Below, one piece after another: positions 1-64,000 of a DNA stretch of 64,000 nt. Made by a program: the position numbers and the translations under genes. Position 1 is the stretch's first letter. Each line of letters opens with the position of its first letter. The notes beneath the pieces were generated by a model, which worked only from the letters and a program-made list of their open reading frames with translations, had not been told where the DNA came from and made no database searches. The stretch spans positions 8,880,774 to 8,944,773 of the forward strand of contig NZ_CP059572.1 of assembly GCF_019175365.1 (NCBI RefSeq), read 5' to 3'. The DNA comes from Actinomadura graeca (GTDB lineage Bacteria; Actinomycetota; Actinomycetes; Streptosporangiales; Streptosporangiaceae).

Positions 1-1
1 C

Positions 2-1015
2 ACCCGGCGCGGAAGGACGGAGCGCCCCTCCGGAACGCGCACGGCTGCCCGCCGCCTGGCCGTGCTCGTCCTCGTGGCGGGGATGTCGTCGGCGCTGCCC
101 CCGGCGTCCGGGAGCGCCGCGTACGCCCCTGAGGCTCCTAAGAAGGACCTCAAAAAGGAGTACGCGAAGCTCAAGAAGCGCGCCGACGCCCTTTCCAAGG
201 AGTACCGGGGCGAGCTCATCTCCCTGGAGCAGGCGAAGAAGGCCGCCCTGCGCGCCGGCGCGGACGCCGAGCGGGCGGGCCGCGAGTACGACGACGCCCG
301 CGCCGACATCGTCCGGCTGGCGTCCACCACGTACATGACCGGGCGGCTCGACGTGACCTCGATCGTCACCGGCGGCGAGCCCGACGGCGCCATCCGGGAC
401 GCCACCATGATCGAGCACCTGAGCCGCAACACCGGCCGCCGCGTCCAGGGCCTGCGGACGCTCAACGACCAGGCGGCCCAGTCGCGGCGGACGGCCGAGA
501 CCAAGCTGGAGGAGGTCCGGCGCGAGATCGAGGACCTGGAGGGCCAGCGCGCCCGCGTCAGCAAGCTGCTCGCCAAGTACAAGCCCGAGGTGACCAAGAC
601 CCGGGCCCCCAGCGGCGGCGGGCGCCCGGACGGCGCGAGCGGCGCCAGGTCGCCCATCGTCGGCAACTCCATGACCGCGCGGATGCGGACGGCGCTCCTC
701 GCGATCGACGGCCGGTTCGGGCCCTTCCCCACGATCGGCTGCGCCCGCCCCGGCGACCCGCAGGACCACGGCTCGGGCCGCGCGTGCGACTTCATGGAGA
801 GCACCGGGGGCAGGGCGCCGAGCGCCTCGGCCCGTTCCCACGGCGACCAGGTCGCCCAGTACGTGATCAGCAACGCCTCGCGGCTCGGCATCAAGTACGT
901 CATCTGGCGGCAGCGCATCTACGACATGCGCGGCGGCGGAGGCTGGCGCCAGATGGAGGACCGCGGCAGCATCACCGCCAACCATTACGACCACGTCCAC
1001 GTGTCCGTCCTCTGA
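2..1015 (+). CDS. Secreted coiled-coil protein with C-terminal ARB-07466-like domain (5' end probably outside window)
   Basis: The frame is open to the window edge. The first usable start is GTG at 62, but the codons before it encode Arg-rich residues (AARRLAV) leading straight into a hydrophobic stretch, as in a signal peptide, so the real start is probably upstream. After the signal peptide comes a Lys/Glu/Ala-rich coiled coil (about residues 25-190 from GTG 62), like the N-terminal helices of RipA/NlpC-type cell-wall hydrolases. A Gly/Pro/Arg linker leads to a C-terminal domain of about 100 residues with TIGCARPGD, DHGSGRACDF and a terminal YDHVHVSV. That is the actinobacterial ARB-07466-like (D-Ala-D-Ala carboxypeptidase-like) fold, with His/Asp residues that could bind zinc. 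A wall-associated role is inferred; no substrate can be named. Confidence 0.75.
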   Translation, partial: TRRGRTERPSGTRTAARRLAVLVLVAGMSSALPPASGSAAYAPEAPKKDLKKEYAKLKKRADALSKEYRGELISLEQAKKAALRAGADAERAGREYDDARADIVRLASTTYMTGRLDVTSIVTGGEPDGAIRDATMIEHLSRNTGRRVQGLRTLNDQAAQSRRTAETKLEEVRREIEDLEGQRARVSKLLAKYKPEVTKTRAPSGGGRPDGASGARSPIVGNSMTARMRTALLAIDGRFGPFPTIGCARPGDPQDHGSGRACDFMESTGGRAPSASARSHGDQVAQYVISNASRLGIKYVIWRQRIYDMRGGGGWRQMEDRGSITANHYDHVHVSVL

Positions 1016-1033
1016 CCGTCCCCCGGTCAGAGG
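1009..1033. terminator. Bidirectional hairpin terminator between convergent genes
   Basis: A perfect 10-bp stem (CCTCTGACCG at 1009-1018, CGGTCAGAGG at 1024-1033) has a 5-nt loop. It spans the stop codons of both convergent genes (TGA 1013-1015 and the complement of TGA at 1027-1029), so it can serve both. There is no T-run, which is usual in this GC range. Confidence 0.6.
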
Positions 1034-2073
1034 TCGACGAGCACGCCCTCGCGGGCCGAGCGCAGCGCCGCCTCGACGACCTCCAGGCCGGTGATCGCGT
1101 CCGCGAGCGTCACCGGCGGTGTCGCGCCGGTCCGCAGGGTGCGGGCCACCGCCGCGTAGAAGTCCTGGTAGGCGCCCGGGTCGGTGGGCTCGGGACGGTC
1201 GTCGCCCGGCGTGCCCAGCCGCCCGTACGACGAGGCGGGAGCGACGCCGTACCCGGCGTCGCGCGGCGTGCTCCCGGAGCGCAGGGCCGCCTCCTGCACG
1301 TCCATGCCGGAGACCGTGTAGGACGCGCGGCTGCCCAGCACCCGGAACCGCGGGCCGAGCTGCGCCGCGGTCGCGCTCATCCACAGGTGCGAGCGGATCC
1401 CGCCGCGGTGCGTGAGGGCCACGAACGCGTCGTCGGGGGCCGCCGCCCCCCGGCGGCGCGCGTCGATCTCGGCGTAGACCCGCTCGGGACGGCCGAACAG
1501 CGTGATCGCCTGGTCGATCAGGTGGGAGCCGAGGTCGTGCAGGATGCCGCCGCCGTCGCGGGGGTCGCCGCTCTCCTTCCAGCCCGTCCCCACCTCGGGC
1601 CGCCACCGCTCGAACCGCGACTCGAACCGGTGCACGTCGCCGAGGGCGCCCGACGCGGCGAGCCGGTACGCGGTGCGGTAGTCGCCGTCCCAGCGCCGGT
1701 TGTGGAACGGGACGACCGGCAGCCCCCGGACGGCGCCGAGCGCCGCCAGAGACCGGGCGTCGGCCGCCGTGGCCGCCACCGGCTTGTCCACCACGACCGC
1801 CACCCCGGAGGTCAGCGCCGTCCGGGCCAGCGGGACGTGCATCCGGTTCGGCGCGGCGACCACCACCAGGTCGTAGGCGCCCGACGCCTCCCAGAGCCGG
1901 TCGGCGGTGTCGAGGACCTTCGCACCGGGGTACCGGTCTTTCACGTCCCGCTGCCGCCCGGCGTCCCCGGTGACGACCGCGGCCAGCCGCATCCCGGGCA
2001 CCGAGGAGATCAGCGGGGCGTGGAACACCGAGCCGCCGGTGCCGTACCCGATCAGCGCAACACGCAGGTCCAT
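1027..2073 (-). CDS. Gfo/Idh/MocA family oxidoreductase
   Basis: A 348-residue NAD(P)-dependent oxidoreductase. The N-terminal Rossmann fold starts at residue 4 with VALIGYGTGGSVFHAP. The family's EKP-type lysine motif appears as VDKPVA (about residue 95), and DLGSHLIDQ supplies the conserved Asp/His of the catalytic helix. The second half is the alpha/beta substrate domain. ATG 2073 was chosen because the Rossmann strand starts three residues later. The gene stands alone, convergent with the upstream secreted protein and divergent from the receiver-flavoprotein. Family members oxidise sugars, inositols or related polyols; the substrate cannot be read from the sequence. Confidence 0.88.
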   Translation of the reverse strand: MDLRVALIGYGTGGSVFHAPLISSVPGMRLAAVVTGDAGRQRDVKDRYPGAKVLDTADRLWEASGAYDLVVVAAPNRMHVPLARTALTSGVAVVVDKPVAATAADARSLAALGAVRGLPVVPFHNRRWDGDYRTAYRLAASGALGDVHRFESRFERWRPEVGTGWKESGDPRDGGGILHDLGSHLIDQAITLFGRPERVYAEIDARRRGAAAPDDAFVALTHRGGIRSHLWMSATAAQLGPRFRVLGSRASYTVSGMDVQEAALRSGSTPRDAGYGVAPASSYGRLGTPGDDRPEPTDPGAYQDFYAAVARTLRTGATPPVTLADAITGLEVVEAALRSAREGVLVDL

Positions 2074-2178
2074 GCCCGCATCATGACCGATCGGCCCCTC
2101 CGGCGGTGCCGCCGGGGTCGGGACGGCGCGGCGGGACGTAGGCTTTCGCCCGGGGGAGTTCCCGATCGAGGAGACAGG

Positions 2179-3825
2179 GTGCCCAAACCAGTCCTGCTGA
2201 CGGTCGACGACGACCCGGGGGTGTCCCGGGCCGTGGCGCGGGACCTGCGCCGCAGGTACGCCGGGTCCTACCGGATCGTCCGCGCCGAGTCCGGCCGCCA
2301 GGCGCTGGAGGCGCTCGGCGAGCTGCGGCTGCGCGGCGACGACACCGCCATGCTGCTCGCCGACCACCGGATGCCGGAGATGACCGGCGTCGAGTTCCTG
2401 GAACGGGCCATGGACCTGTTCCCCTTCGCCCGCCGCGTGCTGCTGACCGCCTACGCCGACACCGACGCCGCGATCCGCGCGATCAACGTGGTGGACCTCG
2501 ACCACTACCTGCTCAAGCCGTGGAACCCGCCGGAGGAGAAGTTCTACCCGGTGATCGACGCGCAGCTGGACGCGTGGGAGCGCGCCGACCGGCGGAGCCC
2601 CGGCGAGCTGCGGGTGGTCGGGCACCGCTGGTCGTCCCGCTCCTACGAGGTGCGCGACTTCCTCGCCCGCCACCAGGTGCCCTACACGTGGCTCCTGGAC
2701 GCCGACCCCGAGGGCGCGGAGCTGGTCGCGGCGGCCGGGGCGCCGGAGCTGCCGCTGGTCGTCACCGCCGAGGGCGCGGCCCTCCCCGCCCCGTCCGACG
2801 CGGAGCTGGCCGCCGCGATCGGGCTGCCGACCACGCCGTCCACCGGCTTCTACGACCTGATCGTGGTGGGCGGCGGCCCGTCCGGGCTCGGCGCCGCGGT
2901 GTACGGCGCGTCCGAGGGGCTGAAGACGGTCGTCGTCGAGCGCCGCGCGCTCGGCGGCCAGGCCGGGCAGAGCTCCCGCATCGAGAACTACCTCGGGTTC
3001 CCCGACGGGGTGTCCGGCGCGCAGCTCGCCGACCGGGCCCGCCGCCAGGCCGACCGGTTCGGCGCCGAGCTCCTCCAGGCGGGCGAGGTCGTCGCGCTGG
3101 AGTCGCGCGGCACCGCCCGCGTCGCCCGCCTCTCGGACGGCACGGAGATCGCCGCGCACGCCGTCATCCTCGCCACCGGCGTGTCCTACCGGCGGCTGGC
3201 CGCCCCCGGCGTGGACGACTTCGTCGGGCGCGGCGTCTACTACGGCGCCGCCCTCACCGAGGCGCCCTCCTGCGTGGACGAGGAGGTCGCCATCGTCGGC
3301 GGCGCCAACTCCGCCGGGCAGGCCGCGGTCCATCTGGCCAAGTACGCCAAGAAGGTGCACATCATCGTCCGGGCGGACGGCCTGGAGAGGTCGATGTCGC
3401 ACTACCTGGTCGAGCAGATCGCCGCGACGCCCAACATCGAGGTCCACACCGGCAAGGCCGTCTGCGGGGCCGAGGGCGGCGACCGGCTGGAGCGGCTCAC
3501 CGTCCGGTGGCCGGGCGGGCTGCGGACGATCGACGCGCACTGGCTGTTCGTGTTCATCGGCGCCGAGCCCGGCACGGACTGGCTGGACGGCTACGTGGAG
3601 CGGGACCGGCTCGGCTACGTGGTGACGGGCCCCGACCTCGTCGCGGGCGGCCGGCGGCCCGCCCGCTGGACGCTCGGCCGCCAGCCCTACCACCTGGAGA
3701 CCAGCGTGCCCGGCGTGTTCGCGGCCGGAGACGTCCGCTCGGAGTCGATGAAGCGCGTCGCCTCGGCCGTCGGTGACGGGGCGATGGCCGTCGCGCTCGT
3801 CCACCGGTACCTGGAACAGGCGTGA
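2179..3825 (+). CDS. Response-regulator receiver fused to glutaredoxin-like and thioredoxin-reductase-like flavoprotein
   Basis: A 548-residue three-part protein starting at GTG 2179. Residues 1-130 are a receiver domain with the full quartet: D11/D12, phosphoacceptor D62 (ADHRMP), T90 and K113 (LLKPW). Residues 140-220 look like a glutaredoxin-type fold, but the usual CxxC position reads WSSRSY. From 224 a thioredoxin-reductase-like FAD/NAD(P) enzyme begins (VVGGGPSGLGAA; second Rossmann motif VGGANSAGQAA; C-terminal FAAGDVRSESMKRV). The CxxC of true thioredoxin reductases is absent (GVYYGAALTEAPSC), so classical disulfide transfer is unlikely. It lies 25 bp upstream of the histidine kinase gene at 3851, in the same orientation. 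Inferred: phosphorylation controls a redox enzyme. Confidence 0.88.
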   Translation: MPKPVLLTVDDDPGVSRAVARDLRRRYAGSYRIVRAESGRQALEALGELRLRGDDTAMLLADHRMPEMTGVEFLERAMDLFPFARRVLLTAYADTDAAIRAINVVDLDHYLLKPWNPPEEKFYPVIDAQLDAWERADRRSPGELRVVGHRWSSRSYEVRDFLARHQVPYTWLLDADPEGAELVAAAGAPELPLVVTAEGAALPAPSDAELAAAIGLPTTPSTGFYDLIVVGGGPSGLGAAVYGASEGLKTVVVERRALGGQAGQSSRIENYLGFPDGVSGAQLADRARRQADRFGAELLQAGEVVALESRGTARVARLSDGTEIAAHAVILATGVSYRRLAAPGVDDFVGRGVYYGAALTEAPSCVDEEVAIVGGANSAGQAAVHLAKYAKKVHIIVRADGLERSMSHYLVEQIAATPNIEVHTGKAVCGAEGGDRLERLTVRWPGGLRTIDAHWLFVFIGAEPGTDWLDGYVERDRLGYVVTGPDLVAGGRRPARWTLGRQPYHLETSVPGVFAAGDVRSESMKRVASAVGDGAMAVALVHRYLEQA

Positions 3826-3850
3826 GGTGCGGGGGCATGGGGAGGCCGGC

Positions 3851-5266
3851 ATGAGCAAGGCGTCGCCGGAGGAACTGCGGGGGCTGTTCCTCTTCGAGGA
3901 CCTCGACGAGGAGAAGCTGCGCTGGCTGTCGCAGTACGGGACCGTCGAGGAGTACCCCGCGGACGGTGTGATCTGCGCGCAGGGCGACCCCGCCGAGTAC
4001 TTCTACGTGCTGCTCGACGGCGAGATGGTGATGAGCCAGAACGTCCGCGGGCACGGCGTCGAGATCAGCCGGACGGCGCGCCGGGGCACCTACGGCGGCG
4101 CCGTCCAGGCGTACCTGGACGACCAGATCGAGCAGAGGTACCAGCACACGCTGCGGGCGTCGCGGCCCTCGCGGATCTTTGTGCTGCCCGCGCGCAAGTT
4201 CGGCAAGGCCGTCCGCCAGTGGTTCCCGATGGCGACGCACCTGCTGGCGGGGATCTTCTTCGGGATGAGCACGCTGCGCCGGACCGTGGACCAGCGTGAG
4301 CGCCTGTCGGCGCTGGGCACGATCACCGCCGGGCTCACCCACGAGCTGAACAACCCGGCGGCGGCCGCGGCGCGGGCGAGCGCCGAGCTGGGCGAGCGGC
4401 TGCTCGGCGCGCAGCGGAGCCTGGCCGACCTCGCGGCGCGGGGCGTGGACTGCACGCACCTGAGCGCCCTGGTGTCACTGCGACCGAAACTGCCCGCGCC
4501 GGCGGCGCGCAGGAGCCCGATGGAGGTCAGCGACGCCGAGGACGAGCTCGGCGACTGGCTGGAGGAGCACGGCGTCCCGGACGCCTGGGACCTGGCGCCG
4601 GGCCTGGTGGCGGCCGGCGTCGGCGTCGAGGAGGCCGGGGAGGTCGCGGCCGCGGCGGGCGAGCACCTGCCCGCGGCGGTGCGGTGGCTCGCCGAGGTGC
4701 TGGAGGTCGCCCAGCTCCAGGAGGAGATCGCCGAGGCGACGGGCCGGATCACCGCGCTGCTGGACTCGGCGCGGCAGTACTCCCAGCTCGACCGCGCCGC
4801 CTATCAGCGCACCGACCTGCGCGGGCTGCTCGACAGCACGCTCACCATGCTCAAGCGCAAGATCGGCCCGGACGTGACGGTGAAGACCGACTACGACGCG
4901 TCGCTGCCCCCCGTGCCCGTCTACGCGGCCGAGCTCAACCAGGTGTGGACGAACCTCATCGTGAACGCGCTGTACGCGATGCAGGGGTCGGGGACCCTCA
5001 CGATCCGGACGGCCTTGGAGAACGACCACGCGCTGGTGGAGATCGGCGACACCGGGGTGGGGATCCCCGAGGAGCACCTCACCCGGATCTTCACGCCGTT
5101 CTTCACCACCAAGCCGGTCGGGCAGGGGACGGGCCTCGGCCTCGACATCTCCTGGCGCATCGTCGCCGACCGGCACGGCGGCGACATCCGGGTGGAGTCG
5201 CTGCCGGGCGACACCCGCTTCCAGGTGCTGCTCCCGCTCGCCGAGACCTCCGACACGGACGGGTAG
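3851..5266 (+). CDS. Soluble sensor histidine kinase with N-terminal cyclic-nucleotide-binding domain
   Basis: A 471-residue kinase; ATG 3851 follows GGAGG with good spacing. Residues 10-130 form a cNMP-binding/CRP-like beta-roll (FEDLDEEKLRWL, GDPAEYFYVLLDGEM). The H-box is LTHELNNP with H164. The N-box is NQVWTNLIVNALYAM, followed by DTGVGIP (G1), FTPFFTTKP (F) and GTGLGL (G2). There is no membrane segment, so it is cytoplasmic. A stretch of about 130 residues separates the H-box helix from the ATPase domain, with a second long helix (VLEVAQLQEEIAEATGRITALL). It sits directly behind the receiver-flavoprotein gene and is its likely phosphodonor. The ligand of the cNMP-like domain is unknown. 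Confidence 0.9.
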   Translation: MSKASPEELRGLFLFEDLDEEKLRWLSQYGTVEEYPADGVICAQGDPAEYFYVLLDGEMVMSQNVRGHGVEISRTARRGTYGGAVQAYLDDQIEQRYQHTLRASRPSRIFVLPARKFGKAVRQWFPMATHLLAGIFFGMSTLRRTVDQRERLSALGTITAGLTHELNNPAAAAARASAELGERLLGAQRSLADLAARGVDCTHLSALVSLRPKLPAPAARRSPMEVSDAEDELGDWLEEHGVPDAWDLAPGLVAAGVGVEEAGEVAAAAGEHLPAAVRWLAEVLEVAQLQEEIAEATGRITALLDSARQYSQLDRAAYQRTDLRGLLDSTLTMLKRKIGPDVTVKTDYDASLPPVPVYAAELNQVWTNLIVNALYAMQGSGTLTIRTALENDHALVEIGDTGVGIPEEHLTRIFTPFFTTKPVGQGTGLGLDISWRIVADRHGGDIRVESLPGDTRFQVLLPLAETSDTDG

Positions 5267-5283
5267 GGCGCCCGCCGGGCGGG

Positions 5284-6078
5284 TCAGTCGAACAGGTCGG
5301 GCTGCTCGCGGGTGATCTGGTCGTAGAGGGGCTGGTAGTTGATCCAGCCGACGAGGTCGTTGCCGATCTGCCCGTGGGTGAGGACGGCGTTGTCGTGCTC
5401 GATCGGGACGAGAGGCCCGGCGGCCTGGGCCAGCAGCTGCACCTGGCAGGAGCGCTCCATGGTGATGAACCACCAGGCGGCGGCGTCCACGGTGTCCCCG
5501 ACGGTGAGCAGGCCGTGGTTGCGCAGGATGACCGCCTTGTGGCCGCCGAGGGCGGCGGCGATGCGCTTGCCCTCCTCCACGTCGGTGACGACGCCGGTGT
5601 AGTCGTCGAACAGGCCGTGGTCCTGGTAGAACGCGCACACGTCCTGGGTGATCGGCTCCAGCCGCCGCCCGAGGGCGGACATCGCCCTGCCGTGGGTGGA
5701 GTGGCTGTGCGCGGCGGCGACGACGCCCGGCCTGGCCTGGTGGATCTGGGAGTGGATCGCGAAGGCGGCCTCGTTGACGGGGTACCGGCCCTCGACGACC
5801 CTGCCCTGATGGTCGACCAGGATGAGGTCGCTGACCCGGACGTGCTTGAACGACATCCCGAACGGGTTGACCCAGAAGTGGTCGGCCCGCTCGGGGTCGC
5901 GGGCCGTGATGTGCCCCGCGACGCCCTCCTCGAAGCCGAGCCTGCCGAAGATCCGCAGTGCCGCCGCCAGCCGCTCCTTGCGGTGCCGCCGCTCGTCCCC
6001 GGGGTCGTCGAACGCCGGGGGCAGCCGGAGGATCAGGTCGGTGGGCAGCTTGTCGAGGAACTGCTCGTCGTCGGGCAT
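5284..6078 (-). CDS. Class II aldolase/adducin family protein
   Basis: A 264-residue protein. The zinc-binding histidines typical of fuculose-1-phosphate aldolase/adducin heads appear in AAAHSHSTHG (about residue 130) and LRNHGLLTVGDT (about residue 195). The N-terminal segment ERLAAALRIFGRLGFEEGVAGHITARDPE is the standard helix and GHIT motif. Family members are zinc aldolases, decarboxylases or dehydratases acting on sugar phosphates or hydroxy acids. It is divergent from a PucR-type regulator, with a perfect palindrome between them, so that regulator is the likely controller. The substrate is not determinable. Confidence 0.88.
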   Translation of the reverse strand: MPDDEQFLDKLPTDLILRLPPAFDDPGDERRHRKERLAAALRIFGRLGFEEGVAGHITARDPERADHFWVNPFGMSFKHVRVSDLILVDHQGRVVEGRYPVNEAAFAIHSQIHQARPGVVAAAHSHSTHGRAMSALGRRLEPITQDVCAFYQDHGLFDDYTGVVTDVEEGKRIAAALGGHKAVILRNHGLLTVGDTVDAAAWWFITMERSCQVQLLAQAAGPLVPIEHDNAVLTHGQIGNDLVGWINYQPLYDQITREQPDLFD

Positions 6079-6183
6079 CGCCGGCCTCCCGCGCGGACTC
6101 CTTGCGCTCGTCCTTCACCACCACCGAATACCCGTCCATGCCGCACGGACAAGGGGGCCGCCGCCCAAGCACCTCCCACCCGG

Positions 6184-6200
6184 TTGTCCGGAACGGACAA
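6184..6200. promoter_or_regulatory. Perfect palindrome in aldolase/PucR divergent promoter (candidate operator)
   Basis: TTGTCCG (6184-6190), spacer GAA, CGGACAA (6194-6200): a perfect 7-bp inverted repeat. It ends 20 bp before the regulator GTG (6221) and 106 bp from the aldolase ATG (6078). A further half-site CGGACAA is at 6146-6152. The position suits autoregulation by the PucR protein. Confidence 0.5.
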
Positions 6201-6220
6201 TACGGCCGCAGAATGGGTGG

Positions 6221-7369
6221 GTGGAGTCCAGTGAGGGCGACCGGGTCCTGCGGTCGCTGATCGGGCACGGCGGCGACCCCGCGCTGGTGGAGGCGGCGGT
6301 CCGCGCCGCGCGGGAAAGGTCGGAGCCGGTGGCGGCGCTGCCGGAGGAGGAGACCCGGCGGCACGCCCGGGCGCTCGTGCGCGGCGTGCTGGCCGCGCTG
6401 GAGACCGGGGGACCGGACGAGGAGGTCCTGGCCGCCGCCGGGCGCCTCGGCTCCGACCGCGCCCGGCAGGGGGTGCCGGTCGCGGCGTTCCTGGACGGCT
6501 TCCAGGCGGGCCGCGCCCACCTCGTCCGGGCGCTCGTCGCCGAGGGCCGGCGCCGGGGGGTGCCGGAGAACCTCCTGCTGGACGGCGTCACCCGCATCGA
6601 CGAGATCACCACGGCGCTCGTCCACCGGATGGTGCACGCGCACCGGGTGGCGGAGCTGGAGATGGCCCGGACGGCGCGCGAGGGCCGCGTGCAGACGCTC
6701 CGCCGGCTGCTGCACGGGGAGGCGGTCCCGGTCCCGGCGCCGCCCGGCCCGTCCGGCGCCTACCACTGCGTCGTGTCGGACGTCAGCGACCCCGCGGCCG
6801 CGGCTCGCCTGGAGACCGCGCTGACCGCGGCCGGGCCGGGGCTGTGCGGGCTGGTGGACGGGCGGCTGGCCGCACTCGTCGCCCGGCTGCCTGACCCGCG
6901 CCCCGGCGGCCCCCTCGCGGGCGGGCCGCTGCTCGTGGCGGCGCCGCCCGTGCCGCCGCGTGACCTCGCCCAGGTCTACGAGCTGGGCCGCCGGGCGCTG
7001 CGGGCCGGGACCGCCGCCGGGCTGGGCGGGATGCGGCACCTCGCCGACCTCGCCCTGCTGACCGCCACCGGCGGGGAGCCCGTGCTCGGCCGCCTGCTGG
7101 CCGGTGGGCTGCTCGCCGGCCTGGACCCCGGAGACCCCTTCCACCGGGAGGTCGCCGAGACCGCGCTGGCCTACCTGGACCACGGCGGCCGGATCGGGCC
7201 GGCGGCCGCGGCGCTGCACGTCCACGGGAACACCGTCAAGCACCGGGTGCGGCGCCTGCAGGAGCTGACGGGCCACCGGCTCCCGGACCCGGCGGACGGG
7301 GCGGCGGTGGCGCGCGCCGCGAACTGGTGGTGGGCGCTGCGCCACTGGCTGGCCGCGACGCGGGAGTGA
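6221..7369 (+). CDS. PucR/CdaR-type helix-turn-helix transcriptional regulator
   Basis: A 382-residue regulator starting at GTG 6221 (VESSEGDRVLRSLI). The N-terminal 150 residues are helical and resemble the RsbR/PucR-associated input region. The middle is a degenerate GGDEF-like (CdaR) region. The C-terminal 60 residues carry the PucR HTH (AALHVHGNTVKHRVRRLQELTG). Members usually activate or repress an adjacent catabolic operon. Here the divergent class II aldolase gene and the palindrome at 6184-6200 make a local circuit likely. The SD sequence is weak (GGGTGG close to the start), so the exact start is less certain. Confidence 0.82.
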   Translation: MESSEGDRVLRSLIGHGGDPALVEAAVRAARERSEPVAALPEEETRRHARALVRGVLAALETGGPDEEVLAAAGRLGSDRARQGVPVAAFLDGFQAGRAHLVRALVAEGRRRGVPENLLLDGVTRIDEITTALVHRMVHAHRVAELEMARTAREGRVQTLRRLLHGEAVPVPAPPGPSGAYHCVVSDVSDPAAAARLETALTAAGPGLCGLVDGRLAALVARLPDPRPGGPLAGGPLLVAAPPVPPRDLAQVYELGRRALRAGTAAGLGGMRHLADLALLTATGGEPVLGRLLAGGLLAGLDPGDPFHREVAETALAYLDHGGRIGPAAAALHVHGNTVKHRVRRLQELTGHRLPDPADGAAVARAANWWWALRHWLAATRE

Positions 7370-7447
7370 TCCGCGGGGGCCCGCCGGGATGATGGGATGC
7401 CAGGGGCGCCCCGCGGCGGGGCGCCGGGGACGAGGACGGAGGAACAG

Positions 7448-8314
7448 GTGACCGCACCCCGGATCAGCACGGTGCTGTGGCCCACGCAACCCTGGCCGGA
7501 GGCCGCGGACACGTGGCGGCGCGCCGAGGAGATGGGCTTCCACCACGCGTGGGTGTACGACCACATCGCCTGGCGCGGGACGACGCCCTGGTACGACGCG
7601 TACGCGACGCTGGCCGCCGCGGCGGCGGTGACCTCGCGGGTGCGGATCGGGACGCTGGTGACCTCGCCGAACTTCCGGCACCCGGTGCCGGCCGCCCACG
7701 CGATCAAGACCATCGACCAGGTGAGCGGCGGGCGGCTCACCGTCGGGATCGGGTCGGGCGGGACCCGCCGGGCGTCCGACGCGGGCGTCCTCGGCGGCCC
7801 GGAGTGGGCGCCCGCCGAGCGCGCGGGCCGCTTCGCCGAGTGGACGGACCTGCTCGGCCGGCTGCTGAGCGCGCCCGGGACCACCCACGAGGGAACGTTC
7901 TACTCGGCCCGGGAGGTGGCCGCGGGGCCCGGCGGCGTCCAGCGCCCCCGCGTCCCGTTCGTGATCGCGGGCGACGGCCCGCGCGGCATGCGGGTGGCGG
8001 CGCGGCACGGTGCCGGCTGGGTCACCAGCGGCCACCAAGAAGGCCGGGAGCCCCTGGAGGTCGTGCGGTCCCGGCTCGCGGCGCTCGACGCGGCGTGCGA
8101 GGCCGAGGGCCGCGAGATCGCCGGACGCGTCCTGCTGACCGGGTTCTCGGGCGAGCCGTGGCTGGAGTCGGTGGAGTCCTTCGCCGACCTCGCGGGCCGC
8201 TACGCCGCCCTCGGCATCACCGAGATCGTGCTGCACTGGCCCCGTCCCGGCACCCCCTGGGAGGCCGACATGACGGTCTTCGAGAAGATCGCCGCCGACG
8301 CCGGGCGGAGATAG
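7448..8314 (+). CDS. LLM class flavin-dependent oxidoreductase (likely F420-dependent)
   Basis: A 288-residue luciferase-like monooxygenase-family TIM barrel. GTG 7448 was chosen because GGAGG (7438-7442) sits 5 nt upstream; the frame is open further upstream but without a ribosome site. Motifs include WRRAEEMGFHHAWVYDHI, VRIGTLVTSPNFRHP and the glycine-rich LTVGIGSGGTRR. Actinobacterial LLM proteins of this length generally use F420H2 or FMNH2 to reduce or oxygenate small molecules. It is 9 bp upstream of an SMR transporter gene and probably co-transcribed with it. The substrate is unknown. Confidence 0.87.
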   Translation: MTAPRISTVLWPTQPWPEAADTWRRAEEMGFHHAWVYDHIAWRGTTPWYDAYATLAAAAAVTSRVRIGTLVTSPNFRHPVPAAHAIKTIDQVSGGRLTVGIGSGGTRRASDAGVLGGPEWAPAERAGRFAEWTDLLGRLLSAPGTTHEGTFYSAREVAAGPGGVQRPRVPFVIAGDGPRGMRVAARHGAGWVTSGHQEGREPLEVVRSRLAALDAACEAEGREIAGRVLLTGFSGEPWLESVESFADLAGRYAALGITEIVLHWPRPGTPWEADMTVFEKIAADAGRR

Positions 8315-8323
8315 GAGACACCG

Positions 8324-8653
8324 ATGCCCTTCGTCCTGCTCGCCTTCGCCATCGCCTTCGAGGTCACCGCGACGCTCGCGATGCGCGGCTCGGACGGGTT
8401 CACCAGGCTGGGCCCGTCGGTGCTGGTGGTGGCCGGCTACCTGATCTCGTTCGTGTTCATGGCGAAGGCGCTGACCTCGCTGAACGTCGGGCCGGTCTAC
8501 GCGATCTGGTCGGCGCTCGGCACGATCGGCGCGTTCGCCGGCGGCGTGCTGCTGTTCGACGAGCCGGTGCGCCCGCTCACGATCGCCGGCGCGGTGATCA
8601 TCGTGGTGGGCGTCGTGGTGATGAACCTCGGAGGGGGCGTGAGCCACGGCTGA
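8324..8653 (+). CDS. Small multidrug resistance (SMR) family transporter
   Basis: A 109-residue protein with four hydrophobic helices, the normal size for EmrE/QacE/SugE proteins. The essential membrane-embedded glutamate of helix 1 is present (E13 in AFAIAFEVTATLAM). Helix 3 carries the GPVYAIWSALGTIG motif typical of the family. Members work as dual-topology dimers exporting cations or guanidinium-type compounds against protons. It follows the LLM oxidoreductase gene by 9 bp, suggesting a linked modification and export function. It is convergent with the AraC regulator. Confidence 0.92.
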   Translation: MPFVLLAFAIAFEVTATLAMRGSDGFTRLGPSVLVVAGYLISFVFMAKALTSLNVGPVYAIWSALGTIGAFAGGVLLFDEPVRPLTIAGAVIIVVGVVVMNLGGGVSHG

Positions 8654-8693
8654 CCGGCCGCCGCGCGGCCCGTCCCGGCCCGGCCGCGGGCCG

Positions 8694-9554
8694 TCAGCCG
8701 CCGGCCGCCTCGGCGAGGGTGGTGACGCGCTGCTGCTCCAGCTGCCCGGCGAGCAGTTCGGTGGGGGTGCAGCCGGACAGCGCGCGGACCTCCCTGTTGA
8801 GGTGGGCCTGGTCGTAGTAGCCGCAGGCGAGGGCGGTGCCGGCGAGGCCGCCGCCGTCGCGCAGCAGCCCCACGGCGCGCTCGAACCGCAGCACCCGGCC
8901 CATGACCTTGGGCGGCAGCCCGGCCTGCTCGCGGAACCGGTGGGCGAGGTGCTTGCGGCTCCAGCCGACCTCGTCGGCGAGCCGCGCGACCGGGACGCGC
9001 CCGCCGGTGCCGGTGAGCAGGTCCCAGGCCCGGCGGACCTCGGGATCGGGGCGGGGCCCGCGGTCCAGGCGGCGCAGCAGGAACGCGTCGAGCAGGCCGA
9101 ACCTGCCGGCCCACCCGGGTGTCGCGGCGAGCCGCTCGACGAGCCGGTGGACGTCCGGGCCGAGGAGGTCCGTCAGCTCGGCGGCGGCGTTGGTGAGCCG
9201 GGCCATGGGGACGCCGAGCAGTGTGTAGGCGCCGAGCGGGGTGAGGTCGAGCTGGACGCCGCGCTGCCCGCCGGGGTGGGTGTAGGAGCCGTGCCCGTCG
9301 TGCATGCCGGCGGCGAACGACCCGTAGTCGCGGTCGCGGACGCCCGGATCGGGGACCGCGAGGCGCAGCGGCGGGCCCAGGTTGATGATCACGACGGTGG
9401 AGCGGGTCGGGAGGGTGCGCATCCGGGTGGGGACGGCCTCCTCCTCCCAGTAGCCGTCGTAGGTGCGCAGGAACGGGCGCAGCGCGGGGTGCGGCCGGGC
9501 GCGCGCCAGCCACCAGCCGCCCCGGTCGGCGATCTCCACCGGCCTGTCGTCCAT
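8694..9554 (-). CDS. AraC family transcriptional regulator
   Basis: A 286-residue regulator. The C-terminal 100 residues carry the two AraC helix-turn-helix units (VARLADEVGWSRKHLAHRFREQ, then ALACGYYDQAHLNREVRALSG). The N-terminal 180 residues form the cupin-like ligand domain (TRSTVVIINLGPPLRL). ATG 9554 is the only sensible start. The gene lies 34 bp downstream of the unknown protein gene at 9589-10338 and could share its transcript. Target and ligand are unknown. Confidence 0.87.
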   Translation of the reverse strand: MDDRPVEIADRGGWWLARARPHPALRPFLRTYDGYWEEEAVPTRMRTLPTRSTVVIINLGPPLRLAVPDPGVRDRDYGSFAAGMHDGHGSYTHPGGQRGVQLDLTPLGAYTLLGVPMARLTNAAAELTDLLGPDVHRLVERLAATPGWAGRFGLLDAFLLRRLDRGPRPDPEVRRAWDLLTGTGGRVPVARLADEVGWSRKHLAHRFREQAGLPPKVMGRVLRFERAVGLLRDGGGLAGTALACGYYDQAHLNREVRALSGCTPTELLAGQLEQQRVTTLAEAAGG

Positions 9555-9588
9555 GGTCCAGTACTACCATCCGGGGCCGACGGGACGG

Positions 9589-10338
9589 CTACTCGTACAT
9601 CTGCCCGCACACGGCGATGCGCGCGAGGTCGCCCCAGGTCATCGTGGTGATGGCGCGGACGTAGGAGCGGGCGGGCGTCTCGCCGGGCCCGGCCGGGAGC
9701 GGCACCCGGGCGCCGTCGGCGGCGTCCCAGCCGCCGAGGCTGCCCGCCACGGCGCACTCCAGGTACGTCGCCGGGTCGAAGTTGAGCCAGCGGGGCGGCG
9801 TGGCGCGGCGGCCCGCGCCGTCCGGGCGCGGCGCGTCGGCGCCGAACCGCGCCTGCGGGCCCGGGGGAGCGGCGAGGAAGTCCTCCAGGTCGGCGAGCTG
9901 GGACAGCACGACCCGCTCCCAGTCGGCGTATCCCTCCGGCCCGCCGCCGGGCAGCGAGAGGTCCTTCGCCCTCCACGCCGGGTCGAACGCGGCGGGCGGG
10001 GTGGCGGACGCGGCGGTGAACATCGCGGCGACGTCGTCGGGCTCCAGCTCGGCGCGGCCGCTGAGCGGCGCGCTGACCTTCCACAGCGCGCGCAGGAAGG
10101 CCGACAGCGACCAGGACGCCGCCCTGGCCTCCTGGCCCAGGTGCAGGAAATGCAGGTACAGGTCGCGGTTGGTCCGGACGGCCGGTCCCGCCGGGCCCTC
10201 CACCCAGTAGGGCCGCCCGTGCGGCGCGTCGCCCTCCAGGACCAGGACGTGCGCCAGGGCCGAGACGCGGGAGTCGTGCGCGGTGACGCGGGACGTGGTG
10301 CCGGCGCCGTCCTGCCGCATGACGTCCCACGTGTGCAT
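9589..10338 (-). CDS. Conserved hypothetical protein
   Basis: A 249-residue soluble protein that I do not recognise. It has no signal peptide or membrane helix. The N-terminus (HTWDVMRQDGAGTTSRV) and the C-terminus (YVRAITTMTWGDLARIAVCGQMYE) are the most structured-looking parts, with a Pro/Ala/Gly-rich segment around residues 160-185. Codon usage fits a real gene. It is upstream of the AraC gene, in the same direction, and downstream of the aldehyde dehydrogenase after a hairpin-like region. Confidence 0.65.
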   Translation of the reverse strand: MHTWDVMRQDGAGTTSRVTAHDSRVSALAHVLVLEGDAPHGRPYWVEGPAGPAVRTNRDLYLHFLHLGQEARAASWSLSAFLRALWKVSAPLSGRAELEPDDVAAMFTAASATPPAAFDPAWRAKDLSLPGGGPEGYADWERVVLSQLADLEDFLAAPPGPQARFGADAPRPDGAGRRATPPRWLNFDPATYLECAVAGSLGGWDAADGARVPLPAGPGETPARSYVRAITTMTWGDLARIAVCGQMYE

Positions 10339-10385
10339 CCGGGCCCTCCACGGGTCACGAAGCGGTCATCAAGCGCTCCTGCTCC

Positions 10386-10436
10386 GAAAGTGTCCCATTC
10401 CGGTGGCGGGCCGCCAGTAGCGGACATGTCACTTTC
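10386..10436 (-). terminator. Nested inverted repeat downstream of aldehyde dehydrogenase
   Basis: GAAAGTG (10386-10392) pairs with CACTTTC (10430-10436), and TGTCC (10391-10395) with GGACA (10422-10426). Between them is a GC-rich core around TGGCGGGCCGCCA. This could fold into a large imperfect hairpin after the dehydrogenase gene, or be an operator in front of 10338. There is no T-run. Confidence 0.35.
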
Positions 10437-10541
10437 CGGCCTTGAAGTCGTGGCCCTCCGTACCCGCTGGAACGCCCGCGAACGGGGTAGGGGCCCGCCG
10501 CGCCGGGCCCGCCGCCCGCCCCCTCTGTCCCGCGTGCGCCC

Positions 10542-11951
10542 TCATTGCCTGGCCCGGTGGACGACCTGCATCTCCGTGAAGCCGTGCAGGCCCCACGGCC
10601 CGTTCTCGACGCCGAGGCCGCTCCACTTGAACCCGCCGAACGGCTGCCCCGGGCCGATCGCGAGGTGGGTGTTGACCCAGGCCGTCCCGCATTCCAGGCG
10701 CGCGGCGACGTCGGCCGCGCGGTCGGCGTCGGTGCCCCACACCGAGCCGGACAAGCCGAAGTGGGTGGCGTTGGCGCGCGCGACGGCCTCGTCCAGGTCG
10801 GTGTACCCGATGACGGGCAGCGCGGGGCCGAACTGCTCCTCGTCCACGATCCGCGCGCCGTCGGCGACGTCGGCGACGATCGTCGGCGCGAAGAAGTAGC
10901 CGGGGCGTCCGAGCGGCGCTCCGCCCGCCGCCACGCGGGCGCCGCCCGCCAGCGCGTCCGCCACCAGCTCGCCGACCCGCTCGAACTGGGGCCGGTTGTT
11001 GACCGGGCCGTACTGGACGCCCTCGTCCATGCCGTTGCCGACCCTGGCGGCCACCGCCTGCTCCGCGAGGGCGTCGACCACGTCGCCGTACAGGGCCGCC
11101 GGGACGTACACCCTCTTGATCGCCGAGCAGACCTGCCCGTTGTTCTGGAACGCCCCGCCGAACACCCGCGCCGCGACCGCGCCCGGGTCCACGTCGTCGA
11201 GCAGGATCGCGGGGTCGTTGCCGCCGAGCTCCAGCGTGACCCGCTTCAGGTCGGCCGCCGCCGCCGCGGCGACCCGCTTGCCGGTGGCGACGCTGCCGGT
11301 GAAGCTGATCTTGCGGGGGACCTCGTGCGCGGTCATCCAGGCGCCGAGCCGGTCCCCGCCGCTGACCACGTTCAGCACCCCCGGCGGCAGGAGGTCGCGC
11401 AGCAGCTCGCCCAGTCTCAGGGTGGACAGCGGCGTGAACGGGGACGGCTTGAGCACCACCGTGTTGCCCGCCAGCAGCGCGGGGGCGATCTTCCAGACCG
11501 CGAGCAGCAGCGGGTAGTTCCACGGGGTGATCGCCGCGACGACGCCCATCGGCCGGCGGACGACCTCGACCAGCGCGGTCTCGTCGTCCTGGATGACCTC
11601 GGAGGGCATCTCCAGCCCGGCGTGGTACTTCAGCCAGACGCCGGCGCCGGTGACCTCCATCGTGGCGTCGGAGAGCGGCTTGCCCTGCTCCAGCGTGATG
11701 ATGCGGCCGAGCTCCTCCGCACGCGCGAACATGACCTCGGACGCCGTGAGCAGCGCCGCGCGCCGCGCGGCCTCGTCGCGCCGCCACGCCGGGAAGGCCG
11801 CCTGGGCGGCCCGCATCGCCGCGTCGAGCTGTTCCGCCGACGCCTCCGGCGCCCGCTCCGCCACCTGGCCCGTCGCCGGGTCGATCACGCCGAACGTGTC
11901 CCGCGCGGGCACGGCCGCGCCGTCGATGGTCATCGTGTACGTGTCGGACAC
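10542..11951 (-). CDS. Aldehyde dehydrogenase family protein
   Basis: A 469-residue NAD(P)-dependent dehydrogenase of normal length. The coenzyme-site motif ITPWNYPLLL lies near residue 140, with VVLKPSPFTPLS following. The general base is in VTLELGGNDP and the nucleophilic cysteine in FQNNGQVCSAIKRVYV. The C-terminal GPGQPFGGFKWSGLG is also standard. The sequence type resembles gamma-aminobutyraldehyde/betaine-aldehyde dehydrogenases, but substrate assignment is not safe. It is monocistronic or leads a transcript towards 9589, and is divergent from the secreted hydrolase at 12091. Confidence 0.92.
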   Translation of the reverse strand: MSDTYTMTIDGAAVPARDTFGVIDPATGQVAERAPEASAEQLDAAMRAAQAAFPAWRRDEAARRAALLTASEVMFARAEELGRIITLEQGKPLSDATMEVTGAGVWLKYHAGLEMPSEVIQDDETALVEVVRRPMGVVAAITPWNYPLLLAVWKIAPALLAGNTVVLKPSPFTPLSTLRLGELLRDLLPPGVLNVVSGGDRLGAWMTAHEVPRKISFTGSVATGKRVAAAAAADLKRVTLELGGNDPAILLDDVDPGAVAARVFGGAFQNNGQVCSAIKRVYVPAALYGDVVDALAEQAVAARVGNGMDEGVQYGPVNNRPQFERVGELVADALAGGARVAAGGAPLGRPGYFFAPTIVADVADGARIVDEEQFGPALPVIGYTDLDEAVARANATHFGLSGSVWGTDADRAADVAARLECGTAWVNTHLAIGPGQPFGGFKWSGLGVENGPWGLHGFTEMQVVHRARQ

Positions 11952-12090
11952 CGTGGATCCTCCGCTCAGGAAGCCGTACCGGACGACGGTTCAGTATTCA
12001 CTCCGGTGGCGTCCGTGACGAGCGCCGCGGCGGCTGGCCGCTTCCGGCGAGGGACGCCCGCCGCGGTCCCGCGGGAGAGATGATCTTCCT

Positions 12091-13521
12091 ATGCGATCAC
12101 GACTCGTCCCGGTGCTCGCCCTCTCCCTCGCCCTCGCCGGATCCGGCGGGGCGGCGGCGGCCGCGACACCCCACGCGCCCCCGGCCACGTCCGCGCCGGC
12201 CCTAGAGGACCCCCGCCCCTGCGCAGGGCAGCCCGGCTTCACCTGCTCGACGCTGACCGTCCCCCTCGACCACCGGAATCCGGGCCGGGGCACCCTGCGG
12301 CTCCAGGTGGCGGCGGGCGGCAACGTCACCGCGCCGAAGGGCGTGCTGCTGTTCCTGACCGGCGGGCCCGGGCAGCCCGGCGTGCCGTTCATCAGCCAGA
12401 TCTCCCAGCAGCGGCTGCCCGGGCTGACCAAGAACTATCGGTTCGTCACGATCGACCAGCGGGGCACCGGCGAGTCCGGCGCGCTCGACTGCCCGCGGCT
12501 CCAGGCCGAGGTCGGCGGCACCGACATCGAGGCACCGAGCGGGGAGGCGGTCCGGGAGTGCGCCGGGATCCTCGGCGACCGGCGCCACTACTACACGACG
12601 GAGCAGACCGTCGGCGACCTCGACCTCCTGCGCCGCGCGCTCGGCGTCCGCACGATGACGCTCGACGGCGTCTCCTACGGCACCATGACCGCCGCGACGT
12701 ACGCCGCGTTCCACCCGCGCAACGTGAGCAGGCTCGTCCTCGACTCGGTCCTCCCGCACGTGGACCCGCAGAAGGACGACATGCTCTACCTCACCGGCCT
12801 GCGCGCGACCGCGCGGGTGCTGCGCGACGCATGCAGCACCGCTCCGGCCTGCGGGTTCGACCCGGCGCGGGACCTGGCGTGGCTGGCCCGCCATCGCGCG
12901 GACCACGTCCGCATCTGGGACATGCTCGTCACCTACGAGTTCCTCGACCCCACCTACCGCGACCCGGACGCCGGCGGGGCCCTGCCCGCAGGGACGGGCG
13001 ACGTCGTCGCGGCGTTCCACGAGGCACGGCACGGGGCCCCGGCGCGGCTCGACGCCCTCCTGCGGATGCTGGACTCCGGCGGCGGCCGCCCCGCCGACTA
13101 CAGCCAGGGCCTGCACGTCGCCACCCTCTGCGGCGACGGGCACTTCCCCTGGGGCACCTCCGAGGCGCCCGCCGCCCGCCGGGAGGCGATCCTGGAGCGG
13201 ACGCGCGAGCACCTGCCCGCCCGCGCCACCTGGCCCTTCACGGCCGACACCGCCGTGGGCGGCGGGTTCGTCCAGAGCTGCCTTCCGTGGCCCGTGTCAC
13301 GGCACACCGCCGAACCACGGGGATGGAGGCTGCCGCCCGTGCCCGTCCTCCTGCTGAACGGCGACCGGGACCTGTCCACGCCGCTCGAATGGGCCCGCGA
13401 GGAACTGCGCCGCGCCCCGCGCGGCACGCTCGTGGTGGTGGAGGGCGCCGCCCATTCCATCCAGAACCGCGAGCGCGGCACGCGGGGACGCGAGGCCGTC
13501 TACAGGTTCCTCAACAGCTGA
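12091..13521 (+). CDS. Secreted alpha/beta hydrolase, TAP-type (tripeptidyl aminopeptidase-like)
   Basis: A 476-residue protein with a typical signal peptide (MRSRLVPVLALSLALAGSGGAAAA). The nucleophile elbow is GVSYG within DGVSYGTMTAATYAAFHP. The oxyanion strand is LLFLTGGPGQPG. The C-terminal TAP-like domain holds the acid and His residues (LLLNGDRDLSTPLEWA and VEGAAHSIQ). This matches the secreted Streptomyces tripeptidyl aminopeptidase/SlpD family, which removes N-terminal peptides or hydrolyses esters outside the cell. Its 3' end overlaps the convergent gene at 13511 by 11 bp. Confidence 0.88.
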   Translation: MRSRLVPVLALSLALAGSGGAAAAATPHAPPATSAPALEDPRPCAGQPGFTCSTLTVPLDHRNPGRGTLRLQVAAGGNVTAPKGVLLFLTGGPGQPGVPFISQISQQRLPGLTKNYRFVTIDQRGTGESGALDCPRLQAEVGGTDIEAPSGEAVRECAGILGDRRHYYTTEQTVGDLDLLRRALGVRTMTLDGVSYGTMTAATYAAFHPRNVSRLVLDSVLPHVDPQKDDMLYLTGLRATARVLRDACSTAPACGFDPARDLAWLARHRADHVRIWDMLVTYEFLDPTYRDPDAGGALPAGTGDVVAAFHEARHGAPARLDALLRMLDSGGGRPADYSQGLHVATLCGDGHFPWGTSEAPAARREAILERTREHLPARATWPFTADTAVGGGFVQSCLPWPVSRHTAEPRGWRLPPVPVLLLNGDRDLSTPLEWAREELRRAPRGTLVVVEGAAHSIQNRERGTRGREAVYRFLNS

Positions 13522-14143
13522 CGATGCGGTCGAGCAGGGCCCGGTAGTCGCGCAGCGCCAGCCGCAACCGCTCGGTGTCGGACTGGTCCGTCCCGCCACC
13601 GCCCGCCCCGGGCTCCGACAGCGCCCGCCGCCTGGCGGCGAGGGCGCGGCCGACGGCGTCGGCGGCCTCGGCGGCGAGCTCGTCCGCCGCGCGGACGGAC
13701 GCCGCCGGGTCGTCGACGAAGCCGGCCTGGACCGCGTGCCAGCGTTCCCGGAACCGGTCGGCCTCGGCGGACTCCAGCAGCCTCGCGGGGGTTCCGCCGG
13801 CGCCGTGCGCCTCACCGGGGCCCTCCGCGCCGCCCGGCGAACGCGGGCGCGCGCCGTTCCCCGGCCCGCCGGGTGCCGGTGTCCCGCCGCGGCGGGCGCC
13901 CGGCACGGGCAGGGGGTCGGGGGAGGTGTCCGTGGAGGTGTCGGGCTCGTCCTCCGGCGGGGAACCGGCGACATGGGTGTCACCAGCGGCCCCGCCCGCG
14001 GGGCCGGGGGCCCCGGCGGCCTTGGCGCGCTCGTCCGCGGTGGGCACCGGGCCGCCGTCCCTCCGGCCGGCGGCCTGCCGGGCGGCGGGTCCGGTGGGGG
14101 GTCCGGCGGTGGGCGCCGCGGTGTCCGGCCTCTCGCTTGCCAT
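13511..14143 (-). CDS. Hypothetical protein with disordered N-terminus and a domain shared with the upstream gene
   Basis: A 210-residue protein. Residues 1-115 are low-complexity Pro/Gly/Ala/Asp-rich. The C-terminal 95 residues (ADRFRERWHAVQAGFVDDPAASVRAADEL to LRLALRDYRALLDRIV) are helical. They align by eye with the end of the neighbouring 14147-14731 product (RYREQWIRVQERFVDAPEAAVEQADEL to LRQAMVHYRALFEDLL). It starts 3 bp after the stop of that gene, so the two are co-transcribed. Function unknown; duplication and divergence of one domain is the likely history. Confidence 0.7.
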   Translation of the reverse strand: MASERPDTAAPTAGPPTGPAARQAAGRRDGGPVPTADERAKAAGAPGPAGGAAGDTHVAGSPPEDEPDTSTDTSPDPLPVPGARRGGTPAPGGPGNGARPRSPGGAEGPGEAHGAGGTPARLLESAEADRFRERWHAVQAGFVDDPAASVRAADELAAEAADAVGRALAARRRALSEPGAGGGGTDQSDTERLRLALRDYRALLDRIVSC

Positions 14144-14146
14144 GGG

Positions 14147-14731
14147 TCAGCTCCTCCGGGTCTGCTCGCCCGTGGCGGGGGTGGCCGCCCGCTCATGCTC
14201 GGGCACCGACAGAAGGTCCTCGAACAGGGCGCGGTAGTGCACCATCGCCTGCCGCAGCTCCTCCGTGGACGCCTGCTTGGCCTTCGCGCGGACGCTGATG
14301 TCGCGCCCGAGCCGGTAGTGCTCCAGGGTCCGGCCGTGCTCCACCGACAGGTGGGCGACCTTCTCCTCGAAGCCCCGCGTGGGGTAGCCGCGCTCGCCCA
14401 TCACGATCGTGACCAGTTCGTCCGCCTGCTCGACGGCGGCCTCGGGGGCGTCGACGAACCGTTCCTGGACGCGGATCCACTGCTCGCGGTACCGCTCACG
14501 CTCCTGGGGGGCGAGTTCGTGCAGGTCGAGGTCCTGGTGGCGTTCCTCGCGGGACTCCAGCTCCCGCTCGGCGGCGGCACGGCCGCCGTGGGCCTCCAGG
14601 GCCCGGTCGTACTCGGGGCCGAAGCGCCGCCTGAGCCGCCGGGTCCGCGCGGCGTTCCTGGCCAGGAACGCGGCGGCCACGAGGGCGGCGATGACGACGA
14701 CGGCGATGACGACCAGTAGGACGGTCGACAT
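14147..14731 (-). CDS. Membrane-anchored hypothetical protein
   Basis: A 194-residue protein; ATG 14731 was chosen because a near-perfect GGAGG precedes it and the protein then starts with a single transmembrane helix (STVLLVVIAVVVIAALVAAAFL). The rest is cytoplasmic, charged and helical, with HQDLDLHELAPQERERYREQWIRVQERFVDAPEAAV in its centre. Such short anchored proteins are common in actinomycetes but lack an assigned function. Its C-terminal domain is repeated in the downstream product. Confidence 0.75.
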   Translation of the reverse strand: MSTVLLVVIAVVVIAALVAAAFLARNAARTRRLRRRFGPEYDRALEAHGGRAAAERELESREERHQDLDLHELAPQERERYREQWIRVQERFVDAPEAAVEQADELVTIVMGERGYPTRGFEEKVAHLSVEHGRTLEHYRLGRDISVRAKAKQASTEELRQAMVHYRALFEDLLSVPEHERAATPATGEQTRRS

Positions 14732-14798
14732 TGTCTGTCCTCCAACGTGCGTCGGATCGAATGCAACGCCGATGCCCGTACAGACGCGGTCGAAACGG

Positions 14799-16856
14799 TC
14801 AGTTTCGTGGCGGGAAGGCGCAAACGAGCTGTCCAAGGCGGCGAGGGTCGCGGTACCCGGCGCGCGACAGCAGGCTTTGCGCGCGCCGGTCGCGGGGCAG
14901 CGCGCACGCCACCTGGACGCCGGTCCGCCGCAGCGCCCCGGCCACGCGGCGCGGCTCGGGCTTGGGCCCGTAGGGCGAGCGCACGGCGGAGCTCAGCAGC
15001 CGCCGGTCCTCGATGAACCGCGCCGGGGCCGGGAGCATCGCGAGGTAGTGCGGGTTGGGGTTCACCGCGTGCACGTCCGCCGACAGCATCGGCACCGCCC
15101 GCATGAACGGCGTCGGCATCAGCACCACGCCGCCCGGCCCGGCCGCCCGGACCACCTCGCGCGCCGTCCCGACCTGGTCGGCGGGCAGCTTCCACGACGG
15201 GCGGGACGCGACGAACGAGCCGCTCGTTTCCGACCACACCGGCATGCCGCCGGCGACCAGCGCGGCGGCGAGGGCGGCGGCGGGCGCCGCGGCCGCGGCG
15301 AGGCGCACCGGTCCGGCCCGGGGGGCGGCGGGGACCGGTGCGGCGGCGAGAAGCCCGATCAGCGCGGGCGCGGGGACGACCCACATCGTCCGCCAGAGCA
15401 CCTGCCCGGCTCCCGAGACGTCCGCCGCGGCCGTGAGCACCCCGGGCAGCAGGACGATCGTCACCAGCGCCGCGACGCCCGCGCCGATGAGCGCGGGGAC
15501 CCCGCGGCGGGCCGTCCACGGCGAGAGCCACAGGGCGCAGCCGGCCAGCACGCCGAGCGTCGACTGGAGCAGGACCCACTGGTAGGTGACCGGCCCGTCG
15601 TGGACGGCGCCGCGCACGGCGGTGTCGGAGTGCAGCAGCATCACCGCCGTCCCGGAGGCGATCGGGTAGGCCATCACCGCGCACGCCGCCAGGCCGGTGC
15701 GCCACCGGCCCGCGGCCAGCAGCGGCACGACCGTGGCCGCCGTGGCCAGCGGGAAGACGAACGCCGCCGACGACGTCAGCCCGACCGCGGCGATCCCCGA
15801 GACGGCGAGGAGCGCGAGGTCCCCGCGCCTGCGCCTCTCGGCCCACCGGGTCAGGTAGACGTACAGCAGCGGGATCAGCACCGACACCAGGACGGCCTTG
15901 CCCTGCCACATCCGCAGGAGGTGGAACGAGCCGAGCGACGCCCGCCCCTCGCCCGCCCACAGCAGGTAGACGGCCGCGACCGCGAAGCAGGCCGCCGCCC
16001 GGCGCGGCGCCCACGCCCGCACCAGCCGCCACAGTGACCAGACCGCGACGAAGGTCACCGCGGGCAGCACCGCGTACCACAGGAGCGAGGGCGCGGGGAC
16101 GTGCAGTACCCGGGCCAGGGCCCCGACGAGCACCTCGATCGACGACACCGGCGGCTCGCCGGCGATCGGGCGGGTCTCCCCGGCGGTGAAGATCACGTCC
16201 CGGAGCGGGATGCGGCCGGACGCCGCCGTGGCCACCGACCGGGACACGAAGTAGGCGTCGTCCCCGTCGGTGTTGACGATGAACAGGGAGGCCACCGCGA
16301 ACCCCGCGCCGGTGAGGAGCGCCAGCGGCGTGCCCCAGCGGACTCCGGGTCCCTCCCCGGCGCCTTCGCCGGCGCCGCCTCTCTCGGCCGTCTCTTCCAG
16401 GGCGGGCTCGCGCCGCAGCCGGATCAGCAGCCAGGCACCGGACGCGGCCACGCTGACGAGTCCCGCCGCCCAGACGCACCACCAGGGGGCGCCGGACGGG
16501 CGCAGCCCCGCGCACGCCCCGGCCACCAGGCCCGCTGCCACCGCCACGACGGGCAGGGCGCGCGGCGGGTCCCCGGTGCCGCGCACGGCGGGCTCGTCCC
16601 AGAGCGGCCCCATGGCCCACCAGCCACGCCGCCGGGCGTAGGCCAGCGCGACCGCGAGGGCCGTCACGGGCCAGAGCACCAGCAGGGCCGAGGTGGGCGG
16701 GTCCAGCGGGAGGGCGAGGTGGTAGATGAGCGTCCACAGCGCGAACAGGACGACGAGGCCGTCGGTGATCCCGTCCATGACCCGCGTCACCGTCGGCGCC
16801 GCCCTCGCCCGCCCGCCGCCGGATGTGCCGATGGCCCGTTCCATCAACTCGATCAC
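14799..16856 (-). CDS. Large polytopic membrane protein (DUF6077-like)
   Basis: A 685-residue protein with roughly 14-16 hydrophobic helices. An intervening extracytoplasmic-looking segment carries NTDGDDAYFVSRSVATAASGRIPLRD (about residue 205), and a soluble C-terminus of about 150 residues ends CAFPPRN. The layout resembles the actinobacterial DUF6077 family and membrane glycosyltransferases of GT-C architecture. The conserved acidic DGDD cluster after a helix is compatible with a GT-C active site, but that is inference. It lies 67 bp upstream of the anchored protein gene in the same direction. Confidence 0.75.
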   Translation of the reverse strand: MIELMERAIGTSGGGRARAAPTVTRVMDGITDGLVVLFALWTLIYHLALPLDPPTSALLVLWPVTALAVALAYARRRGWWAMGPLWDEPAVRGTGDPPRALPVVAVAAGLVAGACAGLRPSGAPWWCVWAAGLVSVAASGAWLLIRLRREPALEETAERGGAGEGAGEGPGVRWGTPLALLTGAGFAVASLFIVNTDGDDAYFVSRSVATAASGRIPLRDVIFTAGETRPIAGEPPVSSIEVLVGALARVLHVPAPSLLWYAVLPAVTFVAVWSLWRLVRAWAPRRAAACFAVAAVYLLWAGEGRASLGSFHLLRMWQGKAVLVSVLIPLLYVYLTRWAERRRRGDLALLAVSGIAAVGLTSSAAFVFPLATAATVVPLLAAGRWRTGLAACAVMAYPIASGTAVMLLHSDTAVRGAVHDGPVTYQWVLLQSTLGVLAGCALWLSPWTARRGVPALIGAGVAALVTIVLLPGVLTAAADVSGAGQVLWRTMWVVPAPALIGLLAAAPVPAAPRAGPVRLAAAAAPAAALAAALVAGGMPVWSETSGSFVASRPSWKLPADQVGTAREVVRAAGPGGVVLMPTPFMRAVPMLSADVHAVNPNPHYLAMLPAPARFIEDRRLLSSAVRSPYGPKPEPRRVAGALRRTGVQVACALPRDRRAQSLLSRAGYRDPRRLGQLVCAFPPRN

Positions 16857-17178
16857 TGGTCCCCCGTGTGCGCGTGCGTGCCGCCGGCCCTGTCCCCCTC
16901 ATGTCTGCCGAAAGGGCCGGGCATGGTCACACAGGCGCGCCGCCGATGTTCATTGATCTTGAAAGGTTCGACGTCCGGTGCGGCGCGGGAGTTTACGATC
17001 TCGGCGAAGTGACGGCGCTCCCAGGACGGGCCTACCCTCAAGATCACTCTTCGATACCACCTCTTCACGATTTACTGCGGCGTTTCCGGATCGCGTGTTC
17101 TGATGGGGTCGGTACTGACGGCCCGGTGGGGCGCGACCACGCGCCCGGCCGGGCGCGTCCGATGGGATGTGATGCGCG
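16857..17178. other. Intergenic region between divergent genes, no gene recognised
   Basis: These 322 bp separate two divergent membrane-protein genes. About 16945-17100 is clearly less GC-rich than the surroundings and probably holds both promoters. No open frame here has actinomycete codon bias, and I see no convincing hairpin or operator. Confidence 0.5.
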
Positions 17179-17646
17179 GTGCGCCACGCGTTCGGATTCG
17201 TCCTCGGCGTCCTGCTGACACCCGCGCTCGTCTACGGCGCGGCCTGGGGCTACGTCCAGGCCGGGCAGTCCTTCGACGGGACCGGCCAGGAGATCACCGA
17301 CCGCACCCGGATCTACGGGGCCTTCGCGCTGCTGGCCGCCGTGGGCCTGGTGACGGGCGTGGTCATCGTCGCGCGGTGGGCGTCGCCGCTGGTCTCCCTC
17401 GTCCCCGCCCTCGCGCTGATCGGCGCGTCGGCGTACTTCCTCGCCGACCCCGCCCGCGTCCTGGACCTGCCCGGGAGGGTGCCGCCCGCGGGGGACCTGG
17501 ACGCCGGCCTGCGCATGCTGCTCGGCTCCGGCGTCTACGCGATGATGGGCTTCGCCCTGCTCATGCCCGCCTGGGCGCCGGGCCGCTGGCGTCCCGGACG
17601 CGAGGGCGACCCCGCCGCGGCGGAGTACCACGCCGTCGAACGCTGA
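17179..17646 (+). CDS. Hypothetical four-helix membrane protein
   Basis: A 155-residue protein with GTG start. Hydrophobic helices lie near residues 5-25 (AFGFVLGVLLTPALVYGAAWGYV), 45-67, 70-90 and 115-135. A polar tail of about 20 residues ends EYHAVER. No catalytic motif is visible and I do not recognise the family. The gene is convergent with the ABC exporter operon and transcribed away from the DUF6077-like gene. Confidence 0.7.
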   Translation: MRHAFGFVLGVLLTPALVYGAAWGYVQAGQSFDGTGQEITDRTRIYGAFALLAAVGLVTGVVIVARWASPLVSLVPALALIGASAYFLADPARVLDLPGRVPPAGDLDAGLRMLLGSGVYAMMGFALLMPAWAPGRWRPGREGDPAAAEYHAVER

Positions 17647-17671
17647 CGGCGCGTCCGCGGCCCGCGCCCGC

Positions 17672-18673
17672 CTAGGGCGCCACCGGCCCCGAGAACGAGT
17701 ACGCGTGGTCCCCCCGGTAGAGCCCGGCGAGCACCTCCTCGATCCCGGCCTCCCGCAGCGCGATGTCGCGGACCTCGTGCCGCCGCGCCACCGCCGCGAC
17801 GACCTCCGCGGCGTTCGACGAGCGCGGCAGCCGCAGCCACTGCCGCGGCCCCTCCACCCGCTCGGCCTCGATCCGCCCGCACCCGGAGGCGTCCAGGACG
17901 ATCGCCGGGCCGGGCCGGGCGAGCTCGACGACCAGCACCCGGTCGGCGTCCACGGTCCGGCGCAGCTGGTCCAGCCCGCCGTCGTAGGCCAGCCGGCCGT
18001 GATCGATGATCATGACGCGGCGGCAGAGCCGCTCGATGTCGCCGAGGTCGTGCGTGGTCAGCAGGATCGTGGTGCCGCGCTCGGCGTTGATACGTTCCAG
18101 GAAATCGCGCACGGTGGCCTTGCTCACCACGTCCAGCCCGATCGTCGGCTCGTCCAGGACGAGCAGCTCCGGATCGTGCAGCAGCGCCGCCGCCAGGTCC
18201 CCGCGCATCCGCTGGCCCAGGCTGAGCTGCCGGACCGGCGTGTCCAGGAACGGCTCCAGCTCCAGCAGCGCGGTGAGCTCGGCGAGCCGCGTCCGGTGCA
18301 GGGCCCCCTCCACCCGGTAGAGCCGCCGGACGAGGGACAGGCTGTCGCGCAGCGGCAGGTCCCACCAGAGCGTCGTGCGCTGGCCGAACACGACGCCGAG
18401 CCGGCGCGCGAGCGAGGTGCGCCGCCGCGACGGGTCCAGCCCGCACACCCGCAGCGTCCCCGACGACGCGGTGAGGATGCCGGTCAGCATCTTGATCGTC
18501 GTGGACTTGCCCGCGCCGTTCGGGCCGAGGTAGCCGACGAACTCGCCGGGCTCCACCGCGAACGACACCCCGTCCACCGCGCGGAGCGTCGTCCGGGCCC
18601 GCCGCCGCAGGCCCCCGGTCCGCGTCCGGACGGTGAACGACTTGACGACGTCCTCGACCTCGATCATCGGCAC
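17672..18673 (-). CDS. ABC-2 type transporter ATP-binding subunit
   Basis: A 333-residue ATPase. Walker A is GPNGAGKST (about residue 54), signature LSLGQRMRGDLAAAL, Walker B LLVLDEPTIGLD and the H-loop ILLTTHDLGDIERLC. The last 90 residues form the regulatory tail seen in exporters paired with ABC2_membrane_6 (DUF990) permeases. It is the third gene of an operon: permease (20286-19498), permease (19505-18678), ATPase, with a 4-bp gap. Daunorubicin/YadG-like exporters of this layout are known; the substrate here is not evident. Confidence 0.92.
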   Translation of the reverse strand: MPMIEVEDVVKSFTVRTRTGGLRRRARTTLRAVDGVSFAVEPGEFVGYLGPNGAGKSTTIKMLTGILTASSGTLRVCGLDPSRRRTSLARRLGVVFGQRTTLWWDLPLRDSLSLVRRLYRVEGALHRTRLAELTALLELEPFLDTPVRQLSLGQRMRGDLAAALLHDPELLVLDEPTIGLDVVSKATVRDFLERINAERGTTILLTTHDLGDIERLCRRVMIIDHGRLAYDGGLDQLRRTVDADRVLVVELARPGPAIVLDASGCGRIEAERVEGPRQWLRLPRSSNAAEVVAAVARRHEVRDIALREAGIEEVLAGLYRGDHAYSFSGPVAP

Positions 18674-18677
18674 GGCC

Positions 18678-19505
18678 TCAGCTCCCTGTCGATCGGTAGT
18701 GCCGCAGCCCGGCCCGCCAGGCGGCCGCCGCCACCGCGCACACGGCCACGGCGACCGCGGGGGAGGCGAAGCGCGCCGCCTCCGGCAGCCCGAGCGGGTC
18801 GGGCCGGTCCAGGACGTACAGCGCGGGCTGCCAGTTGACGAACGCCAGCGGCACGACGAACGTCACCCCCCGCACGAAGTCGCGGGCGAACATGGTCATC
18901 GGGTACTGGGTCAGGAACCCGCCCCCGTAGGTGAGCGACTTCGTCGCGCCGTGGCTGTCGACGAGCACGAACTGCACCGCCGCCCCGAGCACCCACAGCC
19001 CCGCGAAGATCGCCGTCCCGGACAGCACCATCAGCGGGACGAGCGCCACCCGGCCCGGCGTCCACCGCACCTCCATCCGCTCCAGCGCGAGGACGAGGAC
19101 CAGGACCGCGGGGACGACCTTGCCGAAGCGCCGCGGCGAGAACTCCTCGCTGGCGACCTGGATCAGCGGGCTCACGGGCCGCACCAGCATGGCGTCCAGC
19201 GTCCCCTCCCGCACATGGTGGCCGAGCCGCTCGGTGGTGCCGAGCAGGATGTCGGACAGGGCGAACGACAGCGCGGACGTGCCGTACAGGAACAGCACCT
19301 CGTACGCGTCGAACCCGGCGATGCGCGGGGCGCGCGTGAACAGCAGCCCGATCGCGGCCGCGTCGAGGCCGCTGACGACGGCCGTGGCGAGGGCGAGCAG
19401 GACCATCGACACCGGATACTGCGCGGCGGCGCGGATCCACGTCCACGTGAGCAGCCCGTAGCACCGCAGTGCGCCCGCCGCGGCGGCCCCCGCCGCCTCA
19501 GCCAC
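18678..19505 (-). CDS. ABC-2 family transporter permease (DUF990/ABC2_membrane_6 type)
   Basis: A 275-residue protein with six hydrophobic segments. It has the family hallmarks TTERLGHHVREGTLDAMLVRPVSPLIQV (about residue 90) and SLTYGGGFLTQYPMTMFA. Its start overlaps the end of the other permease gene by 8 bp (19498-19505), so translation is coupled. The two permeases are homologous-type halves expected to form a heterodimer over the ATPase encoded at 17672. Confidence 0.88.
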   Translation of the reverse strand: MAEAAGAAAAGALRCYGLLTWTWIRAAAQYPVSMVLLALATAVVSGLDAAAIGLLFTRAPRIAGFDAYEVLFLYGTSALSFALSDILLGTTERLGHHVREGTLDAMLVRPVSPLIQVASEEFSPRRFGKVVPAVLVLVLALERMEVRWTPGRVALVPLMVLSGTAIFAGLWVLGAAVQFVLVDSHGATKSLTYGGGFLTQYPMTMFARDFVRGVTFVVPLAFVNWQPALYVLDRPDPLGLPEAARFASPAVAVAVCAVAAAAWRAGLRHYRSTGS

Positions 19506-20286
19506 CGTGGATCACCAGCCTCCGGCGCGCCGCGCGGGTCAGCAGGTGCCCCGCGGCGAGCAGCGCCGCCGCCCACGCCGCCTGGAACGCCAGCGCCCCG
19601 GCCAGGTCCGCCCCCGCGTACCGGCCGAGGAACACGTCCGCGGGCACCTGGAGCTGCGCGGCCCACGGCAGCGCCCGCGACACCTCCCCGAGCCGCCCGG
19701 GGAAGACGACCAGCGGCAGGATCATCCCGGAGAAGAACAGCGACATCACCAGCATGACGGCGTTGAGGCCGCGGTCGTCGTGCAGCCAGAACATCCCGAG
19801 CGCCACCAGGTAGCGCATCCCGAAGCTCACCAGGGTGGCGAGCAGCACCGCCGCCGCGAACGCCCCGAGCCCGGACGGGCCGGGCCAGTGGAACGGGAAC
19901 GCCAGCGCCCCCGCCACCAGCGGCGGCCCGCCGCGCAGCACCAGCGACCCCGTCGTGCGCCCGAGGTCGTCGGCCAGCCACCAGCCCTGCAACCCGACCG
20001 GGCGGTGCAGGTCGATCGCGACGTCACCGGTGCGGATCCGCTGCGCGAGGTCCATCCCGCCGAAGATCTGGATCGGCCCGATCAGGGCCTGCGTCACGAA
20101 ACAGTAGGTGACGGCGTCGGTCGCGTCGTACCCCCCGAGCGAGGGACGCTCGTGCCAGAGTGCCAAAAGGACATAGGCCCGCATGAACCCGAAGGCGGTG
20201 TTGGTCAGTGCCTCGGCGAGCGAGCCGACCGGGTACGCGGTGTGCCGGCGGAACCCGTAATACCAGACCCACGGAAGAACCCCCAC
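19498..20286 (-). CDS. ABC-2 family transporter permease (DUF990/ABC2_membrane_6 type)
   Basis: A 262-residue membrane protein. GTG 20286 was chosen because the family-typical N-terminus (WYYGFRRHTAYPVGSLAEALTNTAFGF) starts a few residues later; the open frame upstream encodes unrelated Arg/Pro-rich sequence. Conserved features are GGMDLAQRIRTGDVAIDLHRPVGLQ and a C-terminal helix before TRAARRRLVIHGG. It is the first gene of the exporter operon. The SD sequence is weak, so the start is likely but not proven. Confidence 0.82.
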   Translation of the reverse strand: MGVLPWVWYYGFRRHTAYPVGSLAEALTNTAFGFMRAYVLLALWHERPSLGGYDATDAVTYCFVTQALIGPIQIFGGMDLAQRIRTGDVAIDLHRPVGLQGWWLADDLGRTTGSLVLRGGPPLVAGALAFPFHWPGPSGLGAFAAAVLLATLVSFGMRYLVALGMFWLHDDRGLNAVMLVMSLFFSGMILPLVVFPGRLGEVSRALPWAAQLQVPADVFLGRYAGADLAGALAFQAAWAAALLAAGHLLTRAARRRLVIHGG

Positions 20287-20333
20287 TTGCCGAGACCCTA
20301 GATCCAGCGGCACGCGGGGACCATGTAATTTCG

Positions 20334-20365
20334 CACAGACCGCCGTGCCCGGACGGCGGTCTGTG
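20334..20365 (-). terminator. Hairpin terminator after M1 peptidase gene
   Basis: A perfect 13-bp stem (CACAGACCGCCGT at 20334-20346, ACGGCGGTCTGTG at 20353-20365) with a 6-nt loop lies 13 bp beyond the peptidase stop codon (20379-20381). It also separates that gene from the ABC exporter start at 20286. No T-run follows. Confidence 0.75.
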
Positions 20366-20378
20366 CTAACGGGGACGG

Positions 20379-21884
<1,506 letters not shown>

Positions 21885-21989
21885 CGGAGGATCCTCTCCC
21901 TTGAATGATCACTAGCGCGCCTAATTTGCCTGGGTTGTAGTGAAATGTCGAGGGGGAAGCCGAAAGTGGCCGCAGGTGGGAACGAAGCA

Positions 21990-22025
21990 GAAGGCCCCCG
22001 CGGGTGTAGGGACGCGGGGGCCTTC
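21990..22025 (-). terminator. Strong hairpin terminator after isocitrate lyase gene
   Basis: A perfect 13-bp stem (GAAGGCCCCCGCG at 21990-22002, CGCGGGGGCCTTC at 22013-22025) with a 10-nt loop lies 90 bp past the aceA stop (22116). It is upstream of the M1 peptidase gene. Confidence 0.75.
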
Positions 22026-22115
22026 GACTCGGGGGCGGGTCGTCGCCGCGGGACGGCCGCGGCCGGACCGGCCGGTGTGATCGGCGCCGTGATCTGCGCC
22101 TTGATCAGGATCGGG

Positions 22116-23399
22116 TCAGTGGAACTGGCCCTCCTCGGTGGAGCCCCTCAGCGCCGTCGTGGACGAGTCGGGGGCGATCGCGGTGCTCACCAGGTCGAAG
22201 TAGCCGGTACCGGCCTCGCGCTGGTGCTTGACCGCGGTGAACCCCTTCTCGGCCGCCGCGAACTCGCGCTCCTGCAGCTCGACGTAGGCGGTCATGCCCT
22301 CGCGGGCGTAGCCGTGGGCCAGGTCGAACATGCCGTAGTTGAGCGCGTGGAAGCCCGCCAGGGTGATGAACTGGAACTTGAAGCCCATGTGGCCGAGCTC
22401 ACGCTGGAACTTGGCGATGGTCGCGTCGTCCAGGTGCGCCTTCCAGTTGAAGGACGGCGAGCAGTTGTAGGCGAGCATCTGGTCGGGGTACTCGGCCTTG
22501 ACCGCCTCCGCGAACCTGCGGGCCTGCTCCAGGTCCGGGGTGCCCGTCTCCATCCAGATCAGGTCGGAGTAGGGCGCGTACGCCTTGGCGCGGGCGATGC
22601 AGGGCTCGATGCCGTTGCGGACGCGGAAGAAGCCCTCGGCGGTGCGCTCGCCGGTCAGGAACTCGCGGTCGCGCTCGTCCACGTCCGTCGTGATCAGTGT
22701 CGCGGCCTCGGCGTCGGTCCGCGCGATGATCAGGGACGGGACGCCCGAGACGTCCGCGGCGAGGCGGGCGGTGTTCAGCGTCTTGATGTGCTGCGAGGTC
22801 GGGATCAGCACCTTGCCGCCGAGGTGGCCGCACTTCTTCTCCGAGGCGAGCTGGTCCTCCCAGTGCACGCCCGCGGCACCGGCGGCGATCATGCCCTTCA
22901 TCAGCTCGAAGGCGTTCAGCACGCCGCCGAAGCCCGCCTCGGCGTCGGCCACGATGGGCGCGAGGAAGTGCGTGCCGCCCTCGCCCTCGGCCCACTGGAC
23001 CTGGTCGGCGCGCAGCAGCGCGTTGTTGATGCGCCGCACCACCGCCGGGACCGAGTTCGCCGGGTAGATGCTCTGGTCGGGGTAGGTCTGGCCCGCGAGG
23101 TTGGCGTCGGCCGCGACCTGCCAGCCGGACAGGTAGATGGCCTTGAGCCCGGCCTTCACCTGCTGGACGGCCTGGAGCCCGGTCAGCGCGCCGAGCGAGT
23201 GGACGTAGTCCTCCTCGTGCAGCAGCGTCCACAGGCGCTCCGCGCCGAGGCGCGCGAGCGTGTGCTCCTCCTGGACCGAGCCGCGGATCCGCACGACGTC
23301 CTCGGCCGTGAAGGTCCGCTCGACGTCCTTCCACCGGGCATCGGTGTCCCACTGACGCTGCAGCTCATCGGCTGCGCCCTTGAGGCGACTGTCGCTCAT
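22116..23399 (-). CDS. aceA: Isocitrate lyase
   Basis: A 427-residue enzyme of the glyoxylate shunt, cleaving isocitrate to glyoxylate and succinate in the cytoplasm. The catalytic-loop signature [14 protein letters not shown] is intact. [27 protein letters not shown] and [16 protein letters not shown] are all standard for the short (ICL1-type) actinobacterial enzyme of 425-430 residues. It is divergent from the RamB-type regulator at 23516, which in Corynebacterium controls aceA. Needed for growth on acetate or fatty acids. No malate synthase gene lies in the window. Confidence 0.97.
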
Positions 23400-23515
23400 C
23401 TTCCTGCCCTTCCGTGTCGTCCCCTGGGTGCTTGCGTCGACTATGCCCCGGTCCCGGTTGCCGGAAAGAGCCAGCGGGCACAGAAGAATCGCGAAAATTC
23501 CGCTATCATCAAGCG
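23400..23515. promoter_or_regulatory. aceA / ramB-type divergent promoter region
   Basis: These 116 bp separate isocitrate lyase from its probable regulator. The stretch 23481-23512 is AT-richer (AGAATCGCGAAAATTCCGCT and the following bases) and contains GCGAAAATTCCGC. This is the most likely place for RamB-type binding and both promoters; the exact site is inferred. Confidence 0.5.
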
Positions 23516-24985
23516 GTGACGACCTTGCGGCCAGAAGAACCCCTCAACTTGACGAGTGACGTAGATCTCGTCACCTTCGGGCAGCGGCTTCGCCATCTGC
23601 GGCGCGGCCGCGGCATGACGCTGGCGGACCTCGGCGAGCGCGTCGGCCGCGCCCCGTCCCAGCTGTCCCTGCTGGAGAACGGGCGGCGCGAGCCCAAGCT
23701 GTCGCTGCTCCAGGCGCTCGCCGCGGCGCTGGAGTGCCCGGTGGAGGAACTGCTGCGCCGCCAGCCGCCGAGCCGCCGCGCGCAGCTGGAGATCGCGCTG
23801 GAGGAGGCGCAGCGCGACCCGCTGTACCGCACGCTCGGGCTGTCGCACCTCAAGGTCGGCAAGCGGATGCCGAACGAGGTGATCGAGCACATCCTCGCCC
23901 TGTACGGGGAGCTGAGGCGCAGCCGCACCAAGCCCACCGCGAGCCCGGAGGAGGCGCGCAAGGCCAACGCCGAGCTGCGCCGCCAGATGCACGAGCGCGG
24001 CAACTACTTCGCCGGAATCGAGCAGGTCGCGGCGCAGACGCTCGACGCGGTCGGCTACCGGCGCGGCGCGGTGTCGCAGGGGCTGCTGATGACCCTGGTC
24101 GGCCACTTCGGCTTCAGCCTCCAGTACGTCCAGGACCTGCCGCGCTCGGTCCGGTCCGTCACCGACCTGCGCAACCGGCGGATCTACCTGGAGCGCGAGC
24201 AGCTCGGCATGCACACGCCCCGGACGATCCTGCTGCAGACCCTCGGCCACATCGCGCTCGACCACGACCAGCCCCGCGACTTCGCCGACTTCCTGCGCCA
24301 GCGCGTGGAGGCGAACTACTTCGGCGCCGCGATCCTGATGCCCGAGCGCAGCGTCGTCCCGTTCCTCCAGGAGGCCAAGGCCGCGCGGGAGCTGTCGGTG
24401 GAGGACCTGGCCGACGTCTTCTCCGTCTCCTACGAGATGGCCGCGCATCGCTTCACCAACGTCGCGACCCACCACCTCGACCTCCAGCTGCACTTCACCA
24501 AGAACGACGAGAACGGCACGATCTACAAGGCGTACGCCAACGACGGGCTGGCCTTCCCGCAGGACGAGGACGGCGCGATCGAGGGGCAGCGGATGTGCCG
24601 CGCGTGGGCCGGGCGGCACGTGTTCACCGCCGAGGACCGCTTCTCGGTCTACCACCAGTACACCGACACCCCCAACGGCACGTACTGGTGCCTCTCGCAC
24701 GTCGATCCCAGCCATGAGCGCGACTTCGCGATCACGCTCGGCGTCCGGTTCGAGGACTCGCGCTGGTTCCGCGGCCGGGAGACGACCCGGCGCGTCAGAT
24801 CGGCCTGCCCCGACGGCGACTGCTGCCAGCGCCCGCCCAAGGCGCTGTCCGACCGGTGGGAGGGGATGGCCTGGCCGTCCGCGCGCGCCCACTCGCACGT
24901 GCTGTCCGTCCTGCCGCCCGGGGCGTTCCCCGGTGTGGACGACGCCGACGTCTACGAGTTCCTGGACAGGCATGCCGCCGAATGA
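23516..24985 (+). CDS. ramB: RamB/ScfR-type XRE regulator of acetate and fatty-acid metabolism
   Basis: A 489-residue short-chain fatty acyl transcriptional regulator. GTG 23516 gives a normal N-terminus ahead of the XRE helix-turn-helix ([36 protein letters not shown]). The central part has the degenerate Zn-peptidase-like domain ([32 protein letters not shown]). The C-terminal DUF2083 part has a cysteine cluster ([10 protein letters not shown]). RamB of Corynebacterium represses aceA, aceB and pta-ack; ScfR relatives sense acyl-CoAs. Divergence from aceA supports this role. Confidence 0.9.
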
Positions 24986-25136
24986 CCGGCGCGTTGTGCC
25001 GTTGTTAACTCTTCGGGACGGTCGATCCCCGCTCGCGCCGAGCGTGAATGATCTGAGGTGATCCGGTGTTCCCCCAAGAGGGGCCACCGGGGCCGATGCC
25101 CCGCCCGCCGGACGGTCCGCACGGAAAGGAGAGCGC

Positions 25137-26120
25137 GTGCTGCCTGAGGTCGCTTCGTGGTTGCGCCGCCGTACGAGCACGGCGGGCGACTGGCCGCCGC
25201 ACGCCCTGCTGGCCGCGAAGGGGGCCGCGAGGATCAGCGTCGTGCTCCCCGCGCGCGACGAGGAGGCGACGGTGGGCGCCATCGTGGCGGCCATCCGCGC
25301 CGACCTGGTCGAGCGGATCCCGCTGGTGGACGAGATCGTCGTGGTCGACTCCCGCTCCACCGACCGGACCGCCGCCGTGGCCGCGGCGGCGGGGGCCGGG
25401 GTGGTCGCCCAGGACGCCGTCCTGCCCGGGCACGGGCGGATGTCGGGCAAGGGCGAGGCGCTGTGGAAGTCGCTGGCCGCGACGTCCGGCGACCTGCTGG
25501 TGTTCGTGGACGCCGACCTGCGCGGCTTCACCTCCTCCTACGTCACGGGCCTGCTCGGGCCGCTGCTCGCCGACCCCTCCGTCGGCTACGTGAAGGGGTG
25601 CTACGACCGGCCCCTCGTCGAGGGCGGCCGGCCCGTCGAGGGCGGTGGCGGCCGGGTCACCGAGCTGGTCGCCCGCCCCCTGATCAACCTGCACTGGCCG
25701 CTGCTCGCCGGCGTGATGCAGCCGCTCGGCGGGGAGTACGCCGGGCGCCGCGCGCTGCTGGAGCGGCTGCCGTTCGTGACCGGCTACGGCGTGGAGCTCG
25801 GCCTGCTCCTGGACGTCTTCCAGGACTCCGGCCTCGACGCGATCGCCCAGGTCGACCTCGGCCGCCGCGTCCACGCGCACCAGTCCACCGAGGCGCTCGG
25901 GGAGATGTCCGGCCAGATCATGCTGACGGCCTGGTCCAGGCTGGAGCGGCACGGCCGGATGGTCCCGCTCGGGGCCCCCTCCACCGCGCTCACCCAGTTC
26001 CGCCGCGCGCCCGGCGGGCACGACACGCGCACCAGCGACGTCGGGGTGGGGGAGCGTCCGCCGATGATCGAGGTGCCCGCGTACGCCGCCGCGCGGTCGT
26101 TCACGCCCGGACGCGGCTGA
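25137..26120 (+). CDS. gpgS: Glucosyl-3-phosphoglycerate synthase
   Basis: A 327-residue GT-A (GT81) glycosyltransferase. GTG 25137 follows GGAAAGGAG. SVVLPARDEEATVGAIV is the nucleotide-sugar start, the metal-binding DxD is FVDADLRGFT, and GKGEALWKSL and QPLGGEYAGRRALLERLPFVTGYGVELGLLLD are family hallmarks. It transfers glucose from NDP-glucose to 3-phosphoglycerate, the first step towards glucosylglycerate and methylglucose lipopolysaccharide in actinobacteria. No phosphatase gene is adjacent. The downstream acyl-CoA dehydrogenase starts 67 bp later and may be independent. Confidence 0.93.
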   Translation: MLPEVASWLRRRTSTAGDWPPHALLAAKGAARISVVLPARDEEATVGAIVAAIRADLVERIPLVDEIVVVDSRSTDRTAAVAAAAGAGVVAQDAVLPGHGRMSGKGEALWKSLAATSGDLLVFVDADLRGFTSSYVTGLLGPLLADPSVGYVKGCYDRPLVEGGRPVEGGGGRVTELVARPLINLHWPLLAGVMQPLGGEYAGRRALLERLPFVTGYGVELGLLLDVFQDSGLDAIAQVDLGRRVHAHQSTEALGEMSGQIMLTAWSRLERHGRMVPLGAPSTALTQFRRAPGGHDTRTSDVGVGERPPMIEVPAYAAARSFTPGRG

Positions 26121-26187
26121 CCCCCGCCCGCGTCCTGCGCGGTGCTACCGTTGGCAACAGCCGTATTGGAAAGAGGGTCAATAAGTC

Positions 26188-27417
26188 ATGACGAGCGCGG
26201 AGTCGGCGCCGTTCTCGCTGGAGCCCAGCGAGGACGTCCGCCAGGTCCGGGAGTGGGTCCACGAGTTCGCCCGGGACGTCGTCCGCCCCGCGGCGCAGGA
26301 GTGGGACGAGCGCGAGGAGACCCCCTGGCCGCTGATCCAGGAGGCGTCCAAGATCGGGCTCTACTCGCTCGACTTCTTCGCCGCCCAGTGGCTGGAGCCG
26401 TCCGGCCTCGGCATCCCCGTCGCCTTCGAGGAACTGTTCTGGGGCGACGCCGGCATCGCCCTGTCGATCGTGGGCACCGGCCTCGCCGCCGCGTCTGTGG
26501 CCTCGGTCGGCACGCCCGAGCAGGTCGGCGAGTGGGTGCCGCAGATGTTCGGGTCCCCCGGCGACGTCAGGCTCGGCGCGTTCTGCGCCTCCGAGCCCGA
26601 CGCGGGCAGCGACGTGGGCGCGATCCGGGCCCGCGCGGTCTTCGACGAGGCCAAGGACGAGTGGGTGCTGAACGGCACCAAGACCTGGGCGACCAACGGC
26701 GGCATCGCCGACGTGCACGTGGTGGTGGCCTCCGTCCACCCCGACCTCGGCAGCCGCGGCCAGGCCGGCTTCATCGTCCCGCCGGGCACCCCCGGGCTGA
26801 GGCAGGGGCAGAAGTTCAGGAAGCACGGGATCCGCGCCTCGCACACCGCCGAGGTGGTCCTGGAGGACGTGCGGGTCCCGTCCCGCCTGATCGTCGGCGG
26901 GAAGGACAGGTTCGACGAGCGCGTCGCGCGGGCCCGCGAGGGCAGGAGCTCCAAGGGCCAGGCCGCGCTGAAGACGTTCGAGGCCACGCGCCCGGCCGTC
27001 GGCGCGATGGCCCTGGGCGTCGGCCGCGCCGCCTACGAGTACGCCCTGGGGTACGCGCGGGAGCGCGAGCAGTTCGGCAGGAAGATCGGCGACTTCCAGG
27101 CCGTGGCGTTCAAGCTGGCCGACATGAGGTGCCGGCTGGACGCGGCGCGGCTCATGGTGTGGCGGGCGGCGTGGATGGCGCGCACCGGCAGGGACTTCGG
27201 CAGCGCCGAGGGGTCGATGGCCAAGCTGATGGCCAGCGAGATGGCGGTGCGCGTCACCGAGGAGGCCGTCCAGATCCTCGGCGGCAACGGCTACACCCGG
27301 GACTACCCGGTGGAGCGGATGCACCGCGACGCGCGGATCTTCACGATCTTCGAGGGGACCAGCGAGATCCAGCGGCTGGTCATCGGCCGCACCGTCACGG
27401 GCCTGCCCGTCCGGTAG
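26188..27417 (+). CDS. Acyl-CoA dehydrogenase family protein
   Basis: A 409-residue FAD enzyme. The substrate/FAD-binding motif [14 protein letters not shown] (about residue 130), TKTWATNGG and the C-terminal [31 protein letters not shown] with the catalytic-region Glu are all present. It introduces the alpha-beta double bond in acyl-CoA using an electron-transfer flavoprotein. Chain-length preference is not evident. An AGAGGG sequence lies about 10 nt before ATG 26188. Confidence 0.92.
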
Positions 27418-27481
27418 CCGGCGATGACGGACGGCCCGGGCGGCGGCGCGGGACGGCGGCGTGACCCCGGCCGATCCTGTT

Positions 27482-28123
27482 CTACGGGCCTGCCTGGGCG
27501 TCCACCGGCAGCACGCTCTGGGCCACCCGCTGCGCCCGCGTCTCGTCGGCGCCCGCGCCCCGCAGGGAGACGAAGCCCCACGCCCCGGGGCTCCACTCCC
27601 ACGCCAGCTCCACGGCGCCGGGCCGCAGCACCGGCGTCGCGAGCACGTACGCGCGGTGCCCGTGCACGTCCGGGGCGGGCCGTCCCGCCGGGGACCGGCC
27701 GCCGCTGCCGGGCGGCAGGCCCCCGGCCGGGTACATCTCCACGACCCCGTCCGCGCGAAGGGTCCCGCCGGGGTGCTCCACCCGCAGCGTGATCCGCTGG
27801 ACGTCGCGTCCGGGCCGGTAGGACTCCGGCGCGAACCCGCCCGCCGACCCCACGGTGAAGGCGTGCCGCCGCGTGTCGAAGTGCCCCGCCGGCGCGGCGG
27901 GCCGGGGCTCCGGCGCCCGGCCCGGGCGTCCCGCCAGCACCGCCGCCACGACGATCAGGACCACGGCGACCGCCGTGGACGCCGTCGCCGCGACGCGGCG
28001 GGCCCGCGCCCGGCGCCGGCCCGACCGGACGGCGCGTTCCAGGCCGGCCGCCCCGGAACCGGGGGCCTCGAAGTCGCGCAGCGCGCCGAGGAGCCGCGCG
28101 GCGTCGCGTTCCAGCTCGTCCAC
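27482..28123 (-). CDS. Single-pass membrane protein, likely anti-sigma factor
   Basis: A 213-residue protein. The N-terminal 40 residues are charged and cytoplasmic-looking (MDELERDAARLLGALRDFEAP). One transmembrane helix follows at about 46-65 (ASTAVAVVLIVVAAVLAG), then an outside domain of about 150 residues with no recognised motif. It starts 4 bp after the SigE-type sigma gene (28128-28766). The architecture and position fit an anti-sigma factor, although no zinc anti-sigma HxxxCxxC motif is present, so the role is inferred. Confidence 0.7.
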   Translation of the reverse strand: MDELERDAARLLGALRDFEAPGSGAAGLERAVRSGRRRARARRVAATASTAVAVVLIVVAAVLAGRPGRAPEPRPAAPAGHFDTRRHAFTVGSAGGFAPESYRPGRDVQRITLRVEHPGGTLRADGVVEMYPAGGLPPGSGGRSPAGRPAPDVHGHRAYVLATPVLRPGAVELAWEWSPGAWGFVSLRGAGADETRAQRVAQSVLPVDAQAGP

Positions 28124-28127
28124 CGTG

Positions 28128-28766
28128 CTACTCCTCTCCCCGCCGGCCGGGCCCGGGCGGTTCCGCCGCGACGGCCGCGGCCCGCCCGCCCATCAGCGCG
28201 CGCAGCCGCGCCAGACCGTGCGCGGTCTGGCTCTTCACGGTGCCCTCCGAGCATCCGAGGATCTCCGCGACCTCGGCGACCGGCAGGTCGCACAGGAACC
28301 TCAGGACGAGCACCGCGCGCTGGCGGCGCGGCACGCGGGCCAGCGCGGCGCGCACCTCCTCGCGCGTCTCCACGTCGGGGTCCGGCGCGCTCGCCAGGCC
28401 CGGCGTGTCGGCCGGGGCGCCGGTCAGCCGGACCCGCGCCCAGGCGAGCCGCCGCTCACTGAGGAACGACCGCACCAGGATCGCCCGGACGTACCGGTCG
28501 ACGTCGTCGGCGGCGCGGGCGCGCCGCCAGTGCACGTACAGCCGGGTGAGCGCCGCCTGGACGACGTCGTCCGCGCGGTGCGGGTCGCGGCACAGCAGGT
28601 GCGCGATGCGCCGCAGGCCGGGCAGCGCGCCGGTCACGTACTCCACGTACTCGCGCTCGTCCGACGCCGGCACCGCCGTCCCCCTCGCCGTCCCCCTCGC
28701 CGTCCTCGCCATGTCCGGTGTGACGGCCGCGGAGGGCCGCAGGATCGCGCTCTCGGCGTCCATCAC
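28128..28766 (-). CDS. SigE-family ECF RNA polymerase sigma factor
   Basis: A 212-residue sigma factor. Region 2 is LRRIAHLLCRDPHRADDVVQAALTRLYVHWRRA, and region 4 is LARVPRRQRAVLVLRFLCDLPVAEVAEILGCSEGTVKSQTAHGLARLR. The first 35 residues are non-conserved and contain a tandem TARGTARGTA, so ATG 28712 is an alternative start. It begins 3 bp after the membrane protein gene at 28770 and is followed by a likely anti-sigma gene, so sigma and envelope genes form one operon. Confidence 0.9.
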   Translation of the reverse strand: MMDAESAILRPSAAVTPDMARTARGTARGTAVPASDEREYVEYVTGALPGLRRIAHLLCRDPHRADDVVQAALTRLYVHWRRARAADDVDRYVRAILVRSFLSERRLAWARVRLTGAPADTPGLASAPDPDVETREEVRAALARVPRRQRAVLVLRFLCDLPVAEVAEILGCSEGTVKSQTAHGLARLRALMGGRAAAVAAEPPGPGRRGEE

Positions 28767-28769
28767 CGG

Positions 28770-30581
28770 TCACCCGCCCCCGGCGGCCGGGCGCCGGACG
28801 TCCCACACCCAGACGCCGCCGACGCGGCGCCCCTCGCCCAGCAGCTCCCGCAGGACCTCGTGGAGCACCTGCTCCCTGCCGTTCGGGCCGAGCACGACCG
28901 CGTCGGCCCTCCAGTACGCGAGGTCGGCGCGGGCGGCGGCCCGGTCGGCGTCCGTGACCACCGGCGGGGTGCCGGCGTCGCGCGCCTTGGCCAGCAGGTC
29001 GGACGTGGGGCGCCGGGCCGCGCCGTAACCGCCCTCCCGCCGCGGCCCGAACGGGCCGATGAAGTAGCCCTCCGGCACGGGGAAGCCGAGCCCCGCCTCG
29101 ACCTGCCAGTGCAGCGGCGTCGCGTCCGGGACGTCGGGCAGCGGCGCGGGCACCAGCGTCCGGCCGGGGCGGACGTACCGGCGCCACGTCCCGCCGGTGA
29201 AGAAGGCCGGGACCGGGGGGCGGTCCTCGGCGGCGAGCGGCTTGGGCACGACCGGGACCAGCGCCTGCGCCAGCACGACGCAGCACAGCAGCCGGACGCG
29301 GGCCGCCTGCGGGGTCCCGGGGGGCGCCGTGGCGAGGAACCGGTCGACGCCGAGGGCCAGGAGCATCCCGGCCGCCGGCACGCACACCAGCGTGAACCGC
29401 GACTCGATCACCGACTCGTACAGCGGGAGCCCCGACACGAGCCGCCACGGGCCGGGGACGCCGGTCGGGCGCCCGGCCACCGTCACCTCGGTCCCGAGCG
29501 ACAGCAGCACGGCCGCGCCGATCACCACGCCCAGCGCCCGGACGAGCGGGTCCCGCCGCAGCCACACCACCAGCGCGGCGGCCAGCACCGCGAGCGGCCA
29601 GCCGAAGAACGCGTTCTGCTCGGTGGGGCTCGCGTCCAGCGGCCCGGGGACGGCCTGGTGCCCGGCCAGCGACTGGCGCGCGAACGCGGTGAGCTCCGTC
29701 AGGTCGTTGCCGGACGGATGGTGCACGAGGCCGTCGTAGCTCTGCGCGCCGAAGAACTGCCAGACCAGCGCGTACGCCGTGAGGGGCAGGAAGACGGCGG
29801 CGGCGACGCCGAGCCCCGCGGCGAGCCGTCCCGCCGCCGCCCGCGCCGCCGCCGGGCGGAACGCCGCGTACGCCGCCGCGAACACCGCGAGCCCGGTCGC
29901 GGTGAGCAGCAGCACCTCCTCGCCCAGGTAGATCTGGTACGCGGCGAGCAGGCCGAGGACGGCGCCGTCGCGGGCCGTCCGCCGCCCGCGCGCCAGCCGG
30001 ACCAGCCGCCCGATGATGAACGGGATCACGGCCAGCACCACGAAGTTGGGGTGGGCGTTGGCGTGCGAGATCAGCGGCGGCGCGAAGCCGCAGAAGGCCC
30101 CGCCCACCGCGGCCGCGGCCCGTGACGCCCCCAGGTGCCGGTGCAGCAGCCGGTACCAGGCCGCGGCGCTCCCGCCCAGCCCCAGCGTCAGCACCAGCGC
30201 CCACGTGACCGGCGGGCCGAACGCCAGCGTCACCGGCGTCAGCGGCACCGACACCCCGAGCATGACGGTGTTGGCCATCAGGTTCACGCCACCGGGGAAG
30301 TTCTGCAGCGTCGTGAAGAACGGGTCGTCCAGGCGGGTGACGGCGCGCGCCGTGACCGCGAAGAACCACTCCCACTGCGTCTGATCCTGGCCGCCGTCGA
30401 CCAGGTAGCGGCGGCCGGGCGCCGCCCACAGCCGCCCGAGGACGGCGAACGCGGCCAGCAGGTAGCCGGCGGTGATCGCCAGATCGGTCTCCCGCCCGCT
30501 CAGCCGCCGGTACCGGGGCGGCGCTCCGTCCGCGCCGTCCGCGCCGTCCGCGCGGGGCGGTGCCTGCGCCCCGGCCGTCAT
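28770..30581 (-). CDS. Large polytopic membrane protein (GT-C/YfhO-like)
   Basis: A 603-residue protein with about 12 transmembrane helices. An early extracytoplasmic loop holds GGQDQTQWEWFFAVTARAVTRLDDPFFTTLQNFPGG, and a soluble C-terminus of about 150 residues ends VWVWDVRRP. This resembles actinobacterial GT-C-type glycosyl-phosphoprenol-dependent transferases. The start overlaps the stop of the glycosyltransferase gene in an ATGA (30578-30581), so the two products are made together: one loads sugar on a lipid carrier, the other probably uses it (inferred). The N-terminus carries a repeated Ala-Asp-Gly tract. Confidence 0.75.
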   Translation of the reverse strand: MTAGAQAPPRADGADGADGAPPRYRRLSGRETDLAITAGYLLAAFAVLGRLWAAPGRRYLVDGGQDQTQWEWFFAVTARAVTRLDDPFFTTLQNFPGGVNLMANTVMLGVSVPLTPVTLAFGPPVTWALVLTLGLGGSAAAWYRLLHRHLGASRAAAAVGGAFCGFAPPLISHANAHPNFVVLAVIPFIIGRLVRLARGRRTARDGAVLGLLAAYQIYLGEEVLLLTATGLAVFAAAYAAFRPAAARAAAGRLAAGLGVAAAVFLPLTAYALVWQFFGAQSYDGLVHHPSGNDLTELTAFARQSLAGHQAVPGPLDASPTEQNAFFGWPLAVLAAALVVWLRRDPLVRALGVVIGAAVLLSLGTEVTVAGRPTGVPGPWRLVSGLPLYESVIESRFTLVCVPAAGMLLALGVDRFLATAPPGTPQAARVRLLCCVVLAQALVPVVPKPLAAEDRPPVPAFFTGGTWRRYVRPGRTLVPAPLPDVPDATPLHWQVEAGLGFPVPEGYFIGPFGPRREGGYGAARRPTSDLLAKARDAGTPPVVTDADRAAARADLAYWRADAVVLGPNGREQVLHEVLRELLGEGRRVGGVWVWDVRRPAAGGG

Positions 30582-31297
30582 GCCGCCGCCCGGCCGTGCC
30601 GCAGCCGGACGAGGACGACCTCGCCGAGCGCCTTCGCGTAGTCCACGGGACGGATCTTGGACCCTGGGCGGTGCGTCCAGCGAACCGGGACCTCCGCGAC
30701 CGGCCACCCGCGCCGCGCGAATAGGCAGAGGATCTCCACGTCGAAGCCCCAGCCGTCCACCCGGGCCACCGCGAACGCGGCGCGGGCCCGGCGGCCGTCG
30801 AACAGCTTGAAGCCGCACTGGGTGTCGTCGATCCCGCGCACCGCCAGCGCCCGGATCAGCAGCCGGCCGAGGCACGCGGGCGCCAGCCGCAGCGGGTGGC
30901 GGCGGGCCCGCCGCCGGGAGCCGACGGCCGCCGCGAACCCCGGCGCGAGCCCTGCGCGCAGCCGGGCCAGCTCCTCCACGGGGGTGGCGAGGTCGGCGTC
31001 GGTCACCAGCACCAGCCGCCCGCGGGAGGCCAGCACGCCCGTCCGCACGGCGTGGCCCTTGCCGCGGTTGGCGGGCGTGCGCAGCAGCCGGACCCGGGGG
31101 TCGCGCCGGGCGGCGGCCCGGACCGGCCGCGCGGTGCCGTCGGTCGAGCCGTCGTCGACGACGATCAGCTCCCAGCGGCCCGCGCCCCCGTCCAGGTGCG
31201 CCCGGACCTCGTCGAGCGTCCGCGGCAGCCGCGCGCGCTCGTTGTAGGCGGGGATCACGACCGTCAGCTCGACGGGGTCGGAGATCGAGGCGTTCAC
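30578..31297 (-). CDS. GT2 glycosyltransferase, dolichyl-phosphate sugar synthase-like
   Basis: A 239-residue transferase. GTG 31297 is preferred because a GGAGAGG lies upstream and the GT-A fold begins 9 residues later (VELTVVIPAYNE); ATG 31339 is an alternative without a ribosome site. Motifs are LIVVDDGSTDGT, the metal site LVTDADLATP and QCGFKLFDGRRAR. No C-terminal membrane helices are present, matching the single-domain polyprenyl-phosphate glucosyl/mannosyl transferases. It is the first gene of the leftward operon with the GT-C-like protein, sigma and anti-sigma. Confidence 0.85.
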   Translation of the reverse strand: MNASISDPVELTVVIPAYNERARLPRTLDEVRAHLDGGAGRWELIVVDDGSTDGTARPVRAAARRDPRVRLLRTPANRGKGHAVRTGVLASRGRLVLVTDADLATPVEELARLRAGLAPGFAAAVGSRRRARRHPLRLAPACLGRLLIRALAVRGIDDTQCGFKLFDGRRARAAFAVARVDGWGFDVEILCLFARRGWPVAEVPVRWTHRPGSKIRPVDYAKALGEVVLVRLRHGRAAA

Positions 31298-31407
31298 ACC
31301 AGGGGGACCTCTCCGGGGCCGCCCGCGGTTGTATGACATGGGTCACAGGACGGGCCGCCGCCCGGCGCCGCCGGGCGGCCCTGACGCCCGGCGGCGCGTC
31401 CCCGGGC

Positions 31408-31455
31408 GGTGACCCGCCGGGGTCACCGCGCTGGGGTCACCTCACCGGGGTCACC
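31408..31455. repeat. Iterated GGGGTCACC motif (14-bp period) with inverted copy
   Basis: GGGGTCACC occurs at 31419, 31433 and 31447, exactly 14 bp apart. GGTGACCC at 31408-31415 is inverted relative to the first. The set lies between the GH20 gene stop and the glycosyltransferase start, and a further GGGTCAC is at 31340. It may be a regulator-binding array or a hairpin terminator. Confidence 0.5.
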
Positions 31456-34252
31456 TCACGGGGGCCCACCAGCCGGGGGAGAGGTCCGGGGACCGGCCGG
31501 TCCCGGCGCGCGTCGCCCGGTACAGCTCGCCCTGATGGGTCACCAGCGCGCCCGGCTCGTACGCCGCCCCCGCCTGCCAGCCGGGCACCCCGGCCGGGGA
31601 GAGGCGGCTGGCGCGCCCGTCCGCGCCGAGGGTGCGGGTCAGCGCGTATCCGCCGACCTGCACGGGCCCGGTATAGCGCGTCCAGCGCGTCCCGTCGGTG
31701 GAGTACTCGACGGCCATGCCCGGGTTGCGGACGTTCGCGGTCAGGATCCCGCCGGCGACCTTCGCGCCGGGCGGCGGGATCCGGTAGTTCACCCCCTCAC
31801 CGGGCAGCCCCACCGGCCGGTAGAACGCCAGCAGCGGGAACGTGACCTGCCCCAGGGTGTTGGAGAAGGTGGCGAACGCGGCGTCCATCCCGGCGGGGGA
31901 CGGCGTCTCGCGGTTCCAGGCGCGCTCGGCCGCGCCGAGGAGCTTGGGGAACGCCTGGTACTCGCGGATCTCCGGGGTCTTGCCGTTCTCCGCCCACAGC
32001 TGGGCCTCGATCCCGAGGATGTTCTTGCGCCCCTCGGGGGTGAGCCTCGTCCAGGACGGGTTCGGCTTGACCGGGTTGCCCCAGCGGTCCTCGACCGCGT
32101 TGGCGTACACGTCGAAGGGCTGGTAGGTGAACGTGCTCTTCTCGTCCACGTAGGCCGCCCAGTAGTAGCCGGGCTCGTCGGGGTCCTTGTTGTAGGCGAG
32201 GTCCATGTAGAGGTTGGTGGCGTGGGCGAGGATCACCGGCGTCCCCCCGTTCGCGAACCGGTAGGCCCAGTCCTCGCGTCCCCAGCCCCAGACGTTCTGC
32301 CACGGCAGCGGGGTGAACCCCTTGAGGCGGAAGGGGCGGGCGGGGTCGATGATGTCCTCCCAGCCGGTCGTGGCGCGCGCGGCCTTGTGCGCGATGGCGT
32401 TCCAGCGGGTGAAGAACAGCTCCTTCAGCTCCTCGCCGGACTTCCCGGCGGTCTCCGGGTCCGCCGCGCACGCGGGCGAGCCCGACCACCAGCCCTCCGG
32501 CGGCCCGGGCGGCTCGTCCCCGCCGATGTTGATCCGGCCGAGCGGGACCCCGGCGGCCCGGTACATCGCGCCGACCTCGGAGACGACCTTGCCGAGGAAG
32601 GCGTAGGTGCTGTCCAGGCAGGGGTTCACCAGGTTGTCGGTGTAGCCCTGGACGCTCGTGTGCCGGCTCGTGTCCGCGGGGTCCAGCAGCCGGTACGCGC
32701 CGTCGCCGGTGCTCCGGTGGCGGCGCTCCATCGACTGCACCGCCGCGCGCGCGTGCGCCGGGAAGTTCAGCTCCGGGATGACCTCGATGTGCCGCTCGGC
32801 GGCGTACCGGAGGATGTCCTGGAAGTCGCCGACGCTGTAGTACCCGCCGCCCTTGCCGGCGAAGTTCTGCATGGCCTGCTCGTAGCCCTGGTAGGCGGGC
32901 GCCGGCCCGAGGTTCGCCTCGGCCGCGCCGCGCGGCTTGCCCTCGATCCCGTCGCCGCCGCCGAGGTCGTTCACCGACCCCATGCCCTGGTGCAGCGCGC
33001 CGGTCTCCCCGAGGTCGAACGCGCGCCGGGAGCCGAAGCCCGTCAGCTCGGGCAGCCCGGGGATCTCCAGCCGCCAGCCCTCGTCGTTCGTCAGCCCGAG
33101 GTGCAGCCGGTTGAGCTTGGTGAAGCTCATCAGGTCCAGGAACTTCTGGACGGTCCGCTTGCTCTCGAAGTGCCGCCCGACGTCGATGTGCAGGCCCCGG
33201 TAGCCGAACAGCGGGGCGTCGGCGACCGCGGCGCGCGGCACCTCGGCCGTGGCGTGCGCCCGGCCGCCCGCGGCGGCCCGGTAGTCGTCCGCCGGGACGA
33301 GCTGCCGCAGCGTCTGGACACCGTGCAGCACCCCGGCGCGGTCCGTCCCGACGATCCGGACCCCCTCGGAGGTGGCGTCCAGGGTGTAGCCCTCCGCGTC
33401 GGGCCGGCCGTCGCGGTCCACGTCCAGCTCCGGGTCCACCGCGAGGCTGATCGGCTCGCCCTCGCCCGGCGCGACGTCCCGCAGGGCCGAGCGCAGGTAT
33501 CCCGCCTCCCCGCGCAGCCCGGCAGACGCCGACACGCGCGACCCGCCGCCGATCGCGACCGTCCCGCCGGACGCGGTGGCCGTCAGCGGCCGCGGGACGA
33601 GCCGCTCCCGCAGCGCGAGCCGCTCCGGCCGGGCGGTGTTCGCCGCGAACCGGGTCGCCGCCGTCTCGACCGGGCGGTTGTCGCCCGAGTACGCCCTGGT
33701 CTGCTTGGGGTCGGCGGGGTCGATCAGCGTCCGGGACGGCAGCCACCGCGCCGGGCCGCCGCCGAACCGGATGCTCCAGCCCGCCGGGGCGTCCGATTTG
33801 TGGATCACCCAAATCTGGATGTTGATGTCGATCGTCCGGCGCTCGCCCGGGCCCACCGGCCTGAACCCGGCGGCGGGCCGCAGCGTGTAGAAGTCGCCGC
33901 TGCGCGCCTCGTCCGCGCGGTCCACCGCGAGGCCCTGGCCCGCGAGCTGCCTGCGGCCGGTCTCGCCCGCCTCGCCGGGCAGCAGCGCGGCCGGCAGCCG
34001 GGGGCTGCTGAAGTACAGGGCCCAGCCGTCGGCGCCGAGCGCGCAGCGGCGGTCACCGTTGTCGAGGGTGAGGCGGGCCAGGTGGTACCGCGCGTCGGCG
34101 ACGGTGTGGTCGACCGGCTGGTAGGTGATCCGCAGCGCGCGGGCGTCCGGATGGCACGCGGCCTGCGCCGCGCCGGACGGCACGGCCGCGGCGAGCGCGG
34201 CCGTGAGCGCGGCGGCCGACACGGCCGCCGCGGGTCTGATCGGGACCGTCAT
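31451..34252 (-). CDS. Secreted beta-N-acetylhexosaminidase (GH20) with C-terminal CBM5/12-like module
   Basis: A 933-residue exported enzyme. After a signal peptide (AAAVSAAALTAALAAAVPSGAAQA) comes a beta-rich domain of about 150 residues with two cysteines, then a GH20 N-terminal domain, then the catalytic TIM barrel. The barrel starts at GYRGLHIDVGRHF, and the catalytic pair is in RINIGGDEPPGPP (assisting Asp, acid Glu). A beta domain with YSTDGTRWTRY follows. The last 45 residues (WQAGAAYEPGALVTHQGELYRATR to GWWAPV) form a carbohydrate-binding module of family 5/12, which binds chitin. Likely role: releasing GlcNAc from chitin or wall oligomers. The 27-bp palindrome upstream suggests regulation. 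Confidence 0.9.
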   Translation of the reverse strand: MTVPIRPAAAVSAAALTAALAAAVPSGAAQAACHPDARALRITYQPVDHTVADARYHLARLTLDNGDRRCALGADGWALYFSSPRLPAALLPGEAGETGRRQLAGQGLAVDRADEARSGDFYTLRPAAGFRPVGPGERRTIDINIQIWVIHKSDAPAGWSIRFGGGPARWLPSRTLIDPADPKQTRAYSGDNRPVETAATRFAANTARPERLALRERLVPRPLTATASGGTVAIGGGSRVSASAGLRGEAGYLRSALRDVAPGEGEPISLAVDPELDVDRDGRPDAEGYTLDATSEGVRIVGTDRAGVLHGVQTLRQLVPADDYRAAAGGRAHATAEVPRAAVADAPLFGYRGLHIDVGRHFESKRTVQKFLDLMSFTKLNRLHLGLTNDEGWRLEIPGLPELTGFGSRRAFDLGETGALHQGMGSVNDLGGGDGIEGKPRGAAEANLGPAPAYQGYEQAMQNFAGKGGGYYSVGDFQDILRYAAERHIEVIPELNFPAHARAAVQSMERRHRSTGDGAYRLLDPADTSRHTSVQGYTDNLVNPCLDSTYAFLGKVVSEVGAMYRAAGVPLGRINIGGDEPPGPPEGWWSGSPACAADPETAGKSGEELKELFFTRWNAIAHKAARATTGWEDIIDPARPFRLKGFTPLPWQNVWGWGREDWAYRFANGGTPVILAHATNLYMDLAYNKDPDEPGYYWAAYVDEKSTFTYQPFDVYANAVEDRWGNPVKPNPSWTRLTPEGRKNILGIEAQLWAENGKTPEIREYQAFPKLLGAAERAWNRETPSPAGMDAAFATFSNTLGQVTFPLLAFYRPVGLPGEGVNYRIPPPGAKVAGGILTANVRNPGMAVEYSTDGTRWTRYTGPVQVGGYALTRTLGADGRASRLSPAGVPGWQAGAAYEPGALVTHQGELYRATRAGTGRSPDLSPGWWAPVR

Positions 34253-34316
34253 GGGAACCGCGTTCTCCTGGGGTACGGGCCGTGGCGGGGGCCGGGAGCG
34301 GCGTCGGGCTCGACGA

Positions 34317-34343
34317 AATTATTAGGAAAGTATCCTATTAATT
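34317..34343. promoter_or_regulatory. AT-rich 27-bp near-perfect palindrome upstream of GH20 gene (candidate operator)
   Basis: The arms AATTA (34317-34321) and TAATT (34339-34343) enclose TAGGA (34323-34327) and TCCTA (34333-34337) around a 5-nt centre. Only one pair (34322/34338) mismatches. It begins 65 bp before the GH20 start codon and is a striking AT island in this GC-rich DNA. TTAGGA/TCCTAA-type sites precede chitin-utilisation genes in other actinomycetes (from memory), which fits. Confidence 0.6.
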
Positions 34344-34431
34344 CGCTCCGAGTCGAGACCCCCGGAAGGGGCCCGGCCCGTAACGCGCGCCCACGGGCGC
34401 CGCGCCATGGGCCGGACCTGGGCGGTCCCGC

Positions 34432-36042
34432 TCAGGTGGAGCCGGTGAGCTCCATGCGCCCGGTCTTCGGGTCGCCCTCGTCGGCGAGGTAGTCGTCCGG
34501 GCGCGTGGCGTCCGCGCCGTCGGCGATCCCGGCCGTCCTGAGGGCCAGGGTCGCGGCCGCGGCGACGGCCAGGTTCACCGCGAGGGCGAGGACCCCCGCG
34601 TAGACCGTCGTCGCGGTGTCCAGGCCGAGGTCGCTCAGCTTGAACGCCGAGCCCCCGAAGTGCTCCTTCCTCTTGGCGGCGTTCGGGATCTCGTACAGCA
34701 TCCACAGGCCCGCCACGAGGCCCGCGGCCCAGCCGGCGAGCAGCGCGCCGCGGTGGAACCACCGGGTCACCAGGCCGAGCGCCACCGCCGGGAGCGTCTG
34801 CAGGATCACCACGCCGCCGATGAGCTGCAGGTCGATCGAGAACTCGGGATCCAGCAGCAGGATGCAGGCCACCGCCCCGACCTTGACGACGAGCGAGACC
34901 ACCTTGCTGACCGCGGCCTCCTGCCGCGCGGTGGCGTCGCGCCGGATGTACTCCTTGTAGATGTTGCGGGTGAACAGGTTGGCCGCCGCGATCGACATGA
35001 TCGCGGCCGGGACGAGCGCGCCGATGCCGATGGCGGCGAACGCCACGCCCGCGAACCAGTCCGGGAACATCGCGTCGAACAGCAGCGGGACGACGGTGTT
35101 GGTGTCGGCCTTGCCGCCGGTGACGACCGGCGCGATCCCCGCGGCGATGGCCATGAAGCCGAGCAGCGCGATCAGCCCCAGCACCAGGCTGTAGGCGGGC
35201 AGCGCCGACATGTTCCGCCTGATGACGTCGCGGTTCTTGCTCGCCAGCACGCCGGTGACGCTGTGCGGGTACAGGAACAGCGCCAGCGCCGACCCGAGCG
35301 CGAGCATCGCGTAGTTGAGCTGGTTCGTGCCGTCCAGCAGGATCCCGTCACCGGGGGCCGGCGTCTTGGCGAACTTCGCCTCCGCGGCCGAGAAGACGTC
35401 GCCCCAGCCGCCCAGCCGCGTCGGGATGTACAGCACCGCCACGATGATCACCAGGTAGATCAGGACGTCCTTGACGAAGGCGATCAGCGCGGGCGCCCGC
35501 AGGCCCGACTGGTAGGTGTAGGCGGCGAGGATCACGAACGCGATGACGATCGGCCAGTGCCCGTGCACGCCCATCGTCTTCAGGACGGCCTCGATCCCGA
35601 CGAGCTGGAGCGCGATGTAGGGCATCGTCGCGACGATGCCGGTCACCGCGACGGCGAGGGCCAGCGTGGGCGACCCGAACCGGGCGCGGACGAAGTCGGC
35701 GGGGGTGACGAACCCGTGCACGTGCGACACCGACCAGAGCCGGATCAGCACGAGGAAGACCAGCGGGTACACGATGATCGTGTACGGCACGGCGTAGAAG
35801 CCCGCCGCGCCCGCGCCGAACACCAGCGCCGGGACGGCCACGAACGTGTACGCGGTGTACAGGTCGCCGCCGATGAGGAACCAGGTGACCCAGCCGCCGA
35901 AGCCGCGCCCGCCGAGGCCCCACTCGTCCAGGCTGTCCATGGAGCCCGGCCGGCGCCACCGCGCCGCCACGAAGCCCATCCCGCTGACGAGCGCGAACAG
36001 CGCGCCGAACACGATGATCTCGGTGAGGTGGTCGCTCCGCAC
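34432..36042 (-). CDS. mctP: Sodium:solute symporter, monocarboxylate permease (MctP-like)
   Basis: A 536-residue protein with about 13 transmembrane helices. It has sequences typical of the SSS family: GGWVTWFLIGGDLYTAYTF near residue 48, ALFLYPHSVTGVLASKNRDVIRRN, and IGIGALVPAAIMSIAAANLFTRNIYKEY. The sequence resembles MctP/MctC permeases for lactate, pyruvate and acetate. It is preceded by a DUF3311 gene with a 4-bp gap, the usual partner of this subgroup. Such uptake would feed the glyoxylate shunt genes found elsewhere in the window. Confidence 0.87.
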   Translation of the reverse strand: MRSDHLTEIIVFGALFALVSGMGFVAARWRRPGSMDSLDEWGLGGRGFGGWVTWFLIGGDLYTAYTFVAVPALVFGAGAAGFYAVPYTIIVYPLVFLVLIRLWSVSHVHGFVTPADFVRARFGSPTLALAVAVTGIVATMPYIALQLVGIEAVLKTMGVHGHWPIVIAFVILAAYTYQSGLRAPALIAFVKDVLIYLVIIVAVLYIPTRLGGWGDVFSAAEAKFAKTPAPGDGILLDGTNQLNYAMLALGSALALFLYPHSVTGVLASKNRDVIRRNMSALPAYSLVLGLIALLGFMAIAAGIAPVVTGGKADTNTVVPLLFDAMFPDWFAGVAFAAIGIGALVPAAIMSIAAANLFTRNIYKEYIRRDATARQEAAVSKVVSLVVKVGAVACILLLDPEFSIDLQLIGGVVILQTLPAVALGLVTRWFHRGALLAGWAAGLVAGLWMLYEIPNAAKRKEHFGGSAFKLSDLGLDTATTVYAGVLALAVNLAVAAAATLALRTAGIADGADATRPDDYLADEGDPKTGRMELTGST

Positions 36043-36046
36043 GCGA

Positions 36047-36286
36047 TCAGCCCCGCTTCCGGGTCATGCGGTAGACGACGGCGGTGCAGGTCACGCCGAG
36101 CGGGATGAACGCGAACTGCATCCAGTAGAAGGCGGGGAGCCCCGCGAGCCGGGGGCCGTCGTGGTTGAACAGGAACGTCAGCAGCGGCACCACGACGGGG
36201 ACGGCGAGCAGCAGGTTCCAGGCGCTGCGGTCGGAGCGGGCGGGACGCGGCGGCGGGTTGCCCGCGGCGGGTTCTGTCGAGGCCAA
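36047..36286 (-). CDS. DUF3311 small membrane protein
   Basis: A 79-residue protein with a Pro-rich N-terminus and two transmembrane helices (LLLAVPVVVPLLTFLFN and FYWMQFAFIPLGVTCTAVVYRMT). The LPAFYWMQFAFIPLGV motif is characteristic of DUF3311, which is almost always encoded just upstream of an SSS permease and may be an accessory subunit. An AGGAGGA-like site precedes ATG 36286. Confidence 0.88.
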   Translation of the reverse strand: MASTEPAAGNPPPRPARSDRSAWNLLLAVPVVVPLLTFLFNHDGPRLAGLPAFYWMQFAFIPLGVTCTAVVYRMTRKRG

Positions 36287-36439
36287 GGGGAGTCCTCCTC
36301 GTCACAGGTGTTCGATCGCACGGCCCGTCCGGGTCCCGCGGGACGGGGCGGCGCCATCGTCGAGCCGGGCGAGGATACGCCTCCGCCGGTCACGGGCCGA
36401 TCTCGGGCGCGGCACGACTTCGCTGGAGCGTGCCAGCCC

Positions 36440-36455
36440 CCGGAGGCGCCTCCGG
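36440..36455 (-). terminator. GC-rich perfect palindrome, probable terminator
   Basis: CCGGAGGCGCCTCCGG is a perfect 16-bp self-complementary sequence, 5 bp beyond the stop of the VOC remnant (36461-36463). It could terminate transcription ahead of the DUF3311/symporter pair. Confidence 0.45.
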
Positions 36456-36460
36456 CGGCG

Positions 36461-36766
36461 TCAGACGGTGCGGTCGGCGGCGGTCCTCGGCTCGTGCCGG
36501 ACGTCCTCCGGCAGGCCCGGCCTCCGGGTCCACGCCGCGAACTCCACCAGCACGCCGTCGGGGTTCCGGAGGTAGATCGCCCAGCCCATCGGCAGCTCGA
36601 TGGTCTTGATCAGCGGCATGCCGAGCACGCCCCGGTAGAAGTCCATTGTCCGTCCCATGTCGCGGCACACCAGCGCGAGAGGGTGCACGCCGCGCAGCTC
36701 GAACTCGGTGTTCTCCCTGGTCGTGGGCGTGCGTCCGGTGATGTAAGCAAGCCCTTGCCCGCCGGT
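36461..36766 (-). pseudogene. VOC (glyoxalase/bleomycin-resistance) family gene with large internal deletion
   Basis: The open frame encodes about 100 residues, including TGRTPTTRENTEFELRGVHP, then LALVCRDMGRTMDFYRGVLGMPLIKTIELP, then abruptly MGWAIYLRNPDGVLVEFAAWTRRPG. In the family the first block is the N-terminal beta-alpha-beta half and the second is the C-terminal end of the same protein; the roughly 80-90 residues between, with metal-binding His and Glu, are absent. No ATG/GTG/TTG start precedes 36688 in frame, while ATG 36770 is in another frame. This is the remnant of a VOC gene. A 75-residue product from GTG 36688 is possible but would lack a complete fold. Confidence 0.7.
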
Positions 36767-36772
36767 TCATGG

Positions 36773-36778
36773 TAGCCT
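36773..36778 (+). promoter_or_regulatory. Probable -10 element of trp leader transcript
   Basis: TAGCCT fits the actinobacterial TANNNT pattern. Its last T is 7 bp before the leader ATG (36785) and no SD precedes that ATG, so the leader is probably translated from a leaderless transcript, as described for trpL in Corynebacterium glutamicum. The -35 region is not recognisable. Confidence 0.4.
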
Positions 36779-36784
36779 CGGCGC

Positions 36785-36823
36785 ATGCGAACCGCGACCT
36801 TCCAGTGGTGGTGGCGCTGCTGA
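36785..36823 (+). CDS. trpL: trp operon leader peptide
   Basis: A 12-residue peptide, MRTATFQWWWRC, with three consecutive TGG tryptophan codons (36806-36814). It is followed 34 bp later by a terminator hairpin and then the anthranilate synthase gene. This is a classical ribosome-mediated attenuator: when Trp-tRNA is scarce the ribosome stalls on the Trp codons and the terminator does not form. Confidence 0.9.
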   Translation: MRTATFQWWWRC

Positions 36824-36857
36824 GGCGGCGCCCGGTTCGTGCACGTTGACCATCCAG

Positions 36858-36885
36858 GGACCGCCCTCACCCGGCGGTCCTTTTT
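36858..36885 (+). terminator. trp attenuator terminator
   Basis: The stem GGACCGCC (36858-36865) with GGCGGTCC (36873-36880) has a 7-nt loop and is followed by TTTTT (36881-36885). It is the only clear T-run terminator in the window. GGCGG at 36824-36828, directly after the leader stop, can pair with CCGCC of the left arm (36861-36865) and act as antiterminator. Confidence 0.9.
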
Positions 36886-36931
36886 GTGCTGTCCGCCTGG
36901 TGCAGGGCCCGAGCGACGAGGGGCCACCGCG

Positions 36932-39088
36932 GTGGAGATCGTCTCACAACAGCCGCTGACCAGCGGGTTCGTCACGGCCGGGGGCGTACGGGTGACCCGT
37001 ACCGCCACGCCGGTCGATCCCGAGCGCAAGTCCGCCGTGCTCAACGCGCTCGTGGCCGCCGTGGCGGAGCGGCGCGGCGGGGTGCTCAGCTCGGGCATGG
37101 AGTACCCCGGCCGCTACAGCCGCTGGCACATGGCCTACGTCGATCCCTGCCTGGAGATCGTCGCCCGCGGCCGGACGGTCGCGGTGCGCGCGCTCAACGG
37201 GCGCGGCGAGGTCCTGCTGCCCGCCCTCGCCCCCGCGCTGCGGGAGACCGGCGAGGTACGCGCGGACGCCCCCGGGCTCGTCGAGGTGTTCGTCCCGCCC
37301 GCGCGGGGGTTCTTCCCCGAGGAGGAGCGCAGCCGCCAGCCGACGGTCTTCACCGCCCTGCGCGCCGTCGCGGGCGTGCTCGGCTGCGACGACCCCCATC
37401 TCGGCCTGTACGGGGCGTTCGGGTACGACCTGTCGCTCCAGTTCGAGCCGCTGCGGACCGGCCTGGAACGCCCGGCCGACCAGCGCGACCTCGTCCTGCA
37501 CCTCGCCGACGAGATGATCGTCGTGGACCGCAAGCGCGAGACCTCGCACCGCATGTCCTACGAGTTCGAGGTCGGCGGGGCGAGCACCGCCGGGCTGCCG
37601 CGCGCGACCGCGCCGACCCCCGCCGTCGTGGCCGCCGACCTGCCCGCGCAGCCCGTCCCGGGCGTGTACGCGCAGATGGTGCGCGACGCCAAGGAGAGGT
37701 TCGTCCGGGGCGACCTGTTCGAGGTGACGCCCGGGCACGCCATGTACGGGCGGTGCGACGCGCCCGCGGTCTTCTTCGAGCGGCTCCGCGAGACCAACCC
37801 GGCGCCGTACGAGTTCATGTTCAACCTGGGAGACGGCGAGTACCTCGTGGGCGCCTCGCCGGAGATGTTCGTCCGGGTGGCGGGCGACCGGGTCGAGACG
37901 TGCCCGATCGCGGGCACCATCCGGCGCGGCGCGGACGCCCTGGAGGACGCCGAGCAGATCCGCACGATCCTCTCGTCCGCGAAGGACGAGTCGGAGCTGA
38001 CCATGTGCACCGACGTGGACCGCAACGACAAGTCGCGGATCTGCGTGCCGGGCAGCGTGCGGGTCCTCGGCCGCCGGCAGATCGAGCTGTACTCGCGGCT
38101 GATCCACACCGTCGACCACATCGAGGGGCGGCTGCGGCCGGGCTTCGACGCGCTCGACGCGTTCCTCACCCACATGTGGGCGGTCACCGTCACCGGCGCG
38201 CCGAAGACGTGGGCGATGCAGTTCATCGAGGACCACGAGGACTCCCCGCGGCGCTGGTACGGCGGCGCGGTCGGCTTCGTCGGCTTCGACGGGTCCATGA
38301 ACACGGGGCTGACGCTGCGCACCGCCCAGATCCGCGACGGCGTCGCGACCGTCCGCGCCGGGGCGACGCTGCTGTACGACTCCGACCCCGAGGAGGAGGA
38401 GCGCGAGACGCACCTGAAGGCCAGCGCCCTGCTGGAGGCGCTCGCCGCGTCCCAGGAGCAGGCCGCCCCCGCGGACGGGGGCACGGCGGCGCGGCCCGCG
38501 GGACCCGGTGACGGCCTGAAGGTCGTGCTGGTCGACCACGAGGACTCCTTCGTCAACACCCTCGCCGACTACTTCCGGCAGCAGGGCGCCGAGGTCGTCA
38601 CGCTCCGGCACGGGTTCCCCACCCGGATGCTGGACGAGCACGCCCCCGACCTGGTCGTCCTGTCGCCCGGCCCGGGCCGCCCCGAGGACTTCGACACCGG
38701 CGCCCTGCTGGACGCCCTGGACGAGCGGGACCTGCCGGTCTTCGGGGTCTGCCTCGGGCTGCAGGCGATGGTGGAGCACGCGGGCGGCGGGCTCGCGCTG
38801 CTGCCCGAGCCCTCGCACGGCAAGCCCGGGCAGGTCAAGGTGACCGGCGGCGGCCTGTTCGAGGGGCTCCCGGACGAGTTCACCGCGGCCCGCTACCACT
38901 CCCTGCACGCCACGCCCGACCGTGTGGAGGGCTTCCAGGTGACGGCCCTCACCGGCGACGTGGTCATGGCGATCGAGGATCCGCGGCGCAGGCGGTGGGC
39001 CGTCCAGTTCCACCCCGAGTCGATCCTGACGGCGGCGGGCGAGGCCGGGCACCGGATCGTGGCGAACGTGCTGCGCCTCTGCCGGTGA
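36932..39088 (+). CDS. trpE: Anthranilate synthase, fused TrpE-TrpG
   Basis: A 718-residue bifunctional enzyme making anthranilate from chorismate and glutamine, the first committed step of tryptophan synthesis. GTG 36932 follows GACGAGGGG. The chorismate-binding part covers about residues 1-500 (GGVLSSGMEYPGRYSRWHMAYVDPCLEI, DLFEVTPGHAMYGRC, VTVTGAPKTWAMQFIED). After a short Ala/Gly linker the glutamine amidotransferase begins (KVVLVDHEDSFVNTLADYF), with nucleophile in FGVCLGLQAM and His/Glu in VQFHPESILT. The fused form is known from rhizobia and some actinomycetes. The upstream leader and terminator show control by tryptophan supply. No other trp gene is adjacent. Confidence 0.95.
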   Translation: MEIVSQQPLTSGFVTAGGVRVTRTATPVDPERKSAVLNALVAAVAERRGGVLSSGMEYPGRYSRWHMAYVDPCLEIVARGRTVAVRALNGRGEVLLPALAPALRETGEVRADAPGLVEVFVPPARGFFPEEERSRQPTVFTALRAVAGVLGCDDPHLGLYGAFGYDLSLQFEPLRTGLERPADQRDLVLHLADEMIVVDRKRETSHRMSYEFEVGGASTAGLPRATAPTPAVVAADLPAQPVPGVYAQMVRDAKERFVRGDLFEVTPGHAMYGRCDAPAVFFERLRETNPAPYEFMFNLGDGEYLVGASPEMFVRVAGDRVETCPIAGTIRRGADALEDAEQIRTILSSAKDESELTMCTDVDRNDKSRICVPGSVRVLGRRQIELYSRLIHTVDHIEGRLRPGFDALDAFLTHMWAVTVTGAPKTWAMQFIEDHEDSPRRWYGGAVGFVGFDGSMNTGLTLRTAQIRDGVATVRAGATLLYDSDPEEEERETHLKASALLEALAASQEQAAPADGGTAARPAGPGDGLKVVLVDHEDSFVNTLADYFRQQGAEVVTLRHGFPTRMLDEHAPDLVVLSPGPGRPEDFDTGALLDALDERDLPVFGVCLGLQAMVEHAGGGLALLPEPSHGKPGQVKVTGGGLFEGLPDEFTAARYHSLHATPDRVEGFQVTALTGDVVMAIEDPRRRRWAVQFHPESILTAAGEAGHRIVANVLRLCR

Positions 39089-39354
39089 CGCCGGAGCCCC
39101 GCGGAGGGGGCGGCCGTCTACTCCTGGAGCATGATTGCGGAGGCTCCCAAATGGTCCTGAGGTCCCTGTCGCGGAGGCCGCGGGGGCGGGAGACTCGGTG
39201 ACGGCACGAATGCCACGTTTCCGTGACACGTGTTCGGCCGCGGTTATCCCGGCGGAGGGGGGAGGCGTCCCCCCTCCGCATCCGAAACCCTATTTTCGGA
39301 CATCCGTAGAGCGTTGGGTGTTTTGACTGGATTGTCGTGGGGATCCCGCCTGCC
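39089..39354. other. Intergenic region after trpEG
   Basis: Apart from the two hairpins at 39252-39300 no gene is seen. The AT-richer stretch 39300-39345 (GTTGGGTGTTTTGACTGGAT) probably holds the promoter of the small membrane protein gene at 39355. Confidence 0.45.
39252..39279 (+). terminator. Hairpin terminator after trpEG
   Basis: A perfect 12-bp stem (GCGGAGGGGGGA at 39252-39263, TCCCCCCTCCGC at 39268-39279) closes on a 4-nt GGCG loop. A second small hairpin, TCCGAAA/TTTCGGA (39281-39287 and 39294-39300), follows immediately. Confidence 0.65.
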
Positions 39355-39501
39355 ATGATGACAATCCTCTGGCTCATCGCGGTGATCCTGGTCATCGCCG
39401 GTATCTACGTGATCCTCGCCCGGCGCGACCTCATCTGGGGCATCGTCCTCATCGTCGTCGGCCTCCTCGTGGGCCCCGGCGGCGTGAGCATCTTCACCTA
39501 G
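39355..39501 (+). CDS. GPGG-motif small membrane protein
   Basis: A 48-residue protein, MMTILWLIAVILVIAGIYVI, then ARRDLIWGIVLIVVGLLVGPGG and VSIFT. It has two transmembrane helices joined by a short positive loop and ends with the GPGG signature that names this actinobacterial family. The function is unknown. The gene stands alone between trpEG and an SDR gene. Confidence 0.85.
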   Translation: MMTILWLIAVILVIAGIYVILARRDLIWGIVLIVVGLLVGPGGVSIFT

Positions 39502-39555
39502 ACCGGAAAACCGCCGGAACGCTGACGTGCCCTGTCAGGTTTCGGTGCCAGCATC

Positions 39556-40479
39556 GTGTCCATGAGCCGTGCACTGACAGGAAAGATCGCATTGGTCGCG
39601 GGGGCCACACGGGGCGCGGGCCGCGGCATCGCCGTGGCGCTGGGCGCCGAGGGCGCGACCGTGTACTGCACGGGGCGGTCCACCCGGTCGCGACGATCGG
39701 AGATGGACCGCCCCGAGACCATCGAGGAGACGGCGGAGCTGGTGTCGGCCGCGGGCGGCGAGGGGATCGCCGTCCCGGCCGACCACCTCGACCCCCTCCA
39801 GGTCGAGGCGCTCGTCCGGCGCGTCGACGACGAACAGGGGCGGCTGGACGTCCTGGTCAACGACATCTGGGGCGGCGACCGCCTCTTCGAGTTCGGCAGG
39901 ACGCTGTGGGAGCAGTCGCTGGAGGACGGCCTGCGCATGCTCAGGCTGGGCATCGACACCCACGCCATCACCAGCCACTACGCCCTGCCGCTGCTGATCC
40001 GCGAGCAGGGCGGCCTGGTCGTTGAGATGACCGACGGTACCGCCGAGTACAACGCGGCGTACCGCAAGGACGTGGGCTTCTTCTACGACCTGTGCAAGAG
40101 CGCCGTCATCCGGATGGCGCTCGCCCAGTCCGAGGAGATCGCGCCCTACGGGGCGACGGCCCTGGCGCTGACCCCGGGCTGGCTGCGCTCGGAGGCGATG
40201 CTCGACAACTACGGCGTCACCGAGGAGAACTGGCGGGACGCCACGCGGAAGGCCCCGCATTTCGCGATCTCCGAGTCGCCGGTGTTCGTCGGGCGCGCGG
40301 TCGCCGCCCTCGCCGCCGACCCGGACCGGGCGCGCTGGAACGGGGCGTCGCTGTCCAGCGGCGGCCTGGCCCAGGTGTACGGCTTCACCGACGCCGACGG
40401 GAGCCGTCCCGACGCCTGGCGCTACATCGTCGAGGTCGAGGGCGCGGGTCTCCCCGCCGACGTCACCGGTTACCGGTAG
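39556..40479 (+). CDS. Short-chain dehydrogenase/reductase
   Basis: A 307-residue SDR starting at GTG 39556 or ATG 39562. The cofactor motif is GATRGAGRGIAVALG (about residue 16). The catalytic Tyr/Lys are probably in the FFYDLCKSAV segment, YDLCK fitting YxxxK. NDIWGGDRLFEFGRTLWEQ replaces the usual NNAG, a variant seen in a subgroup of longer SDRs. The C-terminal 60 residues extend beyond the classical fold. The substrate is unknown. It is convergent with the 2-methylisoborneol genes. Confidence 0.85.
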   Translation: MSMSRALTGKIALVAGATRGAGRGIAVALGAEGATVYCTGRSTRSRRSEMDRPETIEETAELVSAAGGEGIAVPADHLDPLQVEALVRRVDDEQGRLDVLVNDIWGGDRLFEFGRTLWEQSLEDGLRMLRLGIDTHAITSHYALPLLIREQGGLVVEMTDGTAEYNAAYRKDVGFFYDLCKSAVIRMALAQSEEIAPYGATALALTPGWLRSEAMLDNYGVTEENWRDATRKAPHFAISESPVFVGRAVAALAADPDRARWNGASLSSGGLAQVYGFTDADGSRPDAWRYIVEVEGAGLPADVTGYR

Positions 40480-40509
40480 GGGGCGCCGGCGGGGACCGCC
40501 GGTCGGCCG

Positions 40510-41679
40510 CTACCCGTAGCGGGGGTTGGTGGCGTGCCATTCGACGCCGCCGCCCATCCACGCCCGCAGGCCGCGCAGGAACCGCTGGAGTTCGGGGGAC
40601 GGGATCCCGGTGAGCTCCCTGTGTCCTTCCTCGAAGGCGCGCACCAGGTCGTTGTGCAGGCCGACGGTGATCTCCGCCGCCTCCTCGACGGAGCAGTCCC
40701 GGTCCTCGGCGATCAGCAGGACCAGGTTGCAGACCGGGTTCTCGTCGGCGGCGTCCTTGGTCACCGAGTGCAGGTCGTTGACGATCACGCTGGCGGTGCC
40801 CGCCTGGAACGCGGCGCGGCGCACGCGCGGCTCGTAGTAGAGGTTGGCCGGCACCTCGTAGCCGCCGACGACGTCGATGAGGGTCATGGACGTGTAGAAG
40901 CTGTCGTGCTGGCGCGCCGCCAGGTACTTCCAGGCGGGCGGGTAGTGGCCGGAACTGCGCCACCCCGCGTAGGCGGTCCAGCTCACGAACATCGCGAAGG
41001 TCGAGTAGTTGATCCGCTGGACCTGGGCCGGGGTGGCGTGCCGGGTCAGGTGGGCGACGGCCGTGTCCAGCATCCGGAGCACCAGGTCGTCGCCCAGCGC
41101 CTCCCGCAGCGGAGGGGTGAGGTCCCCCGTGGCGGGGACCGGGTCCATGGCCGCCATCGCCAGTGAGAGGCGCTCGGGGAGCCGCGCGAGCACGGCGCCG
41201 AGGGCGGTGTCGTCGGCGTAGTAGTCGTCGGCCGCCCACCATCCGGTGTTCATCTGCGCGGCGACCAGGAGGGCGTCGGGATCGTCGGTGTCGGGGTGGG
41301 CGAGGGTGACCAGCCGCCCGAACGCGGCCTGTCCCAGCGCCTCGACCTCGTCCTCGCTGGACCCGCAGTCCCGTGCCCAGCCGGCCAGCCGCGCCTCCAC
41401 CTCCTCGGCGAGGGCGTCGTCGATCCGCTCGGGGACCGGGCAGTACAGCGGCGAGTGCGAGCCGTCCCCCCACGGTCTCTCGATGTAGGCCGGGCCCCCC
41501 GGCGGGAGCCCGGCGTGCGGTCCGGCCTCGCGGCTGGGGCGGGCGGAGGCCAGCAGCGCCGGCAGCCACGCCGCCGCCGTCCCCGGCCCGGAGGGCAGCC
41601 CCCGCCATGCGGCCGCGGGCGGGGAGGGCGCCCGGCGACCGTCCGCGGGTCCGCACGGCTGGTGGTGTCTCGCGCGCAT
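40510..41679 (-). CDS. tpc: 2-Methylisoborneol synthase (class I terpene cyclase)
   Basis: A 389-residue cyclase. The metal-binding motif is WWAADDYYADD (about residue 155), the NSE-type triad is VNDLHSVTKD and the C-terminal pair is NPRY. The 75-residue N-terminus is Pro/Ala/Gly-rich and disordered, as in characterised 2-MIB synthases. It converts 2-methyl-GPP to 2-methylisoborneol, an earthy volatile. The gene lies 52 bp downstream of a GPP 2-C-methyltransferase gene, the enzyme that makes its substrate. The cyclic-nucleotide-binding/encapsulin gene normally alongside is not here. Acidic third residue of the triad is Asp rather than Glu. Confidence 0.88.
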   Translation of the reverse strand: MRARHHQPCGPADGRRAPSPPAAAWRGLPSGPGTAAAWLPALLASARPSREAGPHAGLPPGGPAYIERPWGDGSHSPLYCPVPERIDDALAEEVEARLAGWARDCGSSEDEVEALGQAAFGRLVTLAHPDTDDPDALLVAAQMNTGWWAADDYYADDTALGAVLARLPERLSLAMAAMDPVPATGDLTPPLREALGDDLVLRMLDTAVAHLTRHATPAQVQRINYSTFAMFVSWTAYAGWRSSGHYPPAWKYLAARQHDSFYTSMTLIDVVGGYEVPANLYYEPRVRRAAFQAGTASVIVNDLHSVTKDAADENPVCNLVLLIAEDRDCSVEEAAEITVGLHNDLVRAFEEGHRELTGIPSPELQRFLRGLRAWMGGGVEWHATNPRYG

Positions 41680-41731
41680 CGTCTTCACCTGTCCTCGGGT
41701 ACGCGGTCGCCGTCGTCGGGGTGATGCCGGT

Positions 41732-42586
41732 TCAGACGCGGTCGGCGGCGATGAGCAGGTACTGGAAGCTGCCGTCGTGGTAGGCCTCCAGGAACGCGTC
41801 CTCGATGCCGGTGGCGACCGACGACGTCCGGCGCAGCTCCCAGTACGGGATCGTGGCGGCGGTGAGGTCGATGACGGAGACGGGCACCAGCCGGTTGGCG
41901 GCCATGGCGCGGAAGTAGCCGCTGCGCGGATGGATGTCGCACACGTAGTGGGCGTTGATGCTGGAGACGGCCTTGGAGGGCAGCCCGTACACGTCGTTGT
42001 AGCAGCCGGTGATGGTGACGTACCTCCCGCCGCGCGCGAGCAGCCGGGAGTGCGCCGCGAACAGGTCGTCCAGGACGACGTACATCGTCGACTCGTTGTT
42101 CCAGACGGCCTGGAAGGCGCCCGCCTCGAAGCCGGTGTCGAGCATGTTCTTGAGGTGGAAGCGGACCTCCCCGGCGACGCCGCGCTCGGCGGCCTGGCCG
42201 TTGGCGAAGTCGACCTGCGCCCTTGAGATGGAGACCCCGTCGACACGGCAGCCGAAGGCGGTGTTCGCCATGAAGCTCGTCCCGCCCCGTCCCGACCCGG
42301 CGTCCAGCACCCGGTCGCCGGCGCCGAGGTCGCCGAGGTTGTCGAGCAGCAGCCGGGCCTGCGCGTTCTCCAGCCGGTGCAGCTCGGCGATGACCGCCTC
42401 CTCGCGCCCCGCCTCGCCGGCGGCATCGATGGCGGACCGGTCGACCTCGCCGATGCCGTAGTGGTGGTGGTAGATCCCTGACACGTCGCCCAACCGCAGG
42501 TTGACCGGATTGCGTTCGGCGTTCCAGTAGCTGGCGACGTCGTGCTGGTAGTCGCTGGCGTGCCGGTAGTCGCTGGCGATGGTCAT
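41732..42586 (-). CDS. mtf: Geranyl diphosphate 2-C-methyltransferase
   Basis: A 284-residue SAM-dependent enzyme; ATG 42586 follows AAGGGACGAG. SAM-binding motif I is VLDAGSGRGGTSFMA (about residue 90). The N-terminal VASYWNAERNPVNLRLGDVSGIYHHHYGIGEVD and ITGCYNDVYGLPS are characteristic of GPPMT proteins. It methylates C2 of geranyl diphosphate to give 2-methyl-GPP for the downstream cyclase. Together the two genes are sufficient for 2-methylisoborneol formation from GPP. Confidence 0.9.
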   Translation of the reverse strand: MTIASDYRHASDYQHDVASYWNAERNPVNLRLGDVSGIYHHHYGIGEVDRSAIDAAGEAGREEAVIAELHRLENAQARLLLDNLGDLGAGDRVLDAGSGRGGTSFMANTAFGCRVDGVSISRAQVDFANGQAAERGVAGEVRFHLKNMLDTGFEAGAFQAVWNNESTMYVVLDDLFAAHSRLLARGGRYVTITGCYNDVYGLPSKAVSSINAHYVCDIHPRSGYFRAMAANRLVPVSVIDLTAATIPYWELRRTSSVATGIEDAFLEAYHDGSFQYLLIAADRV

Positions 42587-42794
42587 GGCTCGTCCCTTCG
42601 GGATAACAGGGGGTCGCGCGGCGGCGGGATCGCGGCACCCGTCCACGTCTCGCTGCGTTGCGTCACGAAGCGGACACTAGCGGTCAGGTTCCTGTGGCGT
42701 GAAGGGGAGCATCGAACACAGAAGCTGCACGCACGGTTGAGCACAATGTGACTGCGGGGACAGTCTGACCCCAACGGCCTGCGAGGGACGCCGC

Positions 42795-43757
42795 TTACTG
42801 ATAGAGGCCGGCGAGGCGGACGGCGGCGTCCTTCATGCGGTCGCGCAGGCCCGCCGGCTCCAGCACCTCGGCCTCCGGGCCGAGCCGCAGCAGCTGCGAA
42901 TAGGCGACGTTCTCCGATTCGACGGGCAGGGTGGTCACCGCCCATCCCCGCCCGTCCGGCGGCGCGGCGGCCTCGGCCGCACGCTCGGCCGCGTACGGCT
43001 CGACGGCCCAGCGCAGCGCCCGCATCCCGGCGGGACTGAGCCGGACGACGACCTCCTCCCGCAGCATCGAGCGCAGGAACGCCGCGGCCTGCTCCCGCCA
43101 GTACCCGGCGAGGTCGAACGCCTGGTCCCGGTCGAACGCCGTCCCGGCGGGCCGCACCGACACCACACGCCCCACCCGGTAGGTCCGCGGCGTCCCGTCC
43201 ACCCGCGCGACCAGGTACCAGGTCCCGTTCTTCAGGACGAGCCCGTACGGCTCGGCGGTGCGGGTCACCTCCGTGTCCTTGCGGTAGCGCAGCTCGACGA
43301 CCTCGTCCTCCCAGACGGCCCTGGCCAGCTCGCGCAGCAGCGGAGGCGGCTCGGCGTCGCCGAACCAGCCCGGCGCGTCCAGGTGGAACCGCTGGCCCGC
43401 CCGCGCGGGAGCGTCCCGCAGCGACGTCGGCAGCGCCGCGAGCACCTTCAGCTCGGCGGCGGCGACCGCGTCGGCGAGGCCCATGTCCCCGGCCGGGCCC
43501 GGCAGCCCCGACAGGAACAGCGCCTCGGCCTCCTCGCGGGTGAGCCCCGTCAGCCGCGTCCGGTATCCGCCGAGCAGCCGGTAACCGCCGTTGCGCCCCT
43601 GGTCGGCGTACACCGGCACCCCGGCCGCCGACAGCGCCTCCACGTCGCGGTAGACGGTGCGCGGCGAGACCTCCAGTTCCCGTGCCAGCTCGCCCGCCGT
43701 CATCGTCTCCCGGGACTGCAGCAGCAGGAGCAATGAAATCAACCGAGAAGCCCTCAC
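42795..43757 (-). CDS. YafY/PafC-type WYL-domain transcriptional regulator
   Basis: A 320-residue regulator. The N-terminal HTH_11 unit is ISLLLLLQSRETMTAGELARELEVSPRTVYRDVEAL. The WYL domain begins at VELRYRKDTEVTRTAEPYGLVLKNGTWYLVA, with a C-terminal WCX-type extension. WYL proteins often sense nucleic-acid or nucleotide ligands and control stress or defence genes. It is divergent from the adenosine deaminase (110 bp apart), so it may control that gene. It is also upstream of the MIB operon but separated by 208 bp. Confidence 0.9.
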   Translation of the reverse strand: MRASRLISLLLLLQSRETMTAGELARELEVSPRTVYRDVEALSAAGVPVYADQGRNGGYRLLGGYRTRLTGLTREEAEALFLSGLPGPAGDMGLADAVAAAELKVLAALPTSLRDAPARAGQRFHLDAPGWFGDAEPPPLLRELARAVWEDEVVELRYRKDTEVTRTAEPYGLVLKNGTWYLVARVDGTPRTYRVGRVVSVRPAGTAFDRDQAFDLAGYWREQAAAFLRSMLREEVVVRLSPAGMRALRWAVEPYAAERAAEAAAPPDGRGWAVTTLPVESENVAYSQLLRLGPEAEVLEPAGLRDRMKDAAVRLAGLYQ

Positions 43758-43867
43758 TGTCCCATTTTCACATTGGCGGCCGGGTTCGAGGCCGTTCCTG
43801 ACAGCTTCGTGTGAGGTTCCCCGGTTTCTCCTGTCGGTCCTGTCACGGGGGCTGTTACGTTCGCGGC

Positions 43868-44905
43868 GTGCCGACCGAGACCCCCTCCATCGAGGCGTTC
43901 ATCGACGCCCTGCCGAAAGCCGAGCTGCACGTCCACCTCGTGGGCTCGGCGTCCGTCCCGACCGTCCTGGAGCTCGCCCGCCGCCACCCCGGCGGCCCCG
44001 TCCCCGTGGACGAGCGCGAGCTGCGCGCCTTCTACGGGTTCCGTGACTTCCCGCACTTCGCCGAGGTCTACGAGTCGGTGTCCGCGCTCGTCCGGACCCC
44101 CGAGGACGTGGCGACCCTCGTGCTGGGCACCGCGCGTGACCTCGCCGCGCAGAACGTCCGCTACGTCGAGCTGACCGTCACCCCCTACACCCACCGGCGG
44201 GCCGGGATGCCGATGCCGGCGATCACCGAGGCGCTCGACCTGGCCGTCCGGGAGGCGCGGGCGCGGCACGGCGTCCGTGTCGCCTACATCTTCGACATCC
44301 CGGCGGAGTTCGGCGCCGAGGGCGCCCGCGGGACCCTCGACCACGCCCTCGCGCATCCGCCGGAGGCGCTGGTCGGGTTCGGGCTCGCGGGCATCGAGCA
44401 GTGCCGCCCGCCGCACCGCGACGTGTTCCGCGACGCGTTCGCCGCGGCGCGCGCCGCCGGGCTGCGCAGCCTCCCGCACGGCGGCGAGATGACCGGCCCC
44501 GAGACGATCTGGGAGGTCGTCGAGGGGCTCGGCGCCGAGCGGATCGGGCACGGCATCAGCTGCCTGGACGACCCGCGCCTCGTCGCCCACCTGCGCGAGA
44601 CCCAGATCCCGCTGGAGGTGTGCCCCACGTCCAACGTGTGCACCGGCCAGGTCGCCGGGCTGTCCGCGCACCCGCTGCCGCGGATGCTGGAGGAGGGGCT
44701 CTTCGTCACCCTCAACAGCGACGACCCGCCCATGTTCGACACGACGCTCACCGGCGAGTACCGCGTGGCCGCCGAGGTCTTCGGACTCGATCGCGCCGCG
44801 CTCGCCGCCCTCGCCCGCAACGCGGTGACGGCCTCGTCCCTGGACGGCCCGGACCGTCGGGCGATCATCGAGGAGATCGACGCCGTGGCGGCCGCGGCCG
44901 CCTAG
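43868..44905 (+). CDS. Adenosine deaminase family protein
   Basis: A 345-residue amidohydrolase starting at GTG 43868. The zinc ligands are in ELHVHLVGSAS (H21, H23) and in the LPHGGEMTG segment, which also holds the catalytic Glu. RIGHGISCLDD and TLNSDDPPMFDTTL provide the remaining His and Asp. It hydrolyses the 6-amino group of adenosine or a related base such as 6-amino-6-deoxyfutalosine in menaquinone synthesis; sequence alone does not settle which. No menaquinone gene is nearby. It overlaps the stop of the convergent DUF1266 gene by 4 bp. Confidence 0.87.
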   Translation: MPTETPSIEAFIDALPKAELHVHLVGSASVPTVLELARRHPGGPVPVDERELRAFYGFRDFPHFAEVYESVSALVRTPEDVATLVLGTARDLAAQNVRYVELTVTPYTHRRAGMPMPAITEALDLAVREARARHGVRVAYIFDIPAEFGAEGARGTLDHALAHPPEALVGFGLAGIEQCRPPHRDVFRDAFAAARAAGLRSLPHGGEMTGPETIWEVVEGLGAERIGHGISCLDDPRLVAHLRETQIPLEVCPTSNVCTGQVAGLSAHPLPRMLEEGLFVTLNSDDPPMFDTTLTGEYRVAAEVFGLDRAALAALARNAVTASSLDGPDRRAIIEEIDAVAAAAA

Positions 44906-46134
44906 CCCCAGGTCATGCGGCGCCAAGGGCTGGACGGGTCGCCGGCGAGGATCCGGTGGCCGGTGAGGGAGCGCTCGTACCACTCGCCGAACTCGCCGTC
45001 GTCGAAGCGGAGCATCCGGCCGAGGACGTACCCGGCGGAGAACGACTCCCACGAGGGATAGACCTGGTGGGCGCGGTGACCGGCCGTCAGCACGCACTTC
45101 TCGGCCTCCTCCGCGTCGCAGTGGCCGGCGTTCAGGCCCCAGCGGGCCATGTTCACCGCGCGCCCGAAGTCGTAGCCGTAGACGCTCTTGACCACGCCGT
45201 CCGGGGGGAGCAGGCCGTCGGCGCGGAACCGCGACTCGTACCGCAGGATGGTCTCCGACAGCGCGGTGACCTCGCGGACGGTCTCCTCGGAGACGTCGCG
45301 CTCGCGGCACCACCCGGCGATCGCCTCGCGCCAGACGCGGGGACCTGTGCCGCGGCCGCGCCGGTCGAGGACCATCTGGATGGCGGGATCGCAGTTGCGG
45401 GCCTCCAGCAGCCGGTCCATCGCCTCGCGCCAGCTCGCGGGGTCGGTGATGCCCCAGTCGCGTTCGAGGAGGGTCCGGTCGTCGCCGTCGTGGGCGAGGG
45501 TGTTCCAGGCGACGCTGTTCCCGACGGCCAGGTGCGCGCCGACCGCGAGCGCCGCCGCGAGGCGCCCCCACGGGGCGCCGCCGGGGTCGGTGACGAGGAT
45601 GTCGTGGTCGCGGTCGGGGCGCCGCTCGGCGTCGGCGAGCATCTCCGAAACCCGCCGGAACCCGTCGCCGCCCTGCGGCATCTGCGCCAGCAGCTCGCGC
45701 AGCGGCCGCAGCGCCCCGCGCGGCCCCGCGTCCTCGACGATGAGACGGGCCGCGTGGACGCCCGCGGTCTCGGCGCGCCGGTGGTCGTGCAGCGAGCCGT
45801 ACCCGGTCATCGCGGCCCAGGCGCGGCGGGCCGCCTCACCGGTCCGTCCCGCGGCGGCCAGCACGTGGGCGGCCTGGGCGTCCAGCCCCGCGCGGACCTC
45901 GCCGGGCATCGACGCGGCGGCCCGCTCGGCGGTGTCGAGGACGCGCTGCGCCGCGCCGGTGTCCCCGGCGTCGGCGAGCGCGCGGGCGTGCCGGGCGCGC
46001 ACCGCGACCGCGGACGGCCAGTCGCCGTGCGCCTCCATCCGCGCGGCGGCGTCGGCGTAGACGGCGGCGGCCTGCCCGGGCCGCCCCTGCCGCTCGAACT
46101 TCCTGGCCCGGTCGAGCATGGCCTGCAACGTCAT
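44902..46134 (-). CDS. TPR-like repeat protein with C-terminal DUF1266 domain
   Basis: A 410-residue cytoplasmic protein. The first 170 residues are Ala-rich helical repeats of TPR type (FERQGRPGQAAAVYADAAARM, HARALADAGDTGAAQRVLD, HVLAAAGRTGEAARRAW). The C-terminal 230 residues match DUF1266 (ERDWGITDPASWREAMDRLLE, YDFGRAVNMARWGLNAGHCDAEEA). The function of DUF1266 is unknown. It is convergent with the adenosine deaminase and downstream of the beta-helix gene. Confidence 0.8.
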   Translation of the reverse strand: MTLQAMLDRARKFERQGRPGQAAAVYADAAARMEAHGDWPSAVAVRARHARALADAGDTGAAQRVLDTAERAAASMPGEVRAGLDAQAAHVLAAAGRTGEAARRAWAAMTGYGSLHDHRRAETAGVHAARLIVEDAGPRGALRPLRELLAQMPQGGDGFRRVSEMLADAERRPDRDHDILVTDPGGAPWGRLAAALAVGAHLAVGNSVAWNTLAHDGDDRTLLERDWGITDPASWREAMDRLLEARNCDPAIQMVLDRRGRGTGPRVWREAIAGWCRERDVSEETVREVTALSETILRYESRFRADGLLPPDGVVKSVYGYDFGRAVNMARWGLNAGHCDAEEAEKCVLTAGHRAHQVYPSWESFSAGYVLGRMLRFDDGEFGEWYERSLTGHRILAGDPSSPWRRMTWG

Positions 46135-46219
46135 GGTTCCCTCCGGGAGGAACCGTACCGTTCCAGGCGATCTTGCCGCTCGGCCTTCGGAGCGCCGCCC
46201 CGGCCTCCCGCCGGACGGG

Positions 46220-47281
46220 TCAGCCGGCCGTCACGGTCAGGTCGGAGTCGACGAAGAACTCCTTCGCGGGCACCGAGCGCGCGCGGACGATCAGCGGGGT
46301 GCCGGATGCCTGGTGGTCGCGCACCCGGATGTTCGAGCCCTTGGCCACGTACAGGTCCGGCGTGCCCTTGGGGGTGGAGGTCCTCTGGCCCCCGTCGCCG
46401 TCGGAGAACATGCAGCCGTCGAACACGACGTCGGAGCCGCCGGTCATGGTGACGATGCCCCGGTGGTGCTCGCGGTCCGGGTGGCCGGTGTCGCCGGGGC
46501 GGGCCATGCCGTTGAAGAAGAACACGTCCCGGATCCGCAGGAACGTGCCGCCGGTGATGATCAGCTGGCTGCCCCACGTGGGGTTGCCCTGCTGGGCCTC
46601 CAGCCGCGCCCCGGACACGATCAGGCCCCGCCCTCCGTCGATCCGCATCGGGGTGACGTTCTCCTGCCCGGTGACGAACACCGGCCCGACATTGCTCTTG
46701 CTCACGTTCGGCAGCCAGATGTGGTACCGCTGCCCCTTGGGGTGGTTGGGGGAGTCCAGGAGCATCCCGTCCGGCCAGTAGTTGTTGTCGGATCCCCAGA
46801 GCTTGAACTCGGTGTCGTAGCAGTTGTTGACGTCCCAGTACCCGGACAGGGTCACGGCTGTGTGGGGCCCCCAGATGACGTGCTTGAACAGCGAGAACCC
46901 GAGGTTCTCCAGATGGGACGCCCACAGCACCGTCTGGGTGTGGGTCTTGTCGACGAAGAAGCTCGTCTCGGCGTTGCCCTCGAACGACAGATTCTTGATC
47001 GAGATGCCTTTGAGCTGGCCGCCGGTCATGTCCAGCCAGCCCGAGCCGGGCACGTTCACCTTGACCTTGCCGTTGTAGCGGAACTCGCTGCCGGAGACCT
47101 GCGGCCCGGCGAGGGCGAACCCGTTGAACATCGTCCGCCGCTTGCCGAAGGAGTACTGCCGGTGCTGGGCGAGCAGGATGACGGGCTTGTAGGTCTGGGC
47201 CGCGGCGTACGACAGGGCGGCGGTCAGCCGCTCGTCGTCATTGGCGCCGTCGAACTTCTCCAGGGCGACCGAGTTGACCAC
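46220..47281 (-). CDS. Beta-helix (pectate-lyase-superfamily-like) protein without signal peptide
   Basis: A 353-residue protein; GTG 47281 is preceded by GGAAGGAG at ideal distance. The start VALEKFDGANDDERLTAALSYAA is the lead-in of phage tail-spike and pectate-lyase-3-type right-handed beta-helices (family normally xxxFGAxGDGxxDDTxAxxxA). The rest is short repeated strands rich in Gly, Asn and Asp (LKGISIKNLSFEGN, RGLIVSGARLEAQQGN, VFDGCMFSDGDGG). No signal peptide, membrane helix or catalytic carbohydrate-lyase motif is evident. It could be exported by another route, be phage-derived or act inside the cell. Confidence 0.7.
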   Translation of the reverse strand: MVNSVALEKFDGANDDERLTAALSYAAAQTYKPVILLAQHRQYSFGKRRTMFNGFALAGPQVSGSEFRYNGKVKVNVPGSGWLDMTGGQLKGISIKNLSFEGNAETSFFVDKTHTQTVLWASHLENLGFSLFKHVIWGPHTAVTLSGYWDVNNCYDTEFKLWGSDNNYWPDGMLLDSPNHPKGQRYHIWLPNVSKSNVGPVFVTGQENVTPMRIDGGRGLIVSGARLEAQQGNPTWGSQLIITGGTFLRIRDVFFFNGMARPGDTGHPDREHHRGIVTMTGGSDVVFDGCMFSDGDGGQRTSTPKGTPDLYVAKGSNIRVRDHQASGTPLIVRARSVPAKEFFVDSDLTVTAG

Positions 47282-47459
47282 GGGGCTCCTTCCGCGCGCC
47301 GCCGCCGCTCCGGCGGACCGGCGGCGGCCACCGGTGCGGTGAGATCGTCACCGCGGGTTCATGGACCGTCACGCACCATGATGGCCGCGCCGGGCCGGGG
47401 ACGGCCGCCCGGGAGGGAAAAACAAGCGGTTCGGCCAGGGTGTTGTGCGCCGTGCCGGT

Positions 47460-48107
47460 TCACCCCCGTGGGAGATAGACCTCGACCATCCCGTTGACCT
47501 GGCGGACGGCCAGGCGCGGCAGCGCGGGGATCGGCGCCTTGAGGCGGTGCTGCAGCACGGCGCCGTCGAGGGCGAACAGCGCGCCGTGGCAGGGGCAGCG
47601 CAGCCGCGTGCCGGCGTGCACGGTCAGGCGGCAGCCCTGGTGGGTGCACACGCCGGACACGGCGCGCAGCCGGCCGCCGGAGCGGGTCACGAAGCCGTCG
47701 ACGCCGCCGGCCGCGAACCCGTGGACGGCGCCCTCGGGGAGGGCGGCGGCGGCCGCGACCGGATGCCAGACGCCGAGGTCGGGGGTGAGCGGGCCGCCGC
47801 CAGGGCCGGGCCGGGCGCCGATCCTCGCGTGCTCGGCGATCACTCCGGCGGCGGCTCCCGCCGCGCCCACGGCGCCCCCGGCGAGCAGAAACCGGCGCAC
47901 CGGCGCCCGCGGGGGCTCGCCCTGGTCGCGGGCCAGGCGCCGTTGCAGCCCGGTGATGAACTCCTCGCGGGGCGCGTTCGAGCCGGGGCGGGCCGCACGC
48001 AGCTCGATGGCCACGCGCAGCGCTTCCGCGTCGGCGTCGTCGGCCGGGAACGGCCGGGGCCGCCTGCCCGACAGCAGCGCTTCGACGAAGCGGGACAGTC
48101 CCTTCAT
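47460..48107 (-). CDS. Rieske [2Fe-2S] membrane protein with anti-sigma-like N-terminus
   Basis: A 215-residue protein starting at ATG 48107 (GTG 48113 possible). Residues 1-75 are a charged helical cytoplasmic-looking region (LSRFVEALLSGRRPRPFPADD, PREEFITGLQRRLARDQ). A single hydrophobic segment follows, preceded by twin arginines (RRFLLAGGAVGAAGAAAGVIA), which suggests Tat export. The C-terminal 100 residues form a Rieske domain with CTHQGC and CPCHGALF, the two Cys-His pairs binding the [2Fe-2S] cluster. It starts 10 bp after the ECF sigma gene. That position and topology are those of an anti-sigma factor, so a redox-sensing role is inferred; a plain electron carrier is the alternative. 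Confidence 0.85.
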   Translation of the reverse strand: MKGLSRFVEALLSGRRPRPFPADDADAEALRVAIELRAARPGSNAPREEFITGLQRRLARDQGEPPRAPVRRFLLAGGAVGAAGAAAGVIAEHARIGARPGPGGGPLTPDLGVWHPVAAAAALPEGAVHGFAAGGVDGFVTRSGGRLRAVSGVCTHQGCRLTVHAGTRLRCPCHGALFALDGAVLQHRLKAPIPALPRLAVRQVNGMVEVYLPRG

Positions 48108-48117
48108 GGTCACCTGC

Positions 48118-48711
48118 TCATCCCTGGAGGTGCGGGTCGTCACGGGCCAGCTCGGCCGCGAGCCGTAACGCGCGATGCTGGAGGACCTTGACGTTGCCGA
48201 CGCTGGTCCCGAGCTCGGCCGCGGTCTGCCGGATCGAGCAGGCCTGCAGGAACCGCAGCTCCAGGACCCGACGGTAGCGCTCGGGCAGCGCGGCCAGCAG
48301 CCGCTCGGCCCGCCCCGTGGAGCCGGCGGACCCGGGGGGCGGGGGGCCGTCGTCGGCGGCGACCTGTTCCAGGTCGATGGCGGTGATCTCGCGTCCGAGC
48401 GTGCGCCGCCAGTGCGCGGCCAGCACGGTGCGGGCGGTGGCGAGCAGGTAGGCGCGGACCTCGCCGACCGTCGCCGACACCCGCAGCGGCCGCAGCGCGG
48501 TCAGGAACACCTCGGCGGTCAGATCCTCGGCGTCGGGCCGGTTGCCGACTCTGGCGTACATCAGCCGGTAGATCCGGTCGACGTTGTGCAGGTAGATGGC
48601 CTCCCAGTTCGCATACGTGTCGCCCTGGACGAGGTGCAGCGGCGCGCGAGGCCGCGACTCCCGTCCCGCCGGTTCGGCGGGTTTGCGTCGGGCTGGGTTC
48701 CAGCGGCGCAT
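48118..48711 (-). CDS. ECF RNA polymerase sigma factor
   Basis: A 197-residue sigma factor. ATG 48711 is preceded by GGAAAGGA at good spacing; the open frame continues upstream without one. Region 2 is IYRLMYARVGNRPDAEDLTAEVFLTALRPL, and region 4 is LLAALPERYRRVLELRFLQACSIRQTAAELGTSVGNVKVLQHRALRLAAEL. It lies between the haloperoxidase-like gene (50 bp upstream) and the Rieske gene (10 bp downstream), all leftward. The first 35 residues are basic and non-conserved. Confidence 0.92.
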   Translation of the reverse strand: MRRWNPARRKPAEPAGRESRPRAPLHLVQGDTYANWEAIYLHNVDRIYRLMYARVGNRPDAEDLTAEVFLTALRPLRVSATVGEVRAYLLATARTVLAAHWRRTLGREITAIDLEQVAADDGPPPPGSAGSTGRAERLLAALPERYRRVLELRFLQACSIRQTAAELGTSVGNVKVLQHRALRLAAELARDDPHLQG

Positions 48712-48761
48712 GACGGTCCTTTCCGCCGTTTCCTGGAGCACGTCCCTCCGGGCCCGGAGGC

Positions 48762-50021
48762 TCACCCGCCCGTCCGGGACGGGCGGAGTGCCCGGCCGAG
48801 CTCGTACCGGGCGATCCGCCGCCCGAGGACCTGCCCGGCGGTGTGATCGAGACGGGTGTGGACGCCCGCGTAGATGCGGCTGAGCCCGGCCTCGTCCGCC
48901 GCGTCCTGGTAGCGCTCGAACGAGCGGGTGACGCCCGGCAGCGCCTCCGAGCCCACGGTGAAGCGGTCCGCGGGACCGAAGAAGGCGGCCAGCACGGTCG
49001 CCCCGGCCTCGCCCACGACGCTGTGCGCGCCCGGGTAGGACGGGTCGGGCGGCGTCACCGCGAGCGGCTGCCAGTCCGGATCGGCGCGGGTCGCGGGGTT
49101 GCCGTCGGTGCCGGCGGCGCGGATCGCGGTGACGGGCCGCCAGATCGCGTGGTGGTACTTGCCGTCATAGAGCGCGATCACCGAGTCGGCGAGCGTCCGG
49201 TCGAGCACCGCGAACATCCGGGCGGTCGCGGCGAGGCCGGTCCCGTGCCGGCGGGCGGCGTCCTGGGCGATCTCGTTCCAGTGGTTCCAGATCGGCGCGG
49301 CCCAGAACCGCGCCTGCGTCGTCTGGTCCGCCGTCCGCTCGGTGCTGGTGTCGCGGCCCAGGGCCTGTACCTCGCCGAGCGCCCCGGCGTACTCCTTGCC
49401 GCCCAGCCGCGGGTACGGCGGCGGCCGGAACCGGTCACCGCGCCCCAGCGCGAACGGCCGCACCGCGGCCCAGTGGGTGAACACGGGCGCGGCGAACGCC
49501 GGTGGCGTGGGCCGGTAGCCGCCCGGCCCGCCGGACGGCACGAACGGCGGCGGGGTGACCTCCGACCCGTCGTGCGCCCGGTCGGCGAGCACGGCCCCGG
49601 CGGCGGCGCGCCCGGCGCGGACGCCCGCGTCCTCGGAGGGCCCGTCCGGCACGTCCGCGAGCTCGCCGGCGAGCTGCCGGTCCAGCTCGGCCGCCCGCGC
49701 CGGGTACAGCGCCGCCAGGGTGTCGTGCCCGGCCTGTGCCGCCGCCGCGTACGCGGAGCCCTTCCCCGCGTCGGCGACGGCGTCGGCGATGGCCGTGTGC
49801 ATGATCGCGAAGTTGCGCGTGGGATGCACGGCCGCCGGCTGCGCCCCGGGCGTCCGGACGATCCCGAGCAGGGTCCGGTTCCAGGCGGCCACCAGGTCCC
49901 GGCCCGCCGCGTCCCGCGTCGCCGGAGGTGTGCCGGCCCCCGCGGGCCCGATCCGCGACCCGAGCGCCACACCCGCCGACAACGCGGCCCCCACGGCCAT
50001 GACGGCCATCGCTCTCCCCAT
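48762..50021 (-). CDS. Vanadium-dependent haloperoxidase-like (PAP2 superfamily) exported protein
   Basis: A 419-residue protein with an N-terminal hydrophobic export signal (AMAVMAVGAALSAGVALGS). The vanadate/phosphate pocket motifs are present: YHHAIWRPVTAIR (Lys/Arg region), PDPSYPGAHSVVGEAGATVL (Ser-Gly-His) and GVHTRLDHTAGQVLG (terminal Arg and His). The family comprises vanadium haloperoxidases and related acid phosphatases; the catalytic type cannot be decided here. It is the first gene of the operon with the ECF sigma and Rieske genes. The divergent secreted-protein gene at 50145 shares its promoter region, which contains an inverted repeat. Confidence 0.87.
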   Translation of the reverse strand: MGRAMAVMAVGAALSAGVALGSRIGPAGAGTPPATRDAAGRDLVAAWNRTLLGIVRTPGAQPAAVHPTRNFAIMHTAIADAVADAGKGSAYAAAAQAGHDTLAALYPARAAELDRQLAGELADVPDGPSEDAGVRAGRAAAGAVLADRAHDGSEVTPPPFVPSGGPGGYRPTPPAFAAPVFTHWAAVRPFALGRGDRFRPPPYPRLGGKEYAGALGEVQALGRDTSTERTADQTTQARFWAAPIWNHWNEIAQDAARRHGTGLAATARMFAVLDRTLADSVIALYDGKYHHAIWRPVTAIRAAGTDGNPATRADPDWQPLAVTPPDPSYPGAHSVVGEAGATVLAAFFGPADRFTVGSEALPGVTRSFERYQDAADEAGLSRIYAGVHTRLDHTAGQVLGRRIARYELGRALRPSRTGG

Positions 50022-50067
50022 CTCCCCGTCCCTTCTCCGCCGGCGTGTCGCCGAGGAATAGGCGGCC

Positions 50068-50094
50068 GGGTTACACGCGGCGGGAGCGTAACCC
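50068..50094. promoter_or_regulatory. Inverted repeat between divergent haloperoxidase-like and secreted-protein genes
   Basis: GGGTTAC (50068-50074) and GTAACCC (50088-50094) are perfect 7-bp arms 13 bp apart. The repeat is 46 bp from the haloperoxidase-like start and 50 bp from ATG 50145, so one factor could control both. Confidence 0.5.
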
Positions 50095-50144
50095 CCTCGC
50101 CTATCAACCGAAGGAGTGACACCCGACCGAAAAGGAGAGACCGG

Positions 50145-50609
50145 ATGCGAACGCGACCGATGGCAGGGCTGCTGGCCGCCGCGGCGCTGGCCCTGGCGAC
50201 CGCCGTGGCCACGGGCGGCGCCGCCCAAGCGAAGGAGCGTCCGTGCGGGCGCCCGGTCGAGACCAGCGGGGTGGGGACGCAGGGCACCCCCTGGACCCTC
50301 AAGTCGCAGTACGACGACGACGGCGTGCCGCCGAACCGGCTCGTCGCCGGGGAGGAGTTCGAGATCGACACCGGGGTGGCCGGCCAGCACTGGTCGGTCG
50401 TCTTCACCGACAACGGCACGGAGTTCTTCCGCAACGACGACGACGTCTCGACCGCGACCGGGATCAGGGAGGTCCACCCGAACCCGGTCGGCAGGGGGAA
50501 CACGAACCACATGGCCGTGCACGCGGTGCGCCACGACGCCGGCGGCAATGTGATCGAGGTCATCGACGGCGCCGTCGACCTGCCCGCGCCGCCGCCCCGC
50601 TGCGGCTGA
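50145..50609 (+). CDS. Small secreted hypothetical protein
   Basis: A 154-residue protein; ATG 50145 follows AAAGGAGAGA. A clear signal peptide (MAGLLAAAALALATAVATGGAAQA, from residue 6) leaves a mature domain of about 120 residues with two cysteines, one near each end (ERPCGRPVETSG and PPPRCG). The core is acidic (FEIDTGVAGQHWSVVFTDNG, FFRNDDDVSTATGIREV, NHMAVHAV). No family is recognised; a small disulfide-linked beta fold is likely. It is divergent from the haloperoxidase-like gene. Confidence 0.75.
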   Translation: MRTRPMAGLLAAAALALATAVATGGAAQAKERPCGRPVETSGVGTQGTPWTLKSQYDDDGVPPNRLVAGEEFEIDTGVAGQHWSVVFTDNGTEFFRNDDDVSTATGIREVHPNPVGRGNTNHMAVHAVRHDAGGNVIEVIDGAVDLPAPPPRCG

Positions 50610-50622
50610 TCCCCCGGGCGGA

Positions 50623-50656
50623 CGGCGCCCGGCCGGCCCCACCCGGCCGGGCGCCG
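50623..50656 (+). terminator. Strong hairpin terminator
   Basis: A perfect 14-bp GC stem (CGGCGCCCGGCCGG at 50623-50636, CCGGCCGGGCGCCG at 50643-50656) with a 6-nt loop lies 13 bp past the stop of the small secreted protein gene and ahead of thyX. Confidence 0.7.
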
Positions 50657-50777
50657 CCCGCGCCGTGCGCCGCCGTGCGGTGAGGTGGGACGGCGCGCCG
50701 GGACGCCGAGGTCGCGGCGGTCGTACCGGGGTGGTTTCCTATGGTGCGAACGGACACGACCCGGTGGGGGGACGAGA

Positions 50778-51575
50778 GTGAAGAGCGTCGAGCCAGAGGT
50801 GTTCCTCGTAGCGCGGCCCGAACTGGACTACGATGAGGTGGCCCGGTACCTGCGGGATGTGGGCGGGGAGGGCTGGCTGGAGCGGCTCGACCGCGGGGAC
50901 CTCGACGCGGAGCTCAACGACCCGCAGAACCTCGCGGAGTTCGCCGGGCGGCTGTGCTACCGCTCGTGGGAGCCGGGCCTCAACCCCAACGTGGTCAAGG
51001 TCCGCACCGACCAGGGGCAGTACCTGGAGAACATCCTCCGGAGCCTGCACGGGTCCGTCCTGGAGCACGTCAGCTTCAGTTTCGTCCTGCACAACGTCAG
51101 CCGGGTGCTGACCCACGAGCTGGTCCGGCACCGCCCGGGCGTGGCCATCTCGCAGGAGTCGCTGCGGTTCGTCCGCCTCCAGGACATCCCGTTCTGGTTC
51201 CCCGAATGGGCCCGCGAGGACCCCGAGCTCATGAAGCGCGCCACGGCGATGCTGGAGCAGATGGAGGAGTTCCAGGGCTGGATGGCCGGGCACTTCGGGC
51301 TGGACGACGAGGGCGTGCCGTTCAAGGAGAAGAAGCACAAGACCTCGTTCATGCGCCGCTTCGCCCCCGAGGGCGTCGGCACCGGCCTGGTCTGGACGGC
51401 CAACGTCCGCACGCTGCGCCACACCCTGGAGAACCGCACCGCCCCCGGCGCGGAGGAGGAGATCCGCCTGCTCTTCGGCAAGATCGGCGAGGTGATGCGC
51501 GCGGAGGCCCCCGACCTGTTCGGTGACTACGTGGTCGAGGACGGCTCCTGGGTCCCGCGGTGGCGCAAGGTCTGA
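50778..51575 (+). CDS. thyX: Flavin-dependent thymidylate synthase ThyX (variant signature)
   Basis: A 265-residue enzyme making dTMP from dUMP with methylene-tetrahydrofolate, FAD and NADPH. GTG 50778 follows a GACGAG-type site. FAGRLCYRSWEPG, LHGSVLEHVSFSFVLHNVSRVLTHELVRHRPG, SQESLRFVRL and LRHTLENRTAPGAEEEIR are the family blocks. The signature RHR-x7-S is altered: eight residues separate RHR from Ser (RHRPGVAISQES). The protein is also about 20 residues longer than many actinobacterial ThyX. It is monocistronic, between hairpins at 50623 and 51621. Confidence 0.92.
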   Translation: MKSVEPEVFLVARPELDYDEVARYLRDVGGEGWLERLDRGDLDAELNDPQNLAEFAGRLCYRSWEPGLNPNVVKVRTDQGQYLENILRSLHGSVLEHVSFSFVLHNVSRVLTHELVRHRPGVAISQESLRFVRLQDIPFWFPEWAREDPELMKRATAMLEQMEEFQGWMAGHFGLDDEGVPFKEKKHKTSFMRRFAPEGVGTGLVWTANVRTLRHTLENRTAPGAEEEIRLLFGKIGEVMRAEAPDLFGDYVVEDGSWVPRWRKV

Positions 51576-51620
51576 GGGCGTCCGGCGGGCCGCGCCCCCG
51601 AACATGATCTACAACGTAAA

Positions 51621-51642
51621 GGCGAGCGGTTGCGCGCTCGCC
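51621..51642 (+). terminator. Hairpin terminator after thyX
   Basis: An 8-bp perfect stem (GGCGAGCG at 51621-51628, CGCTCGCC at 51635-51642) with a 6-nt loop lies 45 bp after the thyX stop. Confidence 0.5.
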
Positions 51643-51656
51643 GACCCTGCGGGTCC

Positions 51657-51688
51657 ATGACCTCGGAGGTCATCGGCGCGATGACCTC
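51657..51688. promoter_or_regulatory. Palindrome plus direct half-site upstream of XRE regulator (candidate autoregulatory operator)
   Basis: ATGACCTC (51657-51664), one central G, GAGGTCAT (51666-51673) form a 17-bp perfect palindrome. A third copy, ATGACCTC, is at 51681-51688. The set ends 20 bp before the XRE regulator start. Confidence 0.55.
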
Positions 51689-51708
51689 CGGGCGATAGCG
51701 TCGGGCCC

Positions 51709-52512
51709 GTGACGACGATGACCTTGGGTGACGCGCGGCCGGTCGGGGACCGGCTGCGGGCGTGGCGGCGGCACCGCCGGCTGAGCCAGCTGGAGCTGGC
51801 GTCGGGGGCGGGGGTGTCGACGCGGCATCTGAGCTTCGTGGAGACGGGACGGTCGGCGCCGAGCCGGGAGATGGTGCTGCGGCTCGCCGAGCACCTGGAC
51901 GTGCCGCTGCGCGACCGGAACCTGCTGCTGGTCGCGGCCGGGTACGCGCCGGTGTTCGCGGAGACGCCGATCGAGGAGCCGAGGATGGACGCGGTCCGCG
52001 CGGCGCTCCGGCAGGTGCTGCGCGGGCACGAGCCGTACCCGGCGGTGGTCGTGGACCGTTTCTGGAACCTGGTCGACGCCAACGACGCGGCGGGGCTGTT
52101 CATGGAGGGCGCGCCCGAGTGGCTGCTGGAGCCGCCGCTGAACGTCCTGCGGCTCAGCATGCACCCCGACGGGATGGCGAAGAACATCCTCAACCTGGCC
52201 GAATGGCGGGCCCACATGATCGACCGGGTGCGGCGGCACGTGGCGCTGACGGCCGACGCGTCACTGGAGCGGCTGTACCGGGAGCTGCGGAGCTTCCCGG
52301 GTGACGTGGGGGAGGCGACGGCGCCGCCGGCGGGCGGCGAGGTCGTCTTCCCGCTGCGGATGCGGGCGGACGGGCTGGACCTGTCGTTCTTCAGCACGAT
52401 CGCGACGTTCGGCACCCCGGTCGACATCACCGTGGCGGAGCTGGCGATCGAGTCGTTCTACCCGGCGGACGAGCGGACGGGCGCCTACCTGCGCGAGCGC
52501 GCGGGCGGCTGA
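51709..52512 (+). CDS. XRE family regulator with MmyB-like ligand domain
   Basis: A 267-residue regulator from GTG 51709 (ATG 51718 possible). The helix-turn-helix is GDRLRAWRRHRRLSQLELASGAGVSTRHLSFVETGRSAPS. The remaining 180 residues are the MmyB-like domain (YPAVVVDRFWNLVDANDAAGLFMEGAPEWLL, NVLRLSMHPDGMAKNILNLAEWRAHMI), which binds a fatty-acid-like ligand in characterised members. Family genes often sit divergently to oxidoreductases. Here the gene is convergent with the flavohaemoglobin-like gene (28-bp overlap), so it is probably autoregulated through the palindrome at 51657. Confidence 0.88.
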   Translation: MTTMTLGDARPVGDRLRAWRRHRRLSQLELASGAGVSTRHLSFVETGRSAPSREMVLRLAEHLDVPLRDRNLLLVAAGYAPVFAETPIEEPRMDAVRAALRQVLRGHEPYPAVVVDRFWNLVDANDAAGLFMEGAPEWLLEPPLNVLRLSMHPDGMAKNILNLAEWRAHMIDRVRRHVALTADASLERLYRELRSFPGDVGEATAPPAGGEVVFPLRMRADGLDLSFFSTIATFGTPVDITVAELAIESFYPADERTGAYLRERAGG

Positions 52513-53741
52513 CCGGGCGCGCCGGGCGCCCCGGGAGGGCCGGGCGTGCCCGCCAGGGCGCCGTCCGGGCCGTCCCCGGTGTGGAGCAGGTCGTGGTGGA
52601 CGCGGGTCAGCGGCACCCCGAGCCGCTGGAGCGCGGTCACGGTCCGGCGGATCATGGGGACGGGCCCGGCGACGTAGACCTCGTGGTCGTCCCAGCCGCC
52701 GAGGCGGTCCAGGACGTCGGGAAGGGGGCCGCGCACGCCGCCGGGCCCCGGGGCGTCCGGTGGGAGCGGGTCGCAGGGCGGGCGCGGGTCACAGGGCGGG
52801 CGCGGGTCGTCCGACAGCACGGCCGTGACCGTCAGCCACGGGTGCGCGGCCTCCAGGGCGCGCAGGTCGGCGAGGTCGTAGAGGTCGCTTCGGGTGCGCG
52901 CGCCGACCAGCAGGCGGACTCCGCGCGCTTCGCCCGAGAGCGCCAGCTGCTCGACGATGGCCTTCGCCGGCGCGAGGCCGGTGCCCCCGGCGACCAGCAG
53001 GAGGTCGCGCCCGGAGCCCGGGTCGAGCGTCATCGCGCCCGCGGCGGGACCGAGGAGGACGGTGTCGCCGGGCCGGGTGTGCCGCACGAGGGCGCCGCTC
53101 ACCCAGCCGCCGGGCAGGGCACGGACGTGCAGGCGCAGCAGCCCGTCCGCGCGCGGGGCGTTGGCGACGGAGTAGGGCCGCCAGACGCGGGGCCAGCGGG
53201 AGGTCTGGACCGTCACGTACTGGCCGGGGCTGTAGGGCAGCGGTCGGCCGGGCCGCAGGGTGAGGACCGCGAGGTCGGCGGCGCGCCGGTCGTGCGCGAC
53301 GACCTCGGCGACCCACCAGGGCGGGGCGGTCTCGGCGTCCCGCGCGGCGGCCTCGATCATGGCGGTGGACGCGGCGTCGTAGGCGGCCGCCCAGGCGGCC
53401 TCGGCCTCCGGGGTCCAGACGTCGGCCGCGAACCGGCGCAGGGTCGCGATGAGCGCCGCGCCGACCGCGGGGTAGTGCTCGGGGCGCACCCCGAACCTGC
53501 GGTGGCCCCGGCCGAGGCCGGCGAGGTAGGCCGACAGCTCGGCGGGGCTGTCCTGGCTCCAGACGATCCTGGTGAGCGCGTGGAAGAGGCGGTCGCGCTG
53601 GGGGCCCATCGCGGGCGGGAAGAGGGGCCGGAGGCGCGGGTTCTCGGCGAAAAGGCGGCCGTAGAAATAGTCCGCCGACTTGTCGGGCTCGGATTCCAGC
53701 CGCGTGAATGTCTCTTTGAGTATTCGGGGTTCCGGTGACAT
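52485..53741 (-). CDS. Globin-domain FAD/NAD reductase (flavohaemoglobin-like)
   Basis: A 418-residue protein. Residues 1-135 are a globin domain (FTRLESEPDKSADYFYGRLFAENPRLRPLFP, RRFGVRPEHYPAVGAALI, containing the proximal-type His). A ferredoxin-reductase-like module follows: FAD motif RPYSVANAP, NAD motif LLLVAGGTGLAPAKAIVEQL and VYVAGPVPMIRRTV. Classical Hmp proteins detoxify nitric oxide by this architecture. The region before the last motif holds a repeated CDPRPP element (encoded by a tandem of about 21 bp near 52760-52805), and the C-terminus is a Pro/Gly-rich tail. AT-rich DNA and two palindromes precede the gene. Confidence 0.87.
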   Translation of the reverse strand: MSPEPRILKETFTRLESEPDKSADYFYGRLFAENPRLRPLFPPAMGPQRDRLFHALTRIVWSQDSPAELSAYLAGLGRGHRRFGVRPEHYPAVGAALIATLRRFAADVWTPEAEAAWAAAYDAASTAMIEAAARDAETAPPWWVAEVVAHDRRAADLAVLTLRPGRPLPYSPGQYVTVQTSRWPRVWRPYSVANAPRADGLLRLHVRALPGGWVSGALVRHTRPGDTVLLGPAAGAMTLDPGSGRDLLLVAGGTGLAPAKAIVEQLALSGEARGVRLLVGARTRSDLYDLADLRALEAAHPWLTVTAVLSDDPRPPCDPRPPCDPLPPDAPGPGGVRGPLPDVLDRLGGWDDHEVYVAGPVPMIRRTVTALQRLGVPLTRVHHDLLHTGDGPDGALAGTPGPPGAPGAPGQPPARSRR

Positions 53742-53816
53742 TTGTCAGGTTCGCCCCCTCGGGCCGTGAGGGCCGGGGCCCGCCGCGGGGACGGCGGCGG
53801 GTGCCCGACTCCGTGA

Positions 53817-53834
53817 GATTCTCTCACCAGAATC
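53817..53834 (-). promoter_or_regulatory. Inverted repeat upstream of flavohaemoglobin-like gene
   Basis: GATTCT (53817-53822) and AGAATC (53829-53834) are separated by 6 bp, 76 bp before the start codon at 53741. This is suitably placed for promoter control. Confidence 0.35.
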
Positions 53835-53936
53835 CGCAGGTGCTCAACCGGTTCATCGCAATATCCACGTCTGGTGACGAAGAGTAATCATCGCATAATT
53901 AACTGTGACAGCAGCAATTCCGGCAAAAGTGGATAA

Positions 53937-53950
53937 ATACTGATCAGTAT
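53937..53950. promoter_or_regulatory. 14-bp perfect AT-rich palindrome
   Basis: ATACTGATCAGTAT is fully self-complementary and lies in the AT-rich part of the large intergenic region, 196 bp upstream of the flavohaemoglobin-like gene. It could be a dimeric regulator site. Confidence 0.4.
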
Positions 53951-54273
53951 CGAAAGAGTGTGATAGATCGTCTGAAGGGGTGGTGAGAATGGAGGAGTTG
54001 CTCGTGCCGCCGGGTTCTCCGTGCTTCTGCCGAGCGGCGGCGGATGCCCGGAATCGGCCGGAACCGGCCCCCCGGGCGGAGGACGGATCTCCTCTCCGGT
54101 GGAACGATACGGACTGCGCCGACCGGGGGGTTGGTGCAAGCTGACCGGCAGGGAGGCCGGGGGGCGGGACGGGCCGAGGGGAGCCGTGGTGGCCACAGTG
54201 ACCTGGCAAAACCGGGTGACCACCACATATCGTGACCGGGCCGCGGCCAGAGCACTGCAGAGGGGAACCAGGC

Positions 54274-55023
54274 ATGTCTGAGGCGATCCGCGGGGCCCCC
54301 GGCCCCGGTTCCGCGCGCGGCGGCCCGCCGCTGATCGGCGTCACCGCCTACCAGGAGCCGGCCCGCTGGGGGGTCTGGGTGCGCGAGGCCGCGCTCCTGC
54401 CGGCGACCTACCCCCGCTCGGTCGAGCGCGCGGGCGGCGTCCCGGTCATGCTGCCGCCGACCGCGAGCCTGCGCGGGCTGGAGGCCCTGGTCTCCCGGCT
54501 GGACGGGCTCGTCCTCGCGGGCGGCGGCGACCTCGATCCCGAGCTGTACGGCGCCGTCCGGCACGCCGAGACCGGGCCGCCCCAGCCGCAGCGCGACCGG
54601 TTCGAGCTGGCGCTGATCCGCGCGGCGGTGGACGCCGACCTGCCGTTCCTGGCGATCTGCCGGGGCATGCAGGTGCTGAACGTGGCGCGCGGCGGGGCCC
54701 TCGTCCAGCACCTGCCGGAGGCGGTCGGGCACGAGGGGCACGCGCCGCAGACCGGCATCGTCGGCTCGCACCGCGTGCGGATCAGCGCGACCAGCACCGT
54801 CGGCAAGATCCTCGGGGACGCCTCGGACGTGCCCACCTACCACCGGCAGGCGGTGGGCCGGCTCGGCAAGGGGCTGTCGGCCGTCGCGTGGGCGCAGGAC
54901 CAGGTCGTGGAGGCCGTCGAGCTGCAGGGCCACCGGTTCGGGCTCGGCGTCCAGTGGCATCCCGAGGAGGGCGGCGACAGGCGCCTGTTCGAGGCGCTGG
55001 TGGCCGAGGCCGCCGGGCGCTGA
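54274..55023 (+). CDS. Gamma-glutamyl-gamma-aminobutyrate hydrolase-like C26 peptidase
   Basis: A 249-residue class I glutamine-amidotransferase-like hydrolase; ATG 54274 follows GAGGGGA. LVLAGGGDLDPELYG (about residue 85), the nucleophile in FLAICRGMQVLN and HPEEG with the catalytic His/Glu are present. PuuD-type enzymes release glutamate from gamma-glutamylated amines or GABA; relatives act on glutamylated aromatic amines. It begins a tight rightward operon with the alpha/beta hydrolase (1-bp gap) and enoyl-CoA hydratase. Confidence 0.87.
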   Translation: MSEAIRGAPGPGSARGGPPLIGVTAYQEPARWGVWVREAALLPATYPRSVERAGGVPVMLPPTASLRGLEALVSRLDGLVLAGGGDLDPELYGAVRHAETGPPQPQRDRFELALIRAAVDADLPFLAICRGMQVLNVARGGALVQHLPEAVGHEGHAPQTGIVGSHRVRISATSTVGKILGDASDVPTYHRQAVGRLGKGLSAVAWAQDQVVEAVELQGHRFGLGVQWHPEEGGDRRLFEALVAEAAGR

Positions 55024-55024
55024 C

Positions 55025-55987
55025 ATGCCCCTGCACCCGCAGGCCGAGGACTTCCTGGCCCTGCTGGCCTCCTGGACGGCCGCGGAGGAGGCCGCCTCCG
55101 GCGGCGAGCCGCCGATCGAGGACATGCGGCGCGGGATCGGCGCGGCGTTCCCCGCCCGGCGCCGGGAGCTGCCGCACGTCGCGGACGTGTCGGTGCCCGG
55201 ACCCGGCGGCCCTGTGCCGGTGCGCGTGTACCGTCCCCTGCCCGCCGCCGCGGGCCCGCTTCCGGCGGTGGTGTACCTGCACGGCGGCGGATGGGTGCTG
55301 GGCGGGGTCGACGAGGTGGACGCGGCGTGCCGCGAGCTGGCCGCGGGAGCGGGCTGCGCGGTGTTCAGCGTCGGCTACCGGCTGGCCCCGGAGCACCCTT
55401 TCCCCGCGGCCGTGGACGACGCGTGGGCGGCCGTCGCCTCGGTGGCCCGCGACCCGCGCCGTCACGGCGTCCTGCCCGGCGCCGTCGCGGTGGCCGGGGA
55501 CAGCGCCGGCGGCAACCTGGCCGCGGTCGTCGCGCTGCTGGCCGGCGAGCGCGGCGTCCGCCTGGCGCACCAGCTGCTCGTCTACCCGGTGACGGACACG
55601 GCGATGGACACCCCGAGCTGGGCGGAGTACGGCCGGGGGTACGGGCTGGACGCCGCCACCCTCGCCCGCTTCCTGCGGCTCTACCGGGGCGGCGCCGACC
55701 CCGCCGACCCGCGCCTCGCCCCGCTCCGCGCGCCCGTCCCCGGCGGCACGGCGCCCGCCACGGTGATCACCGCCGAGTACGACATCCTGCGCGACGAGGG
55801 CGAGGCGTACGCGCGGCGGCTGGAGGCGGCGGGCGTGCCGGTGGAAATGCGCCGCTACGACGGCGTCGTCCACTCCTTCTTCCTCCTCCCGGAGGTCTTC
55901 GACGCGGGCGCCGAGGCCATGGCGTTCGCTGTGCGACGATTGCGCGCGGCATTCGGCGGACGCCATCGGGAGGGGACGGCGCCATGA
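55025..55987 (+). CDS. Alpha/beta hydrolase, hormone-sensitive-lipase type
   Basis: A 320-residue esterase. The oxyanion motif is [11 protein letters not shown] (HGGG, about residue 85), the nucleophile elbow VAGDSAGGN, the acid [12 protein letters not shown] and the His in YDGVVHSFF. This is the HSL (family IV) group, which hydrolyses short-chain esters or lactones. Its start is 1 bp after the C26 gene stop, and its stop overlaps the next start in ATGA (55984-55987). Confidence 0.92.
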
Positions 55988-56778
55988 GCGGCGGGTACGA
56001 GGCATACGAACGGCTCGGCATCGACTGGGCGGCGGACGGGGTGCTGAGGGTGACGATCAGCACCCCCGGCAGGCTGAACGCCGTCGACGCCGTGGGGCAC
56101 CGGGAACTCGCGGAGATCTGGCGGGACGCCGACGCCGACGACCGCGTGCGCGCGGTGGTCGTACGCGGCGAGGGCACCGCGTTCTCCGCGGGCGGGGACC
56201 TGGCCATGATCGAGGAGATGATGGAGGACCACGCCGCGCGGCGGCGGATCCTGCGCGAGGCCCGCGACATCGTCATGAACGTGCTGAACTGCTCCAAGCC
56301 GGTGGTCAGCGCCGTCCAGGGACCCGCGGTGGGCGCGGGGCTGGCGGTGGCGCTGCTGGCCGACATCTCCGTCGCCGGCCGCACCGCGAAGATCATCGAT
56401 GGGCACACGCGGCTGGGCGTGGCGGCGGGCGACCACGCCGCGATCGTGTGGCCGCTGCTGTGCGGGCTGGCGAAGGCCAAGTACTACCTGCTGCTCAACG
56501 ACGTCCTGACCGGCGAGGAGGCGGAGCGGATCGGGCTGGTCTCGCTGTGCGTGGACGACGCCGAGGTGCACGGGCGCGCGCTGGAGATCGCCGGGCGGCT
56601 CGCCGCCGGGCCCGCGGAGGCGCTGTCGTTCACCAAGCACGCGCTGAACAACTGGCTGCGGCTCGCGGGACCGACGTTCGACGCGTCCCTGGCGATGGAG
56701 TTCTTCGGGTTCACCGGCCCGGACGTGCGCGAGGGGGTGGCGGCGCTCCGCGAGAAACGGCCGCCCCGCTTCCGCTGA
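55984..56778 (+). CDS. Enoyl-CoA hydratase/isomerase family protein
   Basis: A 264-residue crotonase-fold protein. ATG 55984 overlaps the upstream TGA by 4 bp. The oxyanion-hole motif is [13 protein letters not shown] (about residue 60), and [24 protein letters not shown] is standard. At the position of one hydratase Glu the sequence reads [12 protein letters not shown], so isomerase or hydrolase activity is possible. It ends the rightward operon and overlaps the convergent MFS gene by 68 bp. Confidence 0.9.
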
Positions 56779-58123
56779 CGGCCGTGCCGCGCGAGGGCAC
56801 CGGCACGTCCCCGGACGGCGTGCCCTCGCGGGGGGTCAGCGCGGCGTCCCGCGTCTCGCGCATGCACACGTACACCACCAGCGACACCGCCGCGCAGCCC
56901 GCCACGTACCAGTAGAAGCCCGACTCGGCGCCGGCCTTCTTGAACCACAGCGCCACGTACTCGGCGGTGCCGCCGAACAGCGCGTTCGCGATGGCGTACG
57001 GCAGCGCCACGCCGAGCGCCCGGACGTGCGTGGGGAACAGCTCCGCCTTCACCACCGCGTTGATCGAGGTGTAGCCGGTGACGACGGCCAGCCCCGCCAG
57101 CGACAGCGCCAGCGCGCCGCCGAACCCCCGCGCGCCCGACAGGGCGGTCATCAGCGGGACGGTGCCGAGCGTCCCGCCGATCCCGAACGCGATCAGCAGC
57201 GGCCGCCGCCCGATCCGGTCCGACAGGGCCCCGGCGGGCGGCTGGAGGCACATGAACGCGAACAGCGCGCAGAAGCCCACCAGCGACGCGGTGCTCTTGG
57301 GCAGCCCGGCGGTGTTGGACAGGTACTTCGTCAGGTACGTGGTGTAGGTGTAGTAGGCGAGGGTCCCGCCCATCGTCAGCGCGACGACCAGCACCGCCTC
57401 CCGCCGGTGCGCGAGCAGTTCGCGGACCGTCCCCCGCCCGGCCCCGGCCACCTGGTCGTCCTGCCCGTCGTACGCCTCGGTCTCCAGGAGGCTGCGCCGC
57501 AGGTAGAACACCACGGCGGCGGCGGCCGCGCCGACGATGAACGGCACGCGCCACCCGTAGGACTTCAGCGCCTCCTCCGACATCGTCCGCTGCAGGACGA
57601 TCTGGAGGCCCAGCCCGATCAGCTGCCCCGCCGTCATCGACACGTACTGGAAGCTGGAGGCGAAGCCCCTCCGGCCCGGCGGCGTCGCCTCGGTCAGGTA
57701 GGTGGCGCTGGCCGCGTACTCGCCCCCCACCGACAGGCCCTGGAGCATCCGCGCGGCCAGCAGGACGAACGCGCCGAAGTAGCCCACCGACCCGTACGTC
57801 GGCGCGGCCGCGATCAGCAGCGCGCTGCCGGACATCAGCGTGACGGTGAGCGTGAGCGCCGCCTTGCGGCCCCGCCGGTCGGCGTAGCGGCCCAGCAGCC
57901 AGCCGCCGACCGGCCGCATGAAGAACCCGACGGCGAAGATGCCGGCGGTGTTGAGCAGCTGGGCGGTGTCGTCGCCTGCGGGGAAGAACGCCGAGGCGAA
58001 GTAGGTGGCGAAGCTGGCGTAGACGAACCAGTCGTACCACTCGACCAGGTTGCCGACCGATCCGCCGATCACCGCCCTCCACGGGACGCGGCCGGCGGGC
58101 ACGGGGTCGGGGGGAGCCGTCAT
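56711..58123 (-). CDS. MFS transporter, metabolite:H+ symporter (MHS) type
   Basis: A 470-residue protein with 12 transmembrane helices. MHS hallmarks are [30 protein letters not shown] at the N-terminus, [21 protein letters not shown] and the [24 protein letters not shown] loop. Relatives import organic acids such as alpha-ketoglutarate, shikimate or proline/betaine. The 40-residue C-terminal tail is polar, and its coding region contains a terminator-like hairpin. It is divergent from the aldehyde dehydrogenase at 58318, with an operator-like palindrome between. Confidence 0.9.
56790..56830. terminator. Bidirectional hairpin inside the MFS 3' coding end
   Basis: CGCGAGGGCAC (56790-56800) and GTGCCCTCGCG (56820-56830) form an 11-bp perfect stem with a 19-nt loop. 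It follows the enoyl-CoA hydratase stop (56778) by 11 bp but lies inside the convergent MFS gene. Confidence 0.5.
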
Positions 58124-58202
58124 GGGGACCTCCTGCGGCGGGTGGGCTGCAGGGGCAGCCTCGCCCGCCCGCCGGGCCGCGTACAGGGGGGCGCCGCATA
58201 TC

Positions 58203-58222
58203 TAACGTGCCGTTAACACGGC
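58203..58222. promoter_or_regulatory. Overlapping palindromes between MFS and aldehyde dehydrogenase genes
   Basis: TAACG-TGC-CGTTA (58203-58215) overlaps GCCGT-TAAC-ACGGC (58209-58222). Both have perfect 5-bp arms. The position, 79 bp from the MFS start and 95 bp from the dehydrogenase start, suits the nearby TetR regulator (59756). Confidence 0.45.
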
Positions 58223-58317
58223 GTGCCCTTCCCGTGGGGCGGGCGGGTCATTGAACGGCGCCGCGCCGGGTAGGCGGAGGGGCGACACCGGACGAGCGGA
58301 CACGACAGGGGGCGGGC

Positions 58318-59745
58318 ATGCGGGACAGATGGATGCTGGCGGGCGGCCGGTGGAGCGGCGGCACGGGGGGCACGACGTTCACCGTCCGCGACCCGGCGAC
58401 CGGCGACCCGGTCGGCGAGGTGCCGGTCTGCGCCCCCGGTGACGTGGAGGCGGCGGTCGCCGCCGCCGCGCGGGCCGCGCCCGGCTGGGCCGCCACCGCC
58501 GCCGCCGACCGCGGTGCGGCGCTGCACGCCGCCGCGCGGGCCGTCGAGGAGCGCGCGGACGAGCTGGCCGCGCTGGTGACCGCCGAGATGGGCAAGCCCG
58601 CCGCCGACGCGCGCGGCGGCGTCGAGGCGGGTGCCGGCACGCTGCGCCAGTACGCCGAGCTGGGCCCGCTGCACGGCGGCCGCACCCTGCAGGGCGGACG
58701 GGCCGCCGCCGACTTCATGGTCCGCGAGCCGCGCGGCGTCGTCGTGGTGATCACGCCGTGGAACGACCCCGTCGCGATCGCCTGCGGCCTCGTCGGCGCC
58801 GCCGCCGTCACCGGCAACACCGTCGTGCACAAGCCGTCCGAGCGGACGCCGCACACCGGCGCCCTGCTCGCCGAGCTGCTCGCCGGCGCCCTGCCCGACG
58901 GCGTCCTCAACCTGGTCAGCGGCGACGGCGCCACCGGTGAGGCGCTCGCCGGGCACCCCGGCGTGGACGTCGTCGCCCACGTCGGCTCCACCCGCGCGGG
59001 CCGCCGCGTCGCGGTGTCGGCCGCCCGCACCGGCGCGAAGGCGCTGCTGGAGAACGGCGGCGCCGACCCGCTGATCGTGGACGAGGGCGTCGACCCCTCC
59101 TGGGCCGCCGCGCAGGCGGCCACGGGCTGCTTCGCCAACGCGGGGCAGATCTGCACTTCGGTCGAGCGCGTCTACGTGCATGAGGCCGTGGCCGGTCCCT
59201 TCCTCGACGCGCTGGCCGCGCGGGCGCGCGGCCTGCGGATGGGCCCGGGTTCGGACCCGTCCACCGAGCTCGGGCCGCTCGTGGACGAGCGGCACCGGGC
59301 ACGGGTCCACGAGCAGGTCGAGAAGGCGGTCGCGGACGGCGCGCGCGTCCTCGCCGGCGGCACGATCCCCGGCGGACCGGGCAGCTTCTATCCCGCGACG
59401 GTGCTGGCCGGATGCGCCGACGACATGGCCGTCATGGCGGAGGAGACCTTCGGGCCCGTCGCTCCCGTCCGCGCCGTCGCCTCCTTCGACGAGGCCCTGG
59501 AGGCGGCGCGCCGGTCCCGCTACGGCCTCGCCGCGACCGTCCTGACCGGTGACCTCGCCCGCGCGCACCGGGCCTGGCGTGCCCTGCCGGTCGGCACCGT
59601 GAAGGTCAACGCGGTGTTCGGAGGCGCTCCCGGCGGCGCCGCCGAGCCGCGAGGCGCCAGCGGCGCGGGTTTCGGGTTCGGCCCCGAGCTGCTGGACGAG
59701 ATGACGGCGGTCAAGGTCGTCCACCTGCTGGCCGACCCGGGCTGA
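58318..59745 (+). CDS. Aldehyde dehydrogenase family protein
   Basis: A 475-residue dehydrogenase. The coenzyme motif is VITPWNDPVAIACG, with Asp where Phe/Tyr is usual, and NTVVHKPSERTPH supplies the NAD-binding Lys. The general base is in ALLENGGADPLIV (ENGG for ELGG) and the nucleophile in FANAGQICTSVERVYV. The substrate is unknown; succinate-semialdehyde- or aminoaldehyde-type use would fit the C26 hydrolase nearby. It is convergent with the TetR gene and divergent from the MFS gene. Confidence 0.9.
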   Translation: MRDRWMLAGGRWSGGTGGTTFTVRDPATGDPVGEVPVCAPGDVEAAVAAAARAAPGWAATAAADRGAALHAAARAVEERADELAALVTAEMGKPAADARGGVEAGAGTLRQYAELGPLHGGRTLQGGRAAADFMVREPRGVVVVITPWNDPVAIACGLVGAAAVTGNTVVHKPSERTPHTGALLAELLAGALPDGVLNLVSGDGATGEALAGHPGVDVVAHVGSTRAGRRVAVSAARTGAKALLENGGADPLIVDEGVDPSWAAAQAATGCFANAGQICTSVERVYVHEAVAGPFLDALAARARGLRMGPGSDPSTELGPLVDERHRARVHEQVEKAVADGARVLAGGTIPGGPGSFYPATVLAGCADDMAVMAEETFGPVAPVRAVASFDEALEAARRSRYGLAATVLTGDLARAHRAWRALPVGTVKVNAVFGGAPGGAAEPRGASGAGFGFGPELLDEMTAVKVVHLLADPG

Positions 59746-59755
59746 CGGCGGCGGG

Positions 59756-60343
59756 TCAGGCGGGGTCGGCCATGGCCGGCTGGGCGGCGAGGTAGCGGGT
59801 CACCATCCGGGCGATGAGATGGGCGATCTTCTCCGGCGGGGCGGACGGCAGCATGATGTGGCTGGAGGTCAGCCGGACCGCGGCGTCGGTGATCTCGGTG
59901 AGCGCCGCGCGGTCCATCTCGGGCCAGTGCCGCGCCGCGTGCTCGGCGATCCGGGCGCTGGCGGTGAACAGCAGGGGCTCGGCCTGGGTGGTCAGCAGCG
60001 GCAGCAGCTCGTCGCCTCCCGCGCCGGTCAGCACGGCCTTCTTCAGCTGGTCGTCCGCCGACGTCTCCAGCGTGAACAGGACCGCCGCGGTGACGGCCGA
60101 GTACAGGTCGGCGTGCTCGGACAGCACCCGGTCGATGCCGTCGAGGTAACGGTCGTTGTCGCGGATGACCACGGCCTGCGCGAGGCCCCACTTGTCGCCG
60201 AACTCGTTGTAGACGGTCTGCCGGCTCACCCCCGCCGCGGCGGCGACGTCCCGCATGCGCACGGCCCGGTAGCCGCGCTCGACGAGGAGGACGGCGGCGG
60301 CGTCGAGCAGGGAGTCGCGGACGGAGCGGCCTGCGGTGCCCAT
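59756..60343 (-). CDS. TetR/AcrR family transcriptional regulator
   Basis: A 195-residue repressor. The helix-turn-helix is LLDAAAVLLVERGYRAVRMRDVAAAAGVSRQTVYNEFGDKWGLAQAVV. The C-terminal helices form the ligand and dimer domain. It is convergent with the aldehyde dehydrogenase and is the only specific regulator in the catabolic island, so the palindromes at 58203-58222 are its likely operator. A duplicated hairpin repeat lies just upstream of its start. Confidence 0.9.
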   Translation of the reverse strand: MGTAGRSVRDSLLDAAAVLLVERGYRAVRMRDVAAAAGVSRQTVYNEFGDKWGLAQAVVIRDNDRYLDGIDRVLSEHADLYSAVTAAVLFTLETSADDQLKKAVLTGAGGDELLPLLTTQAEPLLFTASARIAEHAARHWPEMDRAALTEITDAAVRLTSSHIMLPSAPPEKIAHLIARMVTRYLAAQPAMADPA

Positions 60344-60411
60344 GGGTTCGTTCCTCCGGTGCTGATCAGGAGGCGGGACCTCCTCACGCCATTATCACCC
60401 CTGACCGGGCC

Positions 60412-60495
60412 GTTCCGGGGGGTGTGGGGGGTCGTCCCCCCACAAGAGACGGGTCTGTTCCGGGGGGTGTGGGGGGTCGTCCCCCCACAAGAGAC
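60412..60495. repeat. Exact tandem duplication of a 39-bp hairpin element
   Basis: Two identical 39-bp copies (60412-60450 and 60457-60495, 45-bp period) each hold a 9-bp stem, TGTGGGGGG/CCCCCCACA, with a TCGT loop (60423-60444 and 60468-60489). They lie between the ABC ATPase stop and the TetR start. They could form a double terminator or be a REP-like dispersed element. Confidence 0.8.
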
Positions 60496-60503
60496 CGGGC
60501 CGG

Positions 60504-61271
60504 TCAGGCGGGGCAGGCGTCCCTGACGCGCCGGTCCGCGCGGACCTCCGCCGGAGGGCCGGCCGCGATCACCCTCCCGGCGTCCAGGACGTGCAGGACG
60601 TCGCAGACGCCCATCACCGGCTCCAGCGCGCCGCAGGCCACCAGCACCGCGACGCCCTCGGCGGCCAGGTCGCGCAGCAGCACCTCCAGGGCGCGCGACC
60701 GCCGCACCGGCAGGCCCGTCCACGCCTCGTCCAGCAGCAGGACGGCCGGATCGGCGGCGAGGGCCCGGGCCAGCTGCGTCAGGACGGCGACGGCGGGCGG
60801 CGCGTCCCGGGCGCACCGGTCGGCGTACTCGGCGATGCCGACGCGGGCGAGGAGTTCCTCGGCGCGGCGGGCGGAGTCCCGGCCGGTGCCGCGGCGGCGT
60901 CCCCACCGGGCGGGTCCCGGGTCGCTCCTCCGCACGGCCGCCTGGACGCTCTCCCGGACCGTCGGAGCGCCGAACGGGCTCGCGGGCCTTGCGGCGGGCC
61001 GCTGGAACGCCCGGACGATGCCGTGCCGGGCCCGGACGCGAGCGGCGCTGCCCGTGAGGTCCCGGCCGTCGAGGTGGACGGTGCCCGCCGCCGGGCGGCG
61101 CAGGCCCGCGATCACGTCGCACAGGGTGGTCTTGCCGGCGCCGTCACGCCCGACCAGGCCGGTGACGGTCCCGGGATGCGCGGTGAGCCCGGCGCCGTCC
61201 ACGGCCATCACGCTGCCGAAGCGCACCGTCACGTCCGCCACCCGCAGGCCCTCGGGAGCGGGCATGGGCAC
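60504..61271 (-). CDS. Degenerate orphan ABC ATP-binding protein (LivG-like)
   Basis: A 255-residue protein with the fold of branched-chain amino-acid (LivG) ATPases. Walker A is intact (GRDGAGKTT), and Walker B nearly so (VLLLDEAWTGLP, Pro replaced by Ala). But the LSGGQ-type signature is missing (RDAPPAVAVLTQLARAL in place of LPYGQQRRLEIARAL), and the H-loop His is replaced (VLVACGALEPVMGVCD). No permease, binding protein or second ATPase gene is adjacent. It is therefore unlikely to be a normal transporter subunit; decay or a non-transport role is possible. Confidence 0.78.
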   Translation of the reverse strand: MPMPAPEGLRVADVTVRFGSVMAVDGAGLTAHPGTVTGLVGRDGAGKTTLCDVIAGLRRPAAGTVHLDGRDLTGSAARVRARHGIVRAFQRPAARPASPFGAPTVRESVQAAVRRSDPGPARWGRRRGTGRDSARRAEELLARVGIAEYADRCARDAPPAVAVLTQLARALAADPAVLLLDEAWTGLPVRRSRALEVLLRDLAAEGVAVLVACGALEPVMGVCDVLHVLDAGRVIAAGPPAEVRADRRVRDACPA

Positions 61272-61331
61272 CTCCGGCGGGTCTCGGCCGGCGCGCCGCC
61301 ACCATGTGTGACGTGGGTCACTGCCGGGCCA

Positions 61332-62180
61332 TCACCCTATCCGCGGTTCCCGGGCCGGGCAATCCGGGCCCCCGCCCCCGTCCTCGGGTCGCTCCCGCAG
61401 CCGCCCGCGGGTCCATTCCTTGACGCCCGCGACGAACGCCTCCACGTCGGCGGCCTTGCCCGAGGCCATCTCGGCGAACCACTCCGGGACGTAGCGCTCG
61501 AACCGCCCCGTGCCGATCACCTCCAGCACCGCCGCGGCGGCCTCCGCCGGCGGCAGGGCGTCCGCGAGGTCGCTGAGCGGCGGCTCCTCGCCCGGCACCG
61601 AGAACAGGCCGGTGTCGATCAGCGCGGGCTGCACGACGTGGACCCGCACGCCCGTCCCGTCCAGGTCGACGGCCATGCTCTCCCAGAACGCGGTCAGCGC
61701 CGCTTTGGACGCGGCGTAGGCGCCCTCGTGCGGCGGGCCGAGCCGCGCCGCCACCGAGCCCACCGCGACCAGATGCCCGGACCCGCGCGCGATCATCCCC
61801 GGCAGCAGTGCGAGAGTGAGCCTGATGGGGGACAGGTAGTTGATCCGCATGACCTCCTCGGCCTCGGCCGGGGACAGGTCCTGGACACGGCGCCGCTTCG
61901 GCATCCCGGCGTTGTTGACCAGGACGTCCACGCCGCCGAGCGCCTCGGCGGCGGCGTCGGCGAGCGCCGCGACGCCGTCCAGGTCGGCCAGGTCGGCCGT
62001 CCACGCCGCCGAGCCGGGGGAGTGCGCGCGGCACCGCTCCAGGACCCGGTCGAGCCGGTCCGCCCGCCGGGCGACGAGGCCGACCCGCGCCCCGGCGGCG
62101 GCGAGGGCCTCGGCCACCGCCGCCCCGATCCCGGACGAGGCGCCCGTCACCAGCGCGGACCGTCCGGCAAGAGTCACCAT
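61332..62180 (-). CDS. Short-chain dehydrogenase/reductase
   Basis: A 282-residue classical SDR. ATG 62180 leads directly into the cofactor fold (LAGRSALVTGASSGIGAAVAEAL). NNAG is present in VDVLVNNAGMP, the catalytic Ser in VAVGSVAARLG and YxxxK in YAASKAALTAF. A C-terminal extension after residue 220 carries YVPEWFAEMASGKAADVEAF. It is probably a reductase of a lipid or ketone; the substrate is unknown. It is divergent from the secreted M28 peptidase. Confidence 0.9.
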   Translation of the reverse strand: MVTLAGRSALVTGASSGIGAAVAEALAAAGARVGLVARRADRLDRVLERCRAHSPGSAAWTADLADLDGVAALADAAAEALGGVDVLVNNAGMPKRRRVQDLSPAEAEEVMRINYLSPIRLTLALLPGMIARGSGHLVAVGSVAARLGPPHEGAYAASKAALTAFWESMAVDLDGTGVRVHVVQPALIDTGLFSVPGEEPPLSDLADALPPAEAAAAVLEVIGTGRFERYVPEWFAEMASGKAADVEAFVAGVKEWTRGRLRERPEDGGGGPDCPAREPRIG

Positions 62181-62334
62181 GCCGCCCAACCTCTCGCGGC
62201 CGGGCCCGGAAACCAAGCCGCGACGCGCCGGTCACGGTTCGGTTGCGGAGCTTCTACGATCTTGTCGGATATGCCTGGCTTTCATAGTTTCGCGGCAATC
62301 AGGCGCCCCCTGTCGACACCCACGAGGAGACGCC

Positions 62335-63717
62335 ATGCCCGAGTCCTCCCGCCGTCCCGCCCGCCGGCTCCCGCGCCGCGACCTGCTCGCCGGAGCCGCC
62401 GCCTTCGCCGGCTTCGCCACGGTGGGCCTGCTCCCCGGAGCGGCCGCCGCCGCGACCCGGCAGCGTCCGGGAGCCCTGCGCGCCCCCGCCCTCGGCACCG
62501 GCGACAAGGCCGTCGTCGCCCGCGTCGACGCCCGGCGCGCGCTCCGCCATCTGCGGGTGCTCAGCGACGACATCGGCTGGCGCGTCGCCGGCACCCGCCG
62601 CGAGCACCAAGCCGCCCGCTACATCGCCGACGAGCTGCGCGACCTCGACTACGACGTCGAGCTGCAGCCGTTCCCCGTCCCCGACAAGAAGCTGGCCGAG
62701 CTGCGCGCCGGCGACGAGCACTGGCAGAGCGCCGCCGCCGCCAACGGCGCCGCCGGCCGCGCGCGCGGCCCGATCACCGACCTCGGCGCCGTCACCGAGG
62801 TCACCGCCGACCTGACCGGGCGGATCGCGCTGTTCACCCGCGTCCCCAACAAGGAGCCCGACCAGGCCGGGGCCGCCGCCGCCAAGGGCGCCCTCGCCGT
62901 CCTGATCGTCAACGTGCGCAGCGAGACCTACCCCGAGCGCAAGGCCGCGTCGTTCTCCCCGTCCCTGCCCGAGGCGGTCCCCGTGCCCGTGCTCGGCCTC
63001 GCCGAGCACCACGGCGCGCTGATCCGCGCGGGCATCCGCCGGCTGTCGCTGGAGGTCACCGCGCACACCGGGCTGACCTCCTACAACGTGCTCGCCGAAC
63101 GCCGCGCCACGCTGCCCAACCCCGGCGGCCGGGCGGTCATCGTCAGCGCCCACTACGACAGCGTCCCCGGCTCGCCCGGCGGCAACGACGACGGCAGCGG
63201 CACCGTGCTGTGCATGGAGCTGGCCCGCGCCCTGCGCCGCCTGCCCACGCAGCAGGACCTGCGGTTCTGCCTGTGGGGCGCGGAGGAGCTCGGCCTCGTC
63301 GGGGCGCGGCACTACGTCAAGCAGCTCGACGACGCGGCGGCCGCCCGCATCACCGGCTGCTTCCAGAACGACATGGTCGCCACCAGCCATCCGCCCGCGG
63401 GCACCTACTGGCTGCTGTCGGTCGACGGCAAGCCGAACACCACCACGGACGCCATCGCCGCCGCCGCCGAGCGCCTCGGCTACACCGGCCAGACCAAGGG
63501 GCCCACCGCCCGCGGCTCCAGCGACCACGAGGCGTTCTTCGAGCGCGGGATCGCCGCGGGGAACTTCAGCTGGCGCGGCGGCGAGGCCCCGAGCCAGCTC
63601 GAACCCGTCTACCACACCCCCGAGGACACCGTCAGCGGCAACGTCAGCCTCCAGCGCCTCCAGGTGTCGCTGGAGCTGATCGGCTGCGCCGCCTACGACG
63701 TGGCCCGGCGCCGCTGA
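62335..63717 (+). CDS. Secreted M28 family zinc peptidase
   Basis: A 460-residue exported aminopeptidase; ATG 62335 follows GAGGAGA. The signal is of Tat type (RRLPRRDLLAGAAAFAGFA). A PA-like insert covers about residues 110-250. The zinc ligands are all visible: VSAHYDSVPG, GNDDGSGTV, WGAEELGLVG (Glu pair), QNDMVA and YHTPEDTVS. It would release amino acids from extracellular peptides. The gene is followed by the start of an adenylation-domain gene after 120 bp. Confidence 0.92.
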   Translation: MPESSRRPARRLPRRDLLAGAAAFAGFATVGLLPGAAAAATRQRPGALRAPALGTGDKAVVARVDARRALRHLRVLSDDIGWRVAGTRREHQAARYIADELRDLDYDVELQPFPVPDKKLAELRAGDEHWQSAAAANGAAGRARGPITDLGAVTEVTADLTGRIALFTRVPNKEPDQAGAAAAKGALAVLIVNVRSETYPERKAASFSPSLPEAVPVPVLGLAEHHGALIRAGIRRLSLEVTAHTGLTSYNVLAERRATLPNPGGRAVIVSAHYDSVPGSPGGNDDGSGTVLCMELARALRRLPTQQDLRFCLWGAEELGLVGARHYVKQLDDAAAARITGCFQNDMVATSHPPAGTYWLLSVDGKPNTTTDAIAAAAERLGYTGQTKGPTARGSSDHEAFFERGIAAGNFSWRGGEAPSQLEPVYHTPEDTVSGNVSLQRLQVSLELIGCAAYDVARRR

Positions 63718-63837
63718 CCCCCGCGCCCGGTGACGGGAGCGGCGCGCACCGTCACCGGGACGTTCACGGGCGTCGAGTACAGTGTCCGGTTTGGCGGGTG
63801 GAAGAGGACCGCCGATCGCCTGGACACCGGGGGAAAT

Positions 63838-64000
63838 TTGCGTCCGCTTCTGACCGATGCCGACCGCGCCGTCTTCCGCTCGGCGGGCGGCGCGCCGCCC
63901 GCGCGCACGCTGCTGGACGTGCTCGACGCGACCGTGCTGCGGCATCCGTACGCGCCCGCGCTCGACGACGGCGCGTCCCGCCTCGACTACGCCGGCCTGC
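63838..64000 (+). CDS. Start of adenylation-domain (NRPS-like) protein, cut by window edge
   Basis: A TTG start at 63838 preceded by GGGGG gives RPLLTDADRAVFRSAGG, then ARTLLDVLDATVLRHPYAPALDDGASRLDYAGL. The second part is the entry of an AMP-binding/NRPS adenylation domain (compare LLDVLxxTxxxHPDxxAL and LTYxEL in Pls/PosA-type synthetases). Only 54 codons are visible, so product class is tentative. The frame remains open at 64000. Confidence 0.6.
   Translation, partial: MRPLLTDADRAVFRSAGGAPPARTLLDVLDATVLRHPYAPALDDGASRLDYAGL

Follow-up and report, generated by a model that had tools for sequence, protein, structure and literature searches.

The window, a stretch of 64,000 nucleotides from the soil actinomycete Actinomadura graeca, carries an operon on its reverse strand and a divergent gene on its forward strand, with two copies of a promoter-like motif between them:

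47460..48107, reverse strand: Rieske gene (ATG at 48107, stop at 47460; 215 aa)
48118..48711, reverse strand: ECF sigma gene (likeliest ATG at 48711, stop at 48118; 197 aa; regions 2 and 4)
48762..50021, reverse strand: vanadium-haloperoxidase-like/PAP2 gene (ATG at 50021; 419 aa), heading the operon
50058..50074, reverse strand: promoter-like motif GTAACC-N7-CTAT, in the copy TGTAACC, directed towards the haloperoxidase-sigma-Rieske operon
50088..50104, forward strand: second, divergent motif copy, CGTAACC, directed towards the secreted-protein gene
50145..50609, forward strand: gene for a small protein (154 aa) with a signal-peptide-like N-terminus, a presumed divergent target

The first-pass annotation had placed a Rieske gene directly behind the sigma gene, and this geometry is borne out, with minor adjustments to the coordinates: the sigma stop and the Rieske ATG are 10 nt apart, and the Rieske product combines a twin-arginine-led membrane segment with an intact [2Fe-2S] domain. 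The operon does open with the haloperoxidase-like gene (ATG at 50021, running to 48762), and the secreted-protein gene (50145-50609, forward strand) is divergent from it, both as had been proposed. For the sigma gene, an upstream GTG at 48765 is a possible alternative start. The 154-aa secreted-type protein yielded no significant Pfam family.

Residues 1-65 of the Rieske protein are predicted to form a three-helix domain of cytoplasmic type, with helices at 2-12, 24-38 and 48-63 in the AlphaFold model; amphipathy was significant for helix 1 alone (P 0.006; 0.90 for helix 2 and 0.34 for helix 3). A cytoplasmic-type N-terminus of 75 residues had been claimed; it is present, at about 70 residues without cysteine, and residues 1-72 contain neither Cys nor His. 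R71-R72 and the hydrophobic stretch 73-91 make up a Tat-type membrane segment; a twin arginine directly ahead of a segment of mild hydrophobicity is the signature of a putative Tat substrate, and 118 of 120 Rieske proteins have RR in this place. The outside-type [2Fe-2S] Rieske domain spans residues 112-213 (PF00355 match at 114-195). Its CTHQGC and CPCH are intact, the ligand and disulfide motifs (CxHxGC, CPCH) that together with a Rieske fold mark a Rieske [2Fe-2S] protein; CTHxGC and CPCH are present in 119 of 120 Rieske proteins, and the one without them is truncated at a contig end. Conservation of the N-terminus equals that of the Rieske domain, with mean column entropies of 1.00 and 1.06, respectively, versus 1.56 for the linker. 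Electron-transfer Rieske proteins are the nearest folds. Unlike the bc1/b6f Rieske subunits, the window protein scores far below the corresponding NCBIfam cut-offs (TIGR01416, 23.4 of 97.4 bits; NF045928, 25.9 of 250; NF050121, 19.2 of 275), and it differs from these subunits and from PetC3-type Rieske proteins in its extra conserved N-terminal domain.

The neighbouring sigma factor is an ECF sigma by Pfam cut-offs, with 34.3 bits for PF04542 (region 2) and 51.5 bits for PF08281 (region 4). Its nearest solved structure by sequence is sigma-BldN (6dxo), and its score against the BldN subfamily TIGR02952 is 73.9 bits versus an equivalog cut-off of 206.45; by these scores it appears BldN-like, outside the TIGR02952 equivalog range.

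An ECF sigma gene lies upstream of the Rieske gene on the same strand in 134 of 141 fetched loci, a set that includes some places fetched twice. Four of the 7 exceptions are cut by a contig end, 2 come from one deletion and 1 is without the N-terminus. The genes overlap by 4 nt in 101 of 120 distinct pairs and are in different reading frames in 87/87 loci. A close relative of the window sigma was found in 9 of 148 genomes, and all 9 were Rieske-positive with the two genes adjacent. Among the 17 Rieske-domain matches and 51 sigma matches in the window genome, only the window Rieske gene is less than 3.5 kb from any sigma gene. The pairing is not due to chance and is kept across many actinomycetes; the adjacency survey, set beforehand as a refutation test of the first-pass annotation, found the arrangement conserved. 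The Rieske gene thus has the operon-like adjacency to a sigma gene expected of an anti-sigma gene. In P. phitsanulokensis the sigma gene and the first 35 Rieske codons are gone; this co-loss is suggestive, and we dropped it as independent evidence since a single deletion accounts for both losses.

We consider it probable that the Rieske protein is a Tat-type membrane protein that acts as the cognate anti-sigma factor for the neighbouring ECF sigma, with its Rieske domain as an outside sensor and a small set of extracytoplasmic redox genes as the regulon. In a competing explanation, which we judge unlikely, the Rieske protein carries electrons on the outside and is only a target of sigma, its N-terminus serving export, cluster insertion or a partner other than sigma; the sigma factor would then govern a redox chain beyond the cytoplasm, made up of Rieske, cupredoxin, DoxX and haloperoxidase-like proteins. 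The retained cluster ligands, the electron-transfer proteins among the nearest folds and the frequent cupredoxin gene (within 900 nt downstream in 53 of 78 loci, upstream of sigma in others) would all suit a carrier, as would the failure to find anti-sigma similarity in the N-terminus. However, the presence of cupredoxin, DoxX and haloperoxidase genes nearby varies from locus to locus, whereas the sigma gene is retained in 134 of 141 and mostly joined by the 4-nt overlap, and besides the Rieske gene no kept neighbour of sigma was seen that might encode an anti-sigma factor. Moreover, a query with the Rieske N-terminus alone gave 14 matches, 12 of them with a Rieske domain and the remaining 2, by our reading, frame-shifted look-alikes; this search placed the conserved N-terminus in no other kind of protein, which also speaks against a carrier alone.

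The anti-sigma interpretation of the first-pass annotation is supported in part, strongly in its geometry, pairing and shared regulatory element, but the N-terminus matches no known anti-sigma domain in the searches made. It showed no similarity to Pfam anti-sigma families and no sequence similarity to solved anti-sigma chains, and fold searches with the N-terminal model returned no significant match. Nor did it resemble any ORF at 48 further sigma-like loci, of which 41 are in the same genome (best non-self E value 0.32). Distances among the sigma factors track those of the N-terminus (partial correlation 0.71) more closely than those of the Rieske domain (0.30). The N-terminus, with 28% of the columns, contributes 7, 21, 33 and 69 of the 20, 50, 100 and 200 strongest sigma covariation pairs, respectively, with a nominal P of 0.024 at the top 50 (phylogeny uncorrected, Neff 51). 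Such weak covariation between the two proteins is only suggestive, and we do not rely on it because an Neff of 51 is too low and the strongest within-protein pairs are not obviously structural. Co-occurrence, overlap and motif data would fit equally well if the N-terminus were a positive partner or membrane tether needed by sigma rather than an inhibitor. We regard this as very improbable, an inhibitor being likelier by precedent, since anti-sigma genes typically adjoin or share a transcription unit with their ECF gene, according to passages of PMC8103513.

At the head of the operon, GTAACC-N7-CTAT was present in 34 of 37 cluster representatives, 4 of these with the core only, and 918 kb of related loci contained 105 matches versus 3 for the reversed pattern. 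The window genome has exactly 2 copies, both at the sigma-Rieske locus, where they form an inverted repeat (arms 50058-50074 and 50088-50104, 82% complementary, 13 nt apart). Six Actinomadura sequences, that of the window and those of five relatives, share this repeat, and the gap between its arms varies among them. A shared inverted repeat between the divergent genes, as reported previously, does exist; its reading as a single classical operator was set aside as the main one because the distance between the arms differs between species. Two divergent copies of one promoter-like element are favoured instead, since each half keeps its internal spacing and direction. The motif is also found upstream of cupredoxin, DoxX and haloperoxidase-like genes, and the sigma factor would read it. 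The -35-like TGTAAC resembles the CGTAAC of the BldN sequence CGTAAC-N16-CGTTGA, as given in passages of PMC2375139. The CTAT lies 8 nt past TGTAAC, which is not a -35/-10 spacing, and at the usual distance there is only a weak box.

Some neighbours of the pair might fit an additional function. A cupredoxin gene is present in 32 of 36 loci with a motif after the Rieske gene versus 21 of 42 without one (Fisher P 2.5e-4, loci not independent), and in the Actinomadura relatives L010 and L013 a cupredoxin and a metallophosphoesterase gene lie between the haloperoxidase and sigma genes. Together with the Tat-type anchor, these associations are what one might expect if the Rieske anti-sigma factor also carried electrons with the cupredoxin, and the sigma factor sensed the redox state of this chain, or its assembly and export (Tat proofreading), rather than an oxidant. 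We find such a dual role distinctly improbable; neither a cupredoxin nor a metallophosphoesterase relative turned up in the 64-kb window or around the locus in L009, L011, L012 and L059, so a local cupredoxin partner is not universal.

The haloperoxidase-like protein that opens the operon scored 26.4 bits against PF01569, slightly below the cut-off of 27.2, and its best solved relative is 4cit; it matches the vanadium-dependent haloperoxidase of 4cit/4usz at E 3.3e-30. The pocket of vanadium haloperoxidases is marked by K-x6-RP, PSGH and SR-x5-H. In the window protein the first and third are present and PSGH reads PGAH, the pocket Ser being replaced. Of 8 family ORFs, 7 repeat this pattern and, unlike 4cit/4usz, have Gly-Ala/Thr/Met in place of the Ser-Gly of PSGH, which makes haloperoxidase-like activity uncertain; the eighth ORF (L020) has none of the three motifs.

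Returning to the anti-sigma reading, we infer the following course of sigma binding, export and release. The conserved three-helix N-terminus (residues 1-65) would stay in the cytoplasm and hold sigma at the membrane, while the twin-arginine-led segment would anchor the protein, its pre-folded [2Fe-2S] domain having been exported by Tat. Sigma would be freed, directly or via cleavage of the anchor, when the external cluster changes its oxidation state or is damaged or lost. Once free, it would use GTAACC-N7-CTAT promoters to transcribe the operon that encodes it, haloperoxidase-like gene included, and the divergent secreted-protein gene; in other lineages it would transcribe genes for a cupredoxin and a Tat-type metallophosphoesterase, or for DoxX. 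Redox sensing or an oxidant response by the Rieske protein is plausible, as may be gathered from the conserved cluster ligands and from likely targets that include cupredoxin, DoxX and haloperoxidase-like proteins.

Zinc (ZAS, class I) anti-sigma factors, among them RsrA and RshA, carry an N-terminal HxxxCxxC motif and likewise put an ECF sigma under redox-linked control by a partner protein, as proposed here. In contrast to these, the N-terminal domain of the window Rieske protein has no HxxxCxxC motif, with no Cys or His available for one, and its redox-active part would lie on the far side of the membrane. Another parallel is sigma-BldN and RsbN (class III) of Streptomyces, in which the partner is also membrane-anchored with a short N-terminus. 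Three helices, as predicted for the Rieske N-terminus, are described for the RsbN anti-sigma domain in passages of PMC7406223 (where the two names are swapped). Beyond this resemblance in outline, the N-termini have no detectable profile similarity (hhalign probability at most 0.2% against the presumed RsbN, whose profile is narrow at Neff about 1.4-1.5). The presumed RsbN, encoded after a BldN gene above the family cut-off in L120, has DUF5667 where the window protein has its Rieske domain.

ECF sigma/anti-sigma pairs are common, and the sensed signal of many is unknown. We give roughly even chances that the locus represents an undescribed class of anti-sigma factor, in which a Tat-exported Rieske [2Fe-2S] protein has its cluster outside and a new three-helix domain inside holding a BldN-like ECF sigma. 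The extracellular cluster, by its redox state or integrity, would then directly gate transcription of a compact set of extracytoplasmic redox genes, and would do so in many lineages of actinomycetes. The open-access papers searched gave no mention of a Rieske anti-sigma factor; an earlier one in the ECF re-classification paper or the RsbN structure paper is possible. If true, an iron-sulfur sensor would face outward from the membrane, and a folded, probably Tat-exported sensor domain would be joined to an anti-sigma factor. The sensor has a chemically defined, titratable group and the predicted regulon a specific motif, so signal, release and output are directly testable.

The locus consists of three minus-strand genes and one divergent gene:

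50021 to 48762, minus strand: haloperoxidase-like protein, first of the three minus-strand genes
48711 to 48118, minus strand: ECF sigma factor, second of the three, with regions 2 and 4 over Pfam cut-offs
48107 to 47460, minus strand: Rieske protein, third of the three
50145 to 50609, plus strand: small protein with a signal-peptide-like N-terminus, divergent from the three-gene run

The sigma factor has the BldN family as its top NCBIfam match (73.9 bits versus a cut-off of 206.45) and sigma-BldN as its closest solved structure by sequence (6dxo, E 5.9e-16). The Rieske protein begins with about 65-70 uncharacterised residues without Cys or His, followed by RR (residues 71-72) and a segment of mild hydrophobicity (73-91); the Rieske domain after it is complete, with both CTHQGC and CPCH. 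Downstream of the Rieske gene are a 353-aa uncharacterised protein without a significant Pfam family (46220-47281, minus strand) and a DUF1266 protein (44902-46134, minus strand).

The first-pass annotation had proposed that the Rieske protein is a redox-sensing anti-sigma factor of its neighbour, and the adjacency it described is kept in relatives: a same-strand ECF sigma gene precedes the Rieske gene in 134 of 141 fetched loci, some of which are one place fetched twice. Of the other seven, four (L018, L099, L152, L153) are truncated where the contig stops, two (L019, L096) carry one and the same deletion, and in one (L154) the Rieske gene lacks the N-terminal domain. By first start estimates, sigma was within 60 nt of the Rieske gene in 123 of the 141 loci. 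The start estimate alone displaced it in ten more (L021, L042, L050, L074, L136, L145, L149, L155, L172, L174), which we resolved with chosen start codons; in L173 the two genes are truly apart. The 134 paired loci yielded 120 distinct Rieske sequences, forming 37 clusters at 70% identity and 21 at 62%. With chosen start codons, the intergenic gap was -4 nt in 101 of the 120 distinct pairs, and otherwise -1 nt (six pairs), 1 nt (one), 2 nt (four), 8 nt (one), 10 nt (five), 14 nt (one) or 457 nt (one). This last gap (L173:1031-1495) holds a 154-aa low-complexity ORF with short overlaps into both neighbours. At L178:1495-3599, one sigma gene is followed by two different tandem Rieske genes, both with the N-terminal domain; the second, seen in one genome, is not itself beside sigma because the first precedes it. 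In a reverse search, sigma relatives were found in 9 of 148 genomes (E <= 1e-30), all nine Rieske-positive with adjacent coordinates. The P. phitsanulokensis locus (L019:5944-6549) has lost sigma along with Rieske codons 1-35, and a metallophosphoesterase ORF, frame-shifted in appearance, lies directly upstream of the shortened Rieske gene.

When one genome was scanned for each species, 438 of the 535 matched stretches encoded relatives, of which the best 80 were retained. In whole-genome samples (E <= 1e-20), which overlap and in some cases contain the window's own genome, the share of genomes with relatives was 27 of 394 for the class, 25 of 351 and 14 of 35 for two families, 2 of 5 for an order and 4 of 296 for the phylum. 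In the window's order, all 297 sampled genomes gave at least one match at a looser threshold (E <= 0.001), and only eleven rows, the window's own among them, were better than 1e-60. The family is thus sparse but broad across actinomycetes, with members in Actinomadura, Actinoallomurus, Planotetraspora, Streptomyces, Nocardia, Mycobacterium, Pseudonocardia and others.

Conservation of the N-terminus equals that of the Rieske domain (column entropy 1.00 versus 1.06; linker 1.56). With residues 1-72 as the only query, a database search returned 14 proteins, 12 of them with the Rieske family; the remaining two look like this protein with frame shifts. For the full protein, AlphaFold predicted helices at residues 2-12, 24-38 and 48-63, with block pLDDT 77-90 as far as residue 60; the Rieske domain is modelled with confidence, and the linker and membrane part (66-108) is unresolved, with pLDDT <50 at nearly all residues; the N-terminus alone gave nearly identical helices (block pLDDT 56-86). 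A passage of PMC7406223 that swaps the names RsbN and BldN likewise gives three helices to the class III anti-sigma domain of that pair: two lie on region 4 of sigma and the third on region 2 of another molecule. We found no homology of the N-terminus to a narrow profile of presumed RsbN proteins (genes following a BldN), to neighbours of other sigma loci, or to Pfam or PDB entries, and fold searches gave no significant match. The best non-self match among 1810 ORFs follows the window genome's own BldN-like sigma and is non-significant (E 0.32). The ORF after the genome's BldN-like sigma (L121:1158-1568, minus strand) is short, unlike the DUF5667 protein that follows BldN in Streptomyces.

Sigma factors whose membrane partner is encoded downstream are already known, and the best reading of this locus is that the Rieske protein holds the adjacent sigma, with its outside cluster as sensor. 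We infer a cytoplasmic N-terminus and export of the Rieske domain by Tat. In the main rival reading, the Rieske protein is an electron carrier on the outside that simply shares its regulation with the rest of its chain. This fits less well with neighbours, cupredoxin among them, that vary across loci whereas sigma does not: the gene row is haloperoxidase-cupredoxin-metallophosphoesterase-sigma-Rieske in two Actinomadura loci (L010, L013) and haloperoxidase-sigma-Rieske alone in the window, L009, L011 and L012, and the whole 64-kb window yielded no cupredoxin or metallophosphoesterase relative. Partial distance correlation, uncorrected for phylogeny, also speaks against the electron carrier (0.71 between sigma and the N-terminus, controlling for Rieske; 0.30 between sigma and Rieske, controlling for the N-terminus). 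The haloperoxidase-like proteins of the window and of L009-L012, L015, L019 and L059 keep K-x6-RP and SR-x5-H; where haloperoxidases and PAP2 phosphatases carry PSGH in the pocket, they have PGAH, PGTH or PGMH, a consistent change in the family. Downstream in L019, a haloperoxidase-like protein with Lipoprotein_15 repeats sits beside a DUF6529 membrane protein, near the Rieske and cupredoxin genes, possibly an extracellular electron-transfer cluster.

The inverted repeat noted earlier between the divergent genes is conserved in six Actinomadura sequences, but its half-to-half distance varies, and each half is better described as a directed element, usually gTGTAACCc-N6-CTATc. Over the stretch from 400 nt ahead of sigma to nt 30 of the gene, GTAAC occurred on the coding strand in 97 of 118 regions versus 17 on the opposite strand, and TGTAAC in 89 versus 7; TGTAAC was present in 25 of 37 cluster representatives (1.2 expected from shuffles). 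A looser pattern gave 105 matches in 78 loci (918 kb, related sequences kept in) versus 3 for the reversed pattern. The motif stands at the operon head in 34 of the 37 representatives, four with the core hexamer only, and is absent there in L026, L095 and L135. Its site tracks operon structure, lying before sigma, DoxX-sigma-Rieske, cupredoxin-metallophosphoesterase-sigma-Rieske or haloperoxidase-sigma-Rieske. Some loci have a second copy between the Rieske and cupredoxin genes; where the motif lies at most 450 nt after the Rieske gene, 32 of 36 loci have a cupredoxin gene within 900 nt, versus 21 of 42 where it does not, these loci not being independent. Across eight whole genomes, 14 of 23 exact matches (GTAACC-N7-CTAT) fell at the sigma-Rieske locus, the other 9 being near the reversed-control level (10). 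The window genome (8.98 Mb) has the exact motif only twice, both at this locus, and Planotetraspora mira only twice, before the cupredoxin operon and before the neighbouring haloperoxidase gene. This distribution is as expected of a narrow, self-regulated sigma regulon.

The TGTAAC box resembles the -35 element of the BldN promoter, given as CGTAAC-N16-CGTTGA in the relevant passage of PMC2375139, and the window sigma probably reads the motif. The CTAT box, 8 nt beyond TGTAAC (+13 to +16 from the G of GTAAC), is conserved almost like the first box, but its position does not fit -35/-10 spacing; the usual -10 distance holds only a weak G(T/C)G(A). Under the anti-sigma reading, the cytoplasmic helices would hold sigma and the external cluster would signal redox state, damage or loss; released sigma would then activate the motif promoters, which would boost sigma and Rieske themselves in a positive feedback and yield extracytoplasmic redox proteins. 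In the open-access literature searched, we found no description of a Rieske domain as the sensor of an anti-sigma factor; as far as that search shows, this sensor is the new element.

Possible extra targets were seen in two Actinomadura genomes (L231, L245), where the motif lies ahead of related genes whose products begin with a signal-peptide-like sequence. In an Actinoallomurus genome (G1243), the motif occurs twice outside the main locus, at sites (L246/L249) separated by about 0.9 kb, where a nearby ORF resembles, by eye, a small TatA/B-type protein.
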